From Flavobacteriaceae bacterium NBU2973 (GTDB lineage: Bacteria > Bacteroidota > Bacteroidia > Flavobacteriales > Flavobacteriaceae): a stretch of 64,000 bases of DNA. Within the stretch, counting starts at the first letter, position 1. Each line of letters starts with the position of its first letter. The stretch is taken from NCBI GenBank assembly GCA_026162565.1, contig JAOEIQ010000006.1:124001-188000 (forward strand), read 5' to 3'. Made by a program: the position numbers and the translations under genes. This document shows positions 1 through 64,000 of this stretch, piece after piece. The notes beneath the pieces are model-generated. The model ran no database searches. It saw only the letters and a list, made by a program, of their open reading frames with translations, and was not told where the DNA came from.

Positions 1-1
1 A

Positions 2-430
2 GCCGTTGGCATCATAGCTGTGGAAGCAGCAGGAAAAGGCATAGATTCTGGTGAAAGCGCTGCAACTTCTGTATTAGGAAAAGAAGGTATTATTCATGGT
101 TGTAAAACCTTATTAATGCAAACCAATGACGGACAAATCACTGAACCGTATTCTATTTCAGCAGGTTTAGATTATCCAGGTGTTGGACCATTACATTCTC
201 ACTTATATAAATCTGGACGTGGAGAGTTTTATTCTGCTACTGATGATGAAGCGATGACCGCTGGATTAGAATTAGCACAATTAGAAGGCATCATTCCAGC
301 TATTGAAACCAGTCATGCCTTGGCTATTTTTAGTCATAAAACCTTTAAACCAAATGATGTTGTCGTGATTAGTTTATCTGGTCGTGGTGATAAAGATTTA
401 CAGAATTATATTGATTATTTTAAATTATAA
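2..430 (+). CDS. trpB: Tryptophan synthase beta subunit, C-terminal part (5' end outside window)
   Basis: The open frame runs in from the left edge, so only about the last 142 residues are present; the GTG at 20 is an internal valine, not a start. The visible part has the TrpB C-terminal signature: HGCKTLLMQ, then EPYSISAGLDYPGVGP, HSHL, and the terminal LSGRGDKD that closes the PLP phosphate site region. TrpB condenses indole with L-serine to give tryptophan. trpA follows 85 bp downstream, so this is the distal end of a trp biosynthetic operon. Identification is secure; the N-terminal half, including the PLP lysine, cannot be checked. Confidence 0.95.
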   Translation, partial: AVGIIAVEAAGKGIDSGESAATSVLGKEGIIHGCKTLLMQTNDGQITEPYSISAGLDYPGVGPLHSHLYKSGRGEFYSATDDEAMTAGLELAQLEGIIPAIETSHALAIFSHKTFKPNDVVVISLSGRGDKDLQNYIDYFKL

Positions 431-432
431 AA

Positions 433-514
433 AAGAACCAAGAATAAAGAGACAAGAAACAAGACTTGCATACGCCATCTATTGTCTTTTCTCTCTTTTC
501 TATTTTCTAAATTA
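433..514. repeat. Purine/pyrimidine-biased imperfect inverted repeat between trpB and trpA
   Basis: The spacer between trpB stop and trpA ATG has a purine-rich left arm (AAGAATAAAGAGACAAG) and a pyrimidine-rich right arm (TTGTCTTTTCTCTCTTTT) that fold back imperfectly. A spacer of the same design and length lies at 52003-52079, also wedged exactly between a stop codon and an ATG. This looks like a dispersed intergenic hairpin element of flavobacteria rather than a terminator, as it sits inside an operon. Confidence 0.5.
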
Positions 515-515
515 G

Positions 516-1277
516 ATGAACAGAATAAACCAAAAATTACAAGAAGACAAAAAGCTTCTTTCTATATACTTTACAGCAGGTTATCCAAATCTAGATGATA
601 CAGCATCAATAATTCAAGACCTTGAAAAATCAGGTGTTGACATGATAGAAATTGGCTTACCGTTTAGCGACCCATTAGCTGATGGTCCAACCATACAAGC
701 TAGTTCGACAACTGCGCTTAAAAATGGCATGACTACTGAAAAGTTATTTGAACAGATAAAAGATATCCGTAAATCGGTTTCTATTCCGTTAATAATTATG
801 GGATACTTTAATCCTGTTTTACAATATGGTGTAGAAGACTTTTGTAAAAAGTGTCAAGAGATAGGTATAGACGGCCTAATACTACCTGACTTACCTGTTA
901 ATGTTTATGCAGAAGAGTACAAAGCTATTTTTGAGAAATATGGTTTAATTAATGTGTTTTTAATCACACCGCAAACATCTGATGAACGTATTCGTTATAT
1001 TGATTCCGTTTCAGATGGATTTATTTATATGGTAAGTTCTACAAGTACCACAGGTGCTAAATCAGGTTTTGGGCTTGAGCAATCAGATTACTTTAAACGT
1101 ATTGCTACAATGAACCTCAACAACCCACAAATTGTGGGTTTTGGAATATCCAATAACGAAACATTTACACAAGCAACTCAATATGCCAAAGGTGCTATTA
1201 TTGGTAGCGCCTTTATTAAGCATTTAACTAATGAAGGTATTGACAGATTAGACAGATTTGTGAATGAAATTATTTAA
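516..1277 (+). CDS. trpA: Tryptophan synthase alpha subunit
   Basis: A 253-residue TIM-barrel protein that splits indole-3-glycerol phosphate into indole and glyceraldehyde 3-phosphate and channels indole to TrpB. The catalytic region is visible near residues 45-60 as MIEIGLPFSDPLADGP, with the catalytic Glu and Asp; the phosphate-binding end YMVSSTSTTGAKSG (about 170-183) and VGFGIS (about 209-214) are present. Length is normal for the family (about 255-270). It follows trpB in the usual trpBA order. ATG at 516 is the only sensible start. Confidence 0.97.
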   Translation: MNRINQKLQEDKKLLSIYFTAGYPNLDDTASIIQDLEKSGVDMIEIGLPFSDPLADGPTIQASSTTALKNGMTTEKLFEQIKDIRKSVSIPLIIMGYFNPVLQYGVEDFCKKCQEIGIDGLILPDLPVNVYAEEYKAIFEKYGLINVFLITPQTSDERIRYIDSVSDGFIYMVSSTSTTGAKSGFGLEQSDYFKRIATMNLNNPQIVGFGISNNETFTQATQYAKGAIIGSAFIKHLTNEGIDRLDRFVNEII

Positions 1278-1302
1278 GTATCTTTAATTTTAAATAATTA
1301 AA

Positions 1303-1740
1303 TTGAATTCAATAAGAGATATACATTCGGATTTTCAATATTACCTAAAATATAAAGATCAAAAAATAATAGATTTATATTTTGGTTTAAGAGAGTTTAT
1401 ATTAGCAATTTATCCAGAGAGCACAGAACTTTTATACCATACACATGCCTTAACGTCGGTATATTCTGCTTCAGAAAAATTAGGAGATGCCTTTTGTATG
1501 ATTCCTATTTATACTAACCATCTAAATTTAGGTTTTAACAAAGGAGCTATTTTGAACGATCAACATAGTCTACTCAAAGGAACTGGGAAATTAATTCGTC
1601 ATATACCTATTGTAAAACCTGAAGATTATAATGATAAAAGAATATCAGACCTAATTAAAAACGCTTTAGAAATAGCAATAAGTGATATGAAATCGCAACC
1701 CAAAACAAATGGGTTAACTATTTCTAGAATTAAAATCTAG
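1303..1740 (+). CDS. DUF1801 domain-containing protein
   Basis: A 145-residue cytosolic protein that resembles the DUF1801 (YdhG-like) fold. Supporting segments are [27 protein letters not shown] and, further on, [10 protein letters not shown] followed by [12 protein letters not shown], the usual core of this family. Function is not established; relatives have been linked to iron chaperone-like folds, but nothing here shows metal binding. The frame opens with TTG at 1303, directly after an in-frame TAA at 1291; no ATG is available. It starts 25 bp after trpA and may be read through from the trp operon. Its stop is shared with the convergent next gene in the tetranucleotide CTAG. Confidence 0.75.
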
Positions 1741-1964
1741 CTATTTTTAGCTTTAAGCATTTTAAGATAAAAGTCTTCAACCTTTTTTCTAGCCCAAGGC
1801 GTTCGCCTTAAAAATTTCAAACTAGACTTGATAGAAGGATCATGATTAAAACATCGTATTTTAATATTATAGCCTAAATATACCCAACCATAATGCTCTA
1901 CAAGTTCATTAATTATTTGTTTGAGTTTTACACCATGTAACGGATTATTTGGTTGTGTTTGCAT
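1737..1964 (-). CDS. VF530-type small DNA-binding protein (DUF2132)
   Basis: A 75-residue protein matching the VF530/DUF2132 family: [20 protein letters not shown] at residues 8-27, then [27 protein letters not shown]. The family is a small helical protein first characterised from Vibrio fischeri and reported to bind double-stranded DNA; the cellular role is unclear. It overlaps the convergent DUF1801 gene by four bases (CTAG holds both stop codons). No disruption is visible. Confidence in the family is good, in function low. Confidence 0.8.
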
Positions 1965-1997
1965 TAAATTACTGGCGTATTATACTTAAATATTGAC

Positions 1998-2651
1998 TTA
2001 AAAAAACTCGCGATACTGCATGACCCTAAAATCAAATGTATTAAAATTTGGGTTTTTAGCCTTTAGTTGTTTATATAAAGGCATACTACCAATAGATATA
2101 TTTGCGGCTCCGGATCCTGAAGTAAGAGATACGGTTTTTATAACTCTATCATCTAAAGTAAATTGATGAATTCTAGGCACGTCTTTAGAAACCAACTCTA
2201 GTTTTATATTATAATCTTTTATATGTTTTCTAAAAAAATATTCTGGGCCATTTTTACTATTCCCTCCTGTAAATAAAAGTGTATGAATTTTTGGATACTT
2301 TTTTAAATAGCAAATAACATCTCGAAGCTTAATATTTTGCATTCCCAAATCTGAAGCATCCATTTTTTCACGTTCTGCACTTTCCACAATATCACAAACT
2401 CCAATTTTATGTTTTATTAAATAACGTTTCCGTTCTTCAACAGCTTCTTGTGAGTTATCATATCGTAAATTAAGATTATGAATCACATCTATTTTTTTCC
2501 AAAGGGAATTGTAGTAACTGCCATAACAAAAATCTACATCGTTTTCTAAAAGCTCACCTGTTGAAAAACGCGGAGGAGGTAATGTGCCAACAATTAATTT
2601 TGCGGTATTATCCTTAATAAAAGGTGGATAAGGATGTTTATGGTGAAACAC
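1998..2651 (-). CDS. Uracil-DNA glycosylase superfamily-like protein
   Basis: The protein from the chosen start is 217 residues and begins VFHHKHPYPPF, followed by KLIVGTLPPPRFSTGE, which resembles the strand-loop region of UDG-like folds where the catalytic loop sits, and FCYGSYYNSLWKKID. A later segment (LFTGGNSKNGPEYFF) may form the second half of the fold. The frame can be extended to an ATG at 2738, but the added 29 residues would form a hydrophobic helix foreign to this family, so I prefer the GTG at 2651. Exact substrate (uracil, hypoxanthine or other) cannot be told. A DNA-repair role is inferred from fold resemblance only. Confidence 0.6.
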   Translation of the reverse strand: MFHHKHPYPPFIKDNTAKLIVGTLPPPRFSTGELLENDVDFCYGSYYNSLWKKIDVIHNLNLRYDNSQEAVEERKRYLIKHKIGVCDIVESAEREKMDASDLGMQNIKLRDVICYLKKYPKIHTLLFTGGNSKNGPEYFFRKHIKDYNIKLELVSKDVPRIHQFTLDDRVIKTVSLTSGSGAANISIGSMPLYKQLKAKNPNFNTFDFRVMQYREFF

Positions 2652-2806
2652 GATCTTTGAGTTTGCTCTCAAATTTATTACTTTCAGATAACTAATAACT
2701 ATATATCCAATAAATATTATGGGAAATGGAGCTAACAAATCTAAATGAAAAAATTAGCAAAGAAGCAAAGATTAAGACGAGCTAAAAAAGGCTAGTAACA
2801 TAAATT

Positions 2807-2833
2807 AAAAAGCGAGATAATCTCGACTTTTTT
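2807..2833 (-). terminator. Intrinsic terminator of yaaA
   Basis: Read on the minus strand, the sequence forms AAAAAAGTCGAGA-TTA-TCTCGCTTTTT, a stem with one mismatch followed by T residues. It starts at the yaaA stop codon and lies in the correct orientation to end that transcript. Confidence 0.7.
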
Positions 2834-3590
2834 ATCTGGCAAACACTAACTCTTTGTCTGAAGATAGTTCCTCACTAAAACCATAACCCTCATAATTAAA
2901 GCCTTTAACATCATCAATACTATTGGCATTTGTCTCAACAATGTATTTAGTCATATAACCTCTGGCTAATTTCGCAAAAGTCATAATGGTTTTATATTCT
3001 CCGTTTTTAAAATCTTTAAAATTAGCTGTTATTACTGGAACCTTTAGAGCCTTTGTATCAATTGCTTTAAAATATTCGTTACTAGCAAGATTTAAAAACA
3101 GCTCATTATCGTCAAGCTCTTCATTTAAGGTTTGCGTTATTTTTTTTCTCCAGAATTCATACAAATTTTTATTCTTACCTACTGGAAATTTCGTTCCCAT
3201 TTCTAAACGATAAGGCTGAATTAAATCCATTGGTTTTAACAAACCATATAATCCAGAAATTATTCGAACACTTTCTTGTAGCTTATCTAATGTATTAGTT
3301 GGTAAATTGTAAACATCTAGTCCACGATACACATCTCCACTAAAAGCATATACTGCTTGTCTGGCATTCTCTTTTGTAAACGGTAATTGCCATGTTTGAT
3401 TTCTTTCATAATTAAGTTGCCCTAAATTATCTGAAATATTCATGAGCTTTGATAAACTTTTAGCAGATTTTTTCTTGAGTAATTTATTAAGGCGCTCAGC
3501 TTCACTTAAAAAACAAGCTTCCGTAATGGTATTTGTAGGAACTTTAGTTTCGTAGTTTAGCGATTTTGCTGGTGATAGTACTAGTTTCAT
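2832..3590 (-). CDS. yaaA: Peroxide stress protein YaaA (UPF0246/DUF328)
   Basis: A 252-residue cytosolic protein with the family hallmarks: MKLVLSPAKSLNYE at the N-terminus, AVYAFSGDVYRGLD (about 92-105), ISGLYGLLKPMDLIQPYRLEMG (about 110-131) and a C-terminal AKLARGYMTKYIVE. In E. coli YaaA limits free iron during hydrogen peroxide stress and binds DNA; the same role is inferred. Length is typical (about 250-258). Monocistronic by appearance, with its own terminator. Upstream 185 bp to rluD hold no gene. Confidence 0.93.
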   Translation of the reverse strand: MKLVLSPAKSLNYETKVPTNTITEACFLSEAERLNKLLKKKSAKSLSKLMNISDNLGQLNYERNQTWQLPFTKENARQAVYAFSGDVYRGLDVYNLPTNTLDKLQESVRIISGLYGLLKPMDLIQPYRLEMGTKFPVGKNKNLYEFWRKKITQTLNEELDDNELFLNLASNEYFKAIDTKALKVPVITANFKDFKNGEYKTIMTFAKLARGYMTKYIVETNANSIDDVKGFNYEGYGFSEELSSDKELVFAR

Positions 3591-3775
3591 AGGTATTACC
3601 CAGAAAATTGGGTGTCTAATTAAAGGTTAAACAAAGTTTATACAGTAAAAATACGATGTAATTGAAAGAGATTCAAATATTGATTAGAACTTATTATTAT
3701 AGTTGTATAACTAATGCCAATACAAATCTGAATAACCTCTTTAGTAACTGATTAGATTCCCGTTTTCAAAGGAAT

Positions 3776-4801
3776 TTAATTTTGATGCTTGGCATAGTTT
3801 CGCCATTTTTCAATGCAAAGTGATAAATCTTCTGGAGTTTCTGAAGTAAATCGCATGAACTCTCCTGTTCTAGGATGTTCAAATCCTAATGTTTTTGCAT
3901 GTAATGCTTGTCTTGGCAGCACCTTAAAACAATTTTCAACAAATTGCTTGTATTTAGAAAACGTTGTTCCTTTTAATATTTTTTCGCCTCCATAACGTTC
4001 ATCATTAAAAAGTGTATGTCCAATATGCTTCATGTGTACTCGTATCTGATGAGTACGTCCTGTTTCTAATTTACAACAGACTAAAGTTACATATCCAAAA
4101 CGCTCAATAACTTTATAGTGAGTTATAGCAGGTTTCCCATTATCTACTTCTTCATCTAAAAATACCGTGTTTTGCAAACGGTTTTTTGGATGACGGCCAA
4201 TATTACCTTCTATACTTCCTTCATCATCTTCTACATTTCCCCATACTAAAGCTATATACTCTCGCTCACTAGTTTTTTTAGCAAATTGATTAGAGAGATG
4301 AGCCATAGCCTCTTCAGTTTTTGCTATCACTAATAATCCACTAGTATCTTTATCTATTCTGTGTACTAAACCAGGGCGATTGCTTGAGTTATTTGGTAAA
4401 TTATCAAAATGATAAATAAGGGCATTTATAAGTGTTCCTGAATAATTACCATGACCAGGATGCACAACCATTCCAGCAGGTTTATTAACTACAATAACAT
4501 CATTATCTTGATACACGATATCTAAAGGAATGTCTTCACCTACTAATAATTGCTCGTAGGTTGGATGTTCGAAAAATACCTTAACAACATCGCCTGCTTT
4601 TACCTTATAACTTGCTTTTACAGCAATATTGTTTACATAAATATTACCATCTTTAGCTGCTACTTGAATCTTGTTACGAGTAGCATTTTCAATAAAATTC
4701 ATTAAAAATTTATCGACGCGCAAAGATTGTTGACCTTTATCTGCAGTAAAAGAATAATGTTCGTGAAGATTTTCTTGCCTCTGTTCAGGAAATTGTGCCA
4801 T
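3776..4801 (-). CDS. rluD: RluA-family 23S rRNA pseudouridine synthase (RluD-like)
   Basis: A 341-residue protein with an N-terminal S4 RNA-binding domain (LRVDKFLMNFIENATRNKIQ and DVVKVFFE, about residues 25-90) and a pseudouridine synthase domain containing the catalytic-Asp motif GLVHRIDKDTSGLLVIAK near residue 145 and ETGRTHQIRVHMKHIGHTL near 245. It isomerises uridines in 23S rRNA, most likely the helix 69 positions, but RluC or RluD specificity cannot be read from sequence alone. Transcribed 9 bp after the PASTA gene, in an arrangement common in Bacteroidetes. Confidence 0.9.
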   Translation of the reverse strand: MAQFPEQRQENLHEHYSFTADKGQQSLRVDKFLMNFIENATRNKIQVAAKDGNIYVNNIAVKASYKVKAGDVVKVFFEHPTYEQLLVGEDIPLDIVYQDNDVIVVNKPAGMVVHPGHGNYSGTLINALIYHFDNLPNNSSNRPGLVHRIDKDTSGLLVIAKTEEAMAHLSNQFAKKTSEREYIALVWGNVEDDEGSIEGNIGRHPKNRLQNTVFLDEEVDNGKPAITHYKVIERFGYVTLVCCKLETGRTHQIRVHMKHIGHTLFNDERYGGEKILKGTTFSKYKQFVENCFKVLPRQALHAKTLGFEHPRTGEFMRFTSETPEDLSLCIEKWRNYAKHQN

Positions 4802-4810
4802 AAAACTAGT

Positions 4811-5359
4811 TTAATTTCCGTTTCCTAAAACTAAATCTATTTTAGTAGTTTTAGGCAGCATCATTCCAGGAGAAATAGTTTTACCGTCATAACTTATTTC
4901 TAAAACTTCATCTTTAGCAATATGGTCTTTATAAGTAATTTCACCAATAACAAAACCAAGCGCTTCTAATGTAGGCTTTGCTTGCCTGTACGTTTTTTCA
5001 ATAATGTCTGGCACAGCTACTTTTCTGTAACCAGAAGGATTTAACGTAAGATAAATTTTTCTATTTTCCTTTACTTGACTTCCAGCTATAGGATTTTGAT
5101 CTATTACAGAATATTTTGGATAGTTAGGATTATAATTAGCCGAGTCTTGAACAACCATAACTAAGTCTTTATCATCTAGTTCAATTTCAACTACATCTAA
5201 AGTCTTACCTTTTAATACTGGAACTTCAACAAACTCACCATGATTTGTGGTAATCTTTAACCATTTCAATACTAAAAACACTAATATTAAAACTGCAACA
5301 ATAGCAATAGCTAACTGCTTAAAAAACTCTTTGCTAGTTAAAAATTTTACAATACTCAT
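4811..5359 (-). CDS. Membrane-anchored PASTA-domain protein
   Basis: A 182-residue protein with a short cytoplasmic N-terminus, one transmembrane helix (about residues 14-31, LAIAIVAVLILVFLVLKW) and three PASTA-like repeats (VEVPVLKGKTLDVVE, VIDQNPIAGSQVKENR, AVPDIIEKTYRQAKPTLEALGF). PASTA domains elsewhere bind muropeptides, but there is no kinase or penicillin-binding domain attached here, so the job is unknown. It is divergent from ddl, a peptidoglycan precursor gene, and upstream of rluD. Confidence 0.85.
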   Translation of the reverse strand: MSIVKFLTSKEFFKQLAIAIVAVLILVFLVLKWLKITTNHGEFVEVPVLKGKTLDVVEIELDDKDLVMVVQDSANYNPNYPKYSVIDQNPIAGSQVKENRKIYLTLNPSGYRKVAVPDIIEKTYRQAKPTLEALGFVIGEITYKDHIAKDEVLEISYDGKTISPGMMLPKTTKIDLVLGNGN

Positions 5360-5379
5360 ACTACTGGTTTATTTAATGG

Positions 5380-5387
5380 CAAATATA
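5380..5387 (-). promoter_or_regulatory. Bacteroidetes -7 element (TATATTTG) for the PASTA-rluD operon
   Basis: TATATTTG on the minus strand fits the TAnnTTTG consensus of the Bacteroidetes primary sigma factor and lies about 21 bases before the PASTA gene ATG. No clear -33 element was assigned. Confidence 0.5.
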
Positions 5388-5426
5388 TAAAAACCGAAAG
5401 GTTTTTCGTTTTCTAATTTATAATGA

Positions 5427-5434
5427 TACTTTTG
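5427..5434 (+). promoter_or_regulatory. Bacteroidetes -7 element (TACTTTTG) upstream of ddl
   Basis: TACTTTTG matches TAnnTTTG and sits about 96 bases before the preferred ddl ATG, in the divergent intergenic region shared with the PASTA gene. The 5' leader would be long and AT-rich. Confidence 0.4.
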
Positions 5435-5529
5435 AATAACTAATTTTAAATACGTTTTATTATTAGTTGTAGATTTTTATAATTATAAATTAATTAAAAA
5501 AGATTCTCTTTTTCAAGAGTGTGCTACGC

Positions 5530-6504
5530 ATGAAAAAAAACATAGCCATAATTATGGGAGGATATTCTAGCGAATATCAAATTTCTTTAAAGAGTGGGAA
5601 TGTCGTATACGAAACTTTAGACTCCAAAAAATACAACGTCTATCGCATTCATATTTTTAAAGATAAATGGGTTTATGTTGATGATACTAATTTAGAATAC
5701 CCAATAGACAAGAATGATTTTTCTGTAACAGTTTCAGAAACTAAAATCACTTTCGATTGTGTATTTAATGCTATTCATGGTTCTCCAGGAGAAGATGGTT
5801 ATATGCAAGCCTATTTTAAAATGCTCAACATGCCTCATACAAGTTGTGGTATGTATCAAGCTAGCTTAACGTTTAATAAGCGAGATTGTTTGAGTGTTTT
5901 AAAACCCTACGGAGTTAAAACAGCAAAAAGTTATTATGTAAATTTTGGCGACCAAATAGATGAAGATGCGATTGTAAATGCCGTTGGTTTGCCTTGTTTT
6001 GTTAAAGCAAATAAAGCTGGTAGTAGCTTTGGTGTGTCGAAAGTATATAAAAAAGAAGAGCTTCAAAATGCTATAGATGTAGCATTTGCTGAAGACGATG
6101 AGATTATTATAGAAGAATACCTTGATGGCACAGAAGTGTCAATTGGAGTCATCTCTTACAAAGGAAAAACAACAGCCTTACCAATTACAGAAATTGTTAG
6201 TGAGAATGATTTTTTTGATTACCAAGCAAAATACGAAGGCAAGTCTCAAGAAATAACACCAGCAAGAATATCTGAAGAATTAGCAGAAAAAACGAGAACT
6301 ATTGCAAAGCGTGTTTACGATATTTTAAAAATGACTGGTTTCTCAAGAAGCGAATATATTTTTAAAAACAACGAACCTCATCTTTTAGAAATAAATACGG
6401 TTCCAGGACTAACTAAAGAAAGTATTTTACCACAACAAGCAGCAGAGGCTGGAATTAGTCTTTCAGATTTGTTTGATAATGCTATTGAAGAAGCGTTATC
6501 TTGA
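5530..6504 (+). CDS. ddl: D-alanine--D-alanine ligase
   Basis: From ATG 5530 the 324-residue protein begins MKKNIAIIMGGYSSEYQ, the standard Ddl N-terminus; a GTG three codons upstream is ignored. ATP-grasp features are present: NAIHGSPGEDG, PCFVKANKAGSSFGVSKV, EEYLDGTEVSIGV and the C-terminal metal and substrate site LEINTVPGLTKES. It ligates two D-alanines for peptidoglycan precursor synthesis in the cytosol. It faces away from a PASTA protein that may bind the finished wall. Confidence 0.96.
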   Translation: MKKNIAIIMGGYSSEYQISLKSGNVVYETLDSKKYNVYRIHIFKDKWVYVDDTNLEYPIDKNDFSVTVSETKITFDCVFNAIHGSPGEDGYMQAYFKMLNMPHTSCGMYQASLTFNKRDCLSVLKPYGVKTAKSYYVNFGDQIDEDAIVNAVGLPCFVKANKAGSSFGVSKVYKKEELQNAIDVAFAEDDEIIIEEYLDGTEVSIGVISYKGKTTALPITEIVSENDFFDYQAKYEGKSQEITPARISEELAEKTRTIAKRVYDILKMTGFSRSEYIFKNNEPHLLEINTVPGLTKESILPQQAAEAGISLSDLFDNAIEEALS

Positions 6505-6510
6505 TATTTT

Positions 6511-6908
6511 GAAACACGATTATTTGATACAAGACTATGAAAAGACATAATTTTAAAAAATTACAAATATGGCAAGAAGCTATTGAGTTAATTACAGAAA
6601 ATTATGAATTTACTAATACACTTCCTGATTATGAAAAGTTTGGTCTACGAAGTCAAATGAACCGTTGTTGTGTTTCTATAGCTTCAAATATATCTGAAGG
6701 AACAAGTAAAAGAAGCAACAAACATTTCATTAAATATTTAGAAGATAGTCTAGGATCTGCTTTCGAGTGGGAAACTCAACTTATCGTTTGTAAAAACCTA
6801 AACTTTATATCTGAAAACAAGTTTAATTATTTTGAAGAAAAAATACAGAAGTTACAACAAAAAACTTCTAACTTTATAAACAAAATCAGCGATTAATAGT
6901 CGTGCTTC
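6511..6908. repeat. Imperfect 14-bp inverted repeats bracketing the four-helix-bundle gene
   Basis: GAAACACGATTATT at 6511-6524 and AATAGTCGTGCTTC at 6895-6908 pair at 12 of 14 positions; both mismatches are transitions. The repeats enclose exactly the gene at 6537-6896, between ddl and coaD. This would fit a small transposed unit, although no target duplication was recognised. Confidence 0.45.
6537..6896 (+). CDS. Four-helix-bundle protein (S23/IVS-encoded family)
   Basis: A 119-residue all-helical protein with the family pattern NFKKLQIWQEAIELI at the N-terminus, then LRSQMNRCCVSIASNISEGTSK and FIKYLEDSLGSAFEWETQL. The family (also called 23S rRNA intervening-sequence protein) is found inside rRNA intervening sequences and scattered in genomes; no enzyme activity is known. 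Here it sits between ddl and coaD and is bracketed by inverted repeats, so it looks like a lodged mobile cargo gene rather than a functional partner of either neighbour. Confidence 0.88.
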   Translation: MKRHNFKKLQIWQEAIELITENYEFTNTLPDYEKFGLRSQMNRCCVSIASNISEGTSKRSNKHFIKYLEDSLGSAFEWETQLIVCKNLNFISENKFNYFEEKIQKLQQKTSNFINKISD

Positions 6909-6943
6909 ATGATTCAATTAAGAATCAAAAAAAATCAAAGCTT

Positions 6944-7399
6944 ATGAAACGAGCTATATTTCCAGGGTCGTTTGATCCAATAACTTTAGGTCACTACGAT
7001 ATTATTGAAAGAGGTGTCAAGCTTTTTGATGAAGTAATTGTTGCTATTGGTGTAAATGCTTCAAAAAAGTATATGTTTTCAATAGAAGAACGTATGAACT
7101 TTATAAAAGAAGCCTTTAAACACGAACCTAAAATTACAGTGGTTAGTTACAAAGGTCTGACAGTTGATTTTTGTAAAGAAAATAATGTAGAGTATATTCT
7201 ACGGGGCTTACGTAATCCTGCCGATTTTGAATTTGAAAAGGCCATTGCACATACTAATCGTGATTTGGCTCCAATTGAGACTGTTTTTTTATTGACTGCT
7301 GCAAAAACGTCGTATATAGCATCATCTATAGTTAGAGATGTTATTAGAAATAATGGTGATTACACAAAACTAGTACCGAAAAGTGTGAGAATTAAGTAG
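6944..7399 (+). CDS. coaD: Phosphopantetheine adenylyltransferase
   Basis: From ATG 6944 (MKRAIFPGSFDPITLGHYDII) the protein has 151 residues, the normal CoaD length; an upstream GTG at 6902 would add an unrelated tail. The nucleotidyltransferase T-x-GH motif is at about residues 15-18 and the second motif appears as SYIASSIVRDVIRNNGDYTKLVP. It makes dephospho-CoA from 4'-phosphopantetheine and ATP. Its TAG stop is the first three bases of a heptanucleotide tandem repeat. Confidence 0.95.
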   Translation: MKRAIFPGSFDPITLGHYDIIERGVKLFDEVIVAIGVNASKKYMFSIEERMNFIKEAFKHEPKITVVSYKGLTVDFCKENNVEYILRGLRNPADFEFEKAIAHTNRDLAPIETVFLLTAAKTSYIASSIVRDVIRNNGDYTKLVPKSVRIK

Positions 7400-7483
7400 A
7401 TGTTAGATGTTAGATGTTAGATGTTAGAATAAGTAAAAAAATAATCAAAATCTCTTATCTCTTATCTCTTATCTCTTATCTCT
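7397..7483. repeat. Two facing heptanucleotide tandem arrays (TAGATGT x4; TCTCTTA x4.7)
   Basis: Four perfect copies of TAGATGT run from 7397 to 7424 and start with the coaD stop codon. After a 26-base A-rich spacer, TCTCTTA is repeated four times plus TCTCT from 7451 to 7483, ending five bases before the sulP stop. One array is purine-rich and the other pyrimidine-rich, so they can pair partially as a long hairpin between the convergent genes. Perfect repeat units suggest recent slippage. Confidence 0.8.
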
Positions 7484-7487
7484 AAAA

Positions 7488-9155
7488 CTACAACTTATAT
7501 TCTGAAAGTGGTTTAGGAAAATCTTCAGGATTAGCTGCTAAATGATATCTAGGGTCATCAACAGCTTCCTCTATAACACTTCTAAATTTAGGGCTCGCTT
7601 TATAGAGTAATACTTTACAATCCTCACTTAAATGTTTTAAAGTAATTTTTTTGCCAGCTGCTTCATACTTTTCAACCAAATTAAAAATTGCTTCAAGTGC
7701 TGAATGATCACTCACTCGCGATTCAACAAAATCAATCTCTACGTTTTCAGGATCATTATTTACATCAAACTTTTCGTTAAAAGCAGTAATACTCCCAAAA
7801 AACAAAGGTCCCCAAATTTCATATACTTTAGTTCCATCATCTTTCATACGTTTACGAGCACGAATACGTTTGGCATTTTCCCATGAAAACACTAAAGCAC
7901 TTACAATTACTCCGGCAATTACTGCTATTGCTAAATCGAAAACAACTGTTAATCCGGAAACCAAAAACAAAACGAATAAATCTGCTCTTGGTATTTTATT
8001 CATAATCCTAAAACTTGACCAAGCAAAAGTTCCTATAACCACCATAAACATTACTCCTACTAAAGCAGCAATTGGTACTTGTTCAATTAGAGGTGCTGCG
8101 AATACTATAAATACTAACAACATAACTGCTGCTACAATTCCTGACAGACGTCCACGTCCTCCACCTTTAATATTAATTATAGATTGACCAATCATAGCAC
8201 AACCTCCCATTCCACCGAACAAACCTGTTATAATATTAGCACCTCCTTGAGCTAAACATTCTCTATTGGTGTTTCCTCGAGTTTCAGTTAATTCGTCTAT
8301 AAGGTTTAATGTCATTAACGATTCAATCAATCCAATAGCTGCAAGAATTAAGGCATAAGGACCAATAAATTTAAGGGTCTCAAAAGTAAACGGAACTTTA
8401 TTAAAAATATCTAGTTGAAACGATGGCAAACCACCTTTTAATCCTGCTCCTCCTCCATCTCTAATAAAACTTCCTACAGTAGCCACATCTAAATTCCCAA
8501 AGATCACAATTCCAGAGACTACTAAAATAGCGATTAAAGCTTCCGGTAATTTTTTAGTGAGTTTTGGTAAACCAAACATGATTGCCATGGTTAACAATAT
8601 TAAACCAAACATTATCCAAAATTCAACATTAGTAGAAAGACTGGTAAATAGCTCTGAAAACCACGTTCCCATTTCGCTCCAAAAAGAAATTTCTTCAGGA
8701 ACTAATCTAGGAAACATACCTAATTGCGATAAGAAAATAACAATTGCTAAACCGTTTACAAATCCCATCATTACTGGATGCGGAATCAATCGTACAAACT
8801 TTCCAAGTTTAAAAACACCTGCAAGCATTTGTATAATTCCCATTAAAATAACCGTTGCAAATAAATAATATAAGCCCAGTTGCTCGCTTGGTTCTCCCAT
8901 GGCATTCCCTTCAGCTACTAAAGCCACCATTACTACTGCTAGTGCTCCTGTTGCACCACTAATCATTCCAGGTCGACCTCCAAAAATTGATGTGATTAAC
9001 CCAATCATAAAAGCTGCATATAATCCAACCAAAGGATCTACTCCAGCCACAAAAGCAAAGGCTACAGCCTCTGGCACTAAAGCTAAAGCTACAGTTAAAC
9101 CAGATAAAATATCATTTTTAGCATTTGCTGCACGTCTTCTAATAAACTCTGTCAT
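7488..9155 (-). CDS. SulP-family inorganic anion transporter
   Basis: A 555-residue inner-membrane protein of the SLC26/SulP family. The N-terminal signature GLTVALALVPEAVAFAFVAG (about residues 19-38) corresponds to the conserved SulP region, followed by about 10-14 hydrophobic segments, GGMGGCAMIGQS near residue 315, and a C-terminal cytoplasmic STAS domain (about 430-535, with VEIDFVESRVSDHSALEAI). The substrate could be sulfate, bicarbonate or another anion; no neighbouring sulfate-assimilation gene helps decide. Several open frames on the opposite strand are shadows of it. Confidence 0.9.
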   Translation of the reverse strand: MTEFIRRRAANAKNDILSGLTVALALVPEAVAFAFVAGVDPLVGLYAAFMIGLITSIFGGRPGMISGATGALAVVMVALVAEGNAMGEPSEQLGLYYLFATVILMGIIQMLAGVFKLGKFVRLIPHPVMMGFVNGLAIVIFLSQLGMFPRLVPEEISFWSEMGTWFSELFTSLSTNVEFWIMFGLILLTMAIMFGLPKLTKKLPEALIAILVVSGIVIFGNLDVATVGSFIRDGGGAGLKGGLPSFQLDIFNKVPFTFETLKFIGPYALILAAIGLIESLMTLNLIDELTETRGNTNRECLAQGGANIITGLFGGMGGCAMIGQSIINIKGGGRGRLSGIVAAVMLLVFIVFAAPLIEQVPIAALVGVMFMVVIGTFAWSSFRIMNKIPRADLFVLFLVSGLTVVFDLAIAVIAGVIVSALVFSWENAKRIRARKRMKDDGTKVYEIWGPLFFGSITAFNEKFDVNNDPENVEIDFVESRVSDHSALEAIFNLVEKYEAAGKKITLKHLSEDCKVLLYKASPKFRSVIEEAVDDPRYHLAANPEDFPKPLSEYKL

Positions 9156-9176
9156 AACGGGTTATTTTTGAAGCGG

Positions 9177-9184
9177 CAAAAATA
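9177..9184 (-). promoter_or_regulatory. Bacteroidetes -7 element (TATTTTTG) for sulP
   Basis: TATTTTTG on the minus strand lies about 22 bases upstream of the transporter ATG at 9155 and matches TAnnTTTG. Confidence 0.5.
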
Positions 9185-9254
9185 CAGTTAAAATTGATTA
9201 AGACAAGCTGTAATTCCTAATATTTGATTAGCTTTAGCTACTAAAACGTTTGAA

Positions 9255-10988
9255 ATGCGAAGACTCATCCTTTTACTTTTAATTATTACTTCTTGTACAT
9301 CAAAAAACAAAAAAACAAATACAGATTTTACTACCGTTTTTGAAAAATCTCAAGGCCTTGAAACTGCTACCTATGAGCAAACAATTGAATATTATTCTGA
9401 TTTAGCAGATAGCTATTCTGAAATTTCAATGAAAGCAATTGGCGAAACTGATTCTGGAAAACCGCTTCATATTGTTACCTTGAATCCTGATCGCAAATTT
9501 GATTTTGATTCTTTTAGAGAAAATAAACGTATTATTCTTATTAATAATGGTATTCATCCAGGAGAATCTGATGGTATTGATGCTACTATGATGCTATTTC
9601 GTGATTACGTAAACGGAGCATTAACCCTTCCTGAAAATGTTGTTTTAGTAACAATCCCAATTTATAATGTTGGTGGAAGTTTAAACAGAAACTCTACAAC
9701 TAGAACCAATCAAAATGGCCCAAAAGAATATGGCTTTAGAGGGAATGCTAGGAACTTTGATTTGAATCGCGATTTTATAAAATCTGACACTAAAAACGCA
9801 CGAACGTTCGCAGAAATATTTCATCTTGTACGACCTGATGTTTTTATTGATAATCATGTTAGTAATGGAGCAGATTATCAATATATCTTAACGCATTTAT
9901 TTACACAACACAATAAATTAGGAGGTGAACTTGGTAATTATCTACATAATAAAATGATGCCAAAACTAGAGCAAAAATTGGTTGATAAAAAATGGGATAT
10001 TACACCTTATGTAAATGTATTTAATAGAACACCAGAACAAGGCTTTAGTCAGTTTATGGATTCGCCTCGTTACTCAACAGGTTACACAACCTTGTTTAAC
10101 ACGCTTGGTATGATGGTAGAAACACACATGCTAAAACCATACAAACAACGAGTTGAAGGCACTTACGAACTTATGAAAAGTATGATTGAAATTGTTGATG
10201 AGGATGCCGAACTTATTAAAACAGAACGAGCCAAAGCGAACGATTTCTTTTTAGCTCAAAAAAACTATCCTTTGCAATGGACAAAAGACACCACAAAAAC
10301 CTCAACACTAAACTTTAAAGGTTTTGAAGGCGAATTTATTGATAGTGATTTAACTGGAGCTAAACGCCTAAAATACAACCGAAACAAACCCTTTGTAAAA
10401 GACGTTACTTACAGCAATTATTTTACACCAACTGTTGAAGTAACCATACCAAAAGCTTATGTGATTCCTCAAGGCATGCATCATGTGATTGATTTATTAG
10501 AATTAAATCGCGCTGAGATGATACAATTTGAAAAAGATACTACTCTAACTGTCGAAGCTTATAAAATAGACTCTTACGAAACTAGAAAAAACCCTTACGA
10601 AGGCCATTATCTACATTATAACACTAAAGTAACAACTGAAACCAAAGAACTTACTTTTAAAGCAGGAGATTATTTAATACAGACTGATCAACCAGCGCTT
10701 CGCTACTTATTAGAAACATTAGAGCCACAAGCTCCAGACTCGTTTTTTAACTGGAACTTTTTTGATACTATTTTACAACAAAAAGAAGGCTTTTCGCCTT
10801 ATGTTTGGGAAGACAAAGCGGCTTTACTACTTAAAATGAATCCGCAGTTGCAGATACAATTTAACCTTAAAAAGAGTTTAAATAAAGACTTTGCAGATAA
10901 TTGGTATGCGCAGTTAGATTGGTTGCACAAACAAAGTAAAAACTACGAAACGGCACATATGCAGTATCCTGTTTATAGAGTTAATTAA
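9255..10988 (+). CDS. M14-family zinc carboxypeptidase-like lipoprotein
   Basis: A 577-residue exported protein. The N-terminus MRRLILLLLIITSCTSK is a lipoprotein signal with the lipid-accepting Cys at residue 14. The M14 zinc site is seen as NNGIHPGESDG (about 97-107, His and Glu ligands), the substrate-binding region as NFDLNRDF, and a third His ligand candidate in DNHVSNGADYQY. The family removes C-terminal residues from peptides or cleaves wall peptides; substrate is unknown. The C-terminal 200 residues are not part of the catalytic core. Likely periplasmic or at the outer membrane. Confidence 0.85.
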   Translation: MRRLILLLLIITSCTSKNKKTNTDFTTVFEKSQGLETATYEQTIEYYSDLADSYSEISMKAIGETDSGKPLHIVTLNPDRKFDFDSFRENKRIILINNGIHPGESDGIDATMMLFRDYVNGALTLPENVVLVTIPIYNVGGSLNRNSTTRTNQNGPKEYGFRGNARNFDLNRDFIKSDTKNARTFAEIFHLVRPDVFIDNHVSNGADYQYILTHLFTQHNKLGGELGNYLHNKMMPKLEQKLVDKKWDITPYVNVFNRTPEQGFSQFMDSPRYSTGYTTLFNTLGMMVETHMLKPYKQRVEGTYELMKSMIEIVDEDAELIKTERAKANDFFLAQKNYPLQWTKDTTKTSTLNFKGFEGEFIDSDLTGAKRLKYNRNKPFVKDVTYSNYFTPTVEVTIPKAYVIPQGMHHVIDLLELNRAEMIQFEKDTTLTVEAYKIDSYETRKNPYEGHYLHYNTKVTTETKELTFKAGDYLIQTDQPALRYLLETLEPQAPDSFFNWNFFDTILQQKEGFSPYVWEDKAALLLKMNPQLQIQFNLKKSLNKDFADNWYAQLDWLHKQSKNYETAHMQYPVYRVN

Positions 10989-11004
10989 GTTCATTATTAA
11001 ACAT

Positions 11005-11964
11005 GTGAAAAAAGCTGAAGTAAAAAAGTTATATAATAAATTAATAAAAAATTTAATTCAATTAACCAATACTGAATTTTCCGTTAATGGAATGGAAATT
11101 CAAGACGTTGAAAATTTAATATTAGATGAACTAGATTATGCATCTAAATTTCAAAAAAAATTAGACAACAGTAATATCAGAAAGTTTAACAATGATTTTT
11201 ATTTTGAAAAAAAATTCTTCAACCTTATAATACTCCTCCATGAAAGTTTATATTTAATTTTCAGTAAATATTTCTACCTAAAAGAGGAAAAATTAAAGAT
11301 AAGTGATTATGATAGAAATAAAATGGTTACTTATTTATTCATTTTAAGTAATTTGATAAATAATCTTATCTCCACATTAAGACTTTTGGAAAGAGGTTTG
11401 TCGCAAAATTCTGATATCTTATTTAGAAATTACATGGAACTGTCAGAAATTGGTATAGCTATACTTAATGATGATGAATATTATGAAACTTACAAAAAAC
11501 AATGTAACTCTGAAAAGGAACAATTTTCAAAATGGAGAAAAACCAAGCCATCAAAAACATTCAGTGTTGTTAAAAATGCTTTATCAAAAATTGAAATAGA
11601 TGAATTTTATGATATTTTTTACGATGTTAGAAACCAATTATATGGTCATACCTCTAAAACTGTTCATGGAAATATCGACTCAATTCTGAGAGGAGCTTTA
11701 GCATTTGGACATGAAACTGATTCCGTAAAATTATCTATTTATGGCAATATAAATTCTGATATTCAAAATAATTTCGCTAACTATTTTATTTATTCAAAAA
11801 CAATAACCCAGGCAATATCTGTAATACTAGTAAAGGATTACAATTTAAATTTTGATAAATTCGGTAAAGCTGGTAAGTATCATATTTTTTTACAAAGTTT
11901 GACAGATAAAATATTTAAGACTTATTTTAAATTAAAACTACATAATTCAATCAATAAAAATTAA
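11005..11964 (+). CDS. DUF5677-like protein of unknown function
   Basis: A 319-residue, lysine- and asparagine-rich helical protein starting at GTG 11005. The central part contains a hydrophobic helical pair and RNYMELSEIGIAIL, and a later segment FYDVRNQLYGHTSKTVHGN that resembles the H/R-containing end of DUF5677 or HEPN-like proteins. I cannot assign a function. The gene is visibly more A/T-rich than its neighbours, sits alone between two convergent or unrelated genes and may be acquired. HEPN-like relatives are often RNases or partners in defence systems, but no toxin/antitoxin partner is adjacent. Confidence 0.5.
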   Translation: MKKAEVKKLYNKLIKNLIQLTNTEFSVNGMEIQDVENLILDELDYASKFQKKLDNSNIRKFNNDFYFEKKFFNLIILLHESLYLIFSKYFYLKEEKLKISDYDRNKMVTYLFILSNLINNLISTLRLLERGLSQNSDILFRNYMELSEIGIAILNDDEYYETYKKQCNSEKEQFSKWRKTKPSKTFSVVKNALSKIEIDEFYDIFYDVRNQLYGHTSKTVHGNIDSILRGALAFGHETDSVKLSIYGNINSDIQNNFANYFIYSKTITQAISVILVKDYNLNFDKFGKAGKYHIFLQSLTDKIFKTYFKLKLHNSINKN

Positions 11965-11990
11965 TTAAAAAAATCATATAATTATTATGT

Positions 11991-12572
11991 CTAAACCAAT
12001 AGTCTAATATTCGCATAACTATTCTCTAGTGCTTTTTGGCTTTGTTTAGCATTTAACCATTCTACCTTGGTAATACCTTCATTTTTTTGTGGTGAGAATT
12101 TACCTTTATAGTTGGTTTTCATTTCAAACCAATAGGTTACTTTAATTTTATATTTACCGTTACGTTTAAAAATATGATAGGTATTTGGCAATGGTTTTAC
12201 AATTTGTAATCCAGCAACTCCTGTTTCTTCAGAAACTTCACGCATAGCAGTTTCTTCAATAGTTTCAGTACCTTCGATTTTACCTTTTGGTAAATCCCAT
12301 TTGTCATTTCTGTATATAAATAAAATCTCTCCTTTATCATTATACACTTTTCCACCACCAGCAATAACATTAGGTAATAACTTTAAAAATTTTTTTAATA
12401 ATTTTTTCTCATCTTTATAAATAAGTCGAGCAGCTTTTACAGTATCAGAATTTAAATCCTTTATTATCTTTTCAATACTAACGGTTTCTAATAGATAATT
12501 TTTAAAATCGGTTTCTTGCTCTACTTTAGTGGTAAGAATAATAGGTTTGTCGCCTACAAAAACGGTTTGCAT
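11991..12572 (-). CDS. Nudix hydrolase
   Basis: The Nudix box is complete: GKIEGTETIEETAMREVSEETGV (read in two parts, GKIEGTETIEETAMRE then VSEETGV) at about residues 98-120, matching Gx5Ex7REUxEExGU. Hence it hydrolyses a nucleoside diphosphate linked to another group; substrate unknown. I choose ATG 12572 (MQTVFVGDKP); a TTG at 12584 lies inside the -7 promoter element and cannot be a start if that promoter is real. The N-terminal 90 residues form an extra domain before the Nudix fold. Divergent from pyrE. Confidence 0.88.
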   Translation of the reverse strand: MQTVFVGDKPIILTTKVEQETDFKNYLLETVSIEKIIKDLNSDTVKAARLIYKDEKKLLKKFLKLLPNVIAGGGKVYNDKGEILFIYRNDKWDLPKGKIEGTETIEETAMREVSEETGVAGLQIVKPLPNTYHIFKRNGKYKIKVTYWFEMKTNYKGKFSPQKNEGITKVEWLNAKQSQKALENSYANIRLLV

Positions 12573-12581
12573 AGTTAGTTT

Positions 12582-12589
12582 CAAAAATA
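12582..12589 (-). promoter_or_regulatory. Bacteroidetes -7 element (TATTTTTG) for the Nudix gene
   Basis: TATTTTTG on the minus strand ends 9 bases before the ATG at 12572, so the transcript would have almost no leader. It rules against the TTG start at 12584. Confidence 0.45.
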
Positions 12590-12656
12590 ATTTGAGCTAA
12601 TCAAAAATACTATATTAATGTTAATAAATAACTTTATATGGCATTAAAAATATATG

Positions 12657-12664
12657 TAGTTTTG
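12657..12664 (+). promoter_or_regulatory. Bacteroidetes -7 element (TAGTTTTG) for pyrE, near-leaderless
   Basis: TAGTTTTG matches TAnnTTTG and its last base is only 6 bases before the pyrE ATG at 12670. Transcription would begin at or next to the start codon. Confidence 0.5.
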
Positions 12665-12669
12665 CCACT

Positions 12670-13314
12670 ATGATTTTCGACACACAAACCGCTAAAAAAA
12701 CTGCCGAAGTTTTATTACAAATTAATGCTATAAAACTAAAACCAAAAGAACCTTTTACTTGGGCTTCTGGTTGGCAATCACCTATATATTGCGATAATAG
12801 AATTGTGTTATCGTTTCCTCCAGTACGTAATTTTATTCGCGAACAAATGGCTAAATTTATTGAGCGCGAATATGGCAAACCAGATGTTATTGCTGGAGTG
12901 GCAACAGGAGCCATTGGTATTGGTATGTTGGTAGCAGAATATTTAGGTTTACCTTTTGTTTATGTAAGGCCTGAAGCCAAAAAACATGGTCGACAAAACC
13001 AGATTGAAGGTTTTATTCAAAAAGGCCAAAATGTGGTGGTTGTAGAAGATTTGATAAGTACAGGAAACAGTAGTTTAAATGCAGTAAAAGCATTAAAAGC
13101 TAACGAAGTAAATGTTAAAGGAATGGTTGCTATTTTTTCATATGGTTTTGAAGTAGCTGCTAATAATTTTAAAGAAGCTAACATCACTTTACATACATTA
13201 AGCAACTACAAAAATCTGCTTCAACAAGCTGTAGATACGAACTATATAACAGAAAAAGAATTAGAAACATTATCAGATTGGAATGCCAATCCTAGCGAAT
13301 GGAACGCTAATTGA
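12670..13314 (+). CDS. pyrE: Orotate phosphoribosyltransferase
   Basis: A 214-residue protein with the PRPP-binding loop VVVVEDLISTGNSSLNA near residues 122-138 and the N-terminal FTWASGWQSPIYCDNR, both diagnostic of PyrE. It couples orotate to PRPP to make OMP in de novo pyrimidine synthesis. Length is normal. Followed after 28 bp by a small SRPBCC gene, a pairing seen in other Bacteroidetes. A promoter motif abuts the ATG. Confidence 0.95.
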   Translation: MIFDTQTAKKTAEVLLQINAIKLKPKEPFTWASGWQSPIYCDNRIVLSFPPVRNFIREQMAKFIEREYGKPDVIAGVATGAIGIGMLVAEYLGLPFVYVRPEAKKHGRQNQIEGFIQKGQNVVVVEDLISTGNSSLNAVKALKANEVNVKGMVAIFSYGFEVAANNFKEANITLHTLSNYKNLLQQAVDTNYITEKELETLSDWNANPSEWNAN

Positions 13315-13342
13315 TATATCTATACTAAAAACACAAATAATT

Positions 13343-13738
13343 ATGAATTTAGAATCACCTAAAGCAACCGTTAATAAATCGCAACAAGAAGTTTTTGATT
13401 TCTTATCTGATGTTAAAAATTTTGAATCACTCATGCCTGAAAACATTAGTAAATTTGAAGTTTTAAGCGAGGATAAATTTCTATTTGCTCTTAAAGGAAT
13501 GCCGGAAATTGTACTCAAAAAGAAAGAAGTAGATGAACCTTGTAAGATTGTTTTAGGTGCAGCTGGAGGATCGTTAGACTTTGCATTACATGTAAATATA
13601 GAAGAAGTTTCAGATGATCAAAGCGAGGTGTTATTGAGTTTCTCTGGGAAATTTAATGCGATGATGGCAATGATGATTAAAAATCCTATCAAAAATTTTA
13701 TTCAAACACTTTCGGAGAATTTGCCTGAAGCTATTTAA
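13343..13738 (+). CDS. SRPBCC-fold ligand-binding protein
   Basis: From ATG 13343 (MNLESPKATVNKSQQEVFDFLSD) the protein is 131 residues. The N-terminal strand-helix pattern, with KSQQEVFDFLSDVKNFESLMPENI, and the long C-terminal helix (MMAMMIKNPIKNFIQTLSENL) are typical of START/polyketide-cyclase-like SRPBCC proteins, which hold a hydrophobic ligand. The ligand is unknown. It follows pyrE with a short gap and is likely cotranscribed. An in-frame ATG at 13283 lies inside pyrE and is rejected. Confidence 0.75.
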   Translation: MNLESPKATVNKSQQEVFDFLSDVKNFESLMPENISKFEVLSEDKFLFALKGMPEIVLKKKEVDEPCKIVLGAAGGSLDFALHVNIEEVSDDQSEVLLSFSGKFNAMMAMMIKNPIKNFIQTLSENLPEAI

Positions 13739-13744
13739 TTTGAC

Positions 13745-13799
13745 TGTCATTATGAGGATTCAGAATTATACAAATTCTGAATACGTGGTAATCTTTTAA
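13745..13799. repeat. Palindromic repeat element, family A, half copy
   Basis: TGTCATTATGAGGATTCAG is followed by a perfect 9-bp stem (TTCAGAATT / AATTCTGAA) and ACGTGGTAATCTT. The same order recurs at 45920-45970 with a different but still complementary stem. The copy occupies the gap between the SRPBCC gene and the convergent birA and could end both transcripts. Confidence 0.7.
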
Positions 13800-13802
13800 A
13801 CT

Positions 13803-14534
13803 TTAGTACAGGAGTTTCAATTCTTTTAAATCAAACTCTTTTATAATTTCATCTTCAAGTAGCACGCACAAGTTTCCTGAATCATTTATAGATTTTATAA
13901 AACCAGAAAATAAATTACCTTCAGCATCTTCAAATGTTGAAGGTTTATTTTTTCTAAATAGTAACGATTCATATTCAGCTTTTAATGCTTCTAACTTTTG
14001 AGCTTTTAGTAGAGAGAAATAATTTTTTAAGTTTTCTAGAATAGTATGTAAAACTTCTTCTATACTAAAATGTGTACCTGTTATTAATTGTAAAGAGGAA
14101 GCGTTAGGTAAATTGTCAAATTTAGTTTGGTTTACGTTTAATCCAACACCAATTAATGTAGCAGATATAGCATCTTGTTTAATGACATTTTCTATTAAAA
14201 TACCACAGATTTTCTTATTGTCTGACAAAATGTCGTTAGGCCATTTAATACTTAATTTGGGTAGTTGAAATTGTTTTAAAGCCTTTACAATAGCTAACGA
14301 GGTTACGATACTAATAAAAAATTGTTGATGTAACTTTATATTTGAAACATCCTTGTATATAGAAGTAATAAGGTTTTTCCCCTCTTGAGATGTCCAGCTA
14401 GTTCCCATTTGACCACGACCATGAGTCTGCTTATTAGTTATAACAACAGTATAATCTTTTAATTCCTGATTTTGCAACAACTTACGCAAATAACTATTTG
14501 TGGAGTCAATGGCATCAAGTTTGATTATAAGCAT
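13803..14534 (-). CDS. birA: Biotin--[acetyl-CoA-carboxylase] ligase
   Basis: A 243-residue single-domain biotin protein ligase. The ATP/biotin site is visible as TNKQTHGRGQMGTSW (about residues 33-47, with the GRGQMGTSW adenylate loop) and KWPNDI (about 98-103), then CGILIEN. It activates biotin and attaches it to the carboxyl carrier protein. The N-terminal winged-helix DNA-binding domain of E. coli BirA is absent, so it should not act as a repressor. Convergent with pyrE operon; rsfS is divergent 93 bp away. Confidence 0.92.
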   Translation of the reverse strand: MLIIKLDAIDSTNSYLRKLLQNQELKDYTVVITNKQTHGRGQMGTSWTSQEGKNLITSIYKDVSNIKLHQQFFISIVTSLAIVKALKQFQLPKLSIKWPNDILSDNKKICGILIENVIKQDAISATLIGVGLNVNQTKFDNLPNASSLQLITGTHFSIEEVLHTILENLKNYFSLLKAQKLEALKAEYESLLFRKNKPSTFEDAEGNLFSGFIKSINDSGNLCVLLEDEIIKEFDLKELKLLY

Positions 14535-14599
14535 ATAAAATGGTACTAAGAGAGATAAAATCTTATGATTTTTTTATAAATATAACGAACTAAAAGTAA

Positions 14600-14607
14600 T
14601 AACTTTG
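14600..14607 (+). promoter_or_regulatory. Bacteroidetes -7 element (TAACTTTG) for rsfS-ftsH
   Basis: TAACTTTG matches TAnnTTTG exactly and lies 20 bases before the rsfS ATG, upstream of the long rsfS-ftsH block. Confidence 0.55.
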
Positions 14608-14627
14608 TATAAATTTAAAATAACTGA

Positions 14628-14999
14628 ATGGCAAAAAATAATAGTACTGCAGACCAATTAATAGCCTCTATATTAAGTGGGATTGAAGATGTAAAAGGAA
14701 AGGAAATTAATATTTTAGATTTAAGAGAAATTGAGAATACGGTTTGCGATTATTTTATTGTTTGTGAAGGTACTTCTAACACACAAGTAAATGCCATAGT
14801 AAACTCAATTCAAAAAAAAGTAAGTAAAGAACTCAAAGATAAACCTTGGCATATAGAAGGAAACGATAATGCTGAATGGGTTTTAATGGATTATGTAAAT
14901 GTTGTAGTACATGTGTTTCAAAAGCATATTAGAGAGTATTATGACATTGAGAGTCTTTGGGGAGATGCAATAACAACACAAATAGAAACTAGTTACTAG
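14628..14999 (+). CDS. rsfS: Ribosomal silencing factor RsfS
   Basis: A 123-residue protein of the RsfS/Iojap (DUF143) family: ILDLREIENTVCDYFIVCEGTSNTQ in the first half, then WHIEGNDNAEWVLMDYVNVVVHVF and REYYDIESLWGDA. It binds L14 of the large subunit and blocks subunit joining during starvation. It is 4 bp ahead of ftsH and surely cotranscribed with it. Confidence 0.95.
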   Translation: MAKNNSTADQLIASILSGIEDVKGKEINILDLREIENTVCDYFIVCEGTSNTQVNAIVNSIQKKVSKELKDKPWHIEGNDNAEWVLMDYVNVVVHVFQKHIREYYDIESLWGDAITTQIETSY

Positions 15000-15003
15000 A
15001 TAC

Positions 15004-16947
15004 ATGTCTGATAATAAAAAACCTAATACTAATAAACCAAAATTTAACGCTTATTGGATTTATGGAATTGTAATTGCCATATTTATAGGCATGCAATTAT
15101 TTGGTGGTGGAAGCAGTTTTAATGAAGCAAAACCTATAACCGAAAATCAATTTTTAGATTACTTAAGGTCAGGTGATGTTAAAACAGTAGAAATAATAAG
15201 GAATACGCACATCGCTGAAGTATTTTTAACACAAGAAGCTTTAAATAAAGAAGTTCACAAAGGCGCTCGAAAAACATCCATAATACCAAGCTCGACAGAA
15301 ACAGCTAATTATAAGTTTGAATTTGGTGATCAACAAAACTTTGAGGATTTACTTAATCTAACAATCAAAGAGAATTCATTAACTACCGAAAAAAAGTTTG
15401 AAACAGAAAATAACCTTTGGGGAGAATTCTTATTATCCCTTTTACCATTTGTATTAATTATTGGTGTATGGATTTACATCATGAGACGAATGTCGTCTGG
15501 TGGTGGAGGTGGTCCAGGTGGTCAGATTTTTAATATTGGTAAATCTAAAGCTAAACTATTTGACGAAAATACTGAAGTAAAAACAACTTTTAAAGATGTT
15601 GCAGGATTAGAAGGTGCAAAAGAAGAAGTACAAGAGATTGTAGATTTTCTTAAAAATCCTGAAAAATATACTTCACTAGGAGGAAAAATACCAAAAGGAG
15701 CTTTGTTAGTAGGCTCTCCAGGAACAGGTAAAACTTTATTAGCCAAAGCAGTAGCTGGAGAGGCAAAAGTGCCTTTTTTCTCTCTTTCAGGTTCTGATTT
15801 TGTAGAAATGTTTGTTGGTGTTGGTGCCTCAAGAGTGAGAGATTTATTTAAGCAAGCAAAAGAAAAATCACCCTCTATTATTTTTATAGATGAAATTGAT
15901 GCTATTGGTCGTGCAAGAGGCAAAAATGCGATGTCAGGTAGTAATGATGAAAGAGAAAACACCTTAAATCAGCTATTAACTGAAATGGATGGCTTTGGCA
16001 CTAATACAAATGTTATTGTATTAGCAGCAACCAATAGAGCTGATATACTTGATAAAGCTTTAATGCGTGCAGGTAGATTTGACAGACAAATTTTTGTGGA
16101 TTTGCCAGATGTTAGAGAACGTAAAGAAATATTTGAAGTACACTTAAGACCTCTTAAAAAAGCTGACGGTTTAGATATCGACTTTTTAGCTAAACAAACT
16201 CCTGGTTTCTCTGGAGCTGATATAGCTAATGTTTGTAATGAAGCAGCCTTAATAGCAGCTCGAAACGGTAAAAAAGAAGTTGATAAACAAGATTTTCTAG
16301 ACGCAGTAGATAGAATTGTTGGTGGATTAGAAAAGAAAAATAAGATCATTACTCCAAGCGAAAAAAGAGCTGTTGCTTTCCATGAAGCAGGACATGCAAC
16401 AGTAAGCTGGATGCTAGAACATGCTGCACCTCTTGTAAAAGTTACTATTGTTCCAAGAGGACAATCTCTCGGAGCTGCTTGGTATTTACCAGAAGAACGA
16501 CTGATTGTTAGACCAGAACAGATGCTTGATGAAATGTGTGCTGCATTGGGTGGTAGAGCTGCAGAAAAAGTAATCTTCGATAAAATTTCTACAGGAGCAT
16601 TAAGTGATTTAGAAAAAGTGACCAAACAAGCCAGAGCTATGGTTACTGTTTATGGCTTAAGCGACAAAATTGGAAACCTAACCTATTATGATTCATCAGG
16701 GCAAAGCGAATATGGTTTCACTAAACCTTACAGTGAGGAAACCGCAATTTTAATTGATAAAGAGATTTCAGCAATTATAGAAAAGCAATACCAAAGAGCT
16801 ATAAAGTTACTTGAAGCTAACAAAGATAAATTAACCGAATTAGCTGAAGTCTTATTAGATAAAGAAGTAATATTTAAGGATAATTTAGAAAAGATTTTTG
16901 GTAAACGTCCTTTTGAAAAAGAGGAACCAATCTCAACAGTCAAATAA
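15004..16947 (+). CDS. ftsH: ATP-dependent zinc metalloprotease FtsH
   Basis: A 647-residue inner-membrane AAA+ protease. Two transmembrane helices (about residues 18-34 and 140-160) bracket a periplasmic domain; a Gly-rich linker follows. Walker A is GSPGTGKT at 237-244, Walker [12 protein letters not shown], the second region of homology [20 protein letters not shown], and the zinc site HEAGH at 460-464. It degrades unassembled membrane proteins and regulators, including enzymes of lipid A and phospholipid balance in other bacteria, which fits the phospholipid genes downstream. Confidence 0.97.
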
Positions 16948-16987
16948 ATAAGAAAACTAGATTAACAGTTTGTTAATTTAGTTTTTT

Positions 16988-16995
16988 TATATTTG
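16988..16995 (+). promoter_or_regulatory. Bacteroidetes -7 element (TATATTTG) before the LUD-cdsA-psd genes
   Basis: TATATTTG lies 36 bases before the ATG of the LUD gene, in the 83-bp gap after ftsH, so the phospholipid genes probably have their own promoter as well as read-through. Confidence 0.45.
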
Positions 16996-17030
16996 GAAAA
17001 CCCTAGTAAAAGTTAATAGCAAAACTCTAC

Positions 17031-17642
17031 ATGAGTTTATTTAGAAAAATTTTCGGCAAAAAAAATGACGACTCTCCAAATCCTATAAAAAGTGAGGAGA
17101 GAAGTAAATACATGCCCGAAATCAAACTTCCTATTGATGAGCGATTTACAATTAACTTTAAGGCAAATGGTGGTAAATTTTTGTATTCTGAAAATATAGA
17201 TGAAGTCTATCAAAACCTCAACTTAATTCTTCAAGAAAATAATTGGAGCGATAAAAATGTTTTAATTATTGATGACCGTTTAAAAGATCATTTCAAGAAT
17301 TTTGAACTCAATTCCACAAAAAAAATATCTGAAAGTGATTACTTTTTATCAACATGTGAGTATTTAATTGCTAATGACGGTTCTCTGTTAATTTCGTCGA
17401 ATCAAATTGCTGAAAAAAAATTAAAAGAGCTTCCTGATAATTTTATAATATATGCAACTACTAGTCAATTTGTTGAAACAATTAGTGAGGGGCTTAAAGG
17501 AATTAAAGATAAAAATCGTAATAAAATTCCAACAAATATTACTACCATCAAGCATTTTAAAAACACTCCTGAAGATAAAGATTTCCTAACTTATGGAAGT
17601 AGCTCAAAAAACTTATATTTGCTACTGTTAGAAGATTTATAA
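17031..17642 (+). CDS. LUD-domain protein
   Basis: A 203-residue protein with a degenerate LUD (LutB/LutC) fold: a nucleotide-like strand run VLIIDDRL, STCEYLIANDGSLLISS and FIIYATTSQFVETI. LutC-type proteins assist lactate oxidation, but no lutA or lutB is nearby and the Fe-S cysteines of LutB are absent, so lactate use is not supported here. It lies directly before cdsA (stop and start are adjacent) in an order conserved in Bacteroidetes, suggesting a different, unknown role. Confidence 0.7.
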   Translation: MSLFRKIFGKKNDDSPNPIKSEERSKYMPEIKLPIDERFTINFKANGGKFLYSENIDEVYQNLNLILQENNWSDKNVLIIDDRLKDHFKNFELNSTKKISESDYFLSTCEYLIANDGSLLISSNQIAEKKLKELPDNFIIYATTSQFVETISEGLKGIKDKNRNKIPTNITTIKHFKNTPEDKDFLTYGSSSKNLYLLLLEDL

Positions 17643-18464
17643 ATGAACGAACTGCTTACTAGAGCTATATCTGGTGTTGTTTACATAGGATTGCTAATTC
17701 TTTCCTTGTATTCGCCTTATACGATTTCCATTTTGTTTTTTGTATTTGGTTTACTTTCACTTTCAGAATTTAATAGACTCATTCAACTTAAAGGATTGGT
17801 TCCTTATATTATTTTCTCTTTACTCTTTTTAGTATTTACCAATTGGGAATTACTATTTAATAGCTCAAAAGGTTTTGAAGAAGCGGCACAAATTCTATTA
17901 GTAATTACTGTTTTTATAAAATTATTTTTAATTAAAGATTTGTTTTCAGAAAAAACAATTCCGCTTTTTACATCTAAACGCTATTTATTAACTACTTTTT
18001 ATATTACCAGTGGTTTTATATTTCTAGTGCTTGTGGCTAAATTTTATACTGAATTTAATCCAGTAATATTATTAGGTAGTTTTATTTTAATTTGGGTTAA
18101 CGACTCATTTGCCTATTTGATTGGTAAAAATTTTGGTAAGCAAAAGCTCTTTCCAAGTATTTCTCCTAAAAAAACAGTTGAAGGTTTTTTAGGTGGTTTA
18201 TTCTTTTCGTGCATTGCCAGTTATTTTATTACTAACTTTACAGATACCTTATCATTTACAAGTTGGCTTATTTTAGCTATTATAATTAGTGTTTTTGGCA
18301 CTTTAGGAGACTTAATTGAATCTAAATTTAAGCGTCAAGCTGATGTAAAGGATAGTGGTATAATTATGCCAGGACATGGTGGATTACTAGACAGATTAGA
18401 TAGTATTATTTTCTCTGCATCGTTTATTTATTTATTTATTAGAATTGTAAAATATGTTTCATAA
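17643..18464 (+). CDS. cdsA: Phosphatidate cytidylyltransferase
   Basis: A 273-residue integral membrane protein with about eight helices. The CDS signature near the C-terminus is clear: KFKRQADVKDSGIIMPGHGG followed by LLDRLDS (about residues 229-255). It makes CDP-diacylglycerol from phosphatidate and CTP, the branch point for all phospholipids. It overlaps psd by 11 bases, so the two are translationally coupled. Confidence 0.95.
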   Translation: MNELLTRAISGVVYIGLLILSLYSPYTISILFFVFGLLSLSEFNRLIQLKGLVPYIIFSLLFLVFTNWELLFNSSKGFEEAAQILLVITVFIKLFLIKDLFSEKTIPLFTSKRYLLTTFYITSGFIFLVLVAKFYTEFNPVILLGSFILIWVNDSFAYLIGKNFGKQKLFPSISPKKTVEGFLGGLFFSCIASYFITNFTDTLSFTSWLILAIIISVFGTLGDLIESKFKRQADVKDSGIIMPGHGGLLDRLDSIIFSASFIYLFIRIVKYVS

Positions 18465-19104
18465 AGAAGGTCATAAAATAATATTAGGTACACTTTTTAT
18501 AGTTGTTGCCTTATTCTTTTTAGTCGATAATTTTATTTCAACTTACTGGATTCGGACGGCTCTTATGATAGTAGTTTTGGTGTTTTTTATTTTAATTCTA
18601 CAGTTTTTTAGAAACCCAAAACGTCATACTCAAGTAAATGACAAACAAGTTGTATCTCCTGTAGATGGTAAAGTTGTAGTGATTGAAGAGGTCATGGAAA
18701 CGGAATATTTTAATGATAAGCGCTTACAAGTAAGCGTGTTTATGTCTCCAATTAATGTTCATGTAACCCGCTATCCTATTGGCGGAAAAGTTGTTTTTAG
18801 TAAATATCATCCTGGTAAATATTTAGTTGCATGGCATCCAAAGTCAAGCACAGAAAATGAACGCACAACAGTTGTAGTTGAAAACCAAACTTATGGTAAA
18901 GTTTTATTTAGGCAAATAGCTGGTGCTTTAGCCAAGAGAATTGTAAATTATGCAAAAGAGAATGATACTGCTACTCAAGGAGCAGATCAAGGGTTTATAA
19001 AATTTGGATCAAGGGTTGATTTGTATTTACCACTGGATACCAACATTAAAGTAGAACTTAACCAAAAAGTACGAGGAGGCAAAAGTATTATTGCTGAAAT
19101 GTAA
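18454..19104 (+). CDS. psd: Phosphatidylserine decarboxylase family proenzyme
   Basis: A 216-residue protein of the short PSD class with two N-terminal membrane helices (about 10-50). The pyruvoyl site is expected at the Gly-Ser of IKFGSRVDLYLP near residue 188, where self-cleavage gives the alpha and beta chains; other family segments are SPVDGKVVVIEEV, MSPINVHVTRYP and RQIAGALAKRIV. It makes phosphatidylethanolamine. Its stop overlaps the start of the acyl-CoA-binding gene (TAATG). Confidence 0.93.
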   Translation: MFHKEGHKIILGTLFIVVALFFLVDNFISTYWIRTALMIVVLVFFILILQFFRNPKRHTQVNDKQVVSPVDGKVVVIEEVMETEYFNDKRLQVSVFMSPINVHVTRYPIGGKVVFSKYHPGKYLVAWHPKSSTENERTTVVVENQTYGKVLFRQIAGALAKRIVNYAKENDTATQGADQGFIKFGSRVDLYLPLDTNIKVELNQKVRGGKSIIAEM

Positions 19105-19370
19105 TGAATCCTAAAGAATTAGACATACAATTTCAAGAAGCTGTAGAGCGTATTAATGCTCATACAGATCCTTTTCCTGCTGATTTTTTATTACGCCTAT
19201 ATGCCTATTATAAAAAAGCTACTAATAACTACGGAAGACCGAGTAGTAAAAAACAGATTATAAACGCATTTAAAACAAATGCCTTGTTTCAAGTTCAAGA
19301 TATTTCTGAAGAAGAAGCAAAAAAAATCTACATAGAGTTAGTCGATAACTACTTTCTTTACAGAAAATAA
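19104..19370 (+). CDS. Acyl-CoA-binding protein
   Basis: An 88-residue four-helix ACBP-like protein: LDIQFQEAVERINAH, LLRLYAYYKKATNNYG, and NAFKTNALFQVQDISEEEAKKIYIELVDNYF. The tyrosine/lysine positions used for CoA binding (YAYYKKAT) are present although the usual KWDAW is replaced by NAFKTNA. It would buffer acyl-CoA for the preceding phospholipid enzymes. Last gene of the block, followed by a strong terminator. Confidence 0.85.
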   Translation: MNPKELDIQFQEAVERINAHTDPFPADFLLRLYAYYKKATNNYGRPSSKKQIINAFKTNALFQVQDISEEEAKKIYIELVDNYFLYRK

Positions 19371-19398
19371 AAAGAGCTTCAAATTTGAAGCTCTTTTT
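19369..19398. terminator. Bidirectional terminator between ACBP and valS
   Basis: A perfect 15-bp stem (AAAAAGAGCTTCAAA / TTTGAAGCTCTTTTT) with A-tract and T-tract ends serves both the plus-strand phospholipid operon and the minus-strand valS. It begins inside the ACBP stop codon. Confidence 0.85.
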
Positions 19399-19417
19399 AT
19401 TTTCTATTTCATTGATG

Positions 19418-22072
19418 CTAGTTCAAACTCGCTAAACTAGCTTTTAAGGTTTCAATTTTTGCAATAGCATCTGCTTCTTTTTTCTTTTCAGAAGCAACAA
19501 CTTGCTCTGGTGCATTGTTTACAAAACGCTCATTAGATAATTTTTTTTGTACTGATTTTAAAAAGCCTTCGGTGTAATGTAACTCTTCTGTTAATTTTTT
19601 TACTTCTGCCTCAACATCAATTGCTCCAGCCATTGGTATAAAATACTCATTAGATTTAACTCTAAAAGTCAGTGCACCTTCAACAGCATCAGATACATAA
19701 TTGATAGATTCTAAATTACCTAATTTTTCTACAACACTATCAAATGTAGAATTCACATTTTCATTATTGATTACTGAAAAGGCTAAAGCATCTTTAAAAG
19801 AAATATTCTTTTGCTTTCTTATAGAACGAATTCCAGAAACAACTTCACTTGCAAAATCAAACTCTTCAATAAGTGTTTCATTTACTGGTTTAGCTTTTGG
19901 CCATTGAGATATAATTAAGGCATCTTCAACTGATCGTTCTTTAATGTATTGCCATATCTCCTCTGTAAGGAAAGGCATAAAAGGATGAAGAATGCGTAAT
20001 AAATCTTCAAATATACTTATAACATCTTCTAAAGTTTTATTATCGATTGGCTGTTGATATTCTGGTTTAACAATTTCTAATAACCAAGAAGCGAAATCAT
20101 CCCAAATTAACTTATAAGTTGCCATTAAGGCATCACTTAAACGGTATTTACTAAAGTGATTTTCTATTTCAAGAATAGTACCCTGAAATTTTGATTCAAA
20201 CCATTTTATTGCAATGCTACTCGATTCTGGTTGTGCAATAGAATCACTAACCTCCCAACCTTTTACTAATCTAAAGGCATTCCATATTTTATTTGCAAAC
20301 TGTTTTCCTTGCTGACAGAGTGCTTCGTCAAACATTAAATCGTTTCCTGCAGCTGAACTTAATAGCAAACCAACACGAACACCATCTGCACCATAATCGT
20401 CTATTAATTTTAAAGCATCTGGAGAATTCCCAAGCGATTTACTCATTTTACGACGTTGCTTGTCTCTTACAAGTCCTGTTAAATATACATTCTCGAAAGG
20501 TTTTTCATCTTTATACTCATAACCTGCAATTATCATTCTAATAACCCAAAAGAATAGAATATCTGGCCCAGTTACTAAATCATTAGTTGGGTAATAGTAT
20601 TGTATCTCCTCATTTTCAGGATTACGAATACCATCAAATACACTCATTGGCCATAACCATGAGCTAAACCATGTATCAAGAGCATCTGTATCTTGTTTTA
20701 AGTCAGAAGCAGTTAAAGACCTCTCGATTTCGCTCGTGGCGACAGCTAATTTCTCGTTAGCAAGTTTAACAGCTTGCTCGATAGTTTCAGCGACAACAAA
20801 ATCTTCTTTACCATCTCCGTAATAGTAGGCTGGTATTTGTTGTCCCCAAAGTAATTGGCGAGAAATATTCCAGTCTCTGATATTTTCTACCCAATGCTTA
20901 TAGGTATTCTCAAACTTTCTTGGGAATAACTTAACATCTCTGTCTTCTCCTAAAACGGCTTCGATAGCTGGTTTTACCAAATCTTCCATTTTAAGGAACC
21001 ATTGGTCACTTAATCGAGGTTCTATAATAGCTTTTGTGCGCTCAGAAATTCCTACTCGATTGGTATAATCTTCAATCTTATGGATATGACCTAGATCTTC
21101 TAACTCTTTAACAATAGCCTTACGCACAACAAAACGGTCTTGACCTTCGTAATGTAAACCGTAACTATTAAGCGTAGCATCTTCGTTAAAAATATCTATT
21201 ACTTCCAAATTATGCTTATCGCCTAACACCTTATCGTTCTCATCATGAGCTGGAGTAACTTTTAAACATCCTGTACCAAATTCTACATCTACATACTCGT
21301 CTTCAATAATTGGTATAACACGATTATTTATTGGAACAATAGCTTTTTTACCCTTTAAATTTTGATGACGCTCATCATTAGGATTAATACAAATAGCTGA
21401 ATCTCCTAAAATAGTTTCTGGTCTTGTAGTCGCAATTGTTAAAGTTTCATCTGTACCTTCTACTTTATAATTTACGTAGTAAAGTTTACCTTGTTTTTCT
21501 ATGTATTCTACCTCCTCATCAGAGAGCGTGGTTTTAGCTTCAGGATCCCAATTTACCATTCTGTATCCACGATAAATCAAGCCTTTGTGATACAAATCAA
21601 CAAATACCTTAATTACTGCTTCAGACATATCTTCGTCCATAGTAAATTTAGTACGATCCCAATCGCAAGAACAGCCTAGTTTTTTTAGTTGTTCTAGAAT
21701 TACTCCACCATATTCATGAGTCCAATCCCAGGCATGTTTTAAAAATTCTTCTCTTGATAAGTCATTTTTATCAATTCCTTGTTCTTTAAGTTTAGCAACA
21801 ACCTTTGCCTCTGTGGCAATTGATGCATGGTCAGTACCAGGAACCCAACAGGCATTTTTACCTAACAGTCGAGCACGACGTATTAACACATCTTGAATCG
21901 TATTATTCAACATATGTCCCATATGAAGTACACCTGTAACGTTTGGTGGAGGAATTACAATAGTATATGGTTCTCTCTCATCAGGTGTAGAATGAAAGTA
22001 TTTGTTAGCCATCCAATAGCTGTACCACTTATCTTCTACTAAACTTGCATCATATTGTGATGGAATACTCAT
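19418..22072 (-). CDS. valS: Valyl-tRNA synthetase
   Basis: From ATG 22072 ([20 protein letters not shown]) the protein has 884 residues, typical of ValRS. Class I motifs are HMGH at residues 50-53 (in [12 protein letters not shown]) and KMSKS in [13 protein letters not shown]; the editing domain contains [12 protein letters not shown]; a C-terminal coiled coil (about 815-884) ends the protein. An ATG at 22105 is rejected because it falls inside the promoter element at 22103-22110. Confidence 0.97.
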
Positions 22073-22102
22073 ACTTTGGAATAGTTTTTGAATAATATCC
22101 TG

Positions 22103-22110
22103 CAAAAGTA
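22103..22110 (-). promoter_or_regulatory. Bacteroidetes -7 element (TACTTTTG) for valS
   Basis: TACTTTTG on the minus strand lies 31 bases before the ATG at 22072 and overlaps the alternative upstream ATG, which helps fix the valS start. Confidence 0.55.
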
Positions 22111-22199
22111 CTTATATTTCTCATTTTGTGAAATTTTATGTGATGTATTATATACTGTTAAAAAAGCTAAAAATATAGTTGAAATTGCATTACATCTAA

Positions 22200-22207
22200 T
22201 AATTTTG
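22200..22207 (+). promoter_or_regulatory. Bacteroidetes -7 element (TAATTTTG) for the DUF1573 gene
   Basis: TAATTTTG lies about 53 bases upstream of the ATG at 22260 and matches TAnnTTTG. Confidence 0.45.
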
Positions 22208-22259
22208 CACAATGATTAAAAAGTAAGTAAGTTTACAATACAAACAAAATTTAAAAGTG

Positions 22260-22688
22260 ATGAAACAATTAATTACTATTATGTTTATTGGTCTAATCAG
22301 TTTAACTGGTTATGCTCAAGATAAAATGGCAAAAATAGAATTTAAAGAAACTACAATAGACTATGGTACTATAGAAAAAGGTGCAGATGGTTTAAGAGTA
22401 TTTGAATTTACAAATACTGGAGATGCTCCGTTAATAATTTCTAATGTAAAATCTACTTGTGGTTGTACGGTTCCTAAAAAACCTGAAGATCCTATAATGC
22501 CTGGAGAAACAGGAGAAATAGAAGTTAAGTACGATACTAAGCGCGTTATGCCAATTAGAAAAACCATAACAGTTCTATCTAATGCCGAAACTCCTACTGT
22601 TGCACTAAAAATAAAAGGGAATGTTATCGATCCTGCAAAAACTAGTGTATTAGAAAAGAAAAATAAAAGTTTAATGGAAAAAAATTAA
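22260..22688 (+). CDS. Exported DUF1573 domain protein
   Basis: A 142-residue secreted protein: signal peptide MKQLITIMFIGLISLTGYAQ, then one DUF1573 Ig-like domain with FEFTNTGDAPLIISNVKSTCGCTVP (two cysteines in the STCGC motif) and KTITVLSNAETPTVALKIKG. DUF1573 proteins are common periplasmic or surface proteins of Bacteroidetes with no assigned activity. ATG 22260 is preferred over the GTG one codon before. Followed by a terminator. Confidence 0.88.
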   Translation: MKQLITIMFIGLISLTGYAQDKMAKIEFKETTIDYGTIEKGADGLRVFEFTNTGDAPLIISNVKSTCGCTVPKKPEDPIMPGETGEIEVKYDTKRVMPIRKTITVLSNAETPTVALKIKGNVIDPAKTSVLEKKNKSLMEKN

Positions 22689-22700
22689 ACTTCATTTAAG

Positions 22701-22746
22701 ATAAACTAAAAAAGCTTCGATACTATCGAGGCTTTTTTAGTTTATC
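22701..22746. terminator. Bidirectional terminator whose loop holds a stop codon
   Basis: The arms ATAAACTAAAAAAGC and GCTTTTTTAGTTTAT are perfectly complementary around TTCGATACTATCGAG. The hairpin ends the DUF1573 transcript; the minus-strand protease gene stops at 22723 in the apical part, so its last codons are formed by the terminator arm. Confidence 0.85.
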
Positions 22747-24072
22747 TTCTAAATAGAATACAAAATCCATTTCAAAATTATTACGTTTAATTTTTAATTT
22801 AATTTTTTCACCATCTTTATCATAAAAATACTTCATTATTTCTTGAATGGTTAAATGATGAGCATTTTTACCATTAATACTCAAAACAATATCATTAGCT
22901 AATAAACCTATTCTATCAGCTGGAGAGTCTTTAACTATTTCAGCAATCTTAAATGAAGGCACAAGTTTATATTTAAAATTATTGCTTGATGAAATTGCCT
23001 TATCAAATGGAGAATCATTGTTTGTTGCAAATGGTTTTATTAAAATTCCTTTACTATTTTCTTCTATAATTCTAACGCCATCATGCTCTAAAATTATTCC
23101 ACTATTATTATAATGAAAGGGCTGCTTAAACTTATTACTTTTTTTAAAGTATAATTTCTTGTTGTTATAATCAAAAATAAGATTAAATCGTTTCAAAATA
23201 TCTCCAGACAAACTACCATTTCTGTTTTTTAAATTTCTAGCTGTAGCAATAGATGCAGAATCAGGAAATGATACGTTTACATTAGAAAGCCGGAAATTGC
23301 CTAATTTAAAAGTATTTATTTTAGAACGTTTACCATATAAATTACCACTCAATCCCTTTCCAAGATAATCATCGAAATAGCTTTGATCGGGAAAAATATA
23401 TTGATCAAAATCTTCAAACAACCATAATGCATCACTGCCTCCTGTATCGATTAATAAATTAACTGGTATAATTTTATTATTTATTCCGATTTCTGCATCT
23501 ATATATGGTTTTGTATTGTGAAACCTTAATAATTCAGTAGAATATTTTCTATGGCTTTTTTTTCTGAATAAAAATCTATCGTATAATCTTATAAAAGATT
23601 TAGAATAATTAATTTCTACTACAAAGTCTTCAAATAAATCTGAACCAATTATACCATGAATAGGAACTCCTAGTCTTGGAGCAAAATTTAAAGTTTGATC
23701 TACAATAATAAATAAATCTTGATTAACATTAATTGTCTTACCAACCTTGAATATATTATTTTTAGATCTATATGCATCTACGTAGTCACCATCTCCAAGT
23801 CCGCGTAAATAGAACTTTTCAGTATTTTTTAATAATAAGGAGTCCTTTACATCAGTTAAACTAAAAATAATGGGCTTACTAACTCCTGTATCTAATAAAA
23901 AGGAAAGCTCAACTCCATTAACTTCAACAGGAAAAACAATGAGACTATTTATTAGTTTGAACTTTATTTTATCTTGTTTAACTCCCGTTTTAAACTTAAA
24001 AGTTCCTTGAGAAAAACTAAATAAACTAACAAGCAAAACTAAATAAACTATTAAATATCTCTTAAATAACAT
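22723..24072 (-). CDS. Exported aspartyl protease-like protein with PDZ domain
   Basis: About 449 residues from ATG 24072 (MLFKRYLIVYLVLLVSLFSFSQ, signal peptide). Two retropepsin-like halves each carry a catalytic-type triad: FLLDTGVS near residue 57 and LLIDTGGSDAL near residue 208. A C-terminal PDZ domain follows (about 375-445; KDSPADRIGLLANDIVLSINGK). A periplasmic or surface protease is inferred, though the first triad has Val in place of Ala/Gly after Gly. An ATG at 24105 adds a non-signal extension. Its final residues KLKKPR are encoded by the terminator arm. Confidence 0.82.
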   Translation of the reverse strand: MLFKRYLIVYLVLLVSLFSFSQGTFKFKTGVKQDKIKFKLINSLIVFPVEVNGVELSFLLDTGVSKPIIFSLTDVKDSLLLKNTEKFYLRGLGDGDYVDAYRSKNNIFKVGKTINVNQDLFIIVDQTLNFAPRLGVPIHGIIGSDLFEDFVVEINYSKSFIRLYDRFLFRKKSHRKYSTELLRFHNTKPYIDAEIGINNKIIPVNLLIDTGGSDALWLFEDFDQYIFPDQSYFDDYLGKGLSGNLYGKRSKINTFKLGNFRLSNVNVSFPDSASIATARNLKNRNGSLSGDILKRFNLIFDYNNKKLYFKKSNKFKQPFHYNNSGIILEHDGVRIIEENSKGILIKPFATNNDSPFDKAISSSNNFKYKLVPSFKIAEIVKDSPADRIGLLANDIVLSINGKNAHHLTIQEIMKYFYDKDGEKIKLKIKRNNFEMDFVFYLEDKLKKPR

Positions 24073-24187
24073 ATTAGCTATTTGATTAAAACCTGAACTA
24101 TACAATTTACAAATCTTTTATTTTATAACTCGATTTTTAGAAAAAGTTTAAGATAATTTGCAACTTTGTAAAGTAAAATTAAAATCC

Positions 24188-25378
24188 ATGCCAAAAATTT
24201 CGAATAAAGGAGCTGCAATGCCTCAATCACCAATACGTAAATTAGTACCCTATGCTGAATTAGCTTACCAAAAAGGACATACGGTCTACCACTTAAATAT
24301 TGGTCAACCAGATATAAAAACACCTCAAGGGGCTTTAGATGCAGTTAAAGTTCACTCTCTAGATATATTAGCATACACAAGATCTGAAGGATCTGATTTG
24401 TATAGAAGTAAAATCGCAGATTATTACAGTAAGCATAAAATTAATGTTACTAAAGAAGATATAATTGTAACAACTGGGGGAAGTGAAGCTTTATTATTTG
24501 CATTTGGTAGTATAATGGATGCTGATGATGAAATTATTATACCCGAACCATTTTATGCAAATTATAATGGTTTTTCCACAGCTTCTGGAGTAAAAGTTGT
24601 TCCTGTAGTTTCAAAAATTGACAATAACTTTGCTTTACCTCCAATCGATGAGTTTGAAAAATTAATCACACCAAAAACAAAGGCTATTTTAATTTGCAAC
24701 CCCGGAAATCCAACAGGTTATCTATATAGTAAAGAGGAGATAAAAAAACTGGCTTCTATTGTAAAAAAGCATGATTTGTTTTTAGTTGCTGATGAAGTGT
24801 ACAGAGAATTCACATATGATGGTGAAGAACATTATTCTATTATGCAAGAGGAGAGTATTGTTGAAAACAGTATTATTATTGATTCCGTTTCTAAACGCTA
24901 TAGTATGTGTGGCGCAAGAATTGGATGTCTTGTATCTAAAAATAAAGACGTTATACAAACAGCTTTAAAATTTGCACAAGCGAGATTAAGCCCTCCTACT
25001 CTAGCACAAATTGCTAGTGAAGCTGCATTATTAACACCACAAAGTTATTTTGATGATGTGAAAAATGAATATGTTGATAGGCGCAATACGCTTGTAAGAG
25101 AATTAGAAAAAATAGACGGTGTTAAAGTTGCTAAACCTAAAGGCGCTTTTTATTGCATTGTTGAACTTCCTGTTAAAAACTCTGATGACTTTGCTCAATG
25201 GTTATTAGAGTCCTTCGATTTAAATGGAGAAACTGTAATGGTGGCTCCTGCTGCAGGTTTTTATTCAACACCTAATACTGGATTAAACCAAATTAGAATT
25301 GCCTATGTCTTACAAAAAGAAAGCCTTATAAAAGCCGCTAATATTCTAAAAGAAGCCTTAAAACAATACAATTCTTAA
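24188..25378 (+). CDS. Class I PLP aminotransferase (aspartate aminotransferase-like)
   Basis: A 396-residue fold-type I aminotransferase from ATG 24188 (MPKISNKGAAMPQSPIRKLVPYA). The cofactor lysine is K236 in DSVSKRYSMCGARIG, with NPGNPTGY near 171-178 and GQPDIKTP near 39-46. Substrate is likely aspartate or an aromatic/branched amino acid with 2-oxoglutarate, which cannot be settled. Stop and murB start overlap by one base (TAATG), so the two are coupled. Confidence 0.9.
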   Translation: MPKISNKGAAMPQSPIRKLVPYAELAYQKGHTVYHLNIGQPDIKTPQGALDAVKVHSLDILAYTRSEGSDLYRSKIADYYSKHKINVTKEDIIVTTGGSEALLFAFGSIMDADDEIIIPEPFYANYNGFSTASGVKVVPVVSKIDNNFALPPIDEFEKLITPKTKAILICNPGNPTGYLYSKEEIKKLASIVKKHDLFLVADEVYREFTYDGEEHYSIMQEESIVENSIIIDSVSKRYSMCGARIGCLVSKNKDVIQTALKFAQARLSPPTLAQIASEAALLTPQSYFDDVKNEYVDRRNTLVRELEKIDGVKVAKPKGAFYCIVELPVKNSDDFAQWLLESFDLNGETVMVAPAAGFYSTPNTGLNQIRIAYVLQKESLIKAANILKEALKQYNS

Positions 25379-26394
25379 TGAATAGAATTGAAAAAAACAT
25401 CTCCTTAAAACAATACAACACGTTTGGAATAGAGGCTTTTGCAAATGAGTTTATTAGCATTTCATCAAGTGATGAATTAATCGATACTCTCAAGAATAAC
25501 CAAAACAGCAACCTTTTTGTAATAGGTGGTGGCAGTAACATGTTACTTACTAAAAATATTGATGCTTTAGTTATCCATATAAACAATAAAGGAAAAGAAA
25601 TTAAGAAAGAAGAAGACAACTCTGTTATTGTTAAAGCTCAAGCAGGAGAAAATTGGCACGAATTTGTTCTTTGGAGTTTAAACAATGATTTTGGAGGAAT
25701 TGAGAATTTATCGCTTATTCCCGGAAATGTTGGCACAGCTCCTATTCAAAACATAGGTGCTTATGGAGTAGAATTAAAAGATGTTTTTCACTCTTGTGAA
25801 GCAATCAATATTAAAACCCTTGAGAGAGAAAACTTTAATTTAGAACAATGCAAATTTGGCTATCGAAACTCTATTTTCAAAAATGAAGCCAAAGGGAAAT
25901 ATATTATTACAAGTGTAAACTTTAAACTCTCTAAAAACAATCACCAATTACACACTAATTATGGAGCAATAACTCAAGAGCTTAAAAGCATGAATGTAGA
26001 AAAACCAACTATTCAAGATATTTCAAAAGCTGTTATTGCGATAAGAGAGAGCAAACTACCTGATCCAAAAAAAATTGGAAATAGTGGCAGCTTTTTTAAA
26101 AATCCTGTAATTTCAATTACAGACTTTAAAATGCTAAAAAAGAATTTTCCGGAAATACCTAGTTATAATGTTTCTGATAAAGAAATAAAAGTTCCTGCTG
26201 GTTGGTTAATCGAAAAAGCAGGCTTTAAAGGTAAAACTTTTAAGAACTATGGCGTGCATAAAAATCAGGCGTTAGTTTTAGTTAATTATGGAAATGCCAA
26301 TGGAATAGACATCTACAACTTTTCTGTGTTAATACAAAAAACTATTAAACGTCTATTCAATATTGATTTAGAAAGAGAAGTCAATGTTATATAA
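25378..26394 (+). CDS. murB: UDP-N-acetylmuramate dehydrogenase
   Basis: A 338-residue cytosolic flavoenzyme. FAD domain motifs are VIGGGSNMLL (about 47-56) and LIPGNVGTAPIQNIGAYG (about 118-135); the proton-donating serine is in GNSGSFFKNP (about 237-246). It reduces UDP-GlcNAc enolpyruvate to UDP-MurNAc. The length and the late extra loop indicate the E. coli-like type I. Ends at a hairpin. Confidence 0.96.
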   Translation: MNRIEKNISLKQYNTFGIEAFANEFISISSSDELIDTLKNNQNSNLFVIGGGSNMLLTKNIDALVIHINNKGKEIKKEEDNSVIVKAQAGENWHEFVLWSLNNDFGGIENLSLIPGNVGTAPIQNIGAYGVELKDVFHSCEAINIKTLERENFNLEQCKFGYRNSIFKNEAKGKYIITSVNFKLSKNNHQLHTNYGAITQELKSMNVEKPTIQDISKAVIAIRESKLPDPKKIGNSGSFFKNPVISITDFKMLKKNFPEIPSYNVSDKEIKVPAGWLIEKAGFKGKTFKNYGVHKNQALVLVNYGNANGIDIYNFSVLIQKTIKRLFNIDLEREVNVI

Positions 26395-26397
26395 AAG

Positions 26398-26430
26398 AAA
26401 AAGTCTCAACTTTTGGAATTGAGACTTTAA
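26398..26430 (+). terminator. Hairpin after murB
   Basis: AAAGTCTCAA and TTGAGACTTT form a perfect 10-bp stem with a 9-base loop starting six bases after the murB stop. The T-tract is short, so termination strength is uncertain. Confidence 0.65.
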
Positions 26431-26612
26431 ATATAGATAGCATCTATGAAAAGCTATTAATCAATCTTATTAAAAAGGGAATACTATCTAAAGCTTTAAA
26501 TTAGGTTAAATTTCGTAAAATAACCTTTGATTTTTTCGTAATTTTATAAAACTATTTATACTATATACGTACAAAAAATCGTTTTGGATTTCGATTTGTA
26601 AAAAAGTTTAGC

Positions 26613-27143
26613 TTGAGTCAAAAATTAGAACAACATATTGTAGAATTACTAACTGCCGAAGACAAAAGAGCCGTTAGTTTAATTTATGAAAACTATTCAG
26701 ATGCTCTTTATGGCGTGATTCATAAAATAATTAAAGATCCCGATTTAGCTCAAGATGTTCTCCAAGAGAGCTTTATAAAAATTTGGAAAAAAGCTAAAAC
26801 TTATGATGCCTCAAAAGCAAAGCTATTTACTTGGCTATACCGAATTGCTCGAAATACAGCAATAGATAAATATCGAAGTACGAGCTCTAAATTTGAAAAA
26901 GAAATCCAAATTGAAGAATCCAACGTATATAAATTATCAGTAATGAGTTTAAATCAAGATACAATTGATTTGAAAAAACACATTGCTGCTCTAGATTCAA
27001 AGTACCAAATTGTTCTGAATGCCTTATTTTTTGAGGGCATGACGCAACAAGAAGCTAGCGACGAATTAGAAATTCCGTTAGGAACGATTAAATCTAGATT
27101 AAAGATTGGATTGCGAGAATTGAAAAAAGTCTACAATCCTTAA
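26613..27143 (+). CDS. ECF RNA polymerase sigma factor (paired with anti-sigma)
   Basis: A 176-residue group IV sigma factor starting at TTG 26613. Region 2 is visible as YENYSDALYGVIHKIIKDPDLAQDVLQESFIKIWKKA (about 25-60) with LFTWLYRIARNTAIDKYR, and region 4 as FFEGMTQQEASDELEIPLGTIKSRLKIGLRELK (about 140-172). The downstream gene encodes a RskA-type anti-sigma factor 10 bp away, so this sigma is probably held inactive at the membrane until a signal arrives. The target regulon is unknown. Confidence 0.9.
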   Translation: MSQKLEQHIVELLTAEDKRAVSLIYENYSDALYGVIHKIIKDPDLAQDVLQESFIKIWKKAKTYDASKAKLFTWLYRIARNTAIDKYRSTSSKFEKEIQIEESNVYKLSVMSLNQDTIDLKKHIAALDSKYQIVLNALFFEGMTQQEASDELEIPLGTIKSRLKIGLRELKKVYNP

Positions 27144-27153
27144 ATATTAAATT

Positions 27154-27948
27154 ATGAAAACAAAAATTACACAATTTTTAGATTCTGGTTTATTAGACAG
27201 ATATGTAGTTGGAGAAGTAACACCATCAGAAATTAAAACTGTTGAGTTGTATATTGAAACGTATCCTGAAATTAAAGATGAATATGAGTTTTTACAGGAT
27301 ACCCTTGAGATAGTTAGCATGAGTAATGCTAAAAAAGTACCAAATAACCAATTATCTAATATCTTAATCCAACTAGATGATAAGCCAGTTATAAAATTAA
27401 CTCAGCCAAAAAAACGTTCGCCTTGGTTTACATTAGCCGCAAGTATTGCTGCATTAATTTTTGGAAGCACTACTTACATGCTTTACAATCAAAATCAAGC
27501 TCTACTTGAAGAAAACCAAGTAGTAGTCGAAGAGATTTTCGATTTGCGAAGTGATATTGATGAGAATAACAGGATGTTAGAAAACTTAAATAGCGAGTTT
27601 TTAAAATTAAATAATCCTGAAACTGAAAAATATGTTTTAAGAGGTAATGCTAGAGCAAAGAATCTAAAAACAGTAGCCTATATTAATCCAGTCGATAAAT
27701 CATCACTAATCGATGTCATTTCTCTACCAGAATTACCTAAAGAACAATGCTACCAAATGTGGGTAGAATTGCAAGACAAAATGGTAAGCCTAGGTATTTT
27801 AGATGAAACAGATAGACAACTCAAACAAGTGCCTTATATGGAAGATGCTCTTGGGTTAAGTATTACCATAGAGCCTAAAGGCGGTAATAATAATGCTTCT
27901 GTTGAAAACGCAGTCGCTACAATTCCTTTAAAAGTAAAAGATAACTAA
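27154..27948 (+). CDS. RskA-like transmembrane anti-sigma factor
   Basis: A 264-residue protein with an N-terminal cytoplasmic sigma-binding part (LLDRYVVGEVTPSEIKTVELYIETYPEIKDEYEFLQ), one membrane helix (about residues 89-110), a short coiled coil and a periplasmic RskA domain (LPELPKEQCYQMWVELQDKMVSLGIL, about 190-215, and LGLSITIEPKGG). It pairs with the sigma gene just upstream. Release would need proteolysis or a conformational signal; nothing identifies the stimulus. Confidence 0.88.
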   Translation: MKTKITQFLDSGLLDRYVVGEVTPSEIKTVELYIETYPEIKDEYEFLQDTLEIVSMSNAKKVPNNQLSNILIQLDDKPVIKLTQPKKRSPWFTLAASIAALIFGSTTYMLYNQNQALLEENQVVVEEIFDLRSDIDENNRMLENLNSEFLKLNNPETEKYVLRGNARAKNLKTVAYINPVDKSSLIDVISLPELPKEQCYQMWVELQDKMVSLGILDETDRQLKQVPYMEDALGLSITIEPKGGNNNASVENAVATIPLKVKDN

Positions 27949-27952
27949 AAAT

Positions 27953-27981
27953 AAAAGAGAGCTATTAAGCTCTCTTTTTTT
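27953..27981. terminator. Bidirectional terminator between anti-sigma gene and aquaporin
   Basis: A perfect 11-bp stem AAAAGAGAGCT / AGCTCTCTTTT with a 4-base loop followed by T residues lies between convergent genes. Confidence 0.85.
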
Positions 27982-28000
27982 ATTAATATATATATCTACG

Positions 28001-28687
28001 TTATTCTTTATCAAACAAAGCTTTATGTAATAATCCCGCCACAATAGCTCCAGCTATAGGTGCAACCCAAAACAACCATAATTGTCCAGTGTAATCACCT
28101 CCAGCAAATAAAGCTTGGCTAGTAGATCTTGCAGGATTTACAGATGTATTAGTAATTGGAATACTTATTAAATGTATTAAAGTTAACCCTAAACCAATTG
28201 CAATTGGCGCAAAACCTTTTGGAGCTCTAGCATTTGTGCTTCCTAAAATGATTAACAAAAAGAACATAGTCAATAAAAATTCTGCAATTAAAGCAGAAGT
28301 CATTGAATAACCTCCTGGAGATAAAGCATCGTAACCATTAGATGCAAAACCTCCAATATCAGTAAAACCAGCTTTTCCTGATATTATCATGTATAAAGCG
28401 CCTGCAGCAACACAAGCACCTACTAATTGAGCAACAATATAACCAGGCAACTCTTTGCCCTCAAATTTTCCTCCTGCCCAAAGACCTAACGATACAGCTG
28501 GATTAAAATGACCTCCAGAAATATGACCAACAGCATAGGCCATTGTTAATACAGTTAAACCAAATGCTAGTGCAACACCAGCAAATCCAATACCTAATTC
28601 TGGAAATGCAGCAGCAAAAATTGCACTACCACAACCTCCAAACACAAGCCAAAAAGTTCCAAAGAATTCTGCAAATAATTTTTTCAT
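28001..28687 (-). CDS. aqpZ: Aquaporin Z-like water channel (MIP family)
   Basis: A 228-residue six-helix channel with both NPA boxes: [17 protein letters not shown] (about 54-70) and [20 protein letters not shown] (about 175-194). The residues around the second box (TSVNPARS) and the overall length fit the water-selective AqpZ group rather than glycerol facilitators. It acts in the inner membrane. It is convergent with the sigma/anti-sigma pair and apparently single. Confidence 0.93.
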
Positions 28688-28829
28688 AATTTTAAAATTT
28701 ATTAGTTAGTTAAGTTAAAATATAAATTATTATTAATAAGACACTTATTTTATTGATAAGTCACTAATATTGTTAACTATTTTAATAACAATCATACCTT
28801 TTTATTTACAACTTTTACTTTAAAAGCAG

Positions 28830-28837
28830 TATCTTTG
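28830..28837 (+). promoter_or_regulatory. Bacteroidetes -7 element (TATCTTTG) for the 28.9-31.9 kb operon
   Basis: TATCTTTG lies 24 bases upstream of the ATG at 28862 and fits the consensus exactly; it would drive the four overlapping genes that follow. Confidence 0.55.
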
Positions 28838-28861
28838 TCAATATTTTATCAATATAAATAG

Positions 28862-29065
28862 ATGAAGCTTTTAATACTTACATTAGTTCTTTTAGGCCTT
28901 GCAATTGCAGGAATAGCTATAAAAATTTGGGCAAAAAAAGATGGGGAATTTGCTGGAACTTGTGCTAGCCAAAATCCTATGCTCAATAGAGATGGAGAAG
29001 CTTGTGGATTTTGTGGTAAAACTCCAGATCAATTTAAAGATTGTAGCGAACCTCAACATTCTTAA
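28862..29065 (+). CDS. Small cysteine-rich membrane or secreted protein
   Basis: A 67-residue protein with an N-terminal hydrophobic helix (about residues 3-24) and a short exported tail carrying four cysteines in the pattern GTCASQNP, ACGFCG and KDCS. Similar short proteins occur in flavobacteria without a function. The CGFCG core could hold a metal or a disulfide. It leads a tightly packed operon with a glycosyltransferase, an ECF sigma factor and an NRAMP-like transporter. Confidence 0.7.
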   Translation: MKLLILTLVLLGLAIAGIAIKIWAKKDGEFAGTCASQNPMLNRDGEACGFCGKTPDQFKDCSEPQHS

Positions 29066-29070
29066 AATAC

Positions 29071-30183
29071 ATGATTATTCTTGATGTATTTTTCTACATC
29101 TTCTGTTTAGTTGTAGCAATTCAAATTATATATTACTTATTAGTTTTTGGCAAATTTGCTTTTTCTAAATCAAAAAAACATTCGCAAAAAAATATTGCAG
29201 TATCTGTTATTATTTGTGCAAAAAACGAAGCAGAAAACCTTGAAAAATTTCTTCCAGATATTATAAATCAAGATTATCCAGAGTTTGAAATTGTTCTTAT
29301 TAACGATATGTCTAATGATAATACATTAGATGTTATGGAGAGTTTCAATGAAGATCATCAAAATATAAAAGTTGTAAATGTAAAAACTCATGATGCTTTT
29401 TGGGGAAACAAAAAATACGCTTTAACTCTTGGTATTAAAGCTGCAAAAAATAACTTTCTTTTATTTACAGATGCAGATTGTAAACCAATTTCTAATCAGT
29501 GGATTAGAGAAATGTCTTCGCATTTTAGCAACACAAAAACCATTGTGTTAGGTTATGGAGCACACACTAAAATTAAAAGCTCTTTACTAAATAAACTAAT
29601 TAGATACGAAACACTCTTAACTGCCATTCAGTATTTTTCTTATGCAAAAATTGGACTCCCTTATATGGGAGTTGGCAGAAATTTAGCGTATACAAAAGAG
29701 GCATTTTTTGTCGCCAATGGTTTTATGAATCATATGAATGTTAGATCTGGTGATGATGATTTATTTATAAATCAAATAGCAACAAAACATAATACATCCA
29801 TTTGCTTTTCAGAAGAGAGTGTTACAACCTCAATTCCAGAAATCTCTTTTAAAAAATGGTATAGACAAAAGAGACGCCATATCACCACAGCAAATCATTA
29901 CAAACCTATTCACAAAATAGTATTAGCATTATTTTATATCACACAATTTCTTTTTTGGAGTGTTGGAATTATATTATTAGCCTTTCTTTTTAACTGGAAA
30001 ATAGTTGTATCACTATTCATTTTAAGAATAGTACTTCAGCTACTAATAATTGTATTTTCAGCCAAAAAACTCAATGAGAAAGGACTTATACTACTATCTC
30101 TATTTTTAGAACCTTTTTTAATTATAATACAAATGGTTATCTTTATCAATAATCTTGTTTCAAAACCAAATTATTGGAAATAA
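29071..30183 (+). CDS. Family 2 glycosyltransferase, membrane-bound
   Basis: A 370-residue GT2 enzyme with one N-terminal membrane helix and two or three C-terminal ones (about 285-360). The catalytic core shows VSVIICAKNEAENLEKF, VLINDMSNDNT, the DxD metal site in FTDADCKPIS, and the acceptor-side SGDDDLFINQ followed by KWYRQKRRH, as in processive or lipid-linked GT2 enzymes. The sugar donor and acceptor are unknown. It ends overlapping the sigma gene by 10 bases. Confidence 0.85.
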   Translation: MIILDVFFYIFCLVVAIQIIYYLLVFGKFAFSKSKKHSQKNIAVSVIICAKNEAENLEKFLPDIINQDYPEFEIVLINDMSNDNTLDVMESFNEDHQNIKVVNVKTHDAFWGNKKYALTLGIKAAKNNFLLFTDADCKPISNQWIREMSSHFSNTKTIVLGYGAHTKIKSSLLNKLIRYETLLTAIQYFSYAKIGLPYMGVGRNLAYTKEAFFVANGFMNHMNVRSGDDDLFINQIATKHNTSICFSEESVTTSIPEISFKKWYRQKRRHITTANHYKPIHKIVLALFYITQFLFWSVGIILLAFLFNWKIVVSLFILRIVLQLLIIVFSAKKLNEKGLILLSLFLEPFLIIIQMVIFINNLVSKPNYWK

Positions 30184-30722
30184 AAAAAGCCATTAAACTC
30201 GCTAAAGAGAACAATCAAAAAGCATTTAATTTTCTTCTAAATACTTATTGGGATGATGTTTTTGGATTTCAATTAAAGCGTATTGAAAATGAAAATGATG
30301 CTGAAGATATTACCATACAAACGTTTTCAAAAGCTTTTGACAGAATAGAAACTTTTGATGAAAGGTATAAATTTAAAACCTGGTTGATTACCATTTCTAA
30401 AAACATTCATATTGATTTAATTAGAAAAGAAAAAAGCAAACCAAAAGCTAGCATATCTAAAGACGATGAAGAAAAAGCTTATCAAGTTTTAGATGAGGCT
30501 CCTTCTCCTGAAGACAAGTTGATTACGGAGCAAAATTTAGCAAAGTTGCTTCGTGACATCAAAAAACTAAAACCCCATTATCAAGAAGTCATTAACCTTC
30601 GTTATTTTCAAGAATTGAGCTACAAAGAAATTTCAGAAAAACTAAATGAACCTATTAATAATGTTAAGGTGAAACTCTTAAGAGCTAAAAAACTATTGGC
30701 TGAAATTATTCAGAAAAAGTAA
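30174..30722 (+). CDS. ECF RNA polymerase sigma factor (orphan)
   Basis: A 182-residue sigma-70 family protein opened by TTG 30174 within the end of the glycosyltransferase frame. Region 2: VFGFQLKRIENENDAEDITIQTFSKAFDRIETFDERYKFKTWLITISKNIHIDLIRKE; region 4: YQEVINLRYFQELSYKEISEKLNEPINNVKVKLLRAKKLL (read as two parts). No anti-sigma gene is adjacent. Strong overlap with both neighbours implies coupled translation, so sigma level would track that of the glycosyltransferase and transporter. Confidence 0.88.
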   Translation: MEIKKAIKLAKENNQKAFNFLLNTYWDDVFGFQLKRIENENDAEDITIQTFSKAFDRIETFDERYKFKTWLITISKNIHIDLIRKEKSKPKASISKDDEEKAYQVLDEAPSPEDKLITEQNLAKLLRDIKKLKPHYQEVINLRYFQELSYKEISEKLNEPINNVKVKLLRAKKLLAEIIQKK

Positions 30723-31936
30723 TGTCGCAACTTTTTAACAAATTAGGCCCTGGATTACTTTTTGCGGGAGCCGCAATTGGTGTATCGCATCTAGTACAAT
30801 CTACAAGAGCTGGTGCAGATTTTGGTTTAGGTCTAATTTGGGCTTTATTACTCGTAAATTTATTTAAATATCCTTTTTTTCAATTTGGTCCTCGTTATGC
30901 TGCTGCAACAGGAGAAAGCTTATTAGATGGTTATAAAAAGTTAGGGAAAGGAGTATTAATAACTTATTATGCGCTAACTTTTCTAACAATGTTTACCATA
31001 CAAACTGCTGTTACAATCGTAACTGCTGGTTTAGCTTCTTCTCTATTTGGAGATTTTATAAGTATAGAAGTTTGGACAGTCATCATTCTTGTAATCTGTT
31101 TTTTACTATTAATAATAGGTAAATACCAACTTTTAGATAAAGCTATAAAAGTTATAATATTGACCTTAACAATAAGTACAATTTTAGCTGTAGGTTTTGC
31201 ATTAACCGAAATATCAACTCCAGTTTCAATTAAACAAATAGTACCAAACAACTCTGTAGAAATAGCATTTTTAATCGCATTTATGGGTTGGATGCCAGCT
31301 CCTTTAGATATATCTATCTGGCATTCTCTTTGGGCTATTGAGAAAAAAAAGAATATAGAAGAATTTACACCAAAGTCTGCCTTGTTTGATTTTAATGTTG
31401 GTTATTTCAGTACCATTTTTCTAGGTATTGGTTTTGTTTTATTAGGTGCACTTATTATGCATAGTAGTAATGAAGCTTTTAGTTCTTCTGCTGGAGCTTT
31501 TGCAAATCAATTAATCAATATGTATACAACGAGTCTTGGTAATTGGTCTTACATAATAATTGGTATTGCTGCATTTACAACTATGTTTAGTACAACACTT
31601 ACCACGTTAGATGCATCTCCAAGAGCAATGGATAGAACCAGTGAATTACTTTTTAATAAAACATACAAGCAAGGATACTTATTTTGGATAGTATTATTAG
31701 GAACTGGAACGGCTTTAATATTCGTGTTTTTAGCTTCAGAAATGGGGTTACTTATAAAAATAGCAACTATTTTATCCTTTTTAACAGCTCCATTTTATGC
31801 TGCAATAAACTATAAGCTTATTTCAAGTAAGCATACTCCTATCGAATGGCAACCATCAAAAAGTTTACATATTTTAAGTTGGTTAGGCGTTCTATTTTTA
31901 GTTGGTTTTAGTGTTTGGTATCTTACTACATTGTAA
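30722..31936 (+). CDS. Divergent NRAMP-superfamily membrane transporter
   Basis: A 404-residue protein with about eleven hydrophobic helices and the NRAMP start GPGLLFAGAAIG. The metal-binding DPGN of helix 1 is replaced by GVSH at residues 20-23 and the MPH of helix 6 by MPA at 191-193 (GWMPAPLDISIW), so canonical manganese/iron transport is doubtful. Other NRAMP-like parts (TTMFSTTLTTLDASPRAMDR) are present. It could carry another cation or a non-metal substrate. Start overlaps the sigma gene stop (TAATG). Confidence 0.75.
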   Translation: MSQLFNKLGPGLLFAGAAIGVSHLVQSTRAGADFGLGLIWALLLVNLFKYPFFQFGPRYAAATGESLLDGYKKLGKGVLITYYALTFLTMFTIQTAVTIVTAGLASSLFGDFISIEVWTVIILVICFLLLIIGKYQLLDKAIKVIILTLTISTILAVGFALTEISTPVSIKQIVPNNSVEIAFLIAFMGWMPAPLDISIWHSLWAIEKKKNIEEFTPKSALFDFNVGYFSTIFLGIGFVLLGALIMHSSNEAFSSSAGAFANQLINMYTTSLGNWSYIIIGIAAFTTMFSTTLTTLDASPRAMDRTSELLFNKTYKQGYLFWIVLLGTGTALIFVFLASEMGLLIKIATILSFLTAPFYAAINYKLISSKHTPIEWQPSKSLHILSWLGVLFLVGFSVWYLTTL

Positions 31937-31958
31937 ATAGTTTTAAAAGAATACTTCG

Positions 31959-31966
31959 TATCTTTG
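31959..31966 (+). promoter_or_regulatory. Bacteroidetes -7 element (TATCTTTG) upstream of lipA
   Basis: TATCTTTG fits TAnnTTTG; it lies about 145 bases before lipA, so a long leader would result. The 175-bp gap has no other gene. Confidence 0.4.
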
Positions 31967-32111
31967 TATTTCGTTTTTTAGATATGAAATGAGCATAAAC
32001 AAATTTCATCATTAACTATGATATAGTATGATTAAAATTTTTATGCGAATTACTGAATGTACAGAAATTTTTAGTTTCTTAAATTTCAGTAAACTATAAA
32101 ATTTCAAACAG

Positions 32112-32990
32112 ATGAATACAGATACTGCTTCAAATATTTTACCTGACAGAAAAGGCAAACCTAAATGGTTACGTGTCAAACTTCCAACTGGAAAAAAATA
32201 CACAGAACTACGTGGATTAGTAGATAAATACAAATTAAACACTATTTGCACATCTGGTAGTTGTCCAAATATGGGAGAATGTTGGGGAGAGGGAACAGCA
32301 ACCTTTATGATTTTAGGAAATATTTGCACAAGATCTTGTGGCTTTTGTGGTGTAAAAACTGGTAGACCTGAATCTGTAGATTGGGATGAACCCGAAAAAG
32401 TAGCCCGTTCTATTAAAATAATGCAAATTAAACATGCTGTTTTAACCAGTGTTGATCGTGATGATTTAAAAGATATGGGAAGCATTATGTGGAGTGAGAC
32501 TGTAAAAGCTGTTCGCAGAATGAATCCTGAAACAACTCTTGAAACCCTTATTCCTGACTTTCAAGGGATCGAACAACACATTGACAGAATCATTGACGTT
32601 GCTCCCGAAGTCGTTTCTCATAATATAGAAACTGTTAGAAGACTCACAAGAGAGGTTAGAATTCAAGCAAAATATGATAGAAGTTTAGGGGTTTTAAATT
32701 ATTTAAAACAACAAGGTCAACGCCGAACAAAATCAGGTATTATGCTTGGTCTAGGTGAAACTCGCGAGGAGGTTATCGAAACGCTTCATGATCTAAAAGA
32801 AAATGATGTAGATGTAGTGACTATTGGTCAATACCTTCAACCAAGTAAAAAGCACTTACCTGTAAAGCGTTTTATTTTACCAGCTGAATTTGATGAATAC
32901 AAGCAAATTGGTTTAGATTTAGGTTTTAGACATGTAGAAAGTAGTGCCCTAGTTCGTTCTTCTTATAAAGCTCAAAAACATATTAATTAA
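32112..32990 (+). CDS. lipA: Lipoyl synthase
   Basis: A 292-residue radical SAM enzyme. The radical SAM triad is in [15 protein letters not shown] (C-x3-C-x2-C, about residues 75-89); the auxiliary cluster cysteines are in [17 protein letters not shown] (C-x4-C-x5-C, about 48-64); the conserved C-terminal RSSY is in [11 protein letters not shown]. It inserts two sulfur atoms into octanoylated proteins to form lipoyl groups. The gapdh ATG follows its stop without a gap. Confidence 0.97.
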
Positions 32991-33989
32991 ATGATTCGTG
33001 TAGCTATAAATGGCTTCGGAAGAATTGGAAGGAGACTTATTCGCCTATTACATAACCATCCTAAAATTAATGTTGTTGCTATTAATGATTTAGCAGATTC
33101 TAAAACATTAAGTCATCTTTTAAAATACGATAGCATTCATGGTGTTTTTACTATGGAAATCTCTCATGACGACAACCATATTATAATAGATGGTAATCAA
33201 ATACCTTTATTAAACGAAAATCATCCAAAAAACTGTAATTGGAAACCTTATAACGTTGATTTTGTAATTGAAGCTACAGGAAAGTTTAAAACAATACCTG
33301 ATTTAAATTATCATATTGAAAATGGAGCAAAACAGGTTATTTTAAGTGTTCCGCCATTAGAGGATTCCATTAAAACCATAGTACTTGGTGTAAATGATGA
33401 TAGTATTGATGGTTCAGAACGTATTATTTCTAATGCTTCATGTACTACAAATAATGCTGCTCCAATGATTGATATTATAAATGATCTTTGTGGCATTAAT
33501 CAGGCTTACATAACAACTATTCATTCTTATACAACAGATCAAAGTTTACACGACCAGCCTCATCGAGATTTACGTCGAGCGAGAGCTGCAGGCCAATCTA
33601 TTGTTCCTACAACCACTGGCGCAGCAAAAGCTTTAACAAAAATATTTCCAGAATTATCTCATGCCATCGGAGGTTGTGGTATTAGAGTACCCGTGGCGAA
33701 TGGCTCACTAACTGATATAACATTTAATGTAAAACATACTACTTCCATTGAAGCTATCAATAAAGCTTTTAAGGTAGCTTCTCAAACCAAATACAAAAGT
33801 ATACTCGAATATACAGAAGATCCTATAGTATCGATAGATATAGTAGGAAACACACATTCATGTATTTTTGATGCGCAAATGACTTCTGTTATTGATAATA
33901 TGGTAAAAATTATTGGTTGGTACGATAACGAGACTGGTTATTCGAGTAGAATTATTGATTTAATATGCAATTTATCGGATAAAAATTAG
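32991..33989 (+). CDS. gap: Type I glyceraldehyde-3-phosphate dehydrogenase
   Basis: A 332-residue enzyme. N-terminal Rossmann motif IRVAINGFGRIGRRLIR, catalytic cysteine in SNASCTTNNAAP (about 147-158), followed by TIHSYTTDQ and TTGAAKALTKIFPEL, and WYDNETGYSSR near the end. NDLADSKTLSHLLKYDS after the cofactor loop suggests NAD preference by resemblance. It may be one of two GAPDH copies, glycolytic or gluconeogenic, which this window cannot show. Cotranscribed with lipA. Confidence 0.93.
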   Translation: MIRVAINGFGRIGRRLIRLLHNHPKINVVAINDLADSKTLSHLLKYDSIHGVFTMEISHDDNHIIIDGNQIPLLNENHPKNCNWKPYNVDFVIEATGKFKTIPDLNYHIENGAKQVILSVPPLEDSIKTIVLGVNDDSIDGSERIISNASCTTNNAAPMIDIINDLCGINQAYITTIHSYTTDQSLHDQPHRDLRRARAAGQSIVPTTTGAAKALTKIFPELSHAIGGCGIRVPVANGSLTDITFNVKHTTSIEAINKAFKVASQTKYKSILEYTEDPIVSIDIVGNTHSCIFDAQMTSVIDNMVKIIGWYDNETGYSSRIIDLICNLSDKN

Positions 33990-34008
33990 CTTTTGTCGAA
34001 GAAATAGT

Positions 34009-34016
34009 TATATTTG
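34009..34016 (+). promoter_or_regulatory. Bacteroidetes -7 element (TATATTTG) for the hybrid kinase, inside a direct repeat
   Basis: TATATTTG lies 18 bases before the ATG at 34035. The octamer TTTGTCGA occurs at 33992-33999 and again at 34013-34020, 21 bp apart, overlapping this element. Confidence 0.45.
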
Positions 34017-34034
34017 TCGATAAAATGACTTTAA

Positions 34035-36263
34035 ATGTCCCAAGTCAAGTATTACATATTAGCCGTTTTTTTAGCCTTATCAATAGCATCTTTCGCTTCA
34101 GATAGTATTTTTGATCAAGGTGGAAATTCTCCAAAAGATAAGATAGAAGATAATATCAAACAAGCTCAATTACTATTTGATAGAGGCGACTATTTCGATG
34201 CACTCATAGCACTTCAAACTACTTTAAAAATTGCTGAAGACTCTAAAAATAAAGAAAAAGAAGGTGAAATTCTCATAAAAATTGGTGAGCTTCAATTTTT
34301 AACTGGTGATTCTGAAAACGCCATATCAACATTAATAAAAGCAGCAGAAATCAATCGTTTATTGTCTAATGATATGAATTTGGCTGTTATCTATAACTTG
34401 AATGGTGAAATCTATGCAAGTAAAGGAGACTTTAAAAATGCCCTAGATTATTATGATACTTCCAAATCCCTTTTTGAACAAGAAGGTGTTGAAACATTAG
34501 TTGCTCAAGTCTTATATAATGAATCCAAAATTTTAATAGAACAAAAAAAGTACAATTTAGCGAGTCCATTACTTGAAAAATCCATTGTTAAATCTAAAAG
34601 TGAAAAAGCAAACGATTTAACAAGTAAAGCATTAGTTAAAAGTGGTTTAACTTACTTAAATCTGAATAATCTTGACAAAGCTTTATCACAAACCATTGAA
34701 GGTTTTGAGCTAGCAAATGAAAATAACTTCTCTCAAACTTTGAGTGAAGCGCATTCCGTATTGAGTACTATTTATGAGCAAAAAGGTGATTTTAAGAATT
34801 CAAATATTCACTTACGCCAATTTATTAAACTGAATGATAGTATTAACAAAGCTAAATTCGAAAAATTAGGTCCAAATAAAGAGGCTCAATTTTTATTAAA
34901 TACTAAAGACCGAATTAACACAGATTTACAGCAAGAATTAATTCAAGAAAAGGCTGATGATGATGTAAACAAATTAACTACTGTGTTAAGTGTTTTGCTA
35001 ATCACATTCTTATCATTATTAACCTTATCATTATATAAAAACAATAACATTAGGTTAAAAACTAACAACATGCTTCATAAGAAGAATGATGAGCTTTTAA
35101 CTGAAAAAGAGCGTGCAGAAATTGCTGCCCAAACCAAAACAAAATTTTTATCGACTGTAACTCATGAGTTAAGAACACCTTTATATGCAGTTACCGGAAT
35201 TACAAATATGTTATTGGACGAAAATCCAAAACCTGAACAAATTCAGCACTTAAAATCTTTAAAATTTTCTGGAGATTATTTACTAACGTTTATTAACGAT
35301 ATCCTTCAAATAAATAAAATTGAAGCCAATAAAGTTGAACTAGATCCTGAAACTTTTAATTTAAAACATAAAGTAGAAAATGTAATTTCTGCTTTAAATA
35401 ATTCTGCTCACGATAATAATACTATTATTCATTATGAGTATGATAAAGATTTACCACAAGTGTTTAATGCAGATCAACTTAAAATATCTCAAATACTGAT
35501 TAACTTAATTGGTAACTCAATAAAGTTTACAAAAGATGGAGATATTTGGGTTCGCGTAAAAAAATTACACAATTCAAAAGAGAATTATACAGTTCATTTT
35601 GAAGTTGAAGATAACGGAATTGGTATTTCTAAAGAAAAGCAAGAAAGCTTATTTGAAAGCTTCAATCAAGGATCTGTACAAATTAATAGAAAATATGGAG
35701 GTACTGGACTTGGTCTCTCTATTGTAAAAGGACTAATCGGTATATTAAAGGGGAAAATATATATGAAAAGTACATTAGGAAAAGGCACAGCATTTTCTTT
35801 TGAAATTCCTATGGAATACTCAAAAGAAATAATAGAAGTTAAACAAGAAAACTTTACAACTAAAACCAAAGATCTTGATTTAAGTAAACTTCAAATATTA
35901 GTTGTTGAGGACAACAAAATAAATCAAATGATTACCAAGAAAATTCTTAATAAAATGGGATTAACTTGTCAAGTAGTCGATAATGGTGAAGAAGCTGTAG
36001 ATAAAGTTAAAAAAGAAGATTTTGCAGTAGTACTAATGGATATTCATATGCCTGGAATTAGTGGTATTGAAGCTACTAAACGCATACGATTATTCGACAA
36101 ACAACAGACAATATTTGCCTTAACAGCAGTGACACTTGAAGATAAAATGCAAGAATTTGAAGAAGCTGGCTTTGACGATATTATCTCTAAACCTTTTAAA
36201 CAGGAAGACTTCGAGAAAAAATTATACCAAGCATTAACTAAAACAGAAAAAGCTAACGCTTAA
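34035..36263 (+). CDS. TPR-containing hybrid histidine kinase/response regulator
   Basis: A 742-residue membrane protein. Signal-like N-terminus (about 1-20), then five to six TPR-type repeats in the periplasm (about 38-290), one membrane helix (about 314-334), a coiled coil, HisKA with phospho-His H377 in STVTHELRTPLYAVTG, HATPase with NLIGNSIKFTKDGD and GTGLGLSIVKGLIG, and a C-terminal receiver with VVLMDIHMPGISGIEATKRI. Phosphate would pass within the same chain; output partners are not next door. Its end overlaps lpxK by 11 bases, tail to tail. Confidence 0.92.
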   Translation: MSQVKYYILAVFLALSIASFASDSIFDQGGNSPKDKIEDNIKQAQLLFDRGDYFDALIALQTTLKIAEDSKNKEKEGEILIKIGELQFLTGDSENAISTLIKAAEINRLLSNDMNLAVIYNLNGEIYASKGDFKNALDYYDTSKSLFEQEGVETLVAQVLYNESKILIEQKKYNLASPLLEKSIVKSKSEKANDLTSKALVKSGLTYLNLNNLDKALSQTIEGFELANENNFSQTLSEAHSVLSTIYEQKGDFKNSNIHLRQFIKLNDSINKAKFEKLGPNKEAQFLLNTKDRINTDLQQELIQEKADDDVNKLTTVLSVLLITFLSLLTLSLYKNNNIRLKTNNMLHKKNDELLTEKERAEIAAQTKTKFLSTVTHELRTPLYAVTGITNMLLDENPKPEQIQHLKSLKFSGDYLLTFINDILQINKIEANKVELDPETFNLKHKVENVISALNNSAHDNNTIIHYEYDKDLPQVFNADQLKISQILINLIGNSIKFTKDGDIWVRVKKLHNSKENYTVHFEVEDNGIGISKEKQESLFESFNQGSVQINRKYGGTGLGLSIVKGLIGILKGKIYMKSTLGKGTAFSFEIPMEYSKEIIEVKQENFTTKTKDLDLSKLQILVVEDNKINQMITKKILNKMGLTCQVVDNGEEAVDKVKKEDFAVVLMDIHMPGISGIEATKRIRLFDKQQTIFALTAVTLEDKMQEFEEAGFDDIISKPFKQEDFEKKLYQALTKTEKANA

Positions 36264-37263
36264 AATTAGTAATGAATTGTATAATAGAATTATTAAATTC
36301 CTTATCATCAATTTCAGACTCTATAGGTAAATAAAATAAGTTAGAATTTTCCAATTTAGATTCTAAACGTACATAGTCCTTTTCAGTGGTTACAATAAAT
36401 TGTTTAGTCTCCAATTCTTCAATTTCCTTTTCCGAAAAATTGTGATGATCCTTAAAATTTAAATGTTCGAAATCCAGATTTTGACTTTTCAAATATTCTA
36501 AAAATAAATCTGCTTTTGCTATTCCTGTAACTAACGTAAATTTCTTTTCCTTTAATCCTTGAAGACTTATTGTTTCAGTTTTAGAAATAATTTCATTAGA
36601 ATACTTAATTGTACTAAAATATAATTCTTGGTTTTTATGTAACTGTAATTGCTTTTCAATTAATCTTTTATCATTAGAACTTAAATTATTAGGGCATTTT
36701 GTAACCACAATCACATCTGCTCGCTTTGCTCCTGCTCTTGGTTCCCTTAAATTTCCTGTTGGTAAAACAATATCTTCAATATATAAATCATCATGAGTAG
36801 TAAGTAATATATTAAATCCAGCTTTCACTTTCCTGTGTTGATAAGCATCATCTAATATTATAACTTCTGGAGATTTTAAATCCCTCAATTTCTCAATACC
36901 TTCCTGCCTATTTTCAGAAACAGCAATTGTAACATCCTTACTAAATTTAGAATAAAACTGAAACGGCTCATCTCCAATTATTTCGGCAGTTGTATTGAAG
37001 TTTGCTATAACAAAACCATTAGTATTCCTTCCATAACCTCTACTTAAAACTGCTATTTTATTTTTATCCTTTAATAGCCGAATTAAATACTCCGTCATTG
37101 GTGTTTTTCCAGTTCCACCAGCACTTAAATTACCAACACAAATTATAGGAAGCTTATAAGATTTAGATTTAAAAACTTCTAAATCATATAGTTTGTTTCG
37201 CAACCATGTAACCAAATAATAAATTGGAACAAAAGGAAATAATATGGTTCTTACTAGCTTCAA
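36253..37263 (-). CDS. lpxK: Tetraacyldisaccharide 4'-kinase
   Basis: A 336-residue inner-membrane-associated kinase. P-loop GNLSAGGTGKT at 44-54, LSRGYGRNTNGF at about 75-86, GDEPFQFYSKF and DDAYQHRKVKAGFNILL around 98-150. It phosphorylates the lipid A disaccharide at the 4' position, so the organism makes LPS. Normal length. A short N-terminal hydrophobic stretch fits membrane contact. Confidence 0.95.
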   Translation of the reverse strand: MKLVRTILFPFVPIYYLVTWLRNKLYDLEVFKSKSYKLPIICVGNLSAGGTGKTPMTEYLIRLLKDKNKIAVLSRGYGRNTNGFVIANFNTTAEIIGDEPFQFYSKFSKDVTIAVSENRQEGIEKLRDLKSPEVIILDDAYQHRKVKAGFNILLTTHDDLYIEDIVLPTGNLREPRAGAKRADVIVVTKCPNNLSSNDKRLIEKQLQLHKNQELYFSTIKYSNEIISKTETISLQGLKEKKFTLVTGIAKADLFLEYLKSQNLDFEHLNFKDHHNFSEKEIEELETKQFIVTTEKDYVRLESKLENSNLFYLPIESEIDDKEFNNSIIQFITNFKR

Positions 37264-37383
37264 AGCAACGAAATCAATTTTTCTACTTAATTAATGCGTT
37301 CGAAATATAATAATTATAAAATCAAAGACGATAATACGGAACATCTAAAAAAATATTAAATACCAAGTAAATACATAATATTT

Positions 37384-37391
37384 TATCTTTG
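37384..37391 (+). promoter_or_regulatory. Bacteroidetes -7 element (TATCTTTG) for the Nif3-like gene
   Basis: TATCTTTG lies 16 bases upstream of the ATG at 37408, in the divergent gap with lpxK. Confidence 0.5.
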
Positions 37392-37407
37392 AAGCAAACT
37401 TATATTT

Positions 37408-38502
37408 ATGATTGTTCAAGATGTTATTAATCTTTTAGAAGATTTTGCACCAACAAGCTATGCAGAAGATTTTGATAATGTAGGATTGCTTTTAGGAGAT
37501 AAAAATTCAAAAGTATCAGGAGTTCTAGTCACTCTAGATACATTAGAATCTGTTGTTGATGAAGCTATTGAAACGAATTGCAACCTAATTGTAAGTTTTC
37601 ATCCAATTATATTTAAAGGCTTAAAAAAGATAACTGGTAAAACGTATGTCGAGCGTGTAGTCTTAAAAGCTATAAAAAATGATATTGCGATTTTTGCTAT
37701 TCATACAGCACTTGATAATGCGCTTCAAGGTGTTAATAGTATGATTTGTGATAAACTTCAACTAAAAAACAAAGAAATACTTATTCCACAAAAAGGAACC
37801 ATCAAAAAACTCACAACTTATGTTCCTAAAAATGAAGCTAAAAACTTAAGAAATGCATTATTTAAAGCTGGAGCTGGAGATATTGGCAACTACAGTAATT
37901 GTAGTTTTAGTTTAGATGGTGTTGGCAGTTTTAAAGGCGGAAAAGAGTCTAATCCAACAATTGGAGAGAAAGGAGAAATACATTTTGAAAATGAAACTCA
38001 AATTTCTGTAATTTTTCAGAAACATTTAGAATCAAAAATTATTAAAACTCTTTTTAATGTGCATTCTTATGAAGAGGTTGCCTACGAGATAACCACACTT
38101 GACAATACCAATCAAACCATAGGAATGGGAATGATTGGAGAATTTGATACAGCAAAAAATGAAGATGAATTTTTAGAATATTTAAAACACAATATGCAAA
38201 CAGAGTGTATAAGGCATTCAGAATTAACTAACAAAACAATTAAAAAAGTTGCTGTATTAGGTGGCTCAGGAAGTTTTGCTATTCAAGCAGCAAAAGCAGC
38301 AGGAGCTGATGCATTTGTGAGTGCAGACCTTAAATATCATGACTTTTTTACGGCAGAAAATACAATTCTGCTAACTGATATTGGACATTATGAAAGTGAG
38401 CAGTTTACAAAAAACCTTTTAGTAGCTTATCTCTCAAAAAAAATTACTAATTTTGCAGTCGTTTTATCAAACATTAATACCAATCCTGTTAAGTATTTTT
38501 AA
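37408..38502 (+). CDS. Nif3-like dinuclear metal centre protein
   Basis: A 364-residue member of the Nif3/YbgI family, which forms a hexameric toroid with two metals per subunit. Metal ligand regions are VSFHPIIFKGLKKITG (about 63-78), AIHTALDNALQGVNS (about 98-112) and the C-terminal DIGHYESEQFTKN. A central insertion of about 100 residues (PII-like domain) makes it the long form. Sometimes annotated as GTP cyclohydrolase I type 2, which is not supported by sequence. It is 2 bp before the coiled-coil gene. Confidence 0.9.
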   Translation: MIVQDVINLLEDFAPTSYAEDFDNVGLLLGDKNSKVSGVLVTLDTLESVVDEAIETNCNLIVSFHPIIFKGLKKITGKTYVERVVLKAIKNDIAIFAIHTALDNALQGVNSMICDKLQLKNKEILIPQKGTIKKLTTYVPKNEAKNLRNALFKAGAGDIGNYSNCSFSLDGVGSFKGGKESNPTIGEKGEIHFENETQISVIFQKHLESKIIKTLFNVHSYEEVAYEITTLDNTNQTIGMGMIGEFDTAKNEDEFLEYLKHNMQTECIRHSELTNKTIKKVAVLGGSGSFAIQAAKAAGADAFVSADLKYHDFFTAENTILLTDIGHYESEQFTKNLLVAYLSKKITNFAVVLSNINTNPVKYF

Positions 38503-38504
38503 GT

Positions 38505-39284
38505 ATGGCAAAGAAAAAAGAAATAACTGTAGAAGAACGTTTAAGAGCATTGTACGATTTACAGCTTATAGATTCTAGAATAGATGAAATAAGAAATGTT
38601 CGTGGAGAACTGCCTTTAGAAGTTAGAGATTTAGAAGATGAAGTTGCTGGTTTGCAAACTAGATTAGAAAAACTTGATGGAAGTTTAGAGTCTTTAGACA
38701 GTGAAATCTCCGCAAAGAAAAATTTAATTGAAGAAGCAAAAGCTTTAATTAAAAAATATAGTGAGCAGCAAAAAAATGTTAGAAATAACAGAGAATTTAA
38801 CTCATTGACCAAAGAGGTTGAATTTCAAGAGTTAGAAATTCAGTTAGCAGAAAAGCACATTAAAGAGTTCAAAGTTCAAATAGAACAAAAAAAAGAAGTT
38901 ATTTCTGAAACTAAAGAAAAATTAACTGAGCGCGAAGATCATTTAAAGCATAAAAAAAATGAGCTTGATGCTATATTAGCTGAAACTGAAAAAGAAGAGC
39001 AAGCCTTAATTAAAAAGTCTCAAGATTACCAACAAGAAATTGAAGAGCGTTTAGTAAAAGCTTACACTAGAATTAGAACTAATGTTAAAAATGGTTTAGC
39101 CGTTGTTGCAATAGAAAGAGGTGCTTCTGGAGGTTCATTTTTTACAATTCCTCCGCAAGTTCAAATGGAAATCGCGTCGCGCAAACGCATCATTACTGAT
39201 GAGCACAGTGGTCGTATTCTAGTAGATGCTGAATTAGCTGAAGAACAAAAACAAAAAATGCATAAAATGTTTGCTAAATTATAG
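38505..39284 (+). CDS. Coiled-coil protein with degenerate C4 zinc ribbon (DUF164-like)
   Basis: A 259-residue protein: long antiparallel coiled coil (about residues 25-185), then the conserved end of the C4-type ribbon family (VKNGLAVVAIERGASGG, FTIPPQVQMEIASRK, SGRILVD). The four zinc cysteines expected in the two CxxC pairs are all replaced: SGGS instead of CGGC and DEHS instead of CxxC. So the ribbon fold is predicted without zinc. Function unknown; possibly a nucleic-acid or protein scaffold. It is cotranscribed with the Nif3-like gene, as in many bacteria, and followed by a terminator. Confidence 0.85.
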   Translation: MAKKKEITVEERLRALYDLQLIDSRIDEIRNVRGELPLEVRDLEDEVAGLQTRLEKLDGSLESLDSEISAKKNLIEEAKALIKKYSEQQKNVRNNREFNSLTKEVEFQELEIQLAEKHIKEFKVQIEQKKEVISETKEKLTEREDHLKHKKNELDAILAETEKEEQALIKKSQDYQQEIEERLVKAYTRIRTNVKNGLAVVAIERGASGGSFFTIPPQVQMEIASRKRIITDEHSGRILVDAELAEEQKQKMHKMFAKL

Positions 39285-39307
39285 GCAATCAATTTTTAAA
39301 ATATATT

Positions 39308-39356
39308 AAGCCAAACTTGGTCATTGAGGCTCTCGAAATGCAAGTTTGGCTTTTTT
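39308..39356 (+). terminator. Terminator with a 21-base repeat-like loop
   Basis: AAGCCAAACTTG and CAAGTTTGGCTT form a perfect 12-bp stem followed by TTTTTT. The loop contains TCATTGAGGCTCTCGAAATG, which resembles ATTGAGCTTGTCGAAAT at 40255-40272, so a dispersed palindrome remnant may have been inserted into the terminator loop. Confidence 0.75.
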
Positions 39357-39365
39357 AATATTTAT

Positions 39366-39395
39366 AATATCGTAATATTGCAATATTACGATATT
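39366..39395. promoter_or_regulatory. Perfect 30-bp palindrome upstream of msrA (possible operator)
   Basis: The sequence is perfectly self-complementary about the point between 39380 and 39381: left arm AATATCGTAATATTG, right arm CAATATTACGATATT. It has no loop and no T-tract, so it fits a dimeric or double-dimeric protein-binding site better than a terminator. It lies about 90 bases before the msrA ATG. The binding protein is unknown; ArsR/SmtB-type regulators use AT-rich sites of this general kind. Confidence 0.55.
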
Positions 39396-39484
39396 GTAAT
39401 CTAAAACAACTAATATAGTTTTAGCAATTTTTAACATTAAGGTTTTGTACTTTTATACGTCTATTGAAAAAGAAAATAAAAAAT

Positions 39485-40144
39485 ATGAAACGTTTACTTC
39501 CAATATTAATTTTAGCATTATTATTTAGTTGTTCTAATACAGCACAAATAAATCCAAAACAGCAAGCAGTAATAGATGCAGATCCTGTTATAGTTCCAAT
39601 ACAAGATGGTAGAGCAAGAGCTTATTTTGCGAGTGGCTGTTTTTGGTGTGTTGAGGCTGTTTACGAAAGTGTAAAAGGTGTTGATGAAGTTATCAATGGA
39701 TATTCTGGTGGTTATACAGATAATCCCACTTACGAATTAAGTAACACTGGACGAACTGGTCATGCTGAAGCTGTAGAAGTTATTTACGATCCTAAAGTGG
39801 TGAGTTTTGCAACATTAGTAGATATCTATTTCGCTTCTCAAGATCCAACTCAAGTTAATGGCCAAGGACCAGATAGAGGTTCGCAATATCGCTCTATTAT
39901 ATTTTATCAAAATGACGAACAAAAGCACATTATTCTTGAAAAAAAGGAAGCTTTAGCTAAACAGCTTAATGCGAAAATAGCAGCAGAAGTCTATCCTTTT
40001 CAAAAGTTTTGGGTTGGTGAAGACTATCACCAAAATTACGAGCGCTTACACCCAAATAACAGATATATACAGGGTGTTTCTATACCAAGGTTAAGACGCT
40101 TTCAAGCTAAAATGCCAGAAGTGCTTAAAAAGAATGCTCATTAA
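39485..40144 (+). CDS. msrA: Peptide-methionine (S)-S-oxide reductase, lipoprotein
   Basis: From ATG 39485 the protein is 219 residues with a lipoprotein signal (MKRLLPILILALLFSC, lipid Cys at 16). The MsrA active site is GCFWC at residues 51-55, followed by GYSGGYTDNPTYE and GRTGHAEAVEVIYDP. It repairs methionine-S-sulfoxide in exported proteins using the nucleophilic Cys52. Being a lipoprotein, it acts in the periplasm or outer membrane and needs an external electron donor. A weak TACTTTTA promoter-like motif and a 30-bp palindrome lie upstream. Confidence 0.94.
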   Translation: MKRLLPILILALLFSCSNTAQINPKQQAVIDADPVIVPIQDGRARAYFASGCFWCVEAVYESVKGVDEVINGYSGGYTDNPTYELSNTGRTGHAEAVEVIYDPKVVSFATLVDIYFASQDPTQVNGQGPDRGSQYRSIIFYQNDEQKHIILEKKEALAKQLNAKIAAEVYPFQKFWVGEDYHQNYERLHPNNRYIQGVSIPRLRRFQAKMPEVLKKNAH

Positions 40145-40320
40145 TTTCATTTTTTAAACCCTCTAACCAATTCTAGGGCAAAGAATTATAACGCTTGTCT
40201 TTCTCAAATAATTAGTCGAACTTCGTTTAACATTAGATATAAACGAATCTGTATTGAGCTTGTCGAAATATTAAAACGATTTTATATCAAATCATTGTAA
40301 AACATTAACAAAAAAAATCG

Positions 40321-40965
40321 ATGAGAATATTATTAGTTCTAATAATTGTACTAATTCAAAGTTTCAATTTATATGCAGATGCAGGATTAGCTTTTAGATA
40401 TAAAGTAGAATTACAATATGATAATATAAAGAAAACAGGATACATTTACCATTACACATATTCAGATGGTTACAAAAAGGAAAAAGAATCCTTTTGTGAT
40501 TATTTCATAAGAGATTTCAACAATAAACCATATTTATATAAAGAAATTCATAGCTTGAATTTATCTGAAAATTTTGAATTAGATTTTTTCTTACCTGAAA
40601 ATAGGTCTGAATTTAATCTTAAAAAAATAACTAATATAAGATTACTTGAAGAGAAAGAATTTACTGTAGGAGAAAAGATTATTTTGATTGAAAATAAAAA
40701 TGTTTATGATTTAATAGGGCAAGAAACATTTAATAGAGATGGAATTTACTATTCTTGGATGGAAAATTGTTCTTTTTTTATCATAGCTTTTAACAAAGAG
40801 AAAAATATAGTCAAAACAAAAACGACTTTAGACTCTTTAATCAAGAAACATTTTAACAATGAATTACAAATATTTGACGAAAAATTTTATAAAAGCTTTA
40901 ATAAAGTAAAAAAGCAATTATTGAATGAAAGTATATTAGTCTTTCAATATTGTGATGCATTATAA
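40321..40965 (+). CDS. Orphan exported protein of unknown function
   Basis: A 214-residue protein with a signal peptide (MRILLVLIIVLIQSFNLYADA) and a mature part rich in Lys, Asn, Phe and Tyr. No domain recognised. Two features stand out: strands with aromatic clusters (GYIYHYTYSDGYKK, YYSWMENCSFFIIAF) and a lone pair of cysteines. It is more AT-rich than its neighbours and is followed at once by a hairpin that resembles an integron attC site, so it may be an acquired gene. The TGTAAAA region upstream gives no clear promoter. Confidence 0.6.
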   Translation: MRILLVLIIVLIQSFNLYADAGLAFRYKVELQYDNIKKTGYIYHYTYSDGYKKEKESFCDYFIRDFNNKPYLYKEIHSLNLSENFELDFFLPENRSEFNLKKITNIRLLEEKEFTVGEKIILIENKNVYDLIGQETFNRDGIYYSWMENCSFFIIAFNKEKNIVKTKTTLDSLIKKHFNNELQIFDEKFYKSFNKVKKQLLNESILVFQYCDAL

Positions 40966-40978
40966 TTAAGAAAAACGT

Positions 40979-41038
40979 TATTCAACACCGTGTATAATTA
41001 ATTGCTTTGGCAGGTGATTATACACAAACAGGTTAAAC
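40979..41038. repeat. attC-like or dispersed-repeat hairpin after the orphan gene
   Basis: ATTCAAC (fits RYYYAAC) at 40979-40985 and GTTAAAC (fits GTTRRRY) at 41032-41038 enclose a perfect 9-bp stem, GTGTATAAT (40990-40998) / ATTATACAC (41017-41025). This is the geometry of an integron attC recombination site, but the motif ACCGTGTATAATTAATTGC also looks like a common flavobacterial intergenic repeat. No integrase is present. Confidence 0.35.
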
Positions 41039-41045
41039 GAACTTA

Positions 41046-41846
41046 CTATTTTTTAGTGGCCTTAATCTCAAACAACAAAGGATACAATCCATCTTTCGTT
41101 TTATACATCCCAGAATCAGTTTTAATTAAATCTGGTAAAACATCATAAGGACTTTCGTCATGCTCTTTTAAAAAATCAATATGTAATCCAGCTTCTGTAA
41201 GAGCCGTAACAACCTCTCCTAGTCCATGATTCCAAGCATACTCTTTGCTTATCATTTTTGAGTTCTGATCTGCATAAGTGCCTTCATACTCCTCATAGAT
41301 AACATCTTTTTGATTGTAGCCATATTTCATTTCAGGCTGTCCATCTAAATAATCAAACATCCAAACAATAGGATGAAATTCTACTATATGAAATGTCCCG
41401 CCTTTAACTAATCGTTCAGCAATCATTATTGCCCAAGGTTTTAAATCTGGCAACCAACCAATTGTACCATAACTTGTATGAACAATATCAAAAGTTTTAG
41501 AAATATGTTCTGAAGTATCTAACACATTGCAGCAAACAAATTCAGTATCTAAATCAAGCTCTTTATTTAAAGATTTTGCAATTTTAATAGCTTCATCACT
41601 TATATCTACACCAACACATTGTGCTCCTAACCTATTCCAACTTAAAGTATCTAGCCCAAAATGACATTGCAAATGCAACAATGACTTTCCAGTTACATCT
41701 CCTAGAGTTTCTAACTCATAAGGCATTAATGTAGATTTTCCATTTTTAAAAGATTCTAAACTATAAAATTCACTTTCAGCATGTACTTTAGCCTTTTCAT
41801 TCCAAGTAGCTTTATTAACCTCAAAAAAATTCTTGTACGAGTCCAT
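41046..41846 (-). CDS. Class I SAM-dependent methyltransferase
   Basis: A 266-residue methyltransferase. Motif I appears as GKSLLHLQCHFGLDTLSW (about 54-71), motif II as VGVDISDEAIKIAKSL, and post-motif TSYGTIGWLPDL. The N-terminus NFFEVNKATWNEKAKVHAES is typical of the UbiE/Methyltransf_11 group. Substrate unknown. It is divergent from a lipoprotein gene at 41896 and not clearly in an operon. Confidence 0.85.
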   Translation of the reverse strand: MDSYKNFFEVNKATWNEKAKVHAESEFYSLESFKNGKSTLMPYELETLGDVTGKSLLHLQCHFGLDTLSWNRLGAQCVGVDISDEAIKIAKSLNKELDLDTEFVCCNVLDTSEHISKTFDIVHTSYGTIGWLPDLKPWAIMIAERLVKGGTFHIVEFHPIVWMFDYLDGQPEMKYGYNQKDVIYEEYEGTYADQNSKMISKEYAWNHGLGEVVTALTEAGLHIDFLKEHDESPYDVLPDLIKTDSGMYKTKDGLYPLLFEIKATKK

Positions 41847-41873
41847 TGATCTAAACTTAAAAAACTAAAATAC

Positions 41874-41881
41874 TAACTTTG
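41874..41881 (+). promoter_or_regulatory. Bacteroidetes -7 element (TAACTTTG) for the lipoprotein gene
   Basis: TAACTTTG lies 14 bases upstream of the ATG at 41896. Confidence 0.5.
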
Positions 41882-41895
41882 TAAAAAATATCAAG

Positions 41896-42561
41896 ATGAA
41901 ATATATATCTATTCTTATAATAGCTTTTTTACTAACGTCATGTAAATCTGAAACTAAAAAAGAAATTATTGAGACAAAACGTTTAACTATTGCTGAAAAA
42001 ATAGCCAATGCTCACGGTTTTGAAAACTGGAAAAATGTAAAAACCATTGCTTTCACATTTGGTGGTAAATTTGAAAATCCTAATAGTGGACGTTCATGGA
42101 TCTGGAATCCCAAAACGAACGATGTTACTTTAACACTAAACAATGAAACAAGTTCATATAATAGGAACGCGATGGATTCTATAGCCTTAAGTTCTGATCG
42201 TGCTTTTATTAACGATAAGTTTTGGGCTTTGTTTCCGTTTCAATTAATTTGGGATGAAGGCTTATCAATCTCCGAACCAATAAAAGAAAAAGCTCCAATT
42301 AGCGGTAAAGAACAAAATAAAATCACTTTAGTATATAGTGATGAAGGTGGTTACACACCTGGTGACGCTTATGATGTTTTTTACGATGACAATTATATCA
42401 TTCAAGAATGGGCTTTTAGAAAAGGAAATGCACAGGAAGCGTCTTTGACAAATACATTTGAAAATTATGGTGATTTTGGCGGTTTAAAAATAGCACAAGA
42501 GCATAAAAAAGCTGAAGGTGATTGGAATCTACTTGTTTGGAAAATAAAAGTGACTAAATAA
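41896..42561 (+). CDS. Conserved lipoprotein of unknown function
   Basis: A 221-residue protein with lipobox LLTSCKS (Cys at about 16). The mature part has KIANAHGFENWKNVKTIAFTFGGKF, WIWNPKTNDVTL and DDNYIIQEWAFRKGN, a layout seen in periplasmic lipoproteins that fold like outer-membrane lipoprotein carriers, but I cannot name a family. Two hairpins follow it. Likely anchored to the outer or inner membrane, facing the periplasm. Confidence 0.65.
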   Translation: MKYISILIIAFLLTSCKSETKKEIIETKRLTIAEKIANAHGFENWKNVKTIAFTFGGKFENPNSGRSWIWNPKTNDVTLTLNNETSSYNRNAMDSIALSSDRAFINDKFWALFPFQLIWDEGLSISEPIKEKAPISGKEQNKITLVYSDEGGYTPGDAYDVFYDDNYIIQEWAFRKGNAQEASLTNTFENYGDFGGLKIAQEHKKAEGDWNLLVWKIKVTK

Positions 42562-42581
42562 TTGGCATAAAGTTTGAATGT

Positions 42582-42643
42582 CTATTTGTAAGAAAAACAT
42601 CTAATCTACGACTAACAATCGTATATATTACAAATAGTTTTTT
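42582..42643 (+). terminator. Nested long-loop hairpin after the lipoprotein gene
   Basis: CTATTTGTAA (42582-42591) pairs perfectly with TTACAAATAG (42628-42637), followed by TTTTTT. Inside the loop TACGA / TCGTA forms a second small stem. It may be a terminator or a structured 3' UTR. Confidence 0.45.
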
Positions 42644-42668
42644 CCGCATTATGCGTCTATATATATTC

Positions 42669-42704
42669 TAGCTCTTTACTAAATTCTGTAAGGAGCTTTT
42701 TTTA
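42669..42704 (+). terminator. Intrinsic terminator before the CDGSH gene
   Basis: TAGCTCTTTAC and GTAAGGAGCT form a 10-bp stem with one G-T pair, followed by seven Ts, just before the convergent CDGSH gene stop. Confidence 0.75.
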
Positions 42705-42708
42705 TAAT

Positions 42709-43128
42709 CTAACCTCTAAAGTCAGCTTTAACATGTGCGCCATCACAATAGGGTTTATTATTAGATGAACCGCATCTGCAAAAAGCAGTAGTTTTATTTT
42801 TGGTTTCCTGGTTACCATCTCTATCAGTAACTTTTAATGTACCATAAATCAACAAAGGTCCATTCTCTAAAACCTCAACTTTTGTCTCTAAAGTTTCAGA
42901 GGTATTATCGCCATCTGCATTCATATAATAGCGTAATGCTCCTGAAGGACATTGCTTTACCTGATTAATAATAGCTTCTGTAGCATCAGCATCAATTTTT
43001 ATCCAAGGTCGCTCTCTTGGTTTAAAAACTTTAGGTAAGCCTTTTGCACAAATTGCAGAATGTATACATTTTTCAGCTTCCCAAACTACTGTAGTTTCTC
43101 CATTACTATACTCTCTTATTTTACCCAT
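42709..43128 (-). CDS. Divergent 4Fe-4S domain plus CDGSH iron-sulfur protein
   Basis: A 139-residue two-domain protein. The N-terminal Fer4_19-type domain has cysteines in EKCIHSAICAKGLP and KQCPSGALRYY (about residues 20-70); the C-terminal CDGSH domain has TTAFCRCGSSNNKPYCDGAH (Cys3-His ligands, about 111-133). Such proteins hold a redox-active 2Fe-2S cluster and probably transfer electrons or clusters. Cytosolic. Divergent from kynU with 118 bp between starts. Confidence 0.88.
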   Translation of the reverse strand: MGKIREYSNGETTVVWEAEKCIHSAICAKGLPKVFKPRERPWIKIDADATEAIINQVKQCPSGALRYYMNADGDNTSETLETKVEVLENGPLLIYGTLKVTDRDGNQETKNKTTAFCRCGSSNNKPYCDGAHVKADFRG

Positions 43129-43214
43129 AATATTTATATTTATCTTAAAGATACGAAAAAAGTAAAAGGAAAGTCATCTCTATTTTTACACTTCTTTTCT
43201 ATCGTATTAATTCC

Positions 43215-43222
43215 TATTTTTG
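43215..43222 (+). promoter_or_regulatory. Bacteroidetes -7 element (TATTTTTG) for the kynurenine cluster
   Basis: TATTTTTG lies 24 bases upstream of the kynU TTG start and is the only good consensus match between the CDGSH gene and kynU. Confidence 0.5.
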
Positions 43223-43246
43223 TAAGAAACCGAAAAACAACTCACC

Positions 43247-44518
43247 TTGTCCAACTATAAAACTGGTCTTGATTATGCTAAAGAACAAGACAAATTTGAT
43301 GAATTATCAAGTTACAGAGAGCAATTTCATATACCTAAAGATAAAAACGGAAATGAACTGATCTATCTCTGCGGAAACTCTCTCGGATTACAACCAAAAA
43401 CTACAAAAGCATACATCAATCAAGAACTCGAAGATTGGGCAAATCTAGGTGTTGAAGGACATACTGAAGCAAAAAATCCATGGCTTCCTTACCATGAGTT
43501 TCTAACAGACGCTAGCGCCAAATTAGTTGGAGCAAAACCAATTGAGGTTGTTACCATGAATTCGTTGACAGCTAATTTGCATTTTATGATGGCATCTTTT
43601 TATCAGCCAACAAAAGAACGCTATAAAATTGTGATTGAAAGCGATGCGTTTCCGTCTGATAAATATGCTGTAGAATCTCAATTACGTCATCATAGTTTTG
43701 ATGATAAAGAAGGTTTAATCCTATGGTCTCCAAGAGATGGAGAAGAGTTATTGCGCTATGAAGATTTAGAAGACATCATGCAAAAACAGGGTGACCAAAT
43801 TGCCCTAATTATGATTGGTGGCGTCAATTACTATACAGGACAATTTTTTGATTTTAAGCGCATCACAGAATTAGGTCATAAGTATGGCTCTATGGTTGGT
43901 TTCGATTGTGCTCATGGAGCAGGAAATGTAAATTTAGACTTACATAATTCTGGAGCTGACTTTGCGGTTTGGTGCACCTATAAATATTTAAATTCTGGAC
44001 CTGGAAGCTTATCTGGTTGTTTTGTGCATGAACGCCATGCCTACAATAAAAACCTCAACAGATTTACGGGTTGGTGGAGTCATAATAAAGAAACACGCTT
44101 TAATATGCGCCATGAATTTGATGTGCTGCCAGGCGCAGAAGGTTGGCAATTAAGTAATCCGCCAATCCTATCTATGGCTGCCATTAAAGCATCATTAGAT
44201 ATGTTTAACGAAGTTGGCATCCATAAACTTATTGAGAAATCAGGAAAACTCACTGGTTATTTCGAGTTTTTATTAAAACAACTTGGTGAAGATGTTATTA
44301 GAATTATCACACCTGAAAACCCTCTTGAACGCGGTTGCCAATTATCTATTCAAGTATTGAATGCCGATAGAACATTACACGATAAATTAACTGAATCTGG
44401 CGTTATTAGTGATTGGAGAGAACCAGATGTTATTCGCTGTGCTCCTGTCCCACTTTACAATTCATTTGAAGATGTATACAGAATGGTTGAAAAAATGAAA
44501 ACAATTTTAAATGACTAA
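43247..44518 (+). CDS. kynU: Kynureninase
   Basis: A 423-residue PLP enzyme starting at TTG 43247 (MSNYKTGLDYAKEQDKFDEL). The cofactor lysine is K246 in VWCTYKYLNSGPGSLSG; other marks are YLCGNSLGLQP (about 40-50), FPSDKYAVESQL and GFDCAHGAGNV. It cleaves 3-hydroxykynurenine to 3-hydroxyanthranilate and alanine (or kynurenine to anthranilate). It overlaps kmo by 8 bases, consistent with coupled action on the same intermediate. Confidence 0.96.
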   Translation: MSNYKTGLDYAKEQDKFDELSSYREQFHIPKDKNGNELIYLCGNSLGLQPKTTKAYINQELEDWANLGVEGHTEAKNPWLPYHEFLTDASAKLVGAKPIEVVTMNSLTANLHFMMASFYQPTKERYKIVIESDAFPSDKYAVESQLRHHSFDDKEGLILWSPRDGEELLRYEDLEDIMQKQGDQIALIMIGGVNYYTGQFFDFKRITELGHKYGSMVGFDCAHGAGNVNLDLHNSGADFAVWCTYKYLNSGPGSLSGCFVHERHAYNKNLNRFTGWWSHNKETRFNMRHEFDVLPGAEGWQLSNPPILSMAAIKASLDMFNEVGIHKLIEKSGKLTGYFEFLLKQLGEDVIRIITPENPLERGCQLSIQVLNADRTLHDKLTESGVISDWREPDVIRCAPVPLYNSFEDVYRMVEKMKTILND

Positions 44519-45911
44519 CAAACAACAAAACATACTAATTATAGGAGCAGGTCTTTGTGGTTCATTATTAGCATTGCGTTTAGGACAGCGTGGTTATAAT
44601 GTTACGGTTTATGAAATGCGACCAGATCTTCGATCTACAGATATTTCAGCAGGTCGATCTATCAATTTAGCGTTTTCTAATCGTGGTAATAAGGCTATGA
44701 AATTAGTTGGTATAGAAGATAAAGTTAAAGAGCTCTGCATACCAATGAATGGTCGCATGCTTCATGATAGAGAAGGTATTACGTTTTTATCTAACTACAG
44801 TGGTCGAGAGCATGAATATATAAACTCAATCTCAAGAGGCGAGTTAAACGGCTTATTACTAACAGAGGCTGAAAAACACGAAAACGTAACGATTCATTTT
44901 AAAAAAAAATGTAAATCTGTAGACTTCGAAAAAACCACAGCATTATTTCAAGACTACAATACTAAAGATGAGTTTATTGAAGATGCTGATTGTATAATAG
45001 CTACAGATGGTGCTGGTTCTGCATTGCGTAAAAGTTATTATTTAGAACGGAAATTTCTATTCAGTTTTTCGCAAGACTACCTAACACATGGCTATAAAGA
45101 ATTAAGCATTCTACCTACAAAAGAAGGTGGCTATAAAACTTATAAAAACGCATTACATATTTGGCCAAGAGGAGATTTTATGATTATTGCTTTACCGAAT
45201 CTCGATGGAAGTTTTACAGTAACATTGTTTTTGAGTTATAATGAAGGTGAATACAATTTTAACAACTTGACAACACCAGAAATTGTTACCGAATTTTTCA
45301 AAAAAGAATTTCCTGATGCTTTAGAATTAATGCCGAATTTGGTTGATGATTTTTTTGAAAACCCTACAGCACCTTTAGGCACTGTAAAATGTTCACCTTG
45401 GCATTATAAGGGTAATACATTATTAATGGGAGATTCTGCACACGCTATTGTTCCGTTTTATGGTCAAGGTATGAATGCTTCTTTCGAAGATGTTGTAGAG
45501 TTCGATAAAGTACTCGATCAAAATTTAAATAGTTGGGAAGCTATCTTTACCACATATGAGAAAAATAGAAAAAAAGATACAGATGCCATAGCTGATTTAG
45601 CAATAGATAATTTTCATGAAATGAAAGATCATGTTGGCCAAGCCATCTTTCAAGAGAAACGAAAAATTGAAATGGCATTAGAAGAAAATTTTCCGGATGA
45701 TTATTCTTCGAAATATTCTTTAGTTACATTTAACGAGCATATTGGCTATAGAGAAGCAATGCTTAGAGGTCGTGCTCAAGATAAGGCCATACTTAATATG
45801 TTGGCAGATGGTGTTATTTCAACTACAGATGATATTAATGCCATTTTAGAAAAAGTAAAAACAGAAACAGAAGCTATTCTTGAAGATGATAGAATTGCTG
45901 GACTGAAATAG
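44511..45911 (+). CDS. kmo: Kynurenine 3-monooxygenase
   Basis: A 466-residue FAD monooxygenase. GxGxxG at 12-17 (IIGAGLCGSLLALRLGQRGY), the kmo-type RSINLAFSNRGNKAMKLVG near residues 50-68, DCIIATDGAGSALRKS, and the second FAD motif LLMGDSAHAIVPFYGQGMNASFED near 306-329. A C-terminal part after residue 370 would form the usual membrane-proximal tail. Uses NADPH and oxygen to hydroxylate kynurenine. The next pathway gene is separated by 311 bp of repeats. Confidence 0.96.
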   Translation: MTNKQQNILIIGAGLCGSLLALRLGQRGYNVTVYEMRPDLRSTDISAGRSINLAFSNRGNKAMKLVGIEDKVKELCIPMNGRMLHDREGITFLSNYSGREHEYINSISRGELNGLLLTEAEKHENVTIHFKKKCKSVDFEKTTALFQDYNTKDEFIEDADCIIATDGAGSALRKSYYLERKFLFSFSQDYLTHGYKELSILPTKEGGYKTYKNALHIWPRGDFMIIALPNLDGSFTVTLFLSYNEGEYNFNNLTTPEIVTEFFKKEFPDALELMPNLVDDFFENPTAPLGTVKCSPWHYKGNTLLMGDSAHAIVPFYGQGMNASFEDVVEFDKVLDQNLNSWEAIFTTYEKNRKKDTDAIADLAIDNFHEMKDHVGQAIFQEKRKIEMALEENFPDDYSSKYSLVTFNEHIGYREAMLRGRAQDKAILNMLADGVISTTDDINAILEKVKTETEAILEDDRIAGLK

Positions 45912-45919
45912 ATATGAAA

Positions 45920-46029
45920 CGTCATTACGAGGATTCAGACCTTTACTGTCTGAAGACGTAGTAATCTTATGAATAGAAGTTCTATTAAAAAGATTGCCAC
46001 AGTAAATTAAAAAAATCACTTCGCAATGA
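45920..46029. repeat. Palindromic repeat element, family A, full copy with terminal inverted repeats
   Basis: About 110 bp. Ends CGTCATTACGA and TCGCAATGAT are near-complementary. Internal stems are TTCAGAC / GTCTGAA (45934-45954) and AATAGAA / TTCTATT. The left half matches 13745-13799 in order and sequence. This is a MITE- or REP-like element known in style from many Bacteroidetes genomes; no coding capacity. Confidence 0.7.
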
Positions 46030-46068
46030 TATATAAAATTAATTCGAAGAATTAAAATAATGACCTCA

Positions 46069-46190
46069 TAAAAGTTATTGTTAAATTTGAAAAAAAGAAT
46101 TCGTTTAAAAGCTTCGGCTTGTTCGAATTCAGCTATAGCTGAAAAGGTCGGAAGGTTTAGAATTCGAATAAAAAATTTAGATAACTTTTA
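46069..46190. repeat. Multi-stem palindromic element with a UUCG-type hairpin
   Basis: Outer stem TAAAAGTTAT (46069-46078) / ATAACTTTTA (46181-46190), continued by TAAATTT / AAATTTA; inside, GAATTCG (46097-46103) pairs with CGAATTC (46124-46130) and encloses AAGC-TTCG-GCTT, and next to it is the 12-bp palindrome CAGCTATAGCTG (46130-46141). As RNA this makes a closed branched structure about 33 bases before ridA. Could be a mobile repeat or a structured leader. Confidence 0.6.
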
Positions 46191-46222
46191 TAAAGTCTAG
46201 ATTTTTTGGTTCTTTTTCATCA

Positions 46223-46687
46223 ATGGAAAAAGAACAAACAAAAACAAGAAACATGCAAGACAAAAACAATAAGACTTCTACTTCAGCAGAAAAAAGAGTA
46301 ACACCAAGAGGTGCTTATCCTCACGTAAAAATTGTGGGCGATTTTATTTTTGTATCAGGAACCAGTTCTCGAAGACCAGATAACACAATTGCTGGAGTTG
46401 ATATTATTGATGAGATGGGAACCAAACGTTTAAATATAGAAACGCAAACTCGAGAAGTGTTAAAAAACATTGACAAAAACCTACAAACAGTTGGAGCTAG
46501 TATAAAAGATGTTGTAGATGTATCTACATTTCTGGTTAACATGAATGACTTTGCTGGTTATAACAAAGCTTATGCCGAGTTTTTTGATGCAGCAACTGGA
46601 CCAACCAGAACTACAGTTGCTGTACACCAATTACCACATCCAGATTTAGTAGTAGAAATAAAGGTGACTGCTTATAAAAAAAGATGA
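46223..46687 (+). CDS. RidA-family protein, probable 2-aminomuconate deaminase
   Basis: A 154-residue protein of the RidA/YjgF family with an unusually polar N-terminal extension of about 30 residues (many K, N, Q, T); an ATG at 46253 would remove part of it. Core segments [54 protein letters not shown] (as [17 protein letters not shown]) and [26 protein letters not shown] are typical, with the Arg of GPTRTT. In this cluster the logical reaction is deamination of 2-aminomuconate, as for bacterial NbaF/AmnD; a general enamine deaminase is the alternative. Confidence 0.82.
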
Positions 46688-46697
46688 TAACCAATAC

Positions 46698-46799
46698 GTC
46701 AGTTCGAGTATTTTGCAAAGTAAAATGTATCGAGAACTCAATTAGAAACTAAATTACTTCTCGATACAATTTAAATAAATTGAAATTACTCGAAGCGAC
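46698..46799. repeat. Palindromic repeat element, family B (nested TTCGAGTA / TATCGAGAA stems)
   Basis: Outer arms TTCGAGTA (46703-46710) / TACTCGAA (46787-46794) and inner arms TGTATCGAGAA (46726-46736) / TTCTCGATACA (46758-46768) are perfectly complementary, flanked by GTC and GAC. I recognise the style as a dispersed flavobacterial palindrome. It fills most of the gap between ridA and the first DUF6090 gene. Confidence 0.65.
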
Positions 46800-46888
46800 A
46801 ATTTGTAACATTATACTATCTTTAAACACATATAGTTAACCAACCTCAACTCACCATCAACCTAATTTGCTTTCAAAATAGAAAGTGA

Positions 46889-47968
46889 ATGATCAAATTC
46901 TTCCGTCGAATTAGACGCAGACTCCTCTCCGAGAATAAATTTAGTAAGTATCTACTCTATGCTATTGGAGAAATTTTTCTTGTAGTTATTGGTATTATGA
47001 TTGCCCTACAAGCCAACAATTGGAACGAAAAGCGTAAGCTTAATAATACCATTGAAACTCTTATTGATAAAGTTGAAAATGATGTTATTGCTGATATCAA
47101 AGATGTAAATAGTGAAATTTCATTTAATGAAGAGCGAGAACTCATGATGCAACGTATTTTAAAAAAGGAGGTAACGAAAGACGATTATCGCCAGTTTAAA
47201 TATTACGAGATACTCTTTAACTATTCCGATTTTAATCCCAACACCGAAAATTTAGATAAATTATTGGTGTTAGAAGAAGCTGTTAAACCAAAGTATTTAC
47301 CAATTATTAAAGCTATTAAAAGTCTTAAAGGTCGTAAACAATACAAAGATTTAGCTTGGAATGATTTACAAAAAGCATTTACCAACAATATAGATTACTA
47401 TTCTTTAAGTGATAAAGATTTAATTTTTAAAAGAGACTCTAGTAGTATTGAAAAAACAATCAACTTTTATCTCACAGATAGTAACTATATTAATCGAGTA
47501 AATAATTATAGTATCAAAAACCACAACGTTCTATTCGAAGAGAGAATAGCTAGAGCCAGGTTAATTAACATATTAGTACAAATAAAACAAGTAAAGCATC
47601 AATTTAATAAAAATGAGTTATTAAGCTTACTTACTACATTAAACCTTAATCACTATAAAGAAGTTGCTTGTAATAGTACCGCAAAAGATTATCTAAATCT
47701 CAAGGGCACAAGACAAAGACTATTAATTTTCAACACTAGTAAAGATAACTTATCTGTAAAAGTTACAGATAAATACGATAATAAATTAGATGAATTTAAA
47801 TTAAAACCTGGAGTAACTGAAAAACATGAAACTTGGCGTGGAGGTTTACTTAATGGAGGTGACTATTCCAAAGTGATAAGCGTATACAACGATAACAACT
47901 GTATAGCAAAGTTTACTGAAGAACTTAATGGTTATATTATAATTGATAATACAATAGTCAATGATTAA
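46889..47968 (+). CDS. DUF6090 membrane protein, first of four tandem paralogues
   Basis: A 359-residue protein, the longest of the array. Basic N-terminus MIKFFRRIRRRLLSENKFSKYLLYA, then one membrane helix within IGEIFLVVIGIMIALQANNWNE (about 27-45, read here as IGEIFLVVIGIMIALQ), then a long helical periplasmic part and a C-terminal beta-like tail (about 260-359) that the other three copies lack. This N-terminal anchor defines the DUF6090 family of Flavobacteriia; function unknown. Its end overlaps the next copy by 8 bases. Confidence 0.8.
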   Translation: MIKFFRRIRRRLLSENKFSKYLLYAIGEIFLVVIGIMIALQANNWNEKRKLNNTIETLIDKVENDVIADIKDVNSEISFNEERELMMQRILKKEVTKDDYRQFKYYEILFNYSDFNPNTENLDKLLVLEEAVKPKYLPIIKAIKSLKGRKQYKDLAWNDLQKAFTNNIDYYSLSDKDLIFKRDSSSIEKTINFYLTDSNYINRVNNYSIKNHNVLFEERIARARLINILVQIKQVKHQFNKNELLSLLTTLNLNHYKEVACNSTAKDYLNLKGTRQRLLIFNTSKDNLSVKVTDKYDNKLDEFKLKPGVTEKHETWRGGLLNGGDYSKVISVYNDNNCIAKFTEELNGYIIIDNTIVND

Positions 47969-48677
47969 ATTCTTCAGACATATTCGTAAATCATTAATTG
48001 AACAAAATAAAATGGGAAAATACTTTAAATATGCCATTGGCGAAATACTATTGGTAGTTATAGGAATCCTGATTGCTTTACAAATTAATAATTGGAATGA
48101 CATAAGAAAAAACAAAGCCTATGAGAAAGAAATCCTAACGATTATAAATAAAAACCTAATAAGCGATTCTATAAACTTGTCAATTGAATTAAATAAATCC
48201 AGAGTGTCTAACGAGTTAACCAGTAGACTTTTAAAACAAGTGAGTTCAGGATTTATTAGCGATAGTTTGAACAATTGGTTAGGGAAAATAATTTCTTTTG
48301 AACGTTTTAAATCGCAATCCAGTGCCTTTGAAGTTTTAAAATCAAAAGGTATAGATATTATTTCTGATACAGAATTGCAACTCGAGTTAATTAGTTACTA
48401 CGATCAGAGTGTAAATGATATTTATGTAGCGCATAAGGATGTTGAAGAATCTTTCAAAAAAGATTGGGATCCAATAATTCAAGAGGAATTTTCAGATTAC
48501 AGATGGCGTCAATATGCTATTCCAAATGACCCAGAAGCATTTCTTGAAAAAAAACCAATCATTAGTTTTTTAAGGTTTTATAGAGAAAATAGATCTAGCG
48601 GTGAAATTAATTCAGAATTAGCACTAGAAAAAATATCAAAAATCAGAAGGCTATCTAAAAAGTACATTAATGATTAA
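47961..48677 (+). CDS. DUF6090 membrane protein, second paralogue
   Basis: 238 residues. N-terminus MIKFFRHIRKSLIEQNKMGK and helix IGEILLVVIGILIALQINNW are almost the same as in copies three and four, while the rest (LLKQVSSGFISDSLN, FEVLKSKGIDIISDTELQ) shows little resemblance. Predicted topology is a short basic cytoplasmic tail, one helix and a helical periplasmic domain. Overlaps its neighbours by 8 bases on both sides. Confidence 0.8.
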   Translation: MIKFFRHIRKSLIEQNKMGKYFKYAIGEILLVVIGILIALQINNWNDIRKNKAYEKEILTIINKNLISDSINLSIELNKSRVSNELTSRLLKQVSSGFISDSLNNWLGKIISFERFKSQSSAFEVLKSKGIDIISDTELQLELISYYDQSVNDIYVAHKDVEESFKKDWDPIIQEEFSDYRWRQYAIPNDPEAFLEKKPIISFLRFYRENRSSGEINSELALEKISKIRRLSKKYIND

Positions 48678-49407
48678 ATTCTTCAGACATATACGCAAAT
48701 CACTAATCCAAGAAAACAAAATGGGTAAATACTTTAAGTACGCCATTGGTGAAATCTTACTTGTTGTAATTGGAATTCTAATAGCACTTCAAATAAACAA
48801 TTGGAATGAAGCTAGAAAAGCCAAACTAAACGAGTTCGCTAAACTTAACAAACTACTCGAAGATTTAAAGTTAGATTCTATTGCTTTTGATAAAAACATT
48901 AAAGTACTTTCTAAAATAAATGACCTACACCAGCAACTTTATCGTATTGGATTTAAAGGTTCTAAACAATCATTAACCGAAAATCCAAATAGTATTAGAC
49001 AATATGTAACTCTTGAAGCACCCAGCTTAAAAACCTCGCCTCTATTAACCAGTCAACTGAATAATGAAATTATACGAAAAGAACTTATTGATTATAATGA
49101 AGATTTAAACCTTGGAATAATAGAAATGAATGAGTTTGCAAGCATTGTTAAAGATAAAATAAGACCCTATTTAGGCCAGAAAGAAGCCTATAATTTATCC
49201 AGTCAGTTTGAGATTCTAGATGCCGAAAAAGTAAATATGATTACTAAAGAAGACCTTATTAAAATAAGTAAACAAGTTGAATTTCAACAAATTCTATTTG
49301 AAGTAAATCTTAAATTAAAATCCAATTTATACCATATTAAAAATGAAAGTTTAACACGTAATAGCAGACTCCGAAGTTTAATAATTAATGAACTTAACAA
49401 TTATTAA
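48670..49407 (+). CDS. DUF6090 membrane protein, third paralogue
   Basis: 245 residues; N-terminus MIKFFRHIRKSLIQENKMGK and the same helix as copy two. The DNA for this part differs from copy two mostly at third codon positions, so the amino-acid sequence is conserved by selection rather than by recent copying. The C-terminal part (LKTSPLLTSQLNNEIIRKELIDYNED) is its own. Stop overlaps the next start by one base. Confidence 0.8.
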   Translation: MIKFFRHIRKSLIQENKMGKYFKYAIGEILLVVIGILIALQINNWNEARKAKLNEFAKLNKLLEDLKLDSIAFDKNIKVLSKINDLHQQLYRIGFKGSKQSLTENPNSIRQYVTLEAPSLKTSPLLTSQLNNEIIRKELIDYNEDLNLGIIEMNEFASIVKDKIRPYLGQKEAYNLSSQFEILDAEKVNMITKEDLIKISKQVEFQQILFEVNLKLKSNLYHIKNESLTRNSRLRSLIINELNNY

Positions 49408-50144
49408 TGCTAAAATTTTTTCGTCATATACGTCGCTCACTAATCCAAGAAAATGAAATGGGAAAATATTTTAAATACGCCATTGGCGAAATATTGTTGG
49501 TTGTAATAGGAATCCTAATTGCATTACAAATAAATAATTGGAACGAAGAAAAAAAAGCCAGAGACAAAGAGCGACAAGTACTCACAGAAATTATTTCGGA
49601 TTTAGAGTATACAGTATTAGATTTAGATAGAGTTATTAATACAAGAACCAATAACCTTAAGAGAACTATTAATTCTATACAAACTATTATTACTACACTA
49701 GAAAAAGACGATCCATACCATGATTCTTTAGCCTACCATTTTAGAGCAGTCAATGCTTATGACAATATCGATTTCAAAACGAGCGGTTATGAATCTTTGA
49801 TATCCATAGGAACAGATCTCATACAAAATCCGGAACTTCGATCTGCAATTGGAAAATTCCATACCTCTTCAGCTAATAGTACTGAAGGAGCTTTTCAAGA
49901 AGTCCATTTAGATTTTTATAGTTATATGATCGATTATTACAGAAAAAATTTTAATACCGTTTTTGTTAATGAAACTCTAGATAAATTGGTACCTATTGAT
50001 TTTGAAGCCCTCAAAAACGACAAGGAATATATACAATCATTAAAAACTTGGTTAGGCGTTAATATTCCTTATCTCGAGATATTAAATAGCACCAAAGAGG
50101 AAGCTGAACAATTAAAAAAAGACATAGAAGATTATTTGAAATAA
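49407..50144 (+). CDS. DUF6090 membrane protein, fourth paralogue
   Basis: 245 residues; N-terminus MLKFFRHIRRSLIQENEMGK, helix IGEILLVVIGILIALQINNW. The periplasmic part has FKTSGYESLISIGTDLIQNPELRSAIGKFH, which resembles a segment of copy two (FEVLKSKGIDIISDTELQLELISYYD), hinting at a common fold. It ends the array; the inverted repeat of the GIY-YIG unit starts 24 bases later. Confidence 0.8.
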   Translation: MLKFFRHIRRSLIQENEMGKYFKYAIGEILLVVIGILIALQINNWNEEKKARDKERQVLTEIISDLEYTVLDLDRVINTRTNNLKRTINSIQTIITTLEKDDPYHDSLAYHFRAVNAYDNIDFKTSGYESLISIGTDLIQNPELRSAIGKFHTSSANSTEGAFQEVHLDFYSYMIDYYRKNFNTVFVNETLDKLVPIDFEALKNDKEYIQSLKTWLGVNIPYLEILNSTKEEAEQLKKDIEDYLK

Positions 50145-50167
50145 GCTATCTTGTGATTACTAGATAA

Positions 50168-50553
50168 TGTCAGGTCGAGCGCAGTCGAGACCTCAATAAA
50201 TTAAGAAAGTGAACTTATATTATGTATACATACTACAATGTGCAGATGGACTCACATACACTGGTGTTACTAATAATGTGTCTAGAAGATTTGAAGAACA
50301 TCAAAAAGGCTTAAATAAAAACTGTTTTACATATAAAAGAAGACCTCTAAAATTAATTTTTCAACAAGAATTTAACGATATTGAGCAAGCAATTTTCTTT
50401 GAAAAGAAAATAAAAAATTGGAGCGCAAAAAAGAAACTGGCTTTGGCACATGGGGAATATGATTTGTTGCAAATTTTATCTGAATGTAGAAATGCAACAC
50501 ATTCTAAATATAATCCAGACATAAAATAGGTCTCGACTGCGCTCGACCAGACA
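50168..50553. repeat. 26-bp inverted repeats flanking the GIY-YIG gene
   Basis: The left arm (50168-50193) and the right arm (50528-50553) are reverse complements over 26 bp with a single mismatch. Each arm is itself partly palindromic (core TCGAGCGCAGTCGA). The arms exactly bracket the GIY-YIG frame: the right arm overlaps the stop codon and ends three bases before the next ATG. Confidence 0.85.
50209..50529 (+). CDS. GIY-YIG nuclease-domain protein
   Basis: A 106-residue single-domain protein starting at GTG 50209. The GIY-YIG motif appears as YVYILQCADGLTYTGVTNN, with the catalytic-type Arg in SRRFEEH and the Glu in AIFFEKKIKNWS. Small stand-alone GIY-YIG proteins of this type (UPF0213/YhbQ-like) are frequent in Bacteroidetes in multiple copies. 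The perfect inverted repeats around it suggest the gene moves with, or is moved by, the palindromic element. It is unlikely to take part in tryptophan breakdown. Confidence 0.88.
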   Translation: MNLYYVYILQCADGLTYTGVTNNVSRRFEEHQKGLNKNCFTYKRRPLKLIFQQEFNDIEQAIFFEKKIKNWSAKKKLALAHGEYDLLQILSECRNATHSKYNPDIK

Positions 50554-50556
50554 AAA

Positions 50557-51999
50557 ATGGAAAACATTCAAAACTACATAAACGGTCAATTTACAAATCC
50601 AGTTAGCGACGATTGGATAGACAATTACAATCCAGCAAGTGGCGAAGTGTATAGCCAAATTCCTAACTCATCTAAAGATGATGTTGAGAATGCTTACAAA
50701 TCTGCAAAGTCTGCCTTTAAGCAATGGTCTCAAACAACATTAGAAGAGCGCAGCAGAATTATGCTTAAAATTTCAGAACTCATTGAAACAAATTTAGACC
50801 GACTCGCGGAAGCAGAAAGTAAAGACAATGGTAAACCGTTATGGTTAGCAAAAGCTGTAGACATACCGAGAGCCTCTAGTAATTTTCGCTTTTTCGCCAA
50901 TGCCATTACGCAATTTGCAAGCGAAAGCCACGAGAGTGTTGGGCAAAATGCTATAAACTACACGCTGCGCCAACCGATTGGTGTTGTAGGTTGTATCAGT
51001 CCATGGAACCTACCACTCTACCTCTTTACTTGGAAAATTGCACCAGCAATTGCTGCAGGCAACTGTGTAGTCGCTAAACCAAGTGAAGTCACTCCCATGA
51101 CAGCCTATTTACTTGGTGAAATTTGTAATGAAGCAGGTTTACCTAAAGGTGTATTAAACATTGTTCATGGTCTAGGAGGTTCAACTGGTCAAGCCATTGT
51201 AGAGAATCCAGATATTAAAGCCATAAGTTTTACAGGTGGTACAGCAACTGGTGCTCATATTGCTAGAACAGCTGCTCCAATGTTTAAAAAACTATCACTC
51301 GAACTAGGCGGAAAAAACCCAAACATTATTTTTGCAGATTGTGATTATGATGATATGTTAACAACAACGGTACGTTCATCGTTTGCTAATCAAGGACAAA
51401 TATGCTTGTGTGGTAGTCGTATTTTTGTAGAAGATAGTATCTATGAAAAATTTAAAACAGATTTTGTAGATCGAGTTAAACACTTAAAAGTTGGACATCC
51501 TTCTAATGCAGACACTAAAGTTGGCGCTTTAGTCTCTAAACCACATTTGAAGAAAGTAATGAGTTATATTGATATTGCCAAAGATGAAGGTGGCACCATT
51601 TTGTGTGGAGGTAATAGAATTACAATTGAAGGTTACGAAGATGGTTATTATTTACAACCCACTGTTATCGAAGTACTTTCCGACGAATGTCGTGTTAATC
51701 AAGAAGAAATATTTGGTCCTGTCGTAACAATAATGTCTTTTAGTTCTGAACAAGAGGTTTTAGCTATGGCTAATAAAGTGGACTATGGATTATCTGCTAC
51801 CTTATGGACTAACGATTTAAAACGCACCATGCGAATGAGTACCCAGTTACAAGCAGGCATTATTTGGGTAAATACCTGGCTCATGCGAGATTTACGGACG
51901 CCATTTGGTGGTGTAAAAAATTCTGGTGTTGGTCGTGAAGGAGGTTTTGAAGCTCTACGCTTTTTTACCGAAGCAAAAAATGTATGTATAAAATATTAA
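50557..51999 (+). CDS. 2-aminomuconate semialdehyde dehydrogenase-type aldehyde dehydrogenase
   Basis: A 480-residue NAD-dependent ALDH. Active-site features: CISPWNLPLYLFTWKIAP, the glycine loop SFTGGTATGAHIA (about 227-239), LELGGKNPNIIFADCD with the general base Glu, and the nucleophilic cysteine in NQGQICLCGSRIFVE (about 283-297). The QICLCGSR variant is seen in the 2-hydroxymuconic and 2-aminomuconic semialdehyde group, which agrees with its place between RidA and haaO. The ATG lies three bases after the inverted repeat. Confidence 0.9.
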   Translation: MENIQNYINGQFTNPVSDDWIDNYNPASGEVYSQIPNSSKDDVENAYKSAKSAFKQWSQTTLEERSRIMLKISELIETNLDRLAEAESKDNGKPLWLAKAVDIPRASSNFRFFANAITQFASESHESVGQNAINYTLRQPIGVVGCISPWNLPLYLFTWKIAPAIAAGNCVVAKPSEVTPMTAYLLGEICNEAGLPKGVLNIVHGLGGSTGQAIVENPDIKAISFTGGTATGAHIARTAAPMFKKLSLELGGKNPNIIFADCDYDDMLTTTVRSSFANQGQICLCGSRIFVEDSIYEKFKTDFVDRVKHLKVGHPSNADTKVGALVSKPHLKKVMSYIDIAKDEGGTILCGGNRITIEGYEDGYYLQPTVIEVLSDECRVNQEEIFGPVVTIMSFSSEQEVLAMANKVDYGLSATLWTNDLKRTMRMSTQLQAGIIWVNTWLMRDLRTPFGGVKNSGVGREGGFEALRFFTEAKNVCIKY

Positions 52000-52002
52000 A
52001 AG

Positions 52003-52079
52003 AACACAGAAAAAAGAGCAAAGAAAAGAGACTGATTTAAAGTCTATTCTCTCTATTCTTTTTTCTATTATCTAAAAAA
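52003..52079. repeat. Purine/pyrimidine-biased inverted repeat between ALDH and SDR genes
   Basis: Left arm AGAAAAAAGAGCAAAGAAAA, right arm TTCTCTCTATTCTTTTTTCT around GAGACTGATTTAAAGTCT. Same build, size and stop-to-ATG position as the element at 433-514. Confidence 0.5.
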
Positions 52080-52862
52080 ATGGATTTAAAACTAAACAAC
52101 AAATATGCATTAGTTTGTGGAAGCACAGCTGGAATTGGAAAAGCAACAGCAATTGCTTTAGCAGAAGAAGGTGTTAATATCACATTAATTGCTCGAAATG
52201 AAGACAAATTAAAAACAGCTCTAGCTGAACTACCGTCACACAGAAATCACAACTATATTGTAGCCGATTTTTCTAACCCTTTAGAATTACAACACAAAGT
52301 GTCTGAATATATTTCAAATAATCATGGCTTTCATATTTTAGTTAACAATACAGGAGGTCCAAAAGGAGGTCCAGTATTTTCGGCTGAATTAGATGAATTT
52401 GAGAGTGCTTTTACGCAACACTTAAAGTGTAATCATGTGTTAGCACAAACTCTTGTGCCTTTTATGAAAGAGGAGAATTTTGGTCGTATTATAAATGTTA
52501 TTTCAACCTCTGTAAAACAGCCTCTTGATGGTTTAGGAGTTAGTAATACCATAAGAGGTGCTGTAGCCAATTGGAGTAAAACTTTAGCTAACGAATTAGG
52601 GCAATTTGGTATTACAGTAAATAATGTACTTCCGGGTGCAACAGGAACCGAGCGATTAACACAAATTATAAAAAACAAATCTGCAAAGACTGGAAAAACT
52701 GAAGAAGAAGTTTCAGATGCAATGAAAAAGGCAATTCCAGCAAAACGTTTTGCTAGACCAGAAGAAACAGCTAACGCTATAACCTTTTTAGCTAGTGAAT
52801 GTGCAAGTTATATAAATGGCATAAATCTGCCTGTAGATGGCGGACGAACAAAAAGTTTATAA
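52080..52862 (+). CDS. SDR-family protein lacking the catalytic Tyr/Lys
   Basis: A 260-residue Rossmann protein with cofactor motif CGSTAGIGKATA (13-24), LVNNTGGP (88-95) and the C-terminal INLPVDGGR. The active-site YxxxK that should follow Ser144 is replaced by SNTIR at 155-159, so Ser155 stands in for Tyr and Arg159 for Lys. A classical ketoreductase is therefore doubtful. Located between the ALDH and dioxygenase genes, it may act on a pathway side product or have a non-redox role. Confidence 0.85.
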   Translation: MDLKLNNKYALVCGSTAGIGKATAIALAEEGVNITLIARNEDKLKTALAELPSHRNHNYIVADFSNPLELQHKVSEYISNNHGFHILVNNTGGPKGGPVFSAELDEFESAFTQHLKCNHVLAQTLVPFMKEENFGRIINVISTSVKQPLDGLGVSNTIRGAVANWSKTLANELGQFGITVNNVLPGATGTERLTQIIKNKSAKTGKTEEEVSDAMKKAIPAKRFARPEETANAITFLASECASYINGINLPVDGGRTKSL

Positions 52863-52864
52863 AT

Positions 52865-53320
52865 GTGAAACGCAATATCTTAATTCTAATTTACAGTATT
52901 CTATGGTCTATAAATGCTCAATCGCAATATGCGATTGAAAATTACTCTAATGCCAATATTGAGCAAAAACAAGACATCAAACAAATTGCAGATTGGATTC
53001 AGTTTAATGCTATAGACAATGTACTGCCTCTTTTATCTGAAACAAATTCGGTTGATTTAGATTTTTTAAAGATTGAATCTAGCTTTTTAGCTAAAGAATA
53101 TGGAAGTCAGAAAATTATATCAAATAAAGATATATCTGTAAGTGATGATAGGAGTATTATCTGGTATGAAAGAAACATCTTTAAAGTATCTAAAAAAAAT
53201 AGAAAAGCGCGTTATCAAATTTATTTCACTGCTGAATATAGTGATGGTTTCTACAAGATAATAGATTTAAATTTTGGTAAAAAGAAAAAAATAAACCTTC
53301 AAAAGTATACTGCAAATTGA
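52865..53320 (+). CDS. Small exported protein of unknown function in the kynurenine cluster
   Basis: From GTG 52865 the protein has 151 residues: signal peptide MKRNILILIYSILWSINAQSQ, then a basic mature part ending in clusters of Lys (GKKKKINLQKY). An ATG at 52799 in the same frame lies within the SDR gene and is rejected. No family recognised; the region IADWIQFNAIDNVLPLLSE and the strand-rich end (RYQIYFTAEYSDGFYKIIDL) would suit an NTF2-like fold, which is only a guess. It begins 2 bp after the SDR stop. Confidence 0.6.
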   Translation: MKRNILILIYSILWSINAQSQYAIENYSNANIEQKQDIKQIADWIQFNAIDNVLPLLSETNSVDLDFLKIESSFLAKEYGSQKIISNKDISVSDDRSIIWYERNIFKVSKKNRKARYQIYFTAEYSDGFYKIIDLNFGKKKKINLQKYTAN

Positions 53321-53365
53321 TTATCAAATTTGTAACTTTAAAACATATTTAAACACACAAACGTC

Positions 53366-53899
53366 ATGAGTAAATTAGTGTCTCCTTTAAATTTTAAAGC
53401 TTGGATTGAAGAAAACAGACATTTATTAAAACCACCTGTTGGAAATAAATGTGTTTGGAAAGATGGTGATTTTATTGTTATGGTCGTGGGAGGACCAAAT
53501 AGCAGAAAAGATTATCATTATAATGAAACACCAGAGTTTTTCTATCAAATAGAAGGTGATATAGTTTTAAAAATCATAGACAAAGGCACTCCAAAAGATG
53601 TACATATTAAGGAAGGTGACATCTATTTATTACCACCAAAAGTTCCACATTCACCTCAACGAGGTGCTAATACTGTTGGTTTAGTAATTGAATATAAAAG
53701 ACCAGAAGGCATGCGTGATGCTTTACTCTGGTTTTGTGAAAATTGTGTAACAAAGTTATACGAAGAAGATTTTACTGTTAAAAATATTGAAACAGATATG
53801 CCTAAAATTTTTGATAATTACTACAGTGATCTTGATAAACGAAGTTGCCCAAATTGTGGCGAAATCATGCAACCTCCTAAAAAAGTTCAGATAGACTAA
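53366..53899 (+). CDS. nbaC: 3-hydroxyanthranilate 3,4-dioxygenase
   Basis: A 177-residue cupin. The catalytic iron ligands are H51, E57 and H95 (HYNETPEFFY and VPHSPQ); the second, rubredoxin-like metal site of the bacterial enzyme is formed by C124, C127 (CENC) and C161, C164 (CPNC). It opens the ring of 3-hydroxyanthranilate to 2-amino-3-carboxymuconate semialdehyde. Next gene starts 2 bp later. Also named haaO. Confidence 0.96.
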   Translation: MSKLVSPLNFKAWIEENRHLLKPPVGNKCVWKDGDFIVMVVGGPNSRKDYHYNETPEFFYQIEGDIVLKIIDKGTPKDVHIKEGDIYLLPPKVPHSPQRGANTVGLVIEYKRPEGMRDALLWFCENCVTKLYEEDFTVKNIETDMPKIFDNYYSDLDKRSCPNCGEIMQPPKKVQID

Positions 53900-53900
53900 T

Positions 53901-54983
53901 ATGACTAGAAAACTTCGTATTAACGGTCACTCACATTTATTACCCTATCCAGAGGAAATTCCTCAATTTATGAAGGATAAAGGTATTTTTTGGGTAGATA
54001 AAGACCGAAAGTTTATGCTTCAGAAAGATTGGAGTCGTCCAGTAACAGATTCTAGTTTTTTCTTAAATGAAAAACTAGCATGGATGGAACGTTTTAACAT
54101 TGACCATGCAGTAGTTTTAAACTTATCTCAACTCTATGGAAACGGGTTACGCGTTGAAGAAATGAAACAAGCTTTACGCTTTCAAAATGACTTTAATGCA
54201 AAAGTTCAGCATGACCATCCGAGTAAATTTACTTGTGGTTTTGTAGTGCATCCGGGTTTTGTTCGTGGTGCTTGTTGGGAAATTGAACGCTGTGTAGAAG
54301 AGCTTGGTATGCAATTATTATGTTTACCAACACATTATATGGATACCATAGGAACGTGGCGTTGTATTTTTGATGAAGAAAACGAGCCCCTTTTTGAGCT
54401 TGCCAATAAATATAACCTAGCAGTTGAAATTCACCCTTATGATGGTGAAAAATTTATAAAATTAGAAAACACCTCTTGGCGCTTTCATTTAATTTGGATG
54501 CTAGCACAATGTGCAGATGCTTATCATTTTCTTACTTTAAATGGTTATCAAGATAAATATCCTAATATGAGAACATGTTTTGCTCATGGTGGACAATTAG
54601 CTCAAATCAATTTAGGAAGACGTATTCAAGGTTTTGATGGTCGCCCAGATTTATTTGAAGGAAAAAGTCATCCAAGAAAAGCAGTTGGTCATAAAAATAT
54701 ATTTTTCGATACACTTGTACATGATACTGGAGGCTTACAATTACTTATAAAAAATCAAGGCTCCAAACAAGTAATTATGGGACTTGATGATCCTTATCCT
54801 TTAGGTGAGATGGAAAGTGAAAAACAATCATCGTATCCTGGTAAAATTTTAGATTTAGCTATTGAGCGAAATATTATTTCTGAAAATGAGCGAGATGCCA
54901 TTTGGAAAGATAATGTAATACAATGGTTGTGTGGAGATGATGAAAAAGCGAAGGTAAAATTAGTGAATAGAATTTTAGGATAA
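53901..54983 (+). CDS. nbaD: 2-amino-3-carboxymuconate-6-semialdehyde decarboxylase (ACMSD)
   Basis: A 360-residue amidohydrolase-superfamily TIM barrel. Metal ligands H10 and H12 in INGHSHLLPYPEEIP, the central His in LAVEIHPYDGEK (about 177), and the late Asp in VIMGLDDPYPLGEMES (about 295). The family protects the pathway from quinolinate formation by removing the carboxyl group. It lies directly behind the dioxygenase and overlaps the methyltransferase start by one base. Confidence 0.92.
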   Translation: MTRKLRINGHSHLLPYPEEIPQFMKDKGIFWVDKDRKFMLQKDWSRPVTDSSFFLNEKLAWMERFNIDHAVVLNLSQLYGNGLRVEEMKQALRFQNDFNAKVQHDHPSKFTCGFVVHPGFVRGACWEIERCVEELGMQLLCLPTHYMDTIGTWRCIFDEENEPLFELANKYNLAVEIHPYDGEKFIKLENTSWRFHLIWMLAQCADAYHFLTLNGYQDKYPNMRTCFAHGGQLAQINLGRRIQGFDGRPDLFEGKSHPRKAVGHKNIFFDTLVHDTGGLQLLIKNQGSKQVIMGLDDPYPLGEMESEKQSSYPGKILDLAIERNIISENERDAIWKDNVIQWLCGDDEKAKVKLVNRILG

Positions 54984-55624
54984 TGCACTTCTTACCTGAA
55001 GATTTAGATAACTATGTTGTAAATCATTCTGAAAACGAACCAGAGTTATTACAACAGCTTACACGAGAAACTTACCAAAAAATATTGCAGCCTATTATGC
55101 TTAGTGGCCCTTATCAAGGAAGAGTATTAAGTATGATATCGAAACTCATTAAACCAAAATCTATATTAGAAATTGGAACGTTTACTGGTTATTCTACTAT
55201 TTGTTTAGCCGAAGGATTAGATTCTGATGGACATTTACACACTATTGATATTAATGAAGAGTTGTATGATTTTCAAAGAAAATACTTTGATAAATCTGGT
55301 TATGGCACACAAATTATTCAACATACTGGAAATGCGTTAGAAATTATTCCTAAACTCGATACAACGTTTGACCTTATTTTTATAGATGCTGATAAACCTA
55401 ATTATTCTAATTACTTTCATTTAGTAATTGATAAATTACAAACAGGAGGTATTATTCTTTCTGATAATGTTTTATGGCACGGAAAAGTAGTTGAAAAATT
55501 AAATCCAAAAGATATTTCAACTAAAGCTGTAATAGATTACAACACACTTTTAAAGGAAGATCCTAGAGTGGAAAGCGTATTACTTCCTATTAGAGATGGA
55601 TTAACTATAAGCAGAAAAATTTAA
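54983..55624 (+). CDS. Class I SAM-dependent O-methyltransferase
   Basis: A 213-residue methyltransferase of the caffeoyl-CoA/catechol O-methyltransferase type: ILEIGTFTGYSTICLAEGL (about 54-72), HTIDINEELYDFQRKYF, FDLIFIDADKPNYSNYF (about 130-146, metal-binding Asp) and ILSDNVLWHGKV. The substrate may be a catechol-like or aminophenol compound such as 3-hydroxyanthranilate or 3-hydroxykynurenine, given the place at the end of the cluster; this is inference. Start overlaps the ACMSD stop (TAATG). Confidence 0.88.
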   Translation: MHFLPEDLDNYVVNHSENEPELLQQLTRETYQKILQPIMLSGPYQGRVLSMISKLIKPKSILEIGTFTGYSTICLAEGLDSDGHLHTIDINEELYDFQRKYFDKSGYGTQIIQHTGNALEIIPKLDTTFDLIFIDADKPNYSNYFHLVIDKLQTGGIILSDNVLWHGKVVEKLNPKDISTKAVIDYNTLLKEDPRVESVLLPIRDGLTISRKI

Positions 55625-55625
55625 G

Positions 55626-57029
55626 CTAGTCTTTAATAGTTTTTTGTTTTGAAATCGGATTAATACCATACTTATCAAATAGGTATATCAATGAAGTCAT
55701 AGTTGCAGCACCTAATTCTAGTTCTCGCTTATTTACGTGCTCAAAAGTATCGTTAGCAGCATGATGATAATCAAAATAACGTTGCGAATCTGGACGCAAT
55801 CCAGCTAATACATTGTTAGATTGCTTTAAAGGACCTACATCTGCTCCACTTCCTCCTTTTTCGAAATAATGAATTAAATAGGGCTTGAATAGTGGTTTCC
55901 AACTTAATACTTGCTCAAAATTAGCATCACTACAATCAAAACTAAATCCTCTAGGTGTGAAACCTCCAGCATCACTTTCTAAAGCAAATACATGATTCTC
56001 ATTTTTTTGTTTTGCAACTTCAGCATATTTATTACCACCTCTTAAACCATTTTCTTCATTCATAAATAATACAACTCTAATTGTTCGTTTCGGTTTAATT
56101 CCACTCTCTTTTAATAAACGCAATACATCCATAGATTGTACAACTCCTGCTCCATCATCATGAGAACCATCTCCTAAATCCCAAGAATCTAAATGACCAC
56201 CAACTACCATAATCTCTTCAGGAAATTCACTACCAGTTATTTGGCCTATTACATTATAGGATTGTACATCTTTAAACTGACGACAATTTTGCTTGAAGAA
56301 AAATTTAATCGAATTATCTATTTTTAGCATACTACTCAATAACTCAGCATCATTTGTACTAATTGCCGCAGCAGGTATTCGTTGTGATGGAGGAATATCG
56401 CCATAAGTCATACTTCCTGTGTGTGGATAGTCGTCTAATCGTAGATTCATAGAACGGACAATAACTCCTGAAGCTCCTAATTTCCCTGCTTCCATGGCTC
56501 CAGCATAGCGTTGGTCTACACAACCACCATAAGCCATAAATGTGCTTATTAGTTTTTCATTCATTGGTCTATTAAAGAACACTATTTTTCCTTCTACAGC
56601 TTCTTTGCCTAATTCTTTTAGTTCTTCAATTGTTTGTACTTCAATCACATGAGCTTTTAATCCACTATCAGGAGTTGCTATTGATCCTCCTAATGCACAA
56701 ATATTAACTTGAGTTGTATTACCTGGAGTAGACTCGATAAAAGCATATTCAGGAACTCCTCTAGTCCATTTTGGCACCATTACTGGCTGCAACCAAACTT
56801 TATCTAAACCTAATTTATCTAATTCCTCTTTCGTGTAAGCAACTGCTTTTTCAGCATTTAGCGAACCAGAAAGACGCCCTCCAATTTCATTAGACAAGTA
56901 ATCTAACCATTCATAACTTTTACCATTAGACAAGGATTGATCATAAATGGTTCTAATAACTTCTTCATCAGATTGAGCAGATACAGAAAATAGACTTAAA
57001 AATAGACTAATTACAAATAAATATTTCAT
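55626..57029 (-). CDS. M28-family exported metallopeptidase
   Basis: A 467-residue protein with signal peptide MKYLFVISLFLSLFSVSAQS. A PA-type domain precedes the M28 zinc core, in which ligands appear as VVGGHLDSWDLGDGSHDDGAGV (His and Asp, about 271-292), LFMNEENGLRG (Glu pair, about 320-330) and DYHHAANDTFEHVN (His, about 430-443). It would act as an aminopeptidase or carboxypeptidase in the periplasm or outside. Convergent with the methyltransferase, with only one base between stops. Confidence 0.92.
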   Translation of the reverse strand: MKYLFVISLFLSLFSVSAQSDEEVIRTIYDQSLSNGKSYEWLDYLSNEIGGRLSGSLNAEKAVAYTKEELDKLGLDKVWLQPVMVPKWTRGVPEYAFIESTPGNTTQVNICALGGSIATPDSGLKAHVIEVQTIEELKELGKEAVEGKIVFFNRPMNEKLISTFMAYGGCVDQRYAGAMEAGKLGASGVIVRSMNLRLDDYPHTGSMTYGDIPPSQRIPAAAISTNDAELLSSMLKIDNSIKFFFKQNCRQFKDVQSYNVIGQITGSEFPEEIMVVGGHLDSWDLGDGSHDDGAGVVQSMDVLRLLKESGIKPKRTIRVVLFMNEENGLRGGNKYAEVAKQKNENHVFALESDAGGFTPRGFSFDCSDANFEQVLSWKPLFKPYLIHYFEKGGSGADVGPLKQSNNVLAGLRPDSQRYFDYHHAANDTFEHVNKRELELGAATMTSLIYLFDKYGINPISKQKTIKD

Positions 57030-57088
57030 GTGTATGTTTTTAAAATGTGGACTTTACAAAGGCTTAATACTGAATTTAAACTTTAAAA

Positions 57089-57970
57089 TTAATCTTCAGA
57101 TTCTAATTGTTTTTTATATAATTCAAGATTAGCTTTAATCTCATCATCCAATTCTGGTTCTTGAATATCAGAATATTCTTTAAGTGTGTCGTACATTATT
57201 TTAGCAACGATATATCTTGCTGTTGGTTTATCATCTGCAGGTATTGTAAACCAAGGTGCATGTTCTTTAGATGTTCTGTTAATAGCATCTTCATAACAAA
57301 ACTGATAGGTATCCCAAAGTTTGCGCTCTTTTAAGTCTCCCGGAGAAAATTTCCAGTTTTTTTCTCGCTTGTTGAGTCTTCGCAAGAGTCTGTTTTTTTG
57401 CTCGCCTTTAGATAAGTTTAGAAAGAACTTGAAAATGATTGTTCCGTTTTCTGAAATATGCTTTTCAAAATTATTTATTTGCTCAAATCGTTTGTCCCAA
57501 AAGGCTTCATTGATATCTTCAACAGAGTTAACCGTTGGGATATTTTCTCCTAAAATATAACCCGGATGTACACGAGTGACTAACACATTTTCATAATGTG
57601 TTCGGTTAAATATACCGAACTTTCCTCGAGCAGGTAAAGCAATATAATGACGCCAGATATAATCGTGCTTACGTTCTAGTTCTGTTGGAACTTTAAAACT
57701 ATGCACAACAATTCCTCGTGTATTAAAATCTTTGAAAACTTCACGTATCATACTATCTTTTCCAGCTGTATCCATTCCTTGAATACATACTAAAACAGCA
57801 TACTTACCGTGCGCATACATAGTGTCTTGAAGTTTACCTAGTTTCTTTCTTACCTTTTTTAATTCATCTTCAATTTCGTCTTTATCAGCATCTAAATTGT
57901 AATTAGTAGATCTATCTTTTAAGCTAATTTTTGAAGCAACTTTAAAATTGTTTATATCTATAGTTTTCAT
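57089..57970 (-). CDS. ppk2: Polyphosphate kinase 2 family protein
   Basis: A 293-residue P-loop kinase: Walker A VCIQGMDTAGKDSMIREVF (about 62-80), VVHSFKVPTELERKHDYIWR, GIFNRTHYENVLVTRVHPGY (Walker B region, about 120-140) and lid FLNLSKGEQKNRLLRRL. It transfers phosphate between polyphosphate and nucleotides; GDP/ADP or AMP preference cannot be read by eye. It is 14 bp downstream of the sigma-54 activator gene. Confidence 0.93.
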   Translation of the reverse strand: MKTIDINNFKVASKISLKDRSTNYNLDADKDEIEDELKKVRKKLGKLQDTMYAHGKYAVLVCIQGMDTAGKDSMIREVFKDFNTRGIVVHSFKVPTELERKHDYIWRHYIALPARGKFGIFNRTHYENVLVTRVHPGYILGENIPTVNSVEDINEAFWDKRFEQINNFEKHISENGTIIFKFFLNLSKGEQKNRLLRRLNKREKNWKFSPGDLKERKLWDTYQFCYEDAINRTSKEHAPWFTIPADDKPTARYIVAKIMYDTLKEYSDIQEPELDDEIKANLELYKKQLESED

Positions 57971-57984
57971 AGAACTTAAATTAA

Positions 57985-59148
57985 TTATTTACTAGCAAAT
58001 AGTTTTACATCGTTCTCACTTACTTGTTTGTCTCCAAGAATTATTAAGCGTTCAACCACATTACGAAGTTCTCTAATATTTCCTGTCCAATCGTATTCTT
58101 GTAAGAGCTTAATAGCTTTATCAGAAAATGTTTTTTGAGTTGTACCTTGCTCTGAAGAAATTTTTTCTGCAAAATAGTTTATTAGTAAAGGTATGTCTTC
58201 TCTTCTATCGTTTAAAGCTGGAACTTTTATTAAAATAACGGCTAATCTATGGTACAAATCTTCGCGAAAGTTTCCGTCTTCAATTTCCTTTTTTAAATCT
58301 TTATTAGTTGCTGCAACGACTCTTACATTTACTTTAATGTCTTTATCACTACCAACACGTTGAATTCTACTTTCTTGTAAAGCGCGTAAAACTTTAGCTT
58401 GAGCAGATAAACTCATATCACCAATTTCATCAAGAAAAATGGTTCCTCCGTTAGCAGCTTCAAACTTACCTGCACGATCTTTATTTGCACTGGTAAAAGC
58501 TCCTTTAACATGACCAAACAATTCGCTTTCTATTAATTCAGATGGTATTGCCGCACAGTTTACCTCTATCATTGGCCCTTTAACTCGATCACTCTTTTGA
58601 TGTAACCAATGTGCCACTAACTCTTTACCTGTTCCGTTTGGCCCAGTAATTAAAACACGTGCATCTGTGGCTGCAACTTTCTCAATCATATCTTTAATTT
58701 GAGAAATGGCTTCAGACTCACCAATCATTTCGTAGTTTTTAGAAACTTTCTTTTTTAGCCTTTTATTTTCTACTACTAATTCTTTTCTATCTAGTGCATT
58801 TCTAACTGTATTGAGTAGTCTATTTAAATCTGGCGGTTTTGATATATAATCAAAAGCTCCTAGACGCATCGTATTAACAGCTGTATCTAAATCACCATGA
58901 CCAGAAATCATAACAATTGGTATTTCTGGTTTTATTTTTTTAACGGCTTCTAGCACTTCTACACCATCCATTTTTGGCATTTTGATATCGCAGAGAACAA
59001 GATCGTAATCTTCTTTTTTAATTTTTTCAATTCCCTCTAAACCATCTTGAGCTTCTTCAACTTGATACGCATCATTTTCTTCTGAAAGAATTTTAACCAA
59101 TACTCTTCTAATTGCTGCTTCATCTTCTACTATTAATATTTTTGCCAT
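57985..59148 (-). CDS. Sigma-54 interacting response regulator without a DNA-binding domain
   Basis: 387 residues: receiver domain (1-120, phospho-Asp in LVLCDIKMPKMDG near 53), then AAA+ with Walker A ITGPNGTGKELVAHW (about 166-180), the loop GAFTSA (usually GAFTGA) after ESELFGHVK, Walker B GGTIFLDEIGDM and the arginine-finger region WTGNIRELRNVVERL. The chain ends about 20 residues later, without the Fis-type helix-turn-helix that NtrC-like activators carry. No partner kinase is adjacent. It is 6 bp after the MscS gene. Confidence 0.9.
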   Translation of the reverse strand: MAKILIVEDEAAIRRVLVKILSEENDAYQVEEAQDGLEGIEKIKKEDYDLVLCDIKMPKMDGVEVLEAVKKIKPEIPIVMISGHGDLDTAVNTMRLGAFDYISKPPDLNRLLNTVRNALDRKELVVENKRLKKKVSKNYEMIGESEAISQIKDMIEKVAATDARVLITGPNGTGKELVAHWLHQKSDRVKGPMIEVNCAAIPSELIESELFGHVKGAFTSANKDRAGKFEAANGGTIFLDEIGDMSLSAQAKVLRALQESRIQRVGSDKDIKVNVRVVAATNKDLKKEIEDGNFREDLYHRLAVILIKVPALNDRREDIPLLINYFAEKISSEQGTTQKTFSDKAIKLLQEYDWTGNIRELRNVVERLIILGDKQVSENDVKLFASK

Positions 59149-59154
59149 ATTTTT

Positions 59155-59979
59155 TTACTTATTAACTATGTGTACATCGCGTTGCGGGAACGGAATCTGA
59201 ATATTATTTTCTTTAAACAAACTATTAACTTTAAATCTAATATCACTTTTAGGAATAGCTGCTTCAAAACTATTATTTAAGGTAAAAATTAACCTAAACT
59301 CTAAAGCACTATCTCCAAAATTAGTGAATAAAACCAGAGGTTCAGGCACTTCCAAAACTTTAGGATGTGTATTTGCTGCTTCGATTAAAAGTTTCTTTAC
59401 AAGTTCAATATCTGTGCCATAAGCAACACCAACAGTAATACTCTCTCTTGTTTCGATACCATTTTCTGTCCAGTTATGAATGATTGCCGTTAAATATTTA
59501 TGATTTGGAATTACTAGAACTTTATTATCTATTGTTACTGCTCTGGTAGTCCTTAACTTAATTTCTTCAATCCTACCTACTTTCCCGTCTATTTCAATAA
59601 TATCTCCAACATGAACGGTTTGATCTATAAGAATAAAGATACCAGAAATAATATCTTGAAAAAGAGTTTGAAGTGCTAAACCTACACCAACTAATAATGC
59701 TGCGGAAGCTGTTAAAATTGCTGTTAGCTGAAGTCCCATGTTTTGCATGGTAATTAAAACTACAAAGAGGTAAATAAAATACTTTGCAAATGAGAAAACT
59801 GAATTAAATTTAGGCTTATCGGTTTCTGGCAATTTTCTAGTCACCAGTTTTTTAAAAAACTTAAGTACAAAACCAGTGATTATTAATACTAAAACTACTA
59901 TTAATATGGTTTGCACTGTAATATGAACAGAATCACTTAATCTAATATCGTAATTTAGAAACTCTCTAATGTTTTGCAT
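59155..59979 (-). CDS. Small-conductance mechanosensitive channel (MscS family)
   Basis: A 274-residue membrane protein. Three hydrophobic helices (about 18-40, 62-82, 86-112); the pore helix is AILTASAALLVGVGLALQTLFQDIISG (as SAALLVGVGLALQTLFQD), followed by the beta domain ILIDQTVHVGDIIEIDGKVG and VLVIPNHKYLTAIIHNW. It opens under membrane tension to release solutes. Length matches the short MscS group. In line with the ABC and regulator genes. Confidence 0.92.
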   Translation of the reverse strand: MQNIREFLNYDIRLSDSVHITVQTILIVVLVLIITGFVLKFFKKLVTRKLPETDKPKFNSVFSFAKYFIYLFVVLITMQNMGLQLTAILTASAALLVGVGLALQTLFQDIISGIFILIDQTVHVGDIIEIDGKVGRIEEIKLRTTRAVTIDNKVLVIPNHKYLTAIIHNWTENGIETRESITVGVAYGTDIELVKKLLIEAANTHPKVLEVPEPLVLFTNFGDSALEFRLIFTLNNSFEAAIPKSDIRFKVNSLFKENNIQIPFPQRDVHIVNK

Positions 59980-59986
59980 AAATTAA

Positions 59987-61300
59987 CTAATATTTAATCC
60001 ATTTAAATAGCTCTTTGTAACTCGGCTTTTTACCATACATTAATATCCCTACTCTATAAATTTTTGCTGCAAACCAAACGGTGAACATAAAAGTTCCTGT
60101 TAGTAAAGCCAGAGACACAATTTGTTGCCAAATTGGGACTCCAAAAGGTATTCGCATTAACATGACAACTGGTGAAGTAAAAGGTATAAACGAAAATACA
60201 GTAGAAACTGTACCATGTGGATCTTCAATTACTGTGAATACTCCAACATAAACTGCCAAAATTAAAGGCATTAAAATTGGCAACATAAATTGTTGTGTAT
60301 CTGTTTCATTATCAACAGCAGCTCCAATTGCAGCATATAAAGAACTATACAGTAAATACCCTCCAATAAAAAAAAACAAGAAAGCAATAATTAAATTGGC
60401 AATCGGTAAATTATAAAAAGCAGTCATAGCCATTTTAATTTGGTCTTGAGCTTCAGGGCTCTGCATTGCTTGTTGAACAATTTCTTGTTGAGGCGTTTGC
60501 ATTTCTGTAAGGCTTACACCAAAAATTGCTGATAGTATTGTCATAGCCACACCACCTAAAATAACCCAAATAGCAAATTGGGTAATTCCAGCTAAAGAGG
60601 TTCCTATAATTTTTCCAAGCATCAATTGTACTGGCTTTACAGAAGAAATAATTATCTCTATAATTCTACTGGTTTTTTCTTCAATCACACTTCGCATGAT
60701 CATATTACCATAAATTATAATAAACATGAATAATAAATAACCAGCAATTCCTCCAAAAGCCAACTTTAAAACATTATCAATTTTAGATGTTTTTTCTCCA
60801 GTAAAACTCTCTTGATCTATGGTAATATTAGTTTTTGAAGATTTAATTTTTTCAGTATCAACTCCATCTAGTTCTAGCTTTAAGTCTGTAAGTCGTTTCT
60901 CTAACTTACGTTCTAAACCTGCCATTATAGTTAGCGATGGCGTATCTTCTGAGTAGAACCTTACAGAACCTACAACATTTTTAGTCTCGTCAGGTTTAGA
61001 AACATACAGCAAACCATATTGCTCTTTTTCTTCTACTTGTTTTTTTGCATCTTCTAATGAAACTTCTTGTAATATCTCATATTTGGTATTTTCTGTATCC
61101 TTAAAAATAGAACTTACAAAACCCGAATCGTCTAGAATAGCAATCGTACGTTCCTTATTATTATTTAATTGCGATAAGTAAGCCACAACTGCAATAAGAG
61201 CAATCATAATTAAAGGACTTAAAATAGTCATGATTATGAAAGACTTATTCTTCACTTTAGTCAAATATTCTCGTTTTATAATAAGTGGTAAATGGTTCAT
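59987..61300 (-). CDS. ABC-2 type transporter permease (NatB-like)
   Basis: A 437-residue permease. One N-terminal helix (about 22-44), a periplasmic domain of about 130 residues, then five to six helices (about 180-425). Typical segments are IIKREYLTKVKNKSFIIMTILSP at the start, NMIMRSVIEEKTSRIIEIIISSVKPVQLMLGKIIG and LMRIPFGVPIWQQ. Together with the ATP-binding gene 2 bp upstream it forms an exporter of unknown cargo, often compared with sodium extrusion NatAB. Confidence 0.88.
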   Translation of the reverse strand: MNHLPLIIKREYLTKVKNKSFIIMTILSPLIMIALIAVVAYLSQLNNNKERTIAILDDSGFVSSIFKDTENTKYEILQEVSLEDAKKQVEEKEQYGLLYVSKPDETKNVVGSVRFYSEDTPSLTIMAGLERKLEKRLTDLKLELDGVDTEKIKSSKTNITIDQESFTGEKTSKIDNVLKLAFGGIAGYLLFMFIIIYGNMIMRSVIEEKTSRIIEIIISSVKPVQLMLGKIIGTSLAGITQFAIWVILGGVAMTILSAIFGVSLTEMQTPQQEIVQQAMQSPEAQDQIKMAMTAFYNLPIANLIIAFLFFFIGGYLLYSSLYAAIGAAVDNETDTQQFMLPILMPLILAVYVGVFTVIEDPHGTVSTVFSFIPFTSPVVMLMRIPFGVPIWQQIVSLALLTGTFMFTVWFAAKIYRVGILMYGKKPSYKELFKWIKY

Positions 61301-61302
61301 GA

Positions 61303-62229
61303 TTAGTGATTTTTTACAGATTGAATGAATATATCGTTAGCACTAGGCACTAACTCTACAAAATGATTAATCTGTGCTTTATTACTTAAAAAAGAAATTA
61401 AATCGTTTGCTGATTCACCATTTTTTAACTTGATATTTATTTTTAAATCGTCATTTATAGATTTAAAATCTGTTTGAGACGTTTCAAATTTTTCGTTAAT
61501 AGATTTTATTACAGCTTGTTCATTGTTGGTTACAAGTCCAACTTCAAAGGTATTGGTTTTATATTGCCTCTTGATATCTATTAACTTACCGTCTAATATT
61601 TTGTTAGACTTATGAATAAGCGCAATATTATCGCATAGCTCTTCTACAGATTCCATTCGATGGGTAGAAAAAATAACAGTTGCGCCTTTATCTCTTAGTC
61701 GTAAAATTTCATCTTTAATTAAATTGGCATTTATTGGATCGAAACCTGAGAATGGTTCATCAAAAATCAATAATTTTGGTTCGTGTAATACTGTTACAAC
61801 AAATTGAATTTTTTGAGCCATCCCTTTAGAGAGCTCTTGTATTTTTTTATTCCACCAATCACCAATTTCTAATCTATCAAACCAATACTTTAACCTTTTT
61901 TTAGCTTCACTATGACTTAAACCTTTTAATTGCGCAAGATATAGTGCTTGCTCACCTACCTTCATAGACTTATATAAACCTCTTTCCTCTGGTAAATAAC
62001 CAATATCTTTTACATGTTCTGGCTTGAGTGCTTCACCATCTAACATTACAGAGCCAGTATCAGGCATTGTAATTTGATTGATAATTCTAATAAACGTTGT
62101 TTTTCCAGCTCCATTTGGACCTAACAATCCAAAAATGCTACCTCTTGGAACACTAATCGACACATTGTTGAGTGCTTTAAAGTTTCCAAAGTTTTTAGAG
62201 ACAGAGTCTGTCACTAATAAATTATTCAT
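61303..62229 (-). CDS. ABC transporter ATP-binding protein (NatA-like)
   Basis: From ATG 62229 (MNNLLVTDSVSKNFGNFKAL) 308 residues; an upstream ATG at 62322 lies before a promoter motif and is rejected. Walker A GLLGPNGAGKTT (about 37-48), signature IQELSKGMAQKIQF, Walker B LLIFDEPFSGFDP and the H-loop FSTHRMES. The C-terminal 90 residues form the accessory domain found in this group. Pairs with the permease gene. Confidence 0.92.
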   Translation of the reverse strand: MNNLLVTDSVSKNFGNFKALNNVSISVPRGSIFGLLGPNGAGKTTFIRIINQITMPDTGSVMLDGEALKPEHVKDIGYLPEERGLYKSMKVGEQALYLAQLKGLSHSEAKKRLKYWFDRLEIGDWWNKKIQELSKGMAQKIQFVVTVLHEPKLLIFDEPFSGFDPINANLIKDEILRLRDKGATVIFSTHRMESVEELCDNIALIHKSNKILDGKLIDIKRQYKTNTFEVGLVTNNEQAVIKSINEKFETSQTDFKSINDDLKINIKLKNGESANDLISFLSNKAQINHFVELVPSANDIFIQSVKNH

Positions 62230-62261
62230 ATGCGTTGGTTTTCTTAATAAGATAAGTACAG

Positions 62262-62269
62262 TAAAGATA
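62262..62269 (-). promoter_or_regulatory. Near-consensus -7 element (TATCTTTA) for the ABC operon
   Basis: TATCTTTA on the minus strand lies 33 bases before the ATG at 62229 and differs from TAnnTTTG only in the last base. It supports the shorter start. Confidence 0.4.
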
Positions 62270-62311
62270 TTAAATGTTACAGTATTTATTAATACCTTTT
62301 TAATTATAAAA

Positions 62312-62396
62312 ACAAAACCCACCCTTAAATTTTCATTAAGGATGGGAAAAAATTGCTATGAAAAAGAAAAATTACCGCTAATTTAGAATTAGCGAT
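62312..62396 (-). ncRNA. Candidate small RNA of about 85 nt
   Basis: On the minus strand, TATATTTG at 62401-62408 would start transcription near 62396. The RNA would open with a perfect 8-bp hairpin (CGCTAATT / AATTAGCG) and end with CCCATCCTTAA / TTAAGGGTGGG, a G/C-rich stem with one mismatch, followed by TTTTGTTTTT. The arrangement of promoter, stem and terminator without an open frame suggests an sRNA, or a leader with an attenuator before the ABC genes. Confidence 0.35.
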
Positions 62397-62400
62397 AAAT

Positions 62401-62408
62401 CAAATATA
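62401..62408 (-). promoter_or_regulatory. Bacteroidetes -7 element (TATATTTG) of the candidate small RNA
   Basis: Exact match to TAnnTTTG on the minus strand, 7 bases ahead of the first hairpin of the candidate RNA and 172 bases ahead of the ABC gene. Confidence 0.45.
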
Positions 62409-62503
62409 CAAATATTCTTAAACAAACCTTTATTATTAATAATTATTATTACTATTAATCAGCTTATATTGGTAAAACATTGTAGTATTTTATTTACAAA
62501 GAA

Positions 62504-62533
62504 TAAAAAAATCCACTAGTTATAGTGAATTTT
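62504..62533 (-). terminator. Terminator of the grpE-dnaJ operon
   Basis: Read on the minus strand: AAAATTCACTA-TAAC-TAGTGGATTTT followed by more T residues, one mismatch in the stem, 21 bases after the dnaJ stop. Confidence 0.65.
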
Positions 62534-62553
62534 GTTTAATGCTCATAATGGTA

Positions 62554-63669
62554 TTAAGAGAACATATCTTTAACTTTTTCAAAAAAGGATTTATCAGTAC
62601 TTTCTGGTTTAGGCTGGAAGTGTTCGTCTTCTTTCATTTTCTCAAAAAAGTCTTTTTGCTGCTTGCTTAATGTTTTTGGTGTCCAAACATTTACATGTAC
62701 TAGTAAATCTCCTTTACCATAACCATTTATACTTGGTATACCTTTGCCTCGTAAACGCAATATTTTACCAGATTGAACTCCAGCTTCTACTTTTATTCTA
62801 ACTTTACCTGTAACTGTATCTATATCTTTTGAGGTTCCTAATACAGCATCAGGTAAACTTATATACATATCATAATGCAAATTATCACCTTCTCGTTTTA
62901 ATGTTGGATGATCTTCTTCTTGAATGGCTACTAATAAATCACCTGAAATGCCATTTCCCGGAGCAGCATTACCTTTTCCAGAAACCTTTAATTGCATACC
63001 ATCTACAACTCCAGCTGGAATTTTAATCGACACTGTATCCTCCTCAATTTTTAAACCTTGAGCGTCTGCTTCAGCTGGTTTTTTATCGATTATTTGGCCA
63101 GCTCCACCACAAGTGTTACAAGGTGAAGCCGTTTGCATACGTCCTAAAATGGTATTTGTTACTCTAGTAACTTGTCCTGAACCATTACAAGTTGTACATG
63201 TTTTATAACTTACACCTGGCGCTTGAACCTTTCGTTTTACTTTTATTTTTTTCTCAACACCATTTGCAATTTCTTCAAGAGTAAGTTTAACACGAACTCT
63301 TAAATTACTGCCCTTTATTACACGTCTTCCTTGAGAGCCTCCAAAACCACCAAAGCCTCCTCCAAAGGCACCACCAAAAATATCTCCAAATTGACTGAAT
63401 ATGTCGTCCATATTCATACCTCCACCACCAAAACCTCCGGCACCTTCAAAAGCAGCATGGCCAAATTGATCATAACGTGCTTTTTTATCAGCATCACTTA
63501 ATACCTCGTAAGCTTCAGCAGCTTTCTTGAATTTTTCTTCGGCTTCTTTATCATCAGGGTTTTTATCAGGATGATATTTTAATGCCATCTTACGATAGGC
63601 TTTTTTTATCTCTGCAGCAGATGCACTTTTGTTAACACCTAATATTTCGTAATAATCTTGTTTTGCCAT
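62554..63669 (-). CDS. dnaJ: Chaperone DnaJ with a two-repeat zinc domain
   Basis: 371 residues. J domain with HPD at 33-35, a Gly/Phe-rich region (about 72-115), then the cysteine-rich domain, which holds only CTTCNGSG and CNTCGGAG instead of four CxxCxGxG repeats, so one zinc site at most. C-terminal substrate domains ([40 protein letters not shown]) are normal. It delivers clients to DnaK and stimulates its ATPase. It follows grpE by 30 bp. Confidence 0.95.
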
Positions 63670-63699
63670 GTTTTATAATTAGAGTTGCCTCTTAAATAT

Positions 63700-64000
63700 T
63701 TATTGTCCTACAACTACTTTAGGATATCTAATAACCTTTTCTCCTAGTTTATAGCCTTTTTCTATGATATCGATTATTTTACCTTTCATATCATCATTAG
63801 GAGCAGGGACTTGAGTTACTGCTTGATGATCTTCAGCATCAAAGACATCACCTTTTTCTACTTTAACAACAGTTAGACCTTTTTGTTCTAAAGTTGTCAA
63901 TAGTTTTTGATAAATAAGCATCACACCTTTTCTTAATTCTTCTGCTTCTTTATCGTCTTCTATGTGACTTAAAGCACGTTCAAAATCATCTAAAACGGGT
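63700..64000 (-). CDS. grpE: Nucleotide exchange factor GrpE, C-terminal part (start outside window)
   Basis: The frame enters from the right edge as PVLDDFERALSHIED, the usual GrpE helix end, and continues with LRKGVMLIYQKLLTTLEQKGLTVV and the beta domain ending GYKLGEKVIRYPKVVVGQ. About 99 residues are present; the ATG within (63924) is an internal Met. GrpE exchanges ADP for ATP on DnaK. Order grpE-dnaJ is the common one. Confidence 0.93.
   Translation of the reverse strand, partial: PVLDDFERALSHIEDDKEAEELRKGVMLIYQKLLTTLEQKGLTVVKVEKGDVFDAEDHQAVTQVPAPNDDMKGKIIDIIEKGYKLGEKVIRYPKVVVGQ

Follow-up and report, generated by a model that had tools for sequence, protein, structure and literature searches.

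In the pilE/pilS system, a constant module is recombined with alternative variable modules. In polyimmunity loci, according to parts of the survey by Zhang et al., 2012 (PMC3482391), the immunity proteins are nearly all cytoplasmic, there is usually one locus per genome, and the proteins are recognised by their toxin neighbours. The locus reported here lies in a window of 64,000 nucleotides (the whole stretch of DNA that was analysed) from Flavobacteriaceae bacterium NBU2973. It resembles the polyimmunity loci covered in those parts of the survey in being a same-strand, closely spaced tandem of distant paralogues with no toxin genes between them, and in that gene number and type differ between relatives. 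Its genes are of the DUF6090 family (PF19578), to which the Pfam entry assigns no function, and a literature search found no paper naming DUF6090.

The four-gene array and its proteins

The preliminary description reported four overlapping genes that have an N-terminal block of about 45 residues (DUF6090) in common and then diverge. We confirmed this, with a block of about 46 residues, for the four + strand ORFs at 46889-50144, which successively overlap by 8, 8 and 1 bases:

46889..47968, +, D1, DUF6090-type gene; 359 aa, with constant anchor, helical ectodomain and a C-terminal extension of ~100 residues
46889..47026, +, constant anchor module of D1 (codons 1-46)
47961..48677, +, D2, DUF6090 gene; 238 aa, Pfam score above cut-off
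47961..48098, +, constant anchor module of D2, beginning with 8 bases, ATGATTAA, that overlap D1 and supply its stop
48670..49407, +, D3, DUF6090 gene; 245 aa, Pfam score above cut-off
48670..48807, +, constant anchor module of D3, beginning with 8 bases that overlap D2 and supply its stop
49407..50144, +, D4, DUF6090 gene; 245 aa, of a type recurring at the same site in several genera
49407..49544, +, constant anchor module of D4, sharing 1 base with the D3 stop

Against the Pfam profile (gathering cut-off 23.5 bits), D2, D3 and D4 scored 25.7, 43.2 and 39.2 bits, and D1 was just under the cut-off with 20.4 bits, its anchor being plainly of the same kind. Since the match begins only at residue 28, the cytoplasmic part of the anchor lies outside it. 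Searches of NCBIfam and PHROGs with D1-D4 gave no match at E<0.01, and a PDB sequence search with D4 gave none at E<1. Relatives of all four were found in other DUF6090 loci. The W. flava array L227, at the same site, carries a relative of D1 (350 aa, 32% identity over 357 columns), of the D2 ectodomain (65%) and of the D3 ectodomain (82%); further D2 ectodomain relatives are in L081 (57%) and L056 (53%), and D4 ectodomain relatives occur at the same site in L077 (77%), L164 (74%), L076 (51%) and L197 (41%).

The count of four copies holds for the array and falls short as a family size, the genome having 33 family matches at 11 places. DUF6090 proteins were found in 56 of 395 genomes sampled across Bacteroidota, with 0 to 77 copies per genome elsewhere; one per-genome survey scored at most eight candidates each, so its copy numbers are lower bounds. 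The 77 loci that were compared come from the best 80 of 567 confirmed ones and lean towards D3 relatives, and one locus comparison merged loci of the own genome only. A tblastn search of phage and plasmid sequences with D3 alone gave no match, and an alignment scan of viral contigs gave 101 pattern matches, none of them a relative.

The anchor (codons 1 to ~46) consists of a short basic cytoplasmic helix and one TM helix ending at NNWNE, and 0 of 462 proteins had another TM-like segment beyond residue 60. Copies two to four differ in the shared block mostly at synonymous sites, as had been described (pS 0.64-0.81, pN 0.04-0.07), and the block of copy one is more divergent from the others (pS 0.85-0.88, pN 0.21-0.23). 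Because of this pattern among the copies, the wording 'old and held by selection' fits the anchor block. Pooled over 17 recent pairs, dN/dS was 0.07 for the anchor and 0.21 for the ectodomain, two parts that differ in history; together with the 0 of 462 count this supports the described contrast between a strongly constrained anchor and a divergent periplasmic part. The TM helix has an invariant face (E28, G35, A39), and a face as conserved was reached by 5 of 5000 shuffles at 100 degrees and by 139 of 5000 at 102.9 degrees. Such a face fits the common membrane partner that had been proposed, or self-association, and a shared interface at the anchor is plausible.

Separate histories of anchor and ectodomain

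Among 85 pairs, 31 had an ectodomain pS below 0.6; in these the ectodomain pS was 0.40 and the anchor pS 0.64, with the anchor higher in 30 of the 31. One of the 31 pairs, L086/L229, is near-identical along its whole length. When each gene was used once, anchor pS was higher in 21 of 22 non-overlapping pairs (sign test p 1e-5). It was higher by more than 0.1 in 17 of these 22, compared with 4 of 31 control pairs, in which genes may recur and were not reduced to one use each (Fisher p 3e-6). In the two ordinary-gene controls, which are free of this bias, the 5' end had a pS higher by more than 0.1 in 4/31 and 6/30 pairs; the first was drawn from the first 400 of 489 pairs (31 qualifying) and the second from at most 500 alignments out of 3742 candidate pairs (30 qualifying, 4 with an N-terminal TM-like segment), both being taken from genes in general and not restricted to membrane proteins. 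Across syntenic orthologues the anchor pS was above the ectodomain pS in 12/12 pairs, and amino-acid-changing divergence was also greater in the anchor in 10/12. L061 and L253 illustrate this with four gene pairs (ectodomain pS 0.12-0.41, anchor pS 0.44-0.58), on a background of flanking ORFs 94% identical and GyrB 100% identical with a pS of 0.18. Seven pairs gave a change-point with a log-likelihood gain of at least 5, four at codons 35-40 and the others at 56, 74 and 219, and in two aligned array pairs the similarity stops at the constant block of the next gene.

Near-identical anchors were also found on unlike ectodomains. Sixteen within-genome anchor pairs had at least 90% DNA identity; 14 of them were without an ectodomain match over 100 aa, and the remaining two had ectodomain identities of 28% and 46%. 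Codon-column shuffles gave a mean of 0.01 such like-anchor pairs and a maximum of 1. In genome G226, the same kind of 21-base anchor insert was present in 8 of 41 genes fetched, and 2 of the 28 ectodomain pairs among these genes had any BLAST match. The nearest ectodomain was in the same genome for 23/458 proteins, which is chance level (shuffled mean 20.5, max 37), and the nearest anchor for 163/434, eightfold over chance (shuffled mean 19.3, max 34); the genome labels were set by hand (68 labels among the anchors), and some same-genome loci may be unmerged. The anchor tests require codons 27-28 in register (289/304 and 434/462 anchors used), and because of this the insert-bearing anchors are absent from them. 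Codon usage common to one genome contributes to anchor similarity. Two ectodomain types are common to different classes; in the cross-class pair L065/L084 the ectodomains are 80% identical with a pS of 0.55, and GyrB is 65% identical with a pS of 0.90.

These sequence comparisons show anchor and ectodomain to be modules with separate histories. Within genomes, anchors are combined anew with ectodomains, and some ectodomain types that genera and classes have in common resemble each other more closely there than GyrB does. The mosaic could equally have been left by incoming ectodomain cassettes or by conversion of resident anchors, and both may occur.

An old, simple tandem duplication would have produced the four genes as local copies, in which the ectodomains were free to drift and purifying selection preserved the anchor. 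Same-strand tandem arrays are indeed common, and among 32 own-genome paralogues pN was 0.14 in the anchor versus 0.61 in the rest, with synonymous sites near saturation in both parts. However, ectodomains have their best relative in the same genome at no more than the chance rate, insert-tagged anchors are carried by unlike ectodomains, and the two parts have mosaic histories, so that we regard this origin as improbable. The simple duplicated family that the preliminary description had named as its own refutation does not hold up either: what the copies show is mosaic structure and not local duplication. A second account dispenses with exchange and gives the 5' block an unusually high synonymous rate, through which recent orthologues would come to differ there only. 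It would likewise yield the higher anchor pS of the syntenic orthologues, but it leaves unaccounted for both the like anchors on unlike ectodomains (16 pairs against 0.01 expected), which supply near-identical donor anchors in the same genome, and the insert common to eight paralogues; nor is the excess of the anchor in those orthologues limited to synonymous change. We consider this account very improbable.

The kynurenine operon site and the neighbours of the arrays

The array stands between ridA and ALDH of a kynurenine operon, and the preliminary description had placed it inside a catabolic cluster. DUF6090 genes are also present between ridA and ALDH in L057, L066, L070, L076, L077 and L079, which came from a search biased to D3, and in W. 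flava L227. L068, in which the ALDH is just 27% identical, was rejected as a kynurenine site; in W. flava the site is that of L227. When genera were picked by ALDH alone, the junction carried DUF6090 in 4 of 60 genera with the operon (60 of 96 non-own ALDH places were taken, best by rank with G085 excepted, and five stretches end at contig ends). Without DUF6090 the ridA-ALDH gap had a median of 61 bases. Other ORFs occupied 14 of 19 long junctions examined elsewhere, and no decayed DUF6090 gene was found in the 19 gaps examined. The low frequency at the junction and the other ORFs in long junctions therefore do not support catabolic coupling, and the catabolic context of the array looks incidental. 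Kynurenine-site arrays range from 1 to 15 anchored ORFs, and their ectodomain types are mostly different. Because arrays at the same site vary from genome to genome in the number, order and type of their copies, the fixed stoichiometry or defined hetero-oligomer that had been suggested is not supported either.

Consecutive anchored genes lie within 200 bases in 193/233 pairs; 99 pairs overlap, and the overlap is 8 or 4 bases in 92 of the 233. No fetched locus carries anchored genes on both strands. Neighbouring genes were on the same strand in 88/101 cases upstream and 86/106 downstream, compared with 373/472 control pairs, and co-orientation with neighbours is not clearly special. Only 22 of 484 distinct anchored ORFs were shorter than 180 aa, and the others look complete. 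Among the top 25 Pfam families of the neighbours (70/86 upstream, 90/99 downstream) no toxin family was present by name except AAA_21 ('putative AbiEii toxin'), with 2 downstream genes; ABC_tran and SMC_N had 2 matches each as well, so these are perhaps plain ATPases. No recombinase family was among the top 25 on either side. With the known defence models of PADLOC, D1-D4 gave two weak matches, both by D4 (E 0.007-0.008), and 70 upstream neighbours gave PD-T4-2_B four times, SoFic once (E 2e-120) and nine further models once each. A search for a neighbour common to the arrays found no recurrent candidate partner gene, recurrence coming mainly from the sites themselves (kynurenine, nqr). It also linked 16 ORFs in 13 loci around one lipoprotein-like hydrolase.

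The DUF6090 proteins could also be sensor subunits, a form of the preliminary proposal that does without fixed stoichiometry. Their helical bundles would sense ligands and, having no output domain of their own, would pass the signal by way of the constant anchor to a single inner-membrane partner shared by all. The AF2 model of D4 (pLDDT 92.8) shows a helical bundle ectodomain, with the TM helix running on into the first bundle helix, and VIA-align listed the chemoreceptor ligand domains of Tar (Z 8.7), Tsr (8.5) and PcaY (8.5); the invariant TM face including Glu28 would suit such a role as well. However, Z values of 8-9 are possible noise for helical bundles by the tool's own note, Foldseek against PDB gave a best E of 0.033, which is not significant, and no recurrent candidate partner gene stands beside the arrays. 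A viral structure library gave a best E of 0.23, also not significant, and the D1 model was poor (pLDDT 63.9, residues 257-359 below 50). We consider the sensor reading rather unlikely. A functional role of the array within the kynurenine operon, where it might sense or handle intermediates of the pathway, would agree with the recurrence of DUF6090 and of the D4-type gene at the site, but is contradicted by the 4/60 count, the short gaps otherwise, the other ORFs in long gaps and the ten other DUF6090 places of this genome, all outside the operon; we give it hardly any credence.

Proposed function and comparison with known systems

We propose, with a probability of about 0.6, that DUF6090 proteins are two-module repertoire proteins, in which an interchangeable anchor carries one helical periplasmic ectodomain out of a very large pool, exchanged by recombination and displayed for recognition. 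The join lies near the anchor end, and the exchange is probably ordinary homologous recombination limited to the block of ~140 bases, which appears to be the sole DNA common to unlike paralogues. Since the anchors are swapped, any given ectodomain would have to function on many of them, and the anchor would therefore be a generic docking or dimerising part. Translational coupling of the array genes would let a cell display many ectodomains at once, as a standing recognition repertoire whose targets are most likely agents entering the periplasm, such as toxins, bacteriocins or phage components; the array itself would be a passenger in the kynurenine operon. The most likely function would be a co-expressed, periplasm-facing recognition repertoire with an interchangeable anchor and a gene layout similar to that of polyimmunity loci. 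A defence role is argued from the pattern, since the top ranks of the neighbour tallies contain no recurring family of toxins, defence genes or recombinases. More tentatively, Bacteroidota may keep a combinatorial, horizontally shared repertoire of periplasmic recognition proteins with dozens of co-expressed receptors per cell, in which a phylum-wide ectodomain pool on one interchangeable anchor recognises diverse incoming agents and reports or acts through a single shared anchor interface.

What is new is that the DUF6090 family, which reaches 77 copies in one genome, is modular by sequence comparison, with re-paired anchors and ectodomains and some ectodomains common to different classes. 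Repertoires maintained for the sake of variety, for example immunity or recognition systems, typically show such a pattern. An interchangeable anchor predicts that one chimera is functional with any ectodomain and that one bait catches the common partner, if it exists. Trees of whole DUF6090 proteins blend two histories.

Compared with the polyimmunity loci of the same parts of PMC3482391, DUF6090 proteins differ in being membrane proteins with periplasmic domains, in occupying 11 places in one genome, in being without a recurrent toxin neighbour among the families tallied, and in exchanging a constant anchor between copies. The rAID orphan immunity arrays of Bacteroidales, as presented in parts of PMC12247911, are likewise Bacteroidota arrays of divergent genes and protect from neighbours, but they are recombinase-associated and carry orphan T6SS immunity genes, for example with SUKH domains, neither being prominent at DUF6090 arrays. 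With the four-helix-bundle chemoreceptors Tar and Tsr, the D4 model has in common a TM helix that leads on into a helical bundle in the periplasm, at a middling structural similarity within helical-bundle noise; unlike them, DUF6090 proteins are without a second TM-like segment, and therefore have no cytoplasmic signalling domain behind the ectodomain. No silent cassettes or single expression site, as in recombining constant/variable systems, were seen among DUF6090 genes, and there is no sign in the proteins of the toxin tip of polymorphic toxins or of the pilin of pilE/pilS. What DUF6090 proteins do have in common with vlsE, and with polymorphic toxins in the parts of PMC3482391 that describe them, is a constant module to which recombination attaches one or another variable module.

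The array and its site in the kynurenine operon

Based on an ORF reading of the window, positions 46889-50144 hold four overlapping plus-strand ORFs that start with a shared N-terminal block and diverge after it, which bears out the preliminary description of four consecutive overlapping genes of this kind. The Pfam DUF6090 cut-off was passed by D2-D4 and narrowly missed by D1. The array sits within a kynurenine-breakdown operon (kynureninase, an FAD mono-oxygenase-type gene that is presumably kmo, an SDR gene and 3-hydroxyanthranilate dioxygenase).

Features at the ridA-ALDH junction
46223-46687, ridA, upstream border of the array
46889-47968, plus strand, D1
47961-48677, plus strand, D2
48670-49407, plus strand, D3
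49407-50144, plus strand, D4
50209-50529, GIY-YIG gene between D4 and ALDH, downstream border
50557-51999, aldehyde dehydrogenase (ALDH), far end of the downstream border

In other genera, relatives of the GIY-YIG gene are found at other junctions of the kynurenine operon (ALDH-SDR, ridA-ALDH, KMO-ridA), as though it changed places inside the operon. Eight matches, the window copy counted, were found in the own genome, one of them adjoining another DUF6090 array (L037:5758-6111).

The site was surveyed at 60 of 96 non-own ALDH places, one per genome and genus. ridA lay upstream in 59 and DUF6090 genes stood between ridA and ALDH in three; in a fourth (L188) the array directly precedes ALDH on a contig starting there. 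The survey of neighbours proposed in the preliminary description thus gave DUF6090 at this junction in 4/60 genera. Gaps without DUF6090 had a median of 61 bases, and when 19 gaps, most of them long, were inspected, 14 contained another ORF of at least 60 aa. The junction (window 46688-50556; surveyed loci L159-L218) carries different ORFs by genus, which makes it look like a general insertion site. A D3-biased search gave six further loci with DUF6090 there (L057, L066, L070, L076, L077, L079). At the kynurenine site of W. flava (L227), 15 anchored ORFs include relatives of all window genes (whole-protein identity 84% for D3, 32% for D1, 68% for D2, 57% for D4), ordered D3, D1, D2, D4 with other types in between. 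The D4-type gene recurs in L077, L164, L076 and L197 and most other array members differ, so the site is old in part of the family while its contents and order turn over. DUF6090 genes also adjoin nqr-like genes in five genomes (L034, L074, L097, L116, L129), another recurrent site.

Among 233 consecutive gene pairs, 193 lay within 200 bases and 99 overlapped, the overlap being 8 bases in 55 and 4 bases in 37; none of the fetched loci had an array on both strands. The gene start NTGATNAA was found in 259/319 genes. Since ATGATTAA has a stop codon in each of the two other frames, a constant block with this start terminates any upstream frame entering it, and a join upstream of such a block would give a terminated, probably coupled gene pair.

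A constant anchor and a variable ectodomain

Across 462 proteins the share of the commonest residue per column averaged 82% for anchor positions and 29% for those of the ectodomain. In 435 in-register proteins R9, Y21, Y24, L31, G35, I36 and A39 were invariant, as was E28, which itself defined the register. Conservation over residues 20-45 gathers on one helix face (Y21, A25, E28, V32, G35, I36, A39, N43), its moment being reached by 5 of 5000 shuffles at 100 degrees per residue and by 139 of 5000 at 102.9. Arrays of Cyclobacteriaceae contain a second type of anchor that keeps the E...LV...IGI...A...NNWNE pattern, with the rest of the anchor, including the cytoplasmic part, different in sequence.

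Second-type anchors in Cyclobacteriaceae arrays
L055:6876-7628
L056:6775-7518
L059:6835-7557
L103:2740-3456

Basic residues before a TM helix mark the cytoplasmic side (positive-inside rule). Because they precede the helix here, a cytoplasmic N-terminus and a periplasmic C-terminus are implied; a second TM-like segment was found in 0/462 proteins. The predicted D4 model (pLDDT 92.8, pTM 0.79) has a helix at 2-14, a helix at 18-78 running from membrane to periplasm, then a helical bundle, with residues 182-196 forming a beta hairpin. Foldseek gave no significant match to it, and VIA-align placed it among helical bundles, chemoreceptor ligand domains included, at Z 8-9, a range that the tool's note calls possible noise. 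A weak pattern, approximately S-G-L-x-x-I-x-N at 134-141 (462 proteins), suggests common descent of the ectodomains. An approximately 350-aa subclass that carries a C-terminal extension comprises D1, L031:7522-8571, L031:9350-10411 and L227:10877-11929.

Own-genome paralogues (n=32) gave pS 0.75 and pN 0.14 for the anchor and pS 0.67 and pN 0.61 for the rest, where ectodomain selection cannot be judged because synonymous sites are near saturation. For 17 recent pairs the pooled dN/dS, the preliminary description's proposed comparison of the two parts, was unequal, at 0.07 for the anchor versus 0.21 for the ectodomain.

Mosaic genes

A gene passed on as one unit would be expected to show matching divergence in its anchor and its ectodomain. 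The two parts do not match in this way, and the genes are mosaics. Ectodomain pS was below 0.6 in 31 of 85 pairs with ectodomains more than 60% identical; in these, pS was 0.64 for the anchor and 0.40 for the ectodomain, with the anchor value the larger in 30 pairs and the difference above 0.1 in 25. With each gene used once, anchor pS was higher in 21/22 pairs (by more than 0.1 in 17/22). Two sets of ordinary-gene controls lacked this excess, the 5' end being higher by more than 0.1 in 4/31 and 6/30 pairs. In six pairs aligned base by base, identity climbed within the anchor or at its end, with the sharpest step at about codon 40 in L055/L059 and L081/L096, followed by a drop at the constant block of the next gene; in L055_8605/L059_7585 high identity ran past the gene end, and in L040/L088 the step was blurred. 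Fitted change-points scattered more (of the seven best, four at codons 35-40, others at 56, 74 and 219). Mean anchor DNA identity was 73% in 21 cross-genome pairs whose ectodomains share 70% identity or more, 73% between unlike paralogues within one genome or locus, and 67% between genomes.

On these data the effect is clearest between Gaetbulibacter sp. S0825 (L061) and Flavobacteriaceae S0862 (G230), with identical GyrB proteins (pS 0.18) and array flanks at 94% identity. In four syntenic gene pairs anchor pN (0.055-0.178) exceeded ectodomain pN (0.016-0.047), so the anchors were replaced in place after the two lineages separated.

The converse was also found. Of 25 anchor pairs with at least 90% DNA identity, 16 lay within one genome, 14 of these without an ectodomain match over 100 aa, one at 28% and one at 46%; codon shuffling within columns and genomes gave a mean of 0.01 such pairs (maximum 1). 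Upstream of the TM helix, 25/460 anchors are altered in length, 16 by a 7-residue insert that is frequently palindromic. This insert, often of the form CCTGCC...GGCAGG and in frame in the anchor linker, recurs at almost the same position across several genera (L031:11200-11958, L055, L065, L071, L122, L243, L246, L247). In Winogradskyella aurantia (G226), 8/41 fetched genes share one kind of insert, four being identical across 45 bases around it, and 2/28 ectodomain pairs gave any BLAST match; read as a natural tag, the insert confirms like anchors on unlike ectodomains.

Spread and possible role

The nearest anchor lay in the same genome for 163/434 genes (shuffled mean 19.3, max 34), a count partly raised by codon usage common to a genome, and the best ectodomain match for 23/458 (shuffled mean 20.5, max 37). 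Certain ectodomain types seem to have passed from one lineage to another: L065 (Croceitalea, class Flavobacteriia) and L084 (Portibacter, class Saprospiria) share one at 80% (pS 0.55) against 65% for GyrB (pS 0.90), L084/L122 79% (0.71) against 65% (0.76), and L057/L065 75% (0.36) against 82% (0.89). In many other pairs protein identity was lower in the ectodomain than in GyrB, as expected for a fast-changing part.

The own genome, close to Winogradskyella (GyrB 91-94% identical to five such genomes, and 94% to a Jejuia MAG), has 33 DUF6090 matches in 11 places, the biggest array being of ten. It also holds decayed copies, L031:6555-6779 (short ORF, repeat-like insert) and G000:C21:387258-387614 (internal stop). 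Matches were found in 21/60 genomes, own counted, and phylum-wide in 56/395 genomes and 37/171 genera, where per-genome copy numbers are lower bounds; nine chosen genomes had 12 to 77 copies each. One locus (L080) comes from a MAG labelled KSB1, possibly misbinned. D3 had no match in phages and plasmids, and the family alignment found no relative in viral contigs.

On the comparisons made here, DUF6090 genes join an anchor that is both constant and interchangeable to ectodomains that are very diverse and have a dN/dS well under 1 inside each type. Their presence is patchy, their copy numbers differ greatly and lineages share them. From this we infer that the ectodomains may recognise diverse things and that the anchor would serve them all. 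Defence-type recognition is a tentative reading (probability roughly 0.3), and sensing with a shared partner a slightly less likely one. In the literature collection searched, no paper turned up for DUF6090, PF19578 or two anchor strings, and searches on arrays and constant/variable systems gave analogues, unrelated papers or nothing. In layout, the closest analogues are polyimmunity loci (PMC3482391). DUF6090 arrays differ from them in occupying many places per genome; no toxin neighbour recurs beside the arrays among the neighbour families listed.
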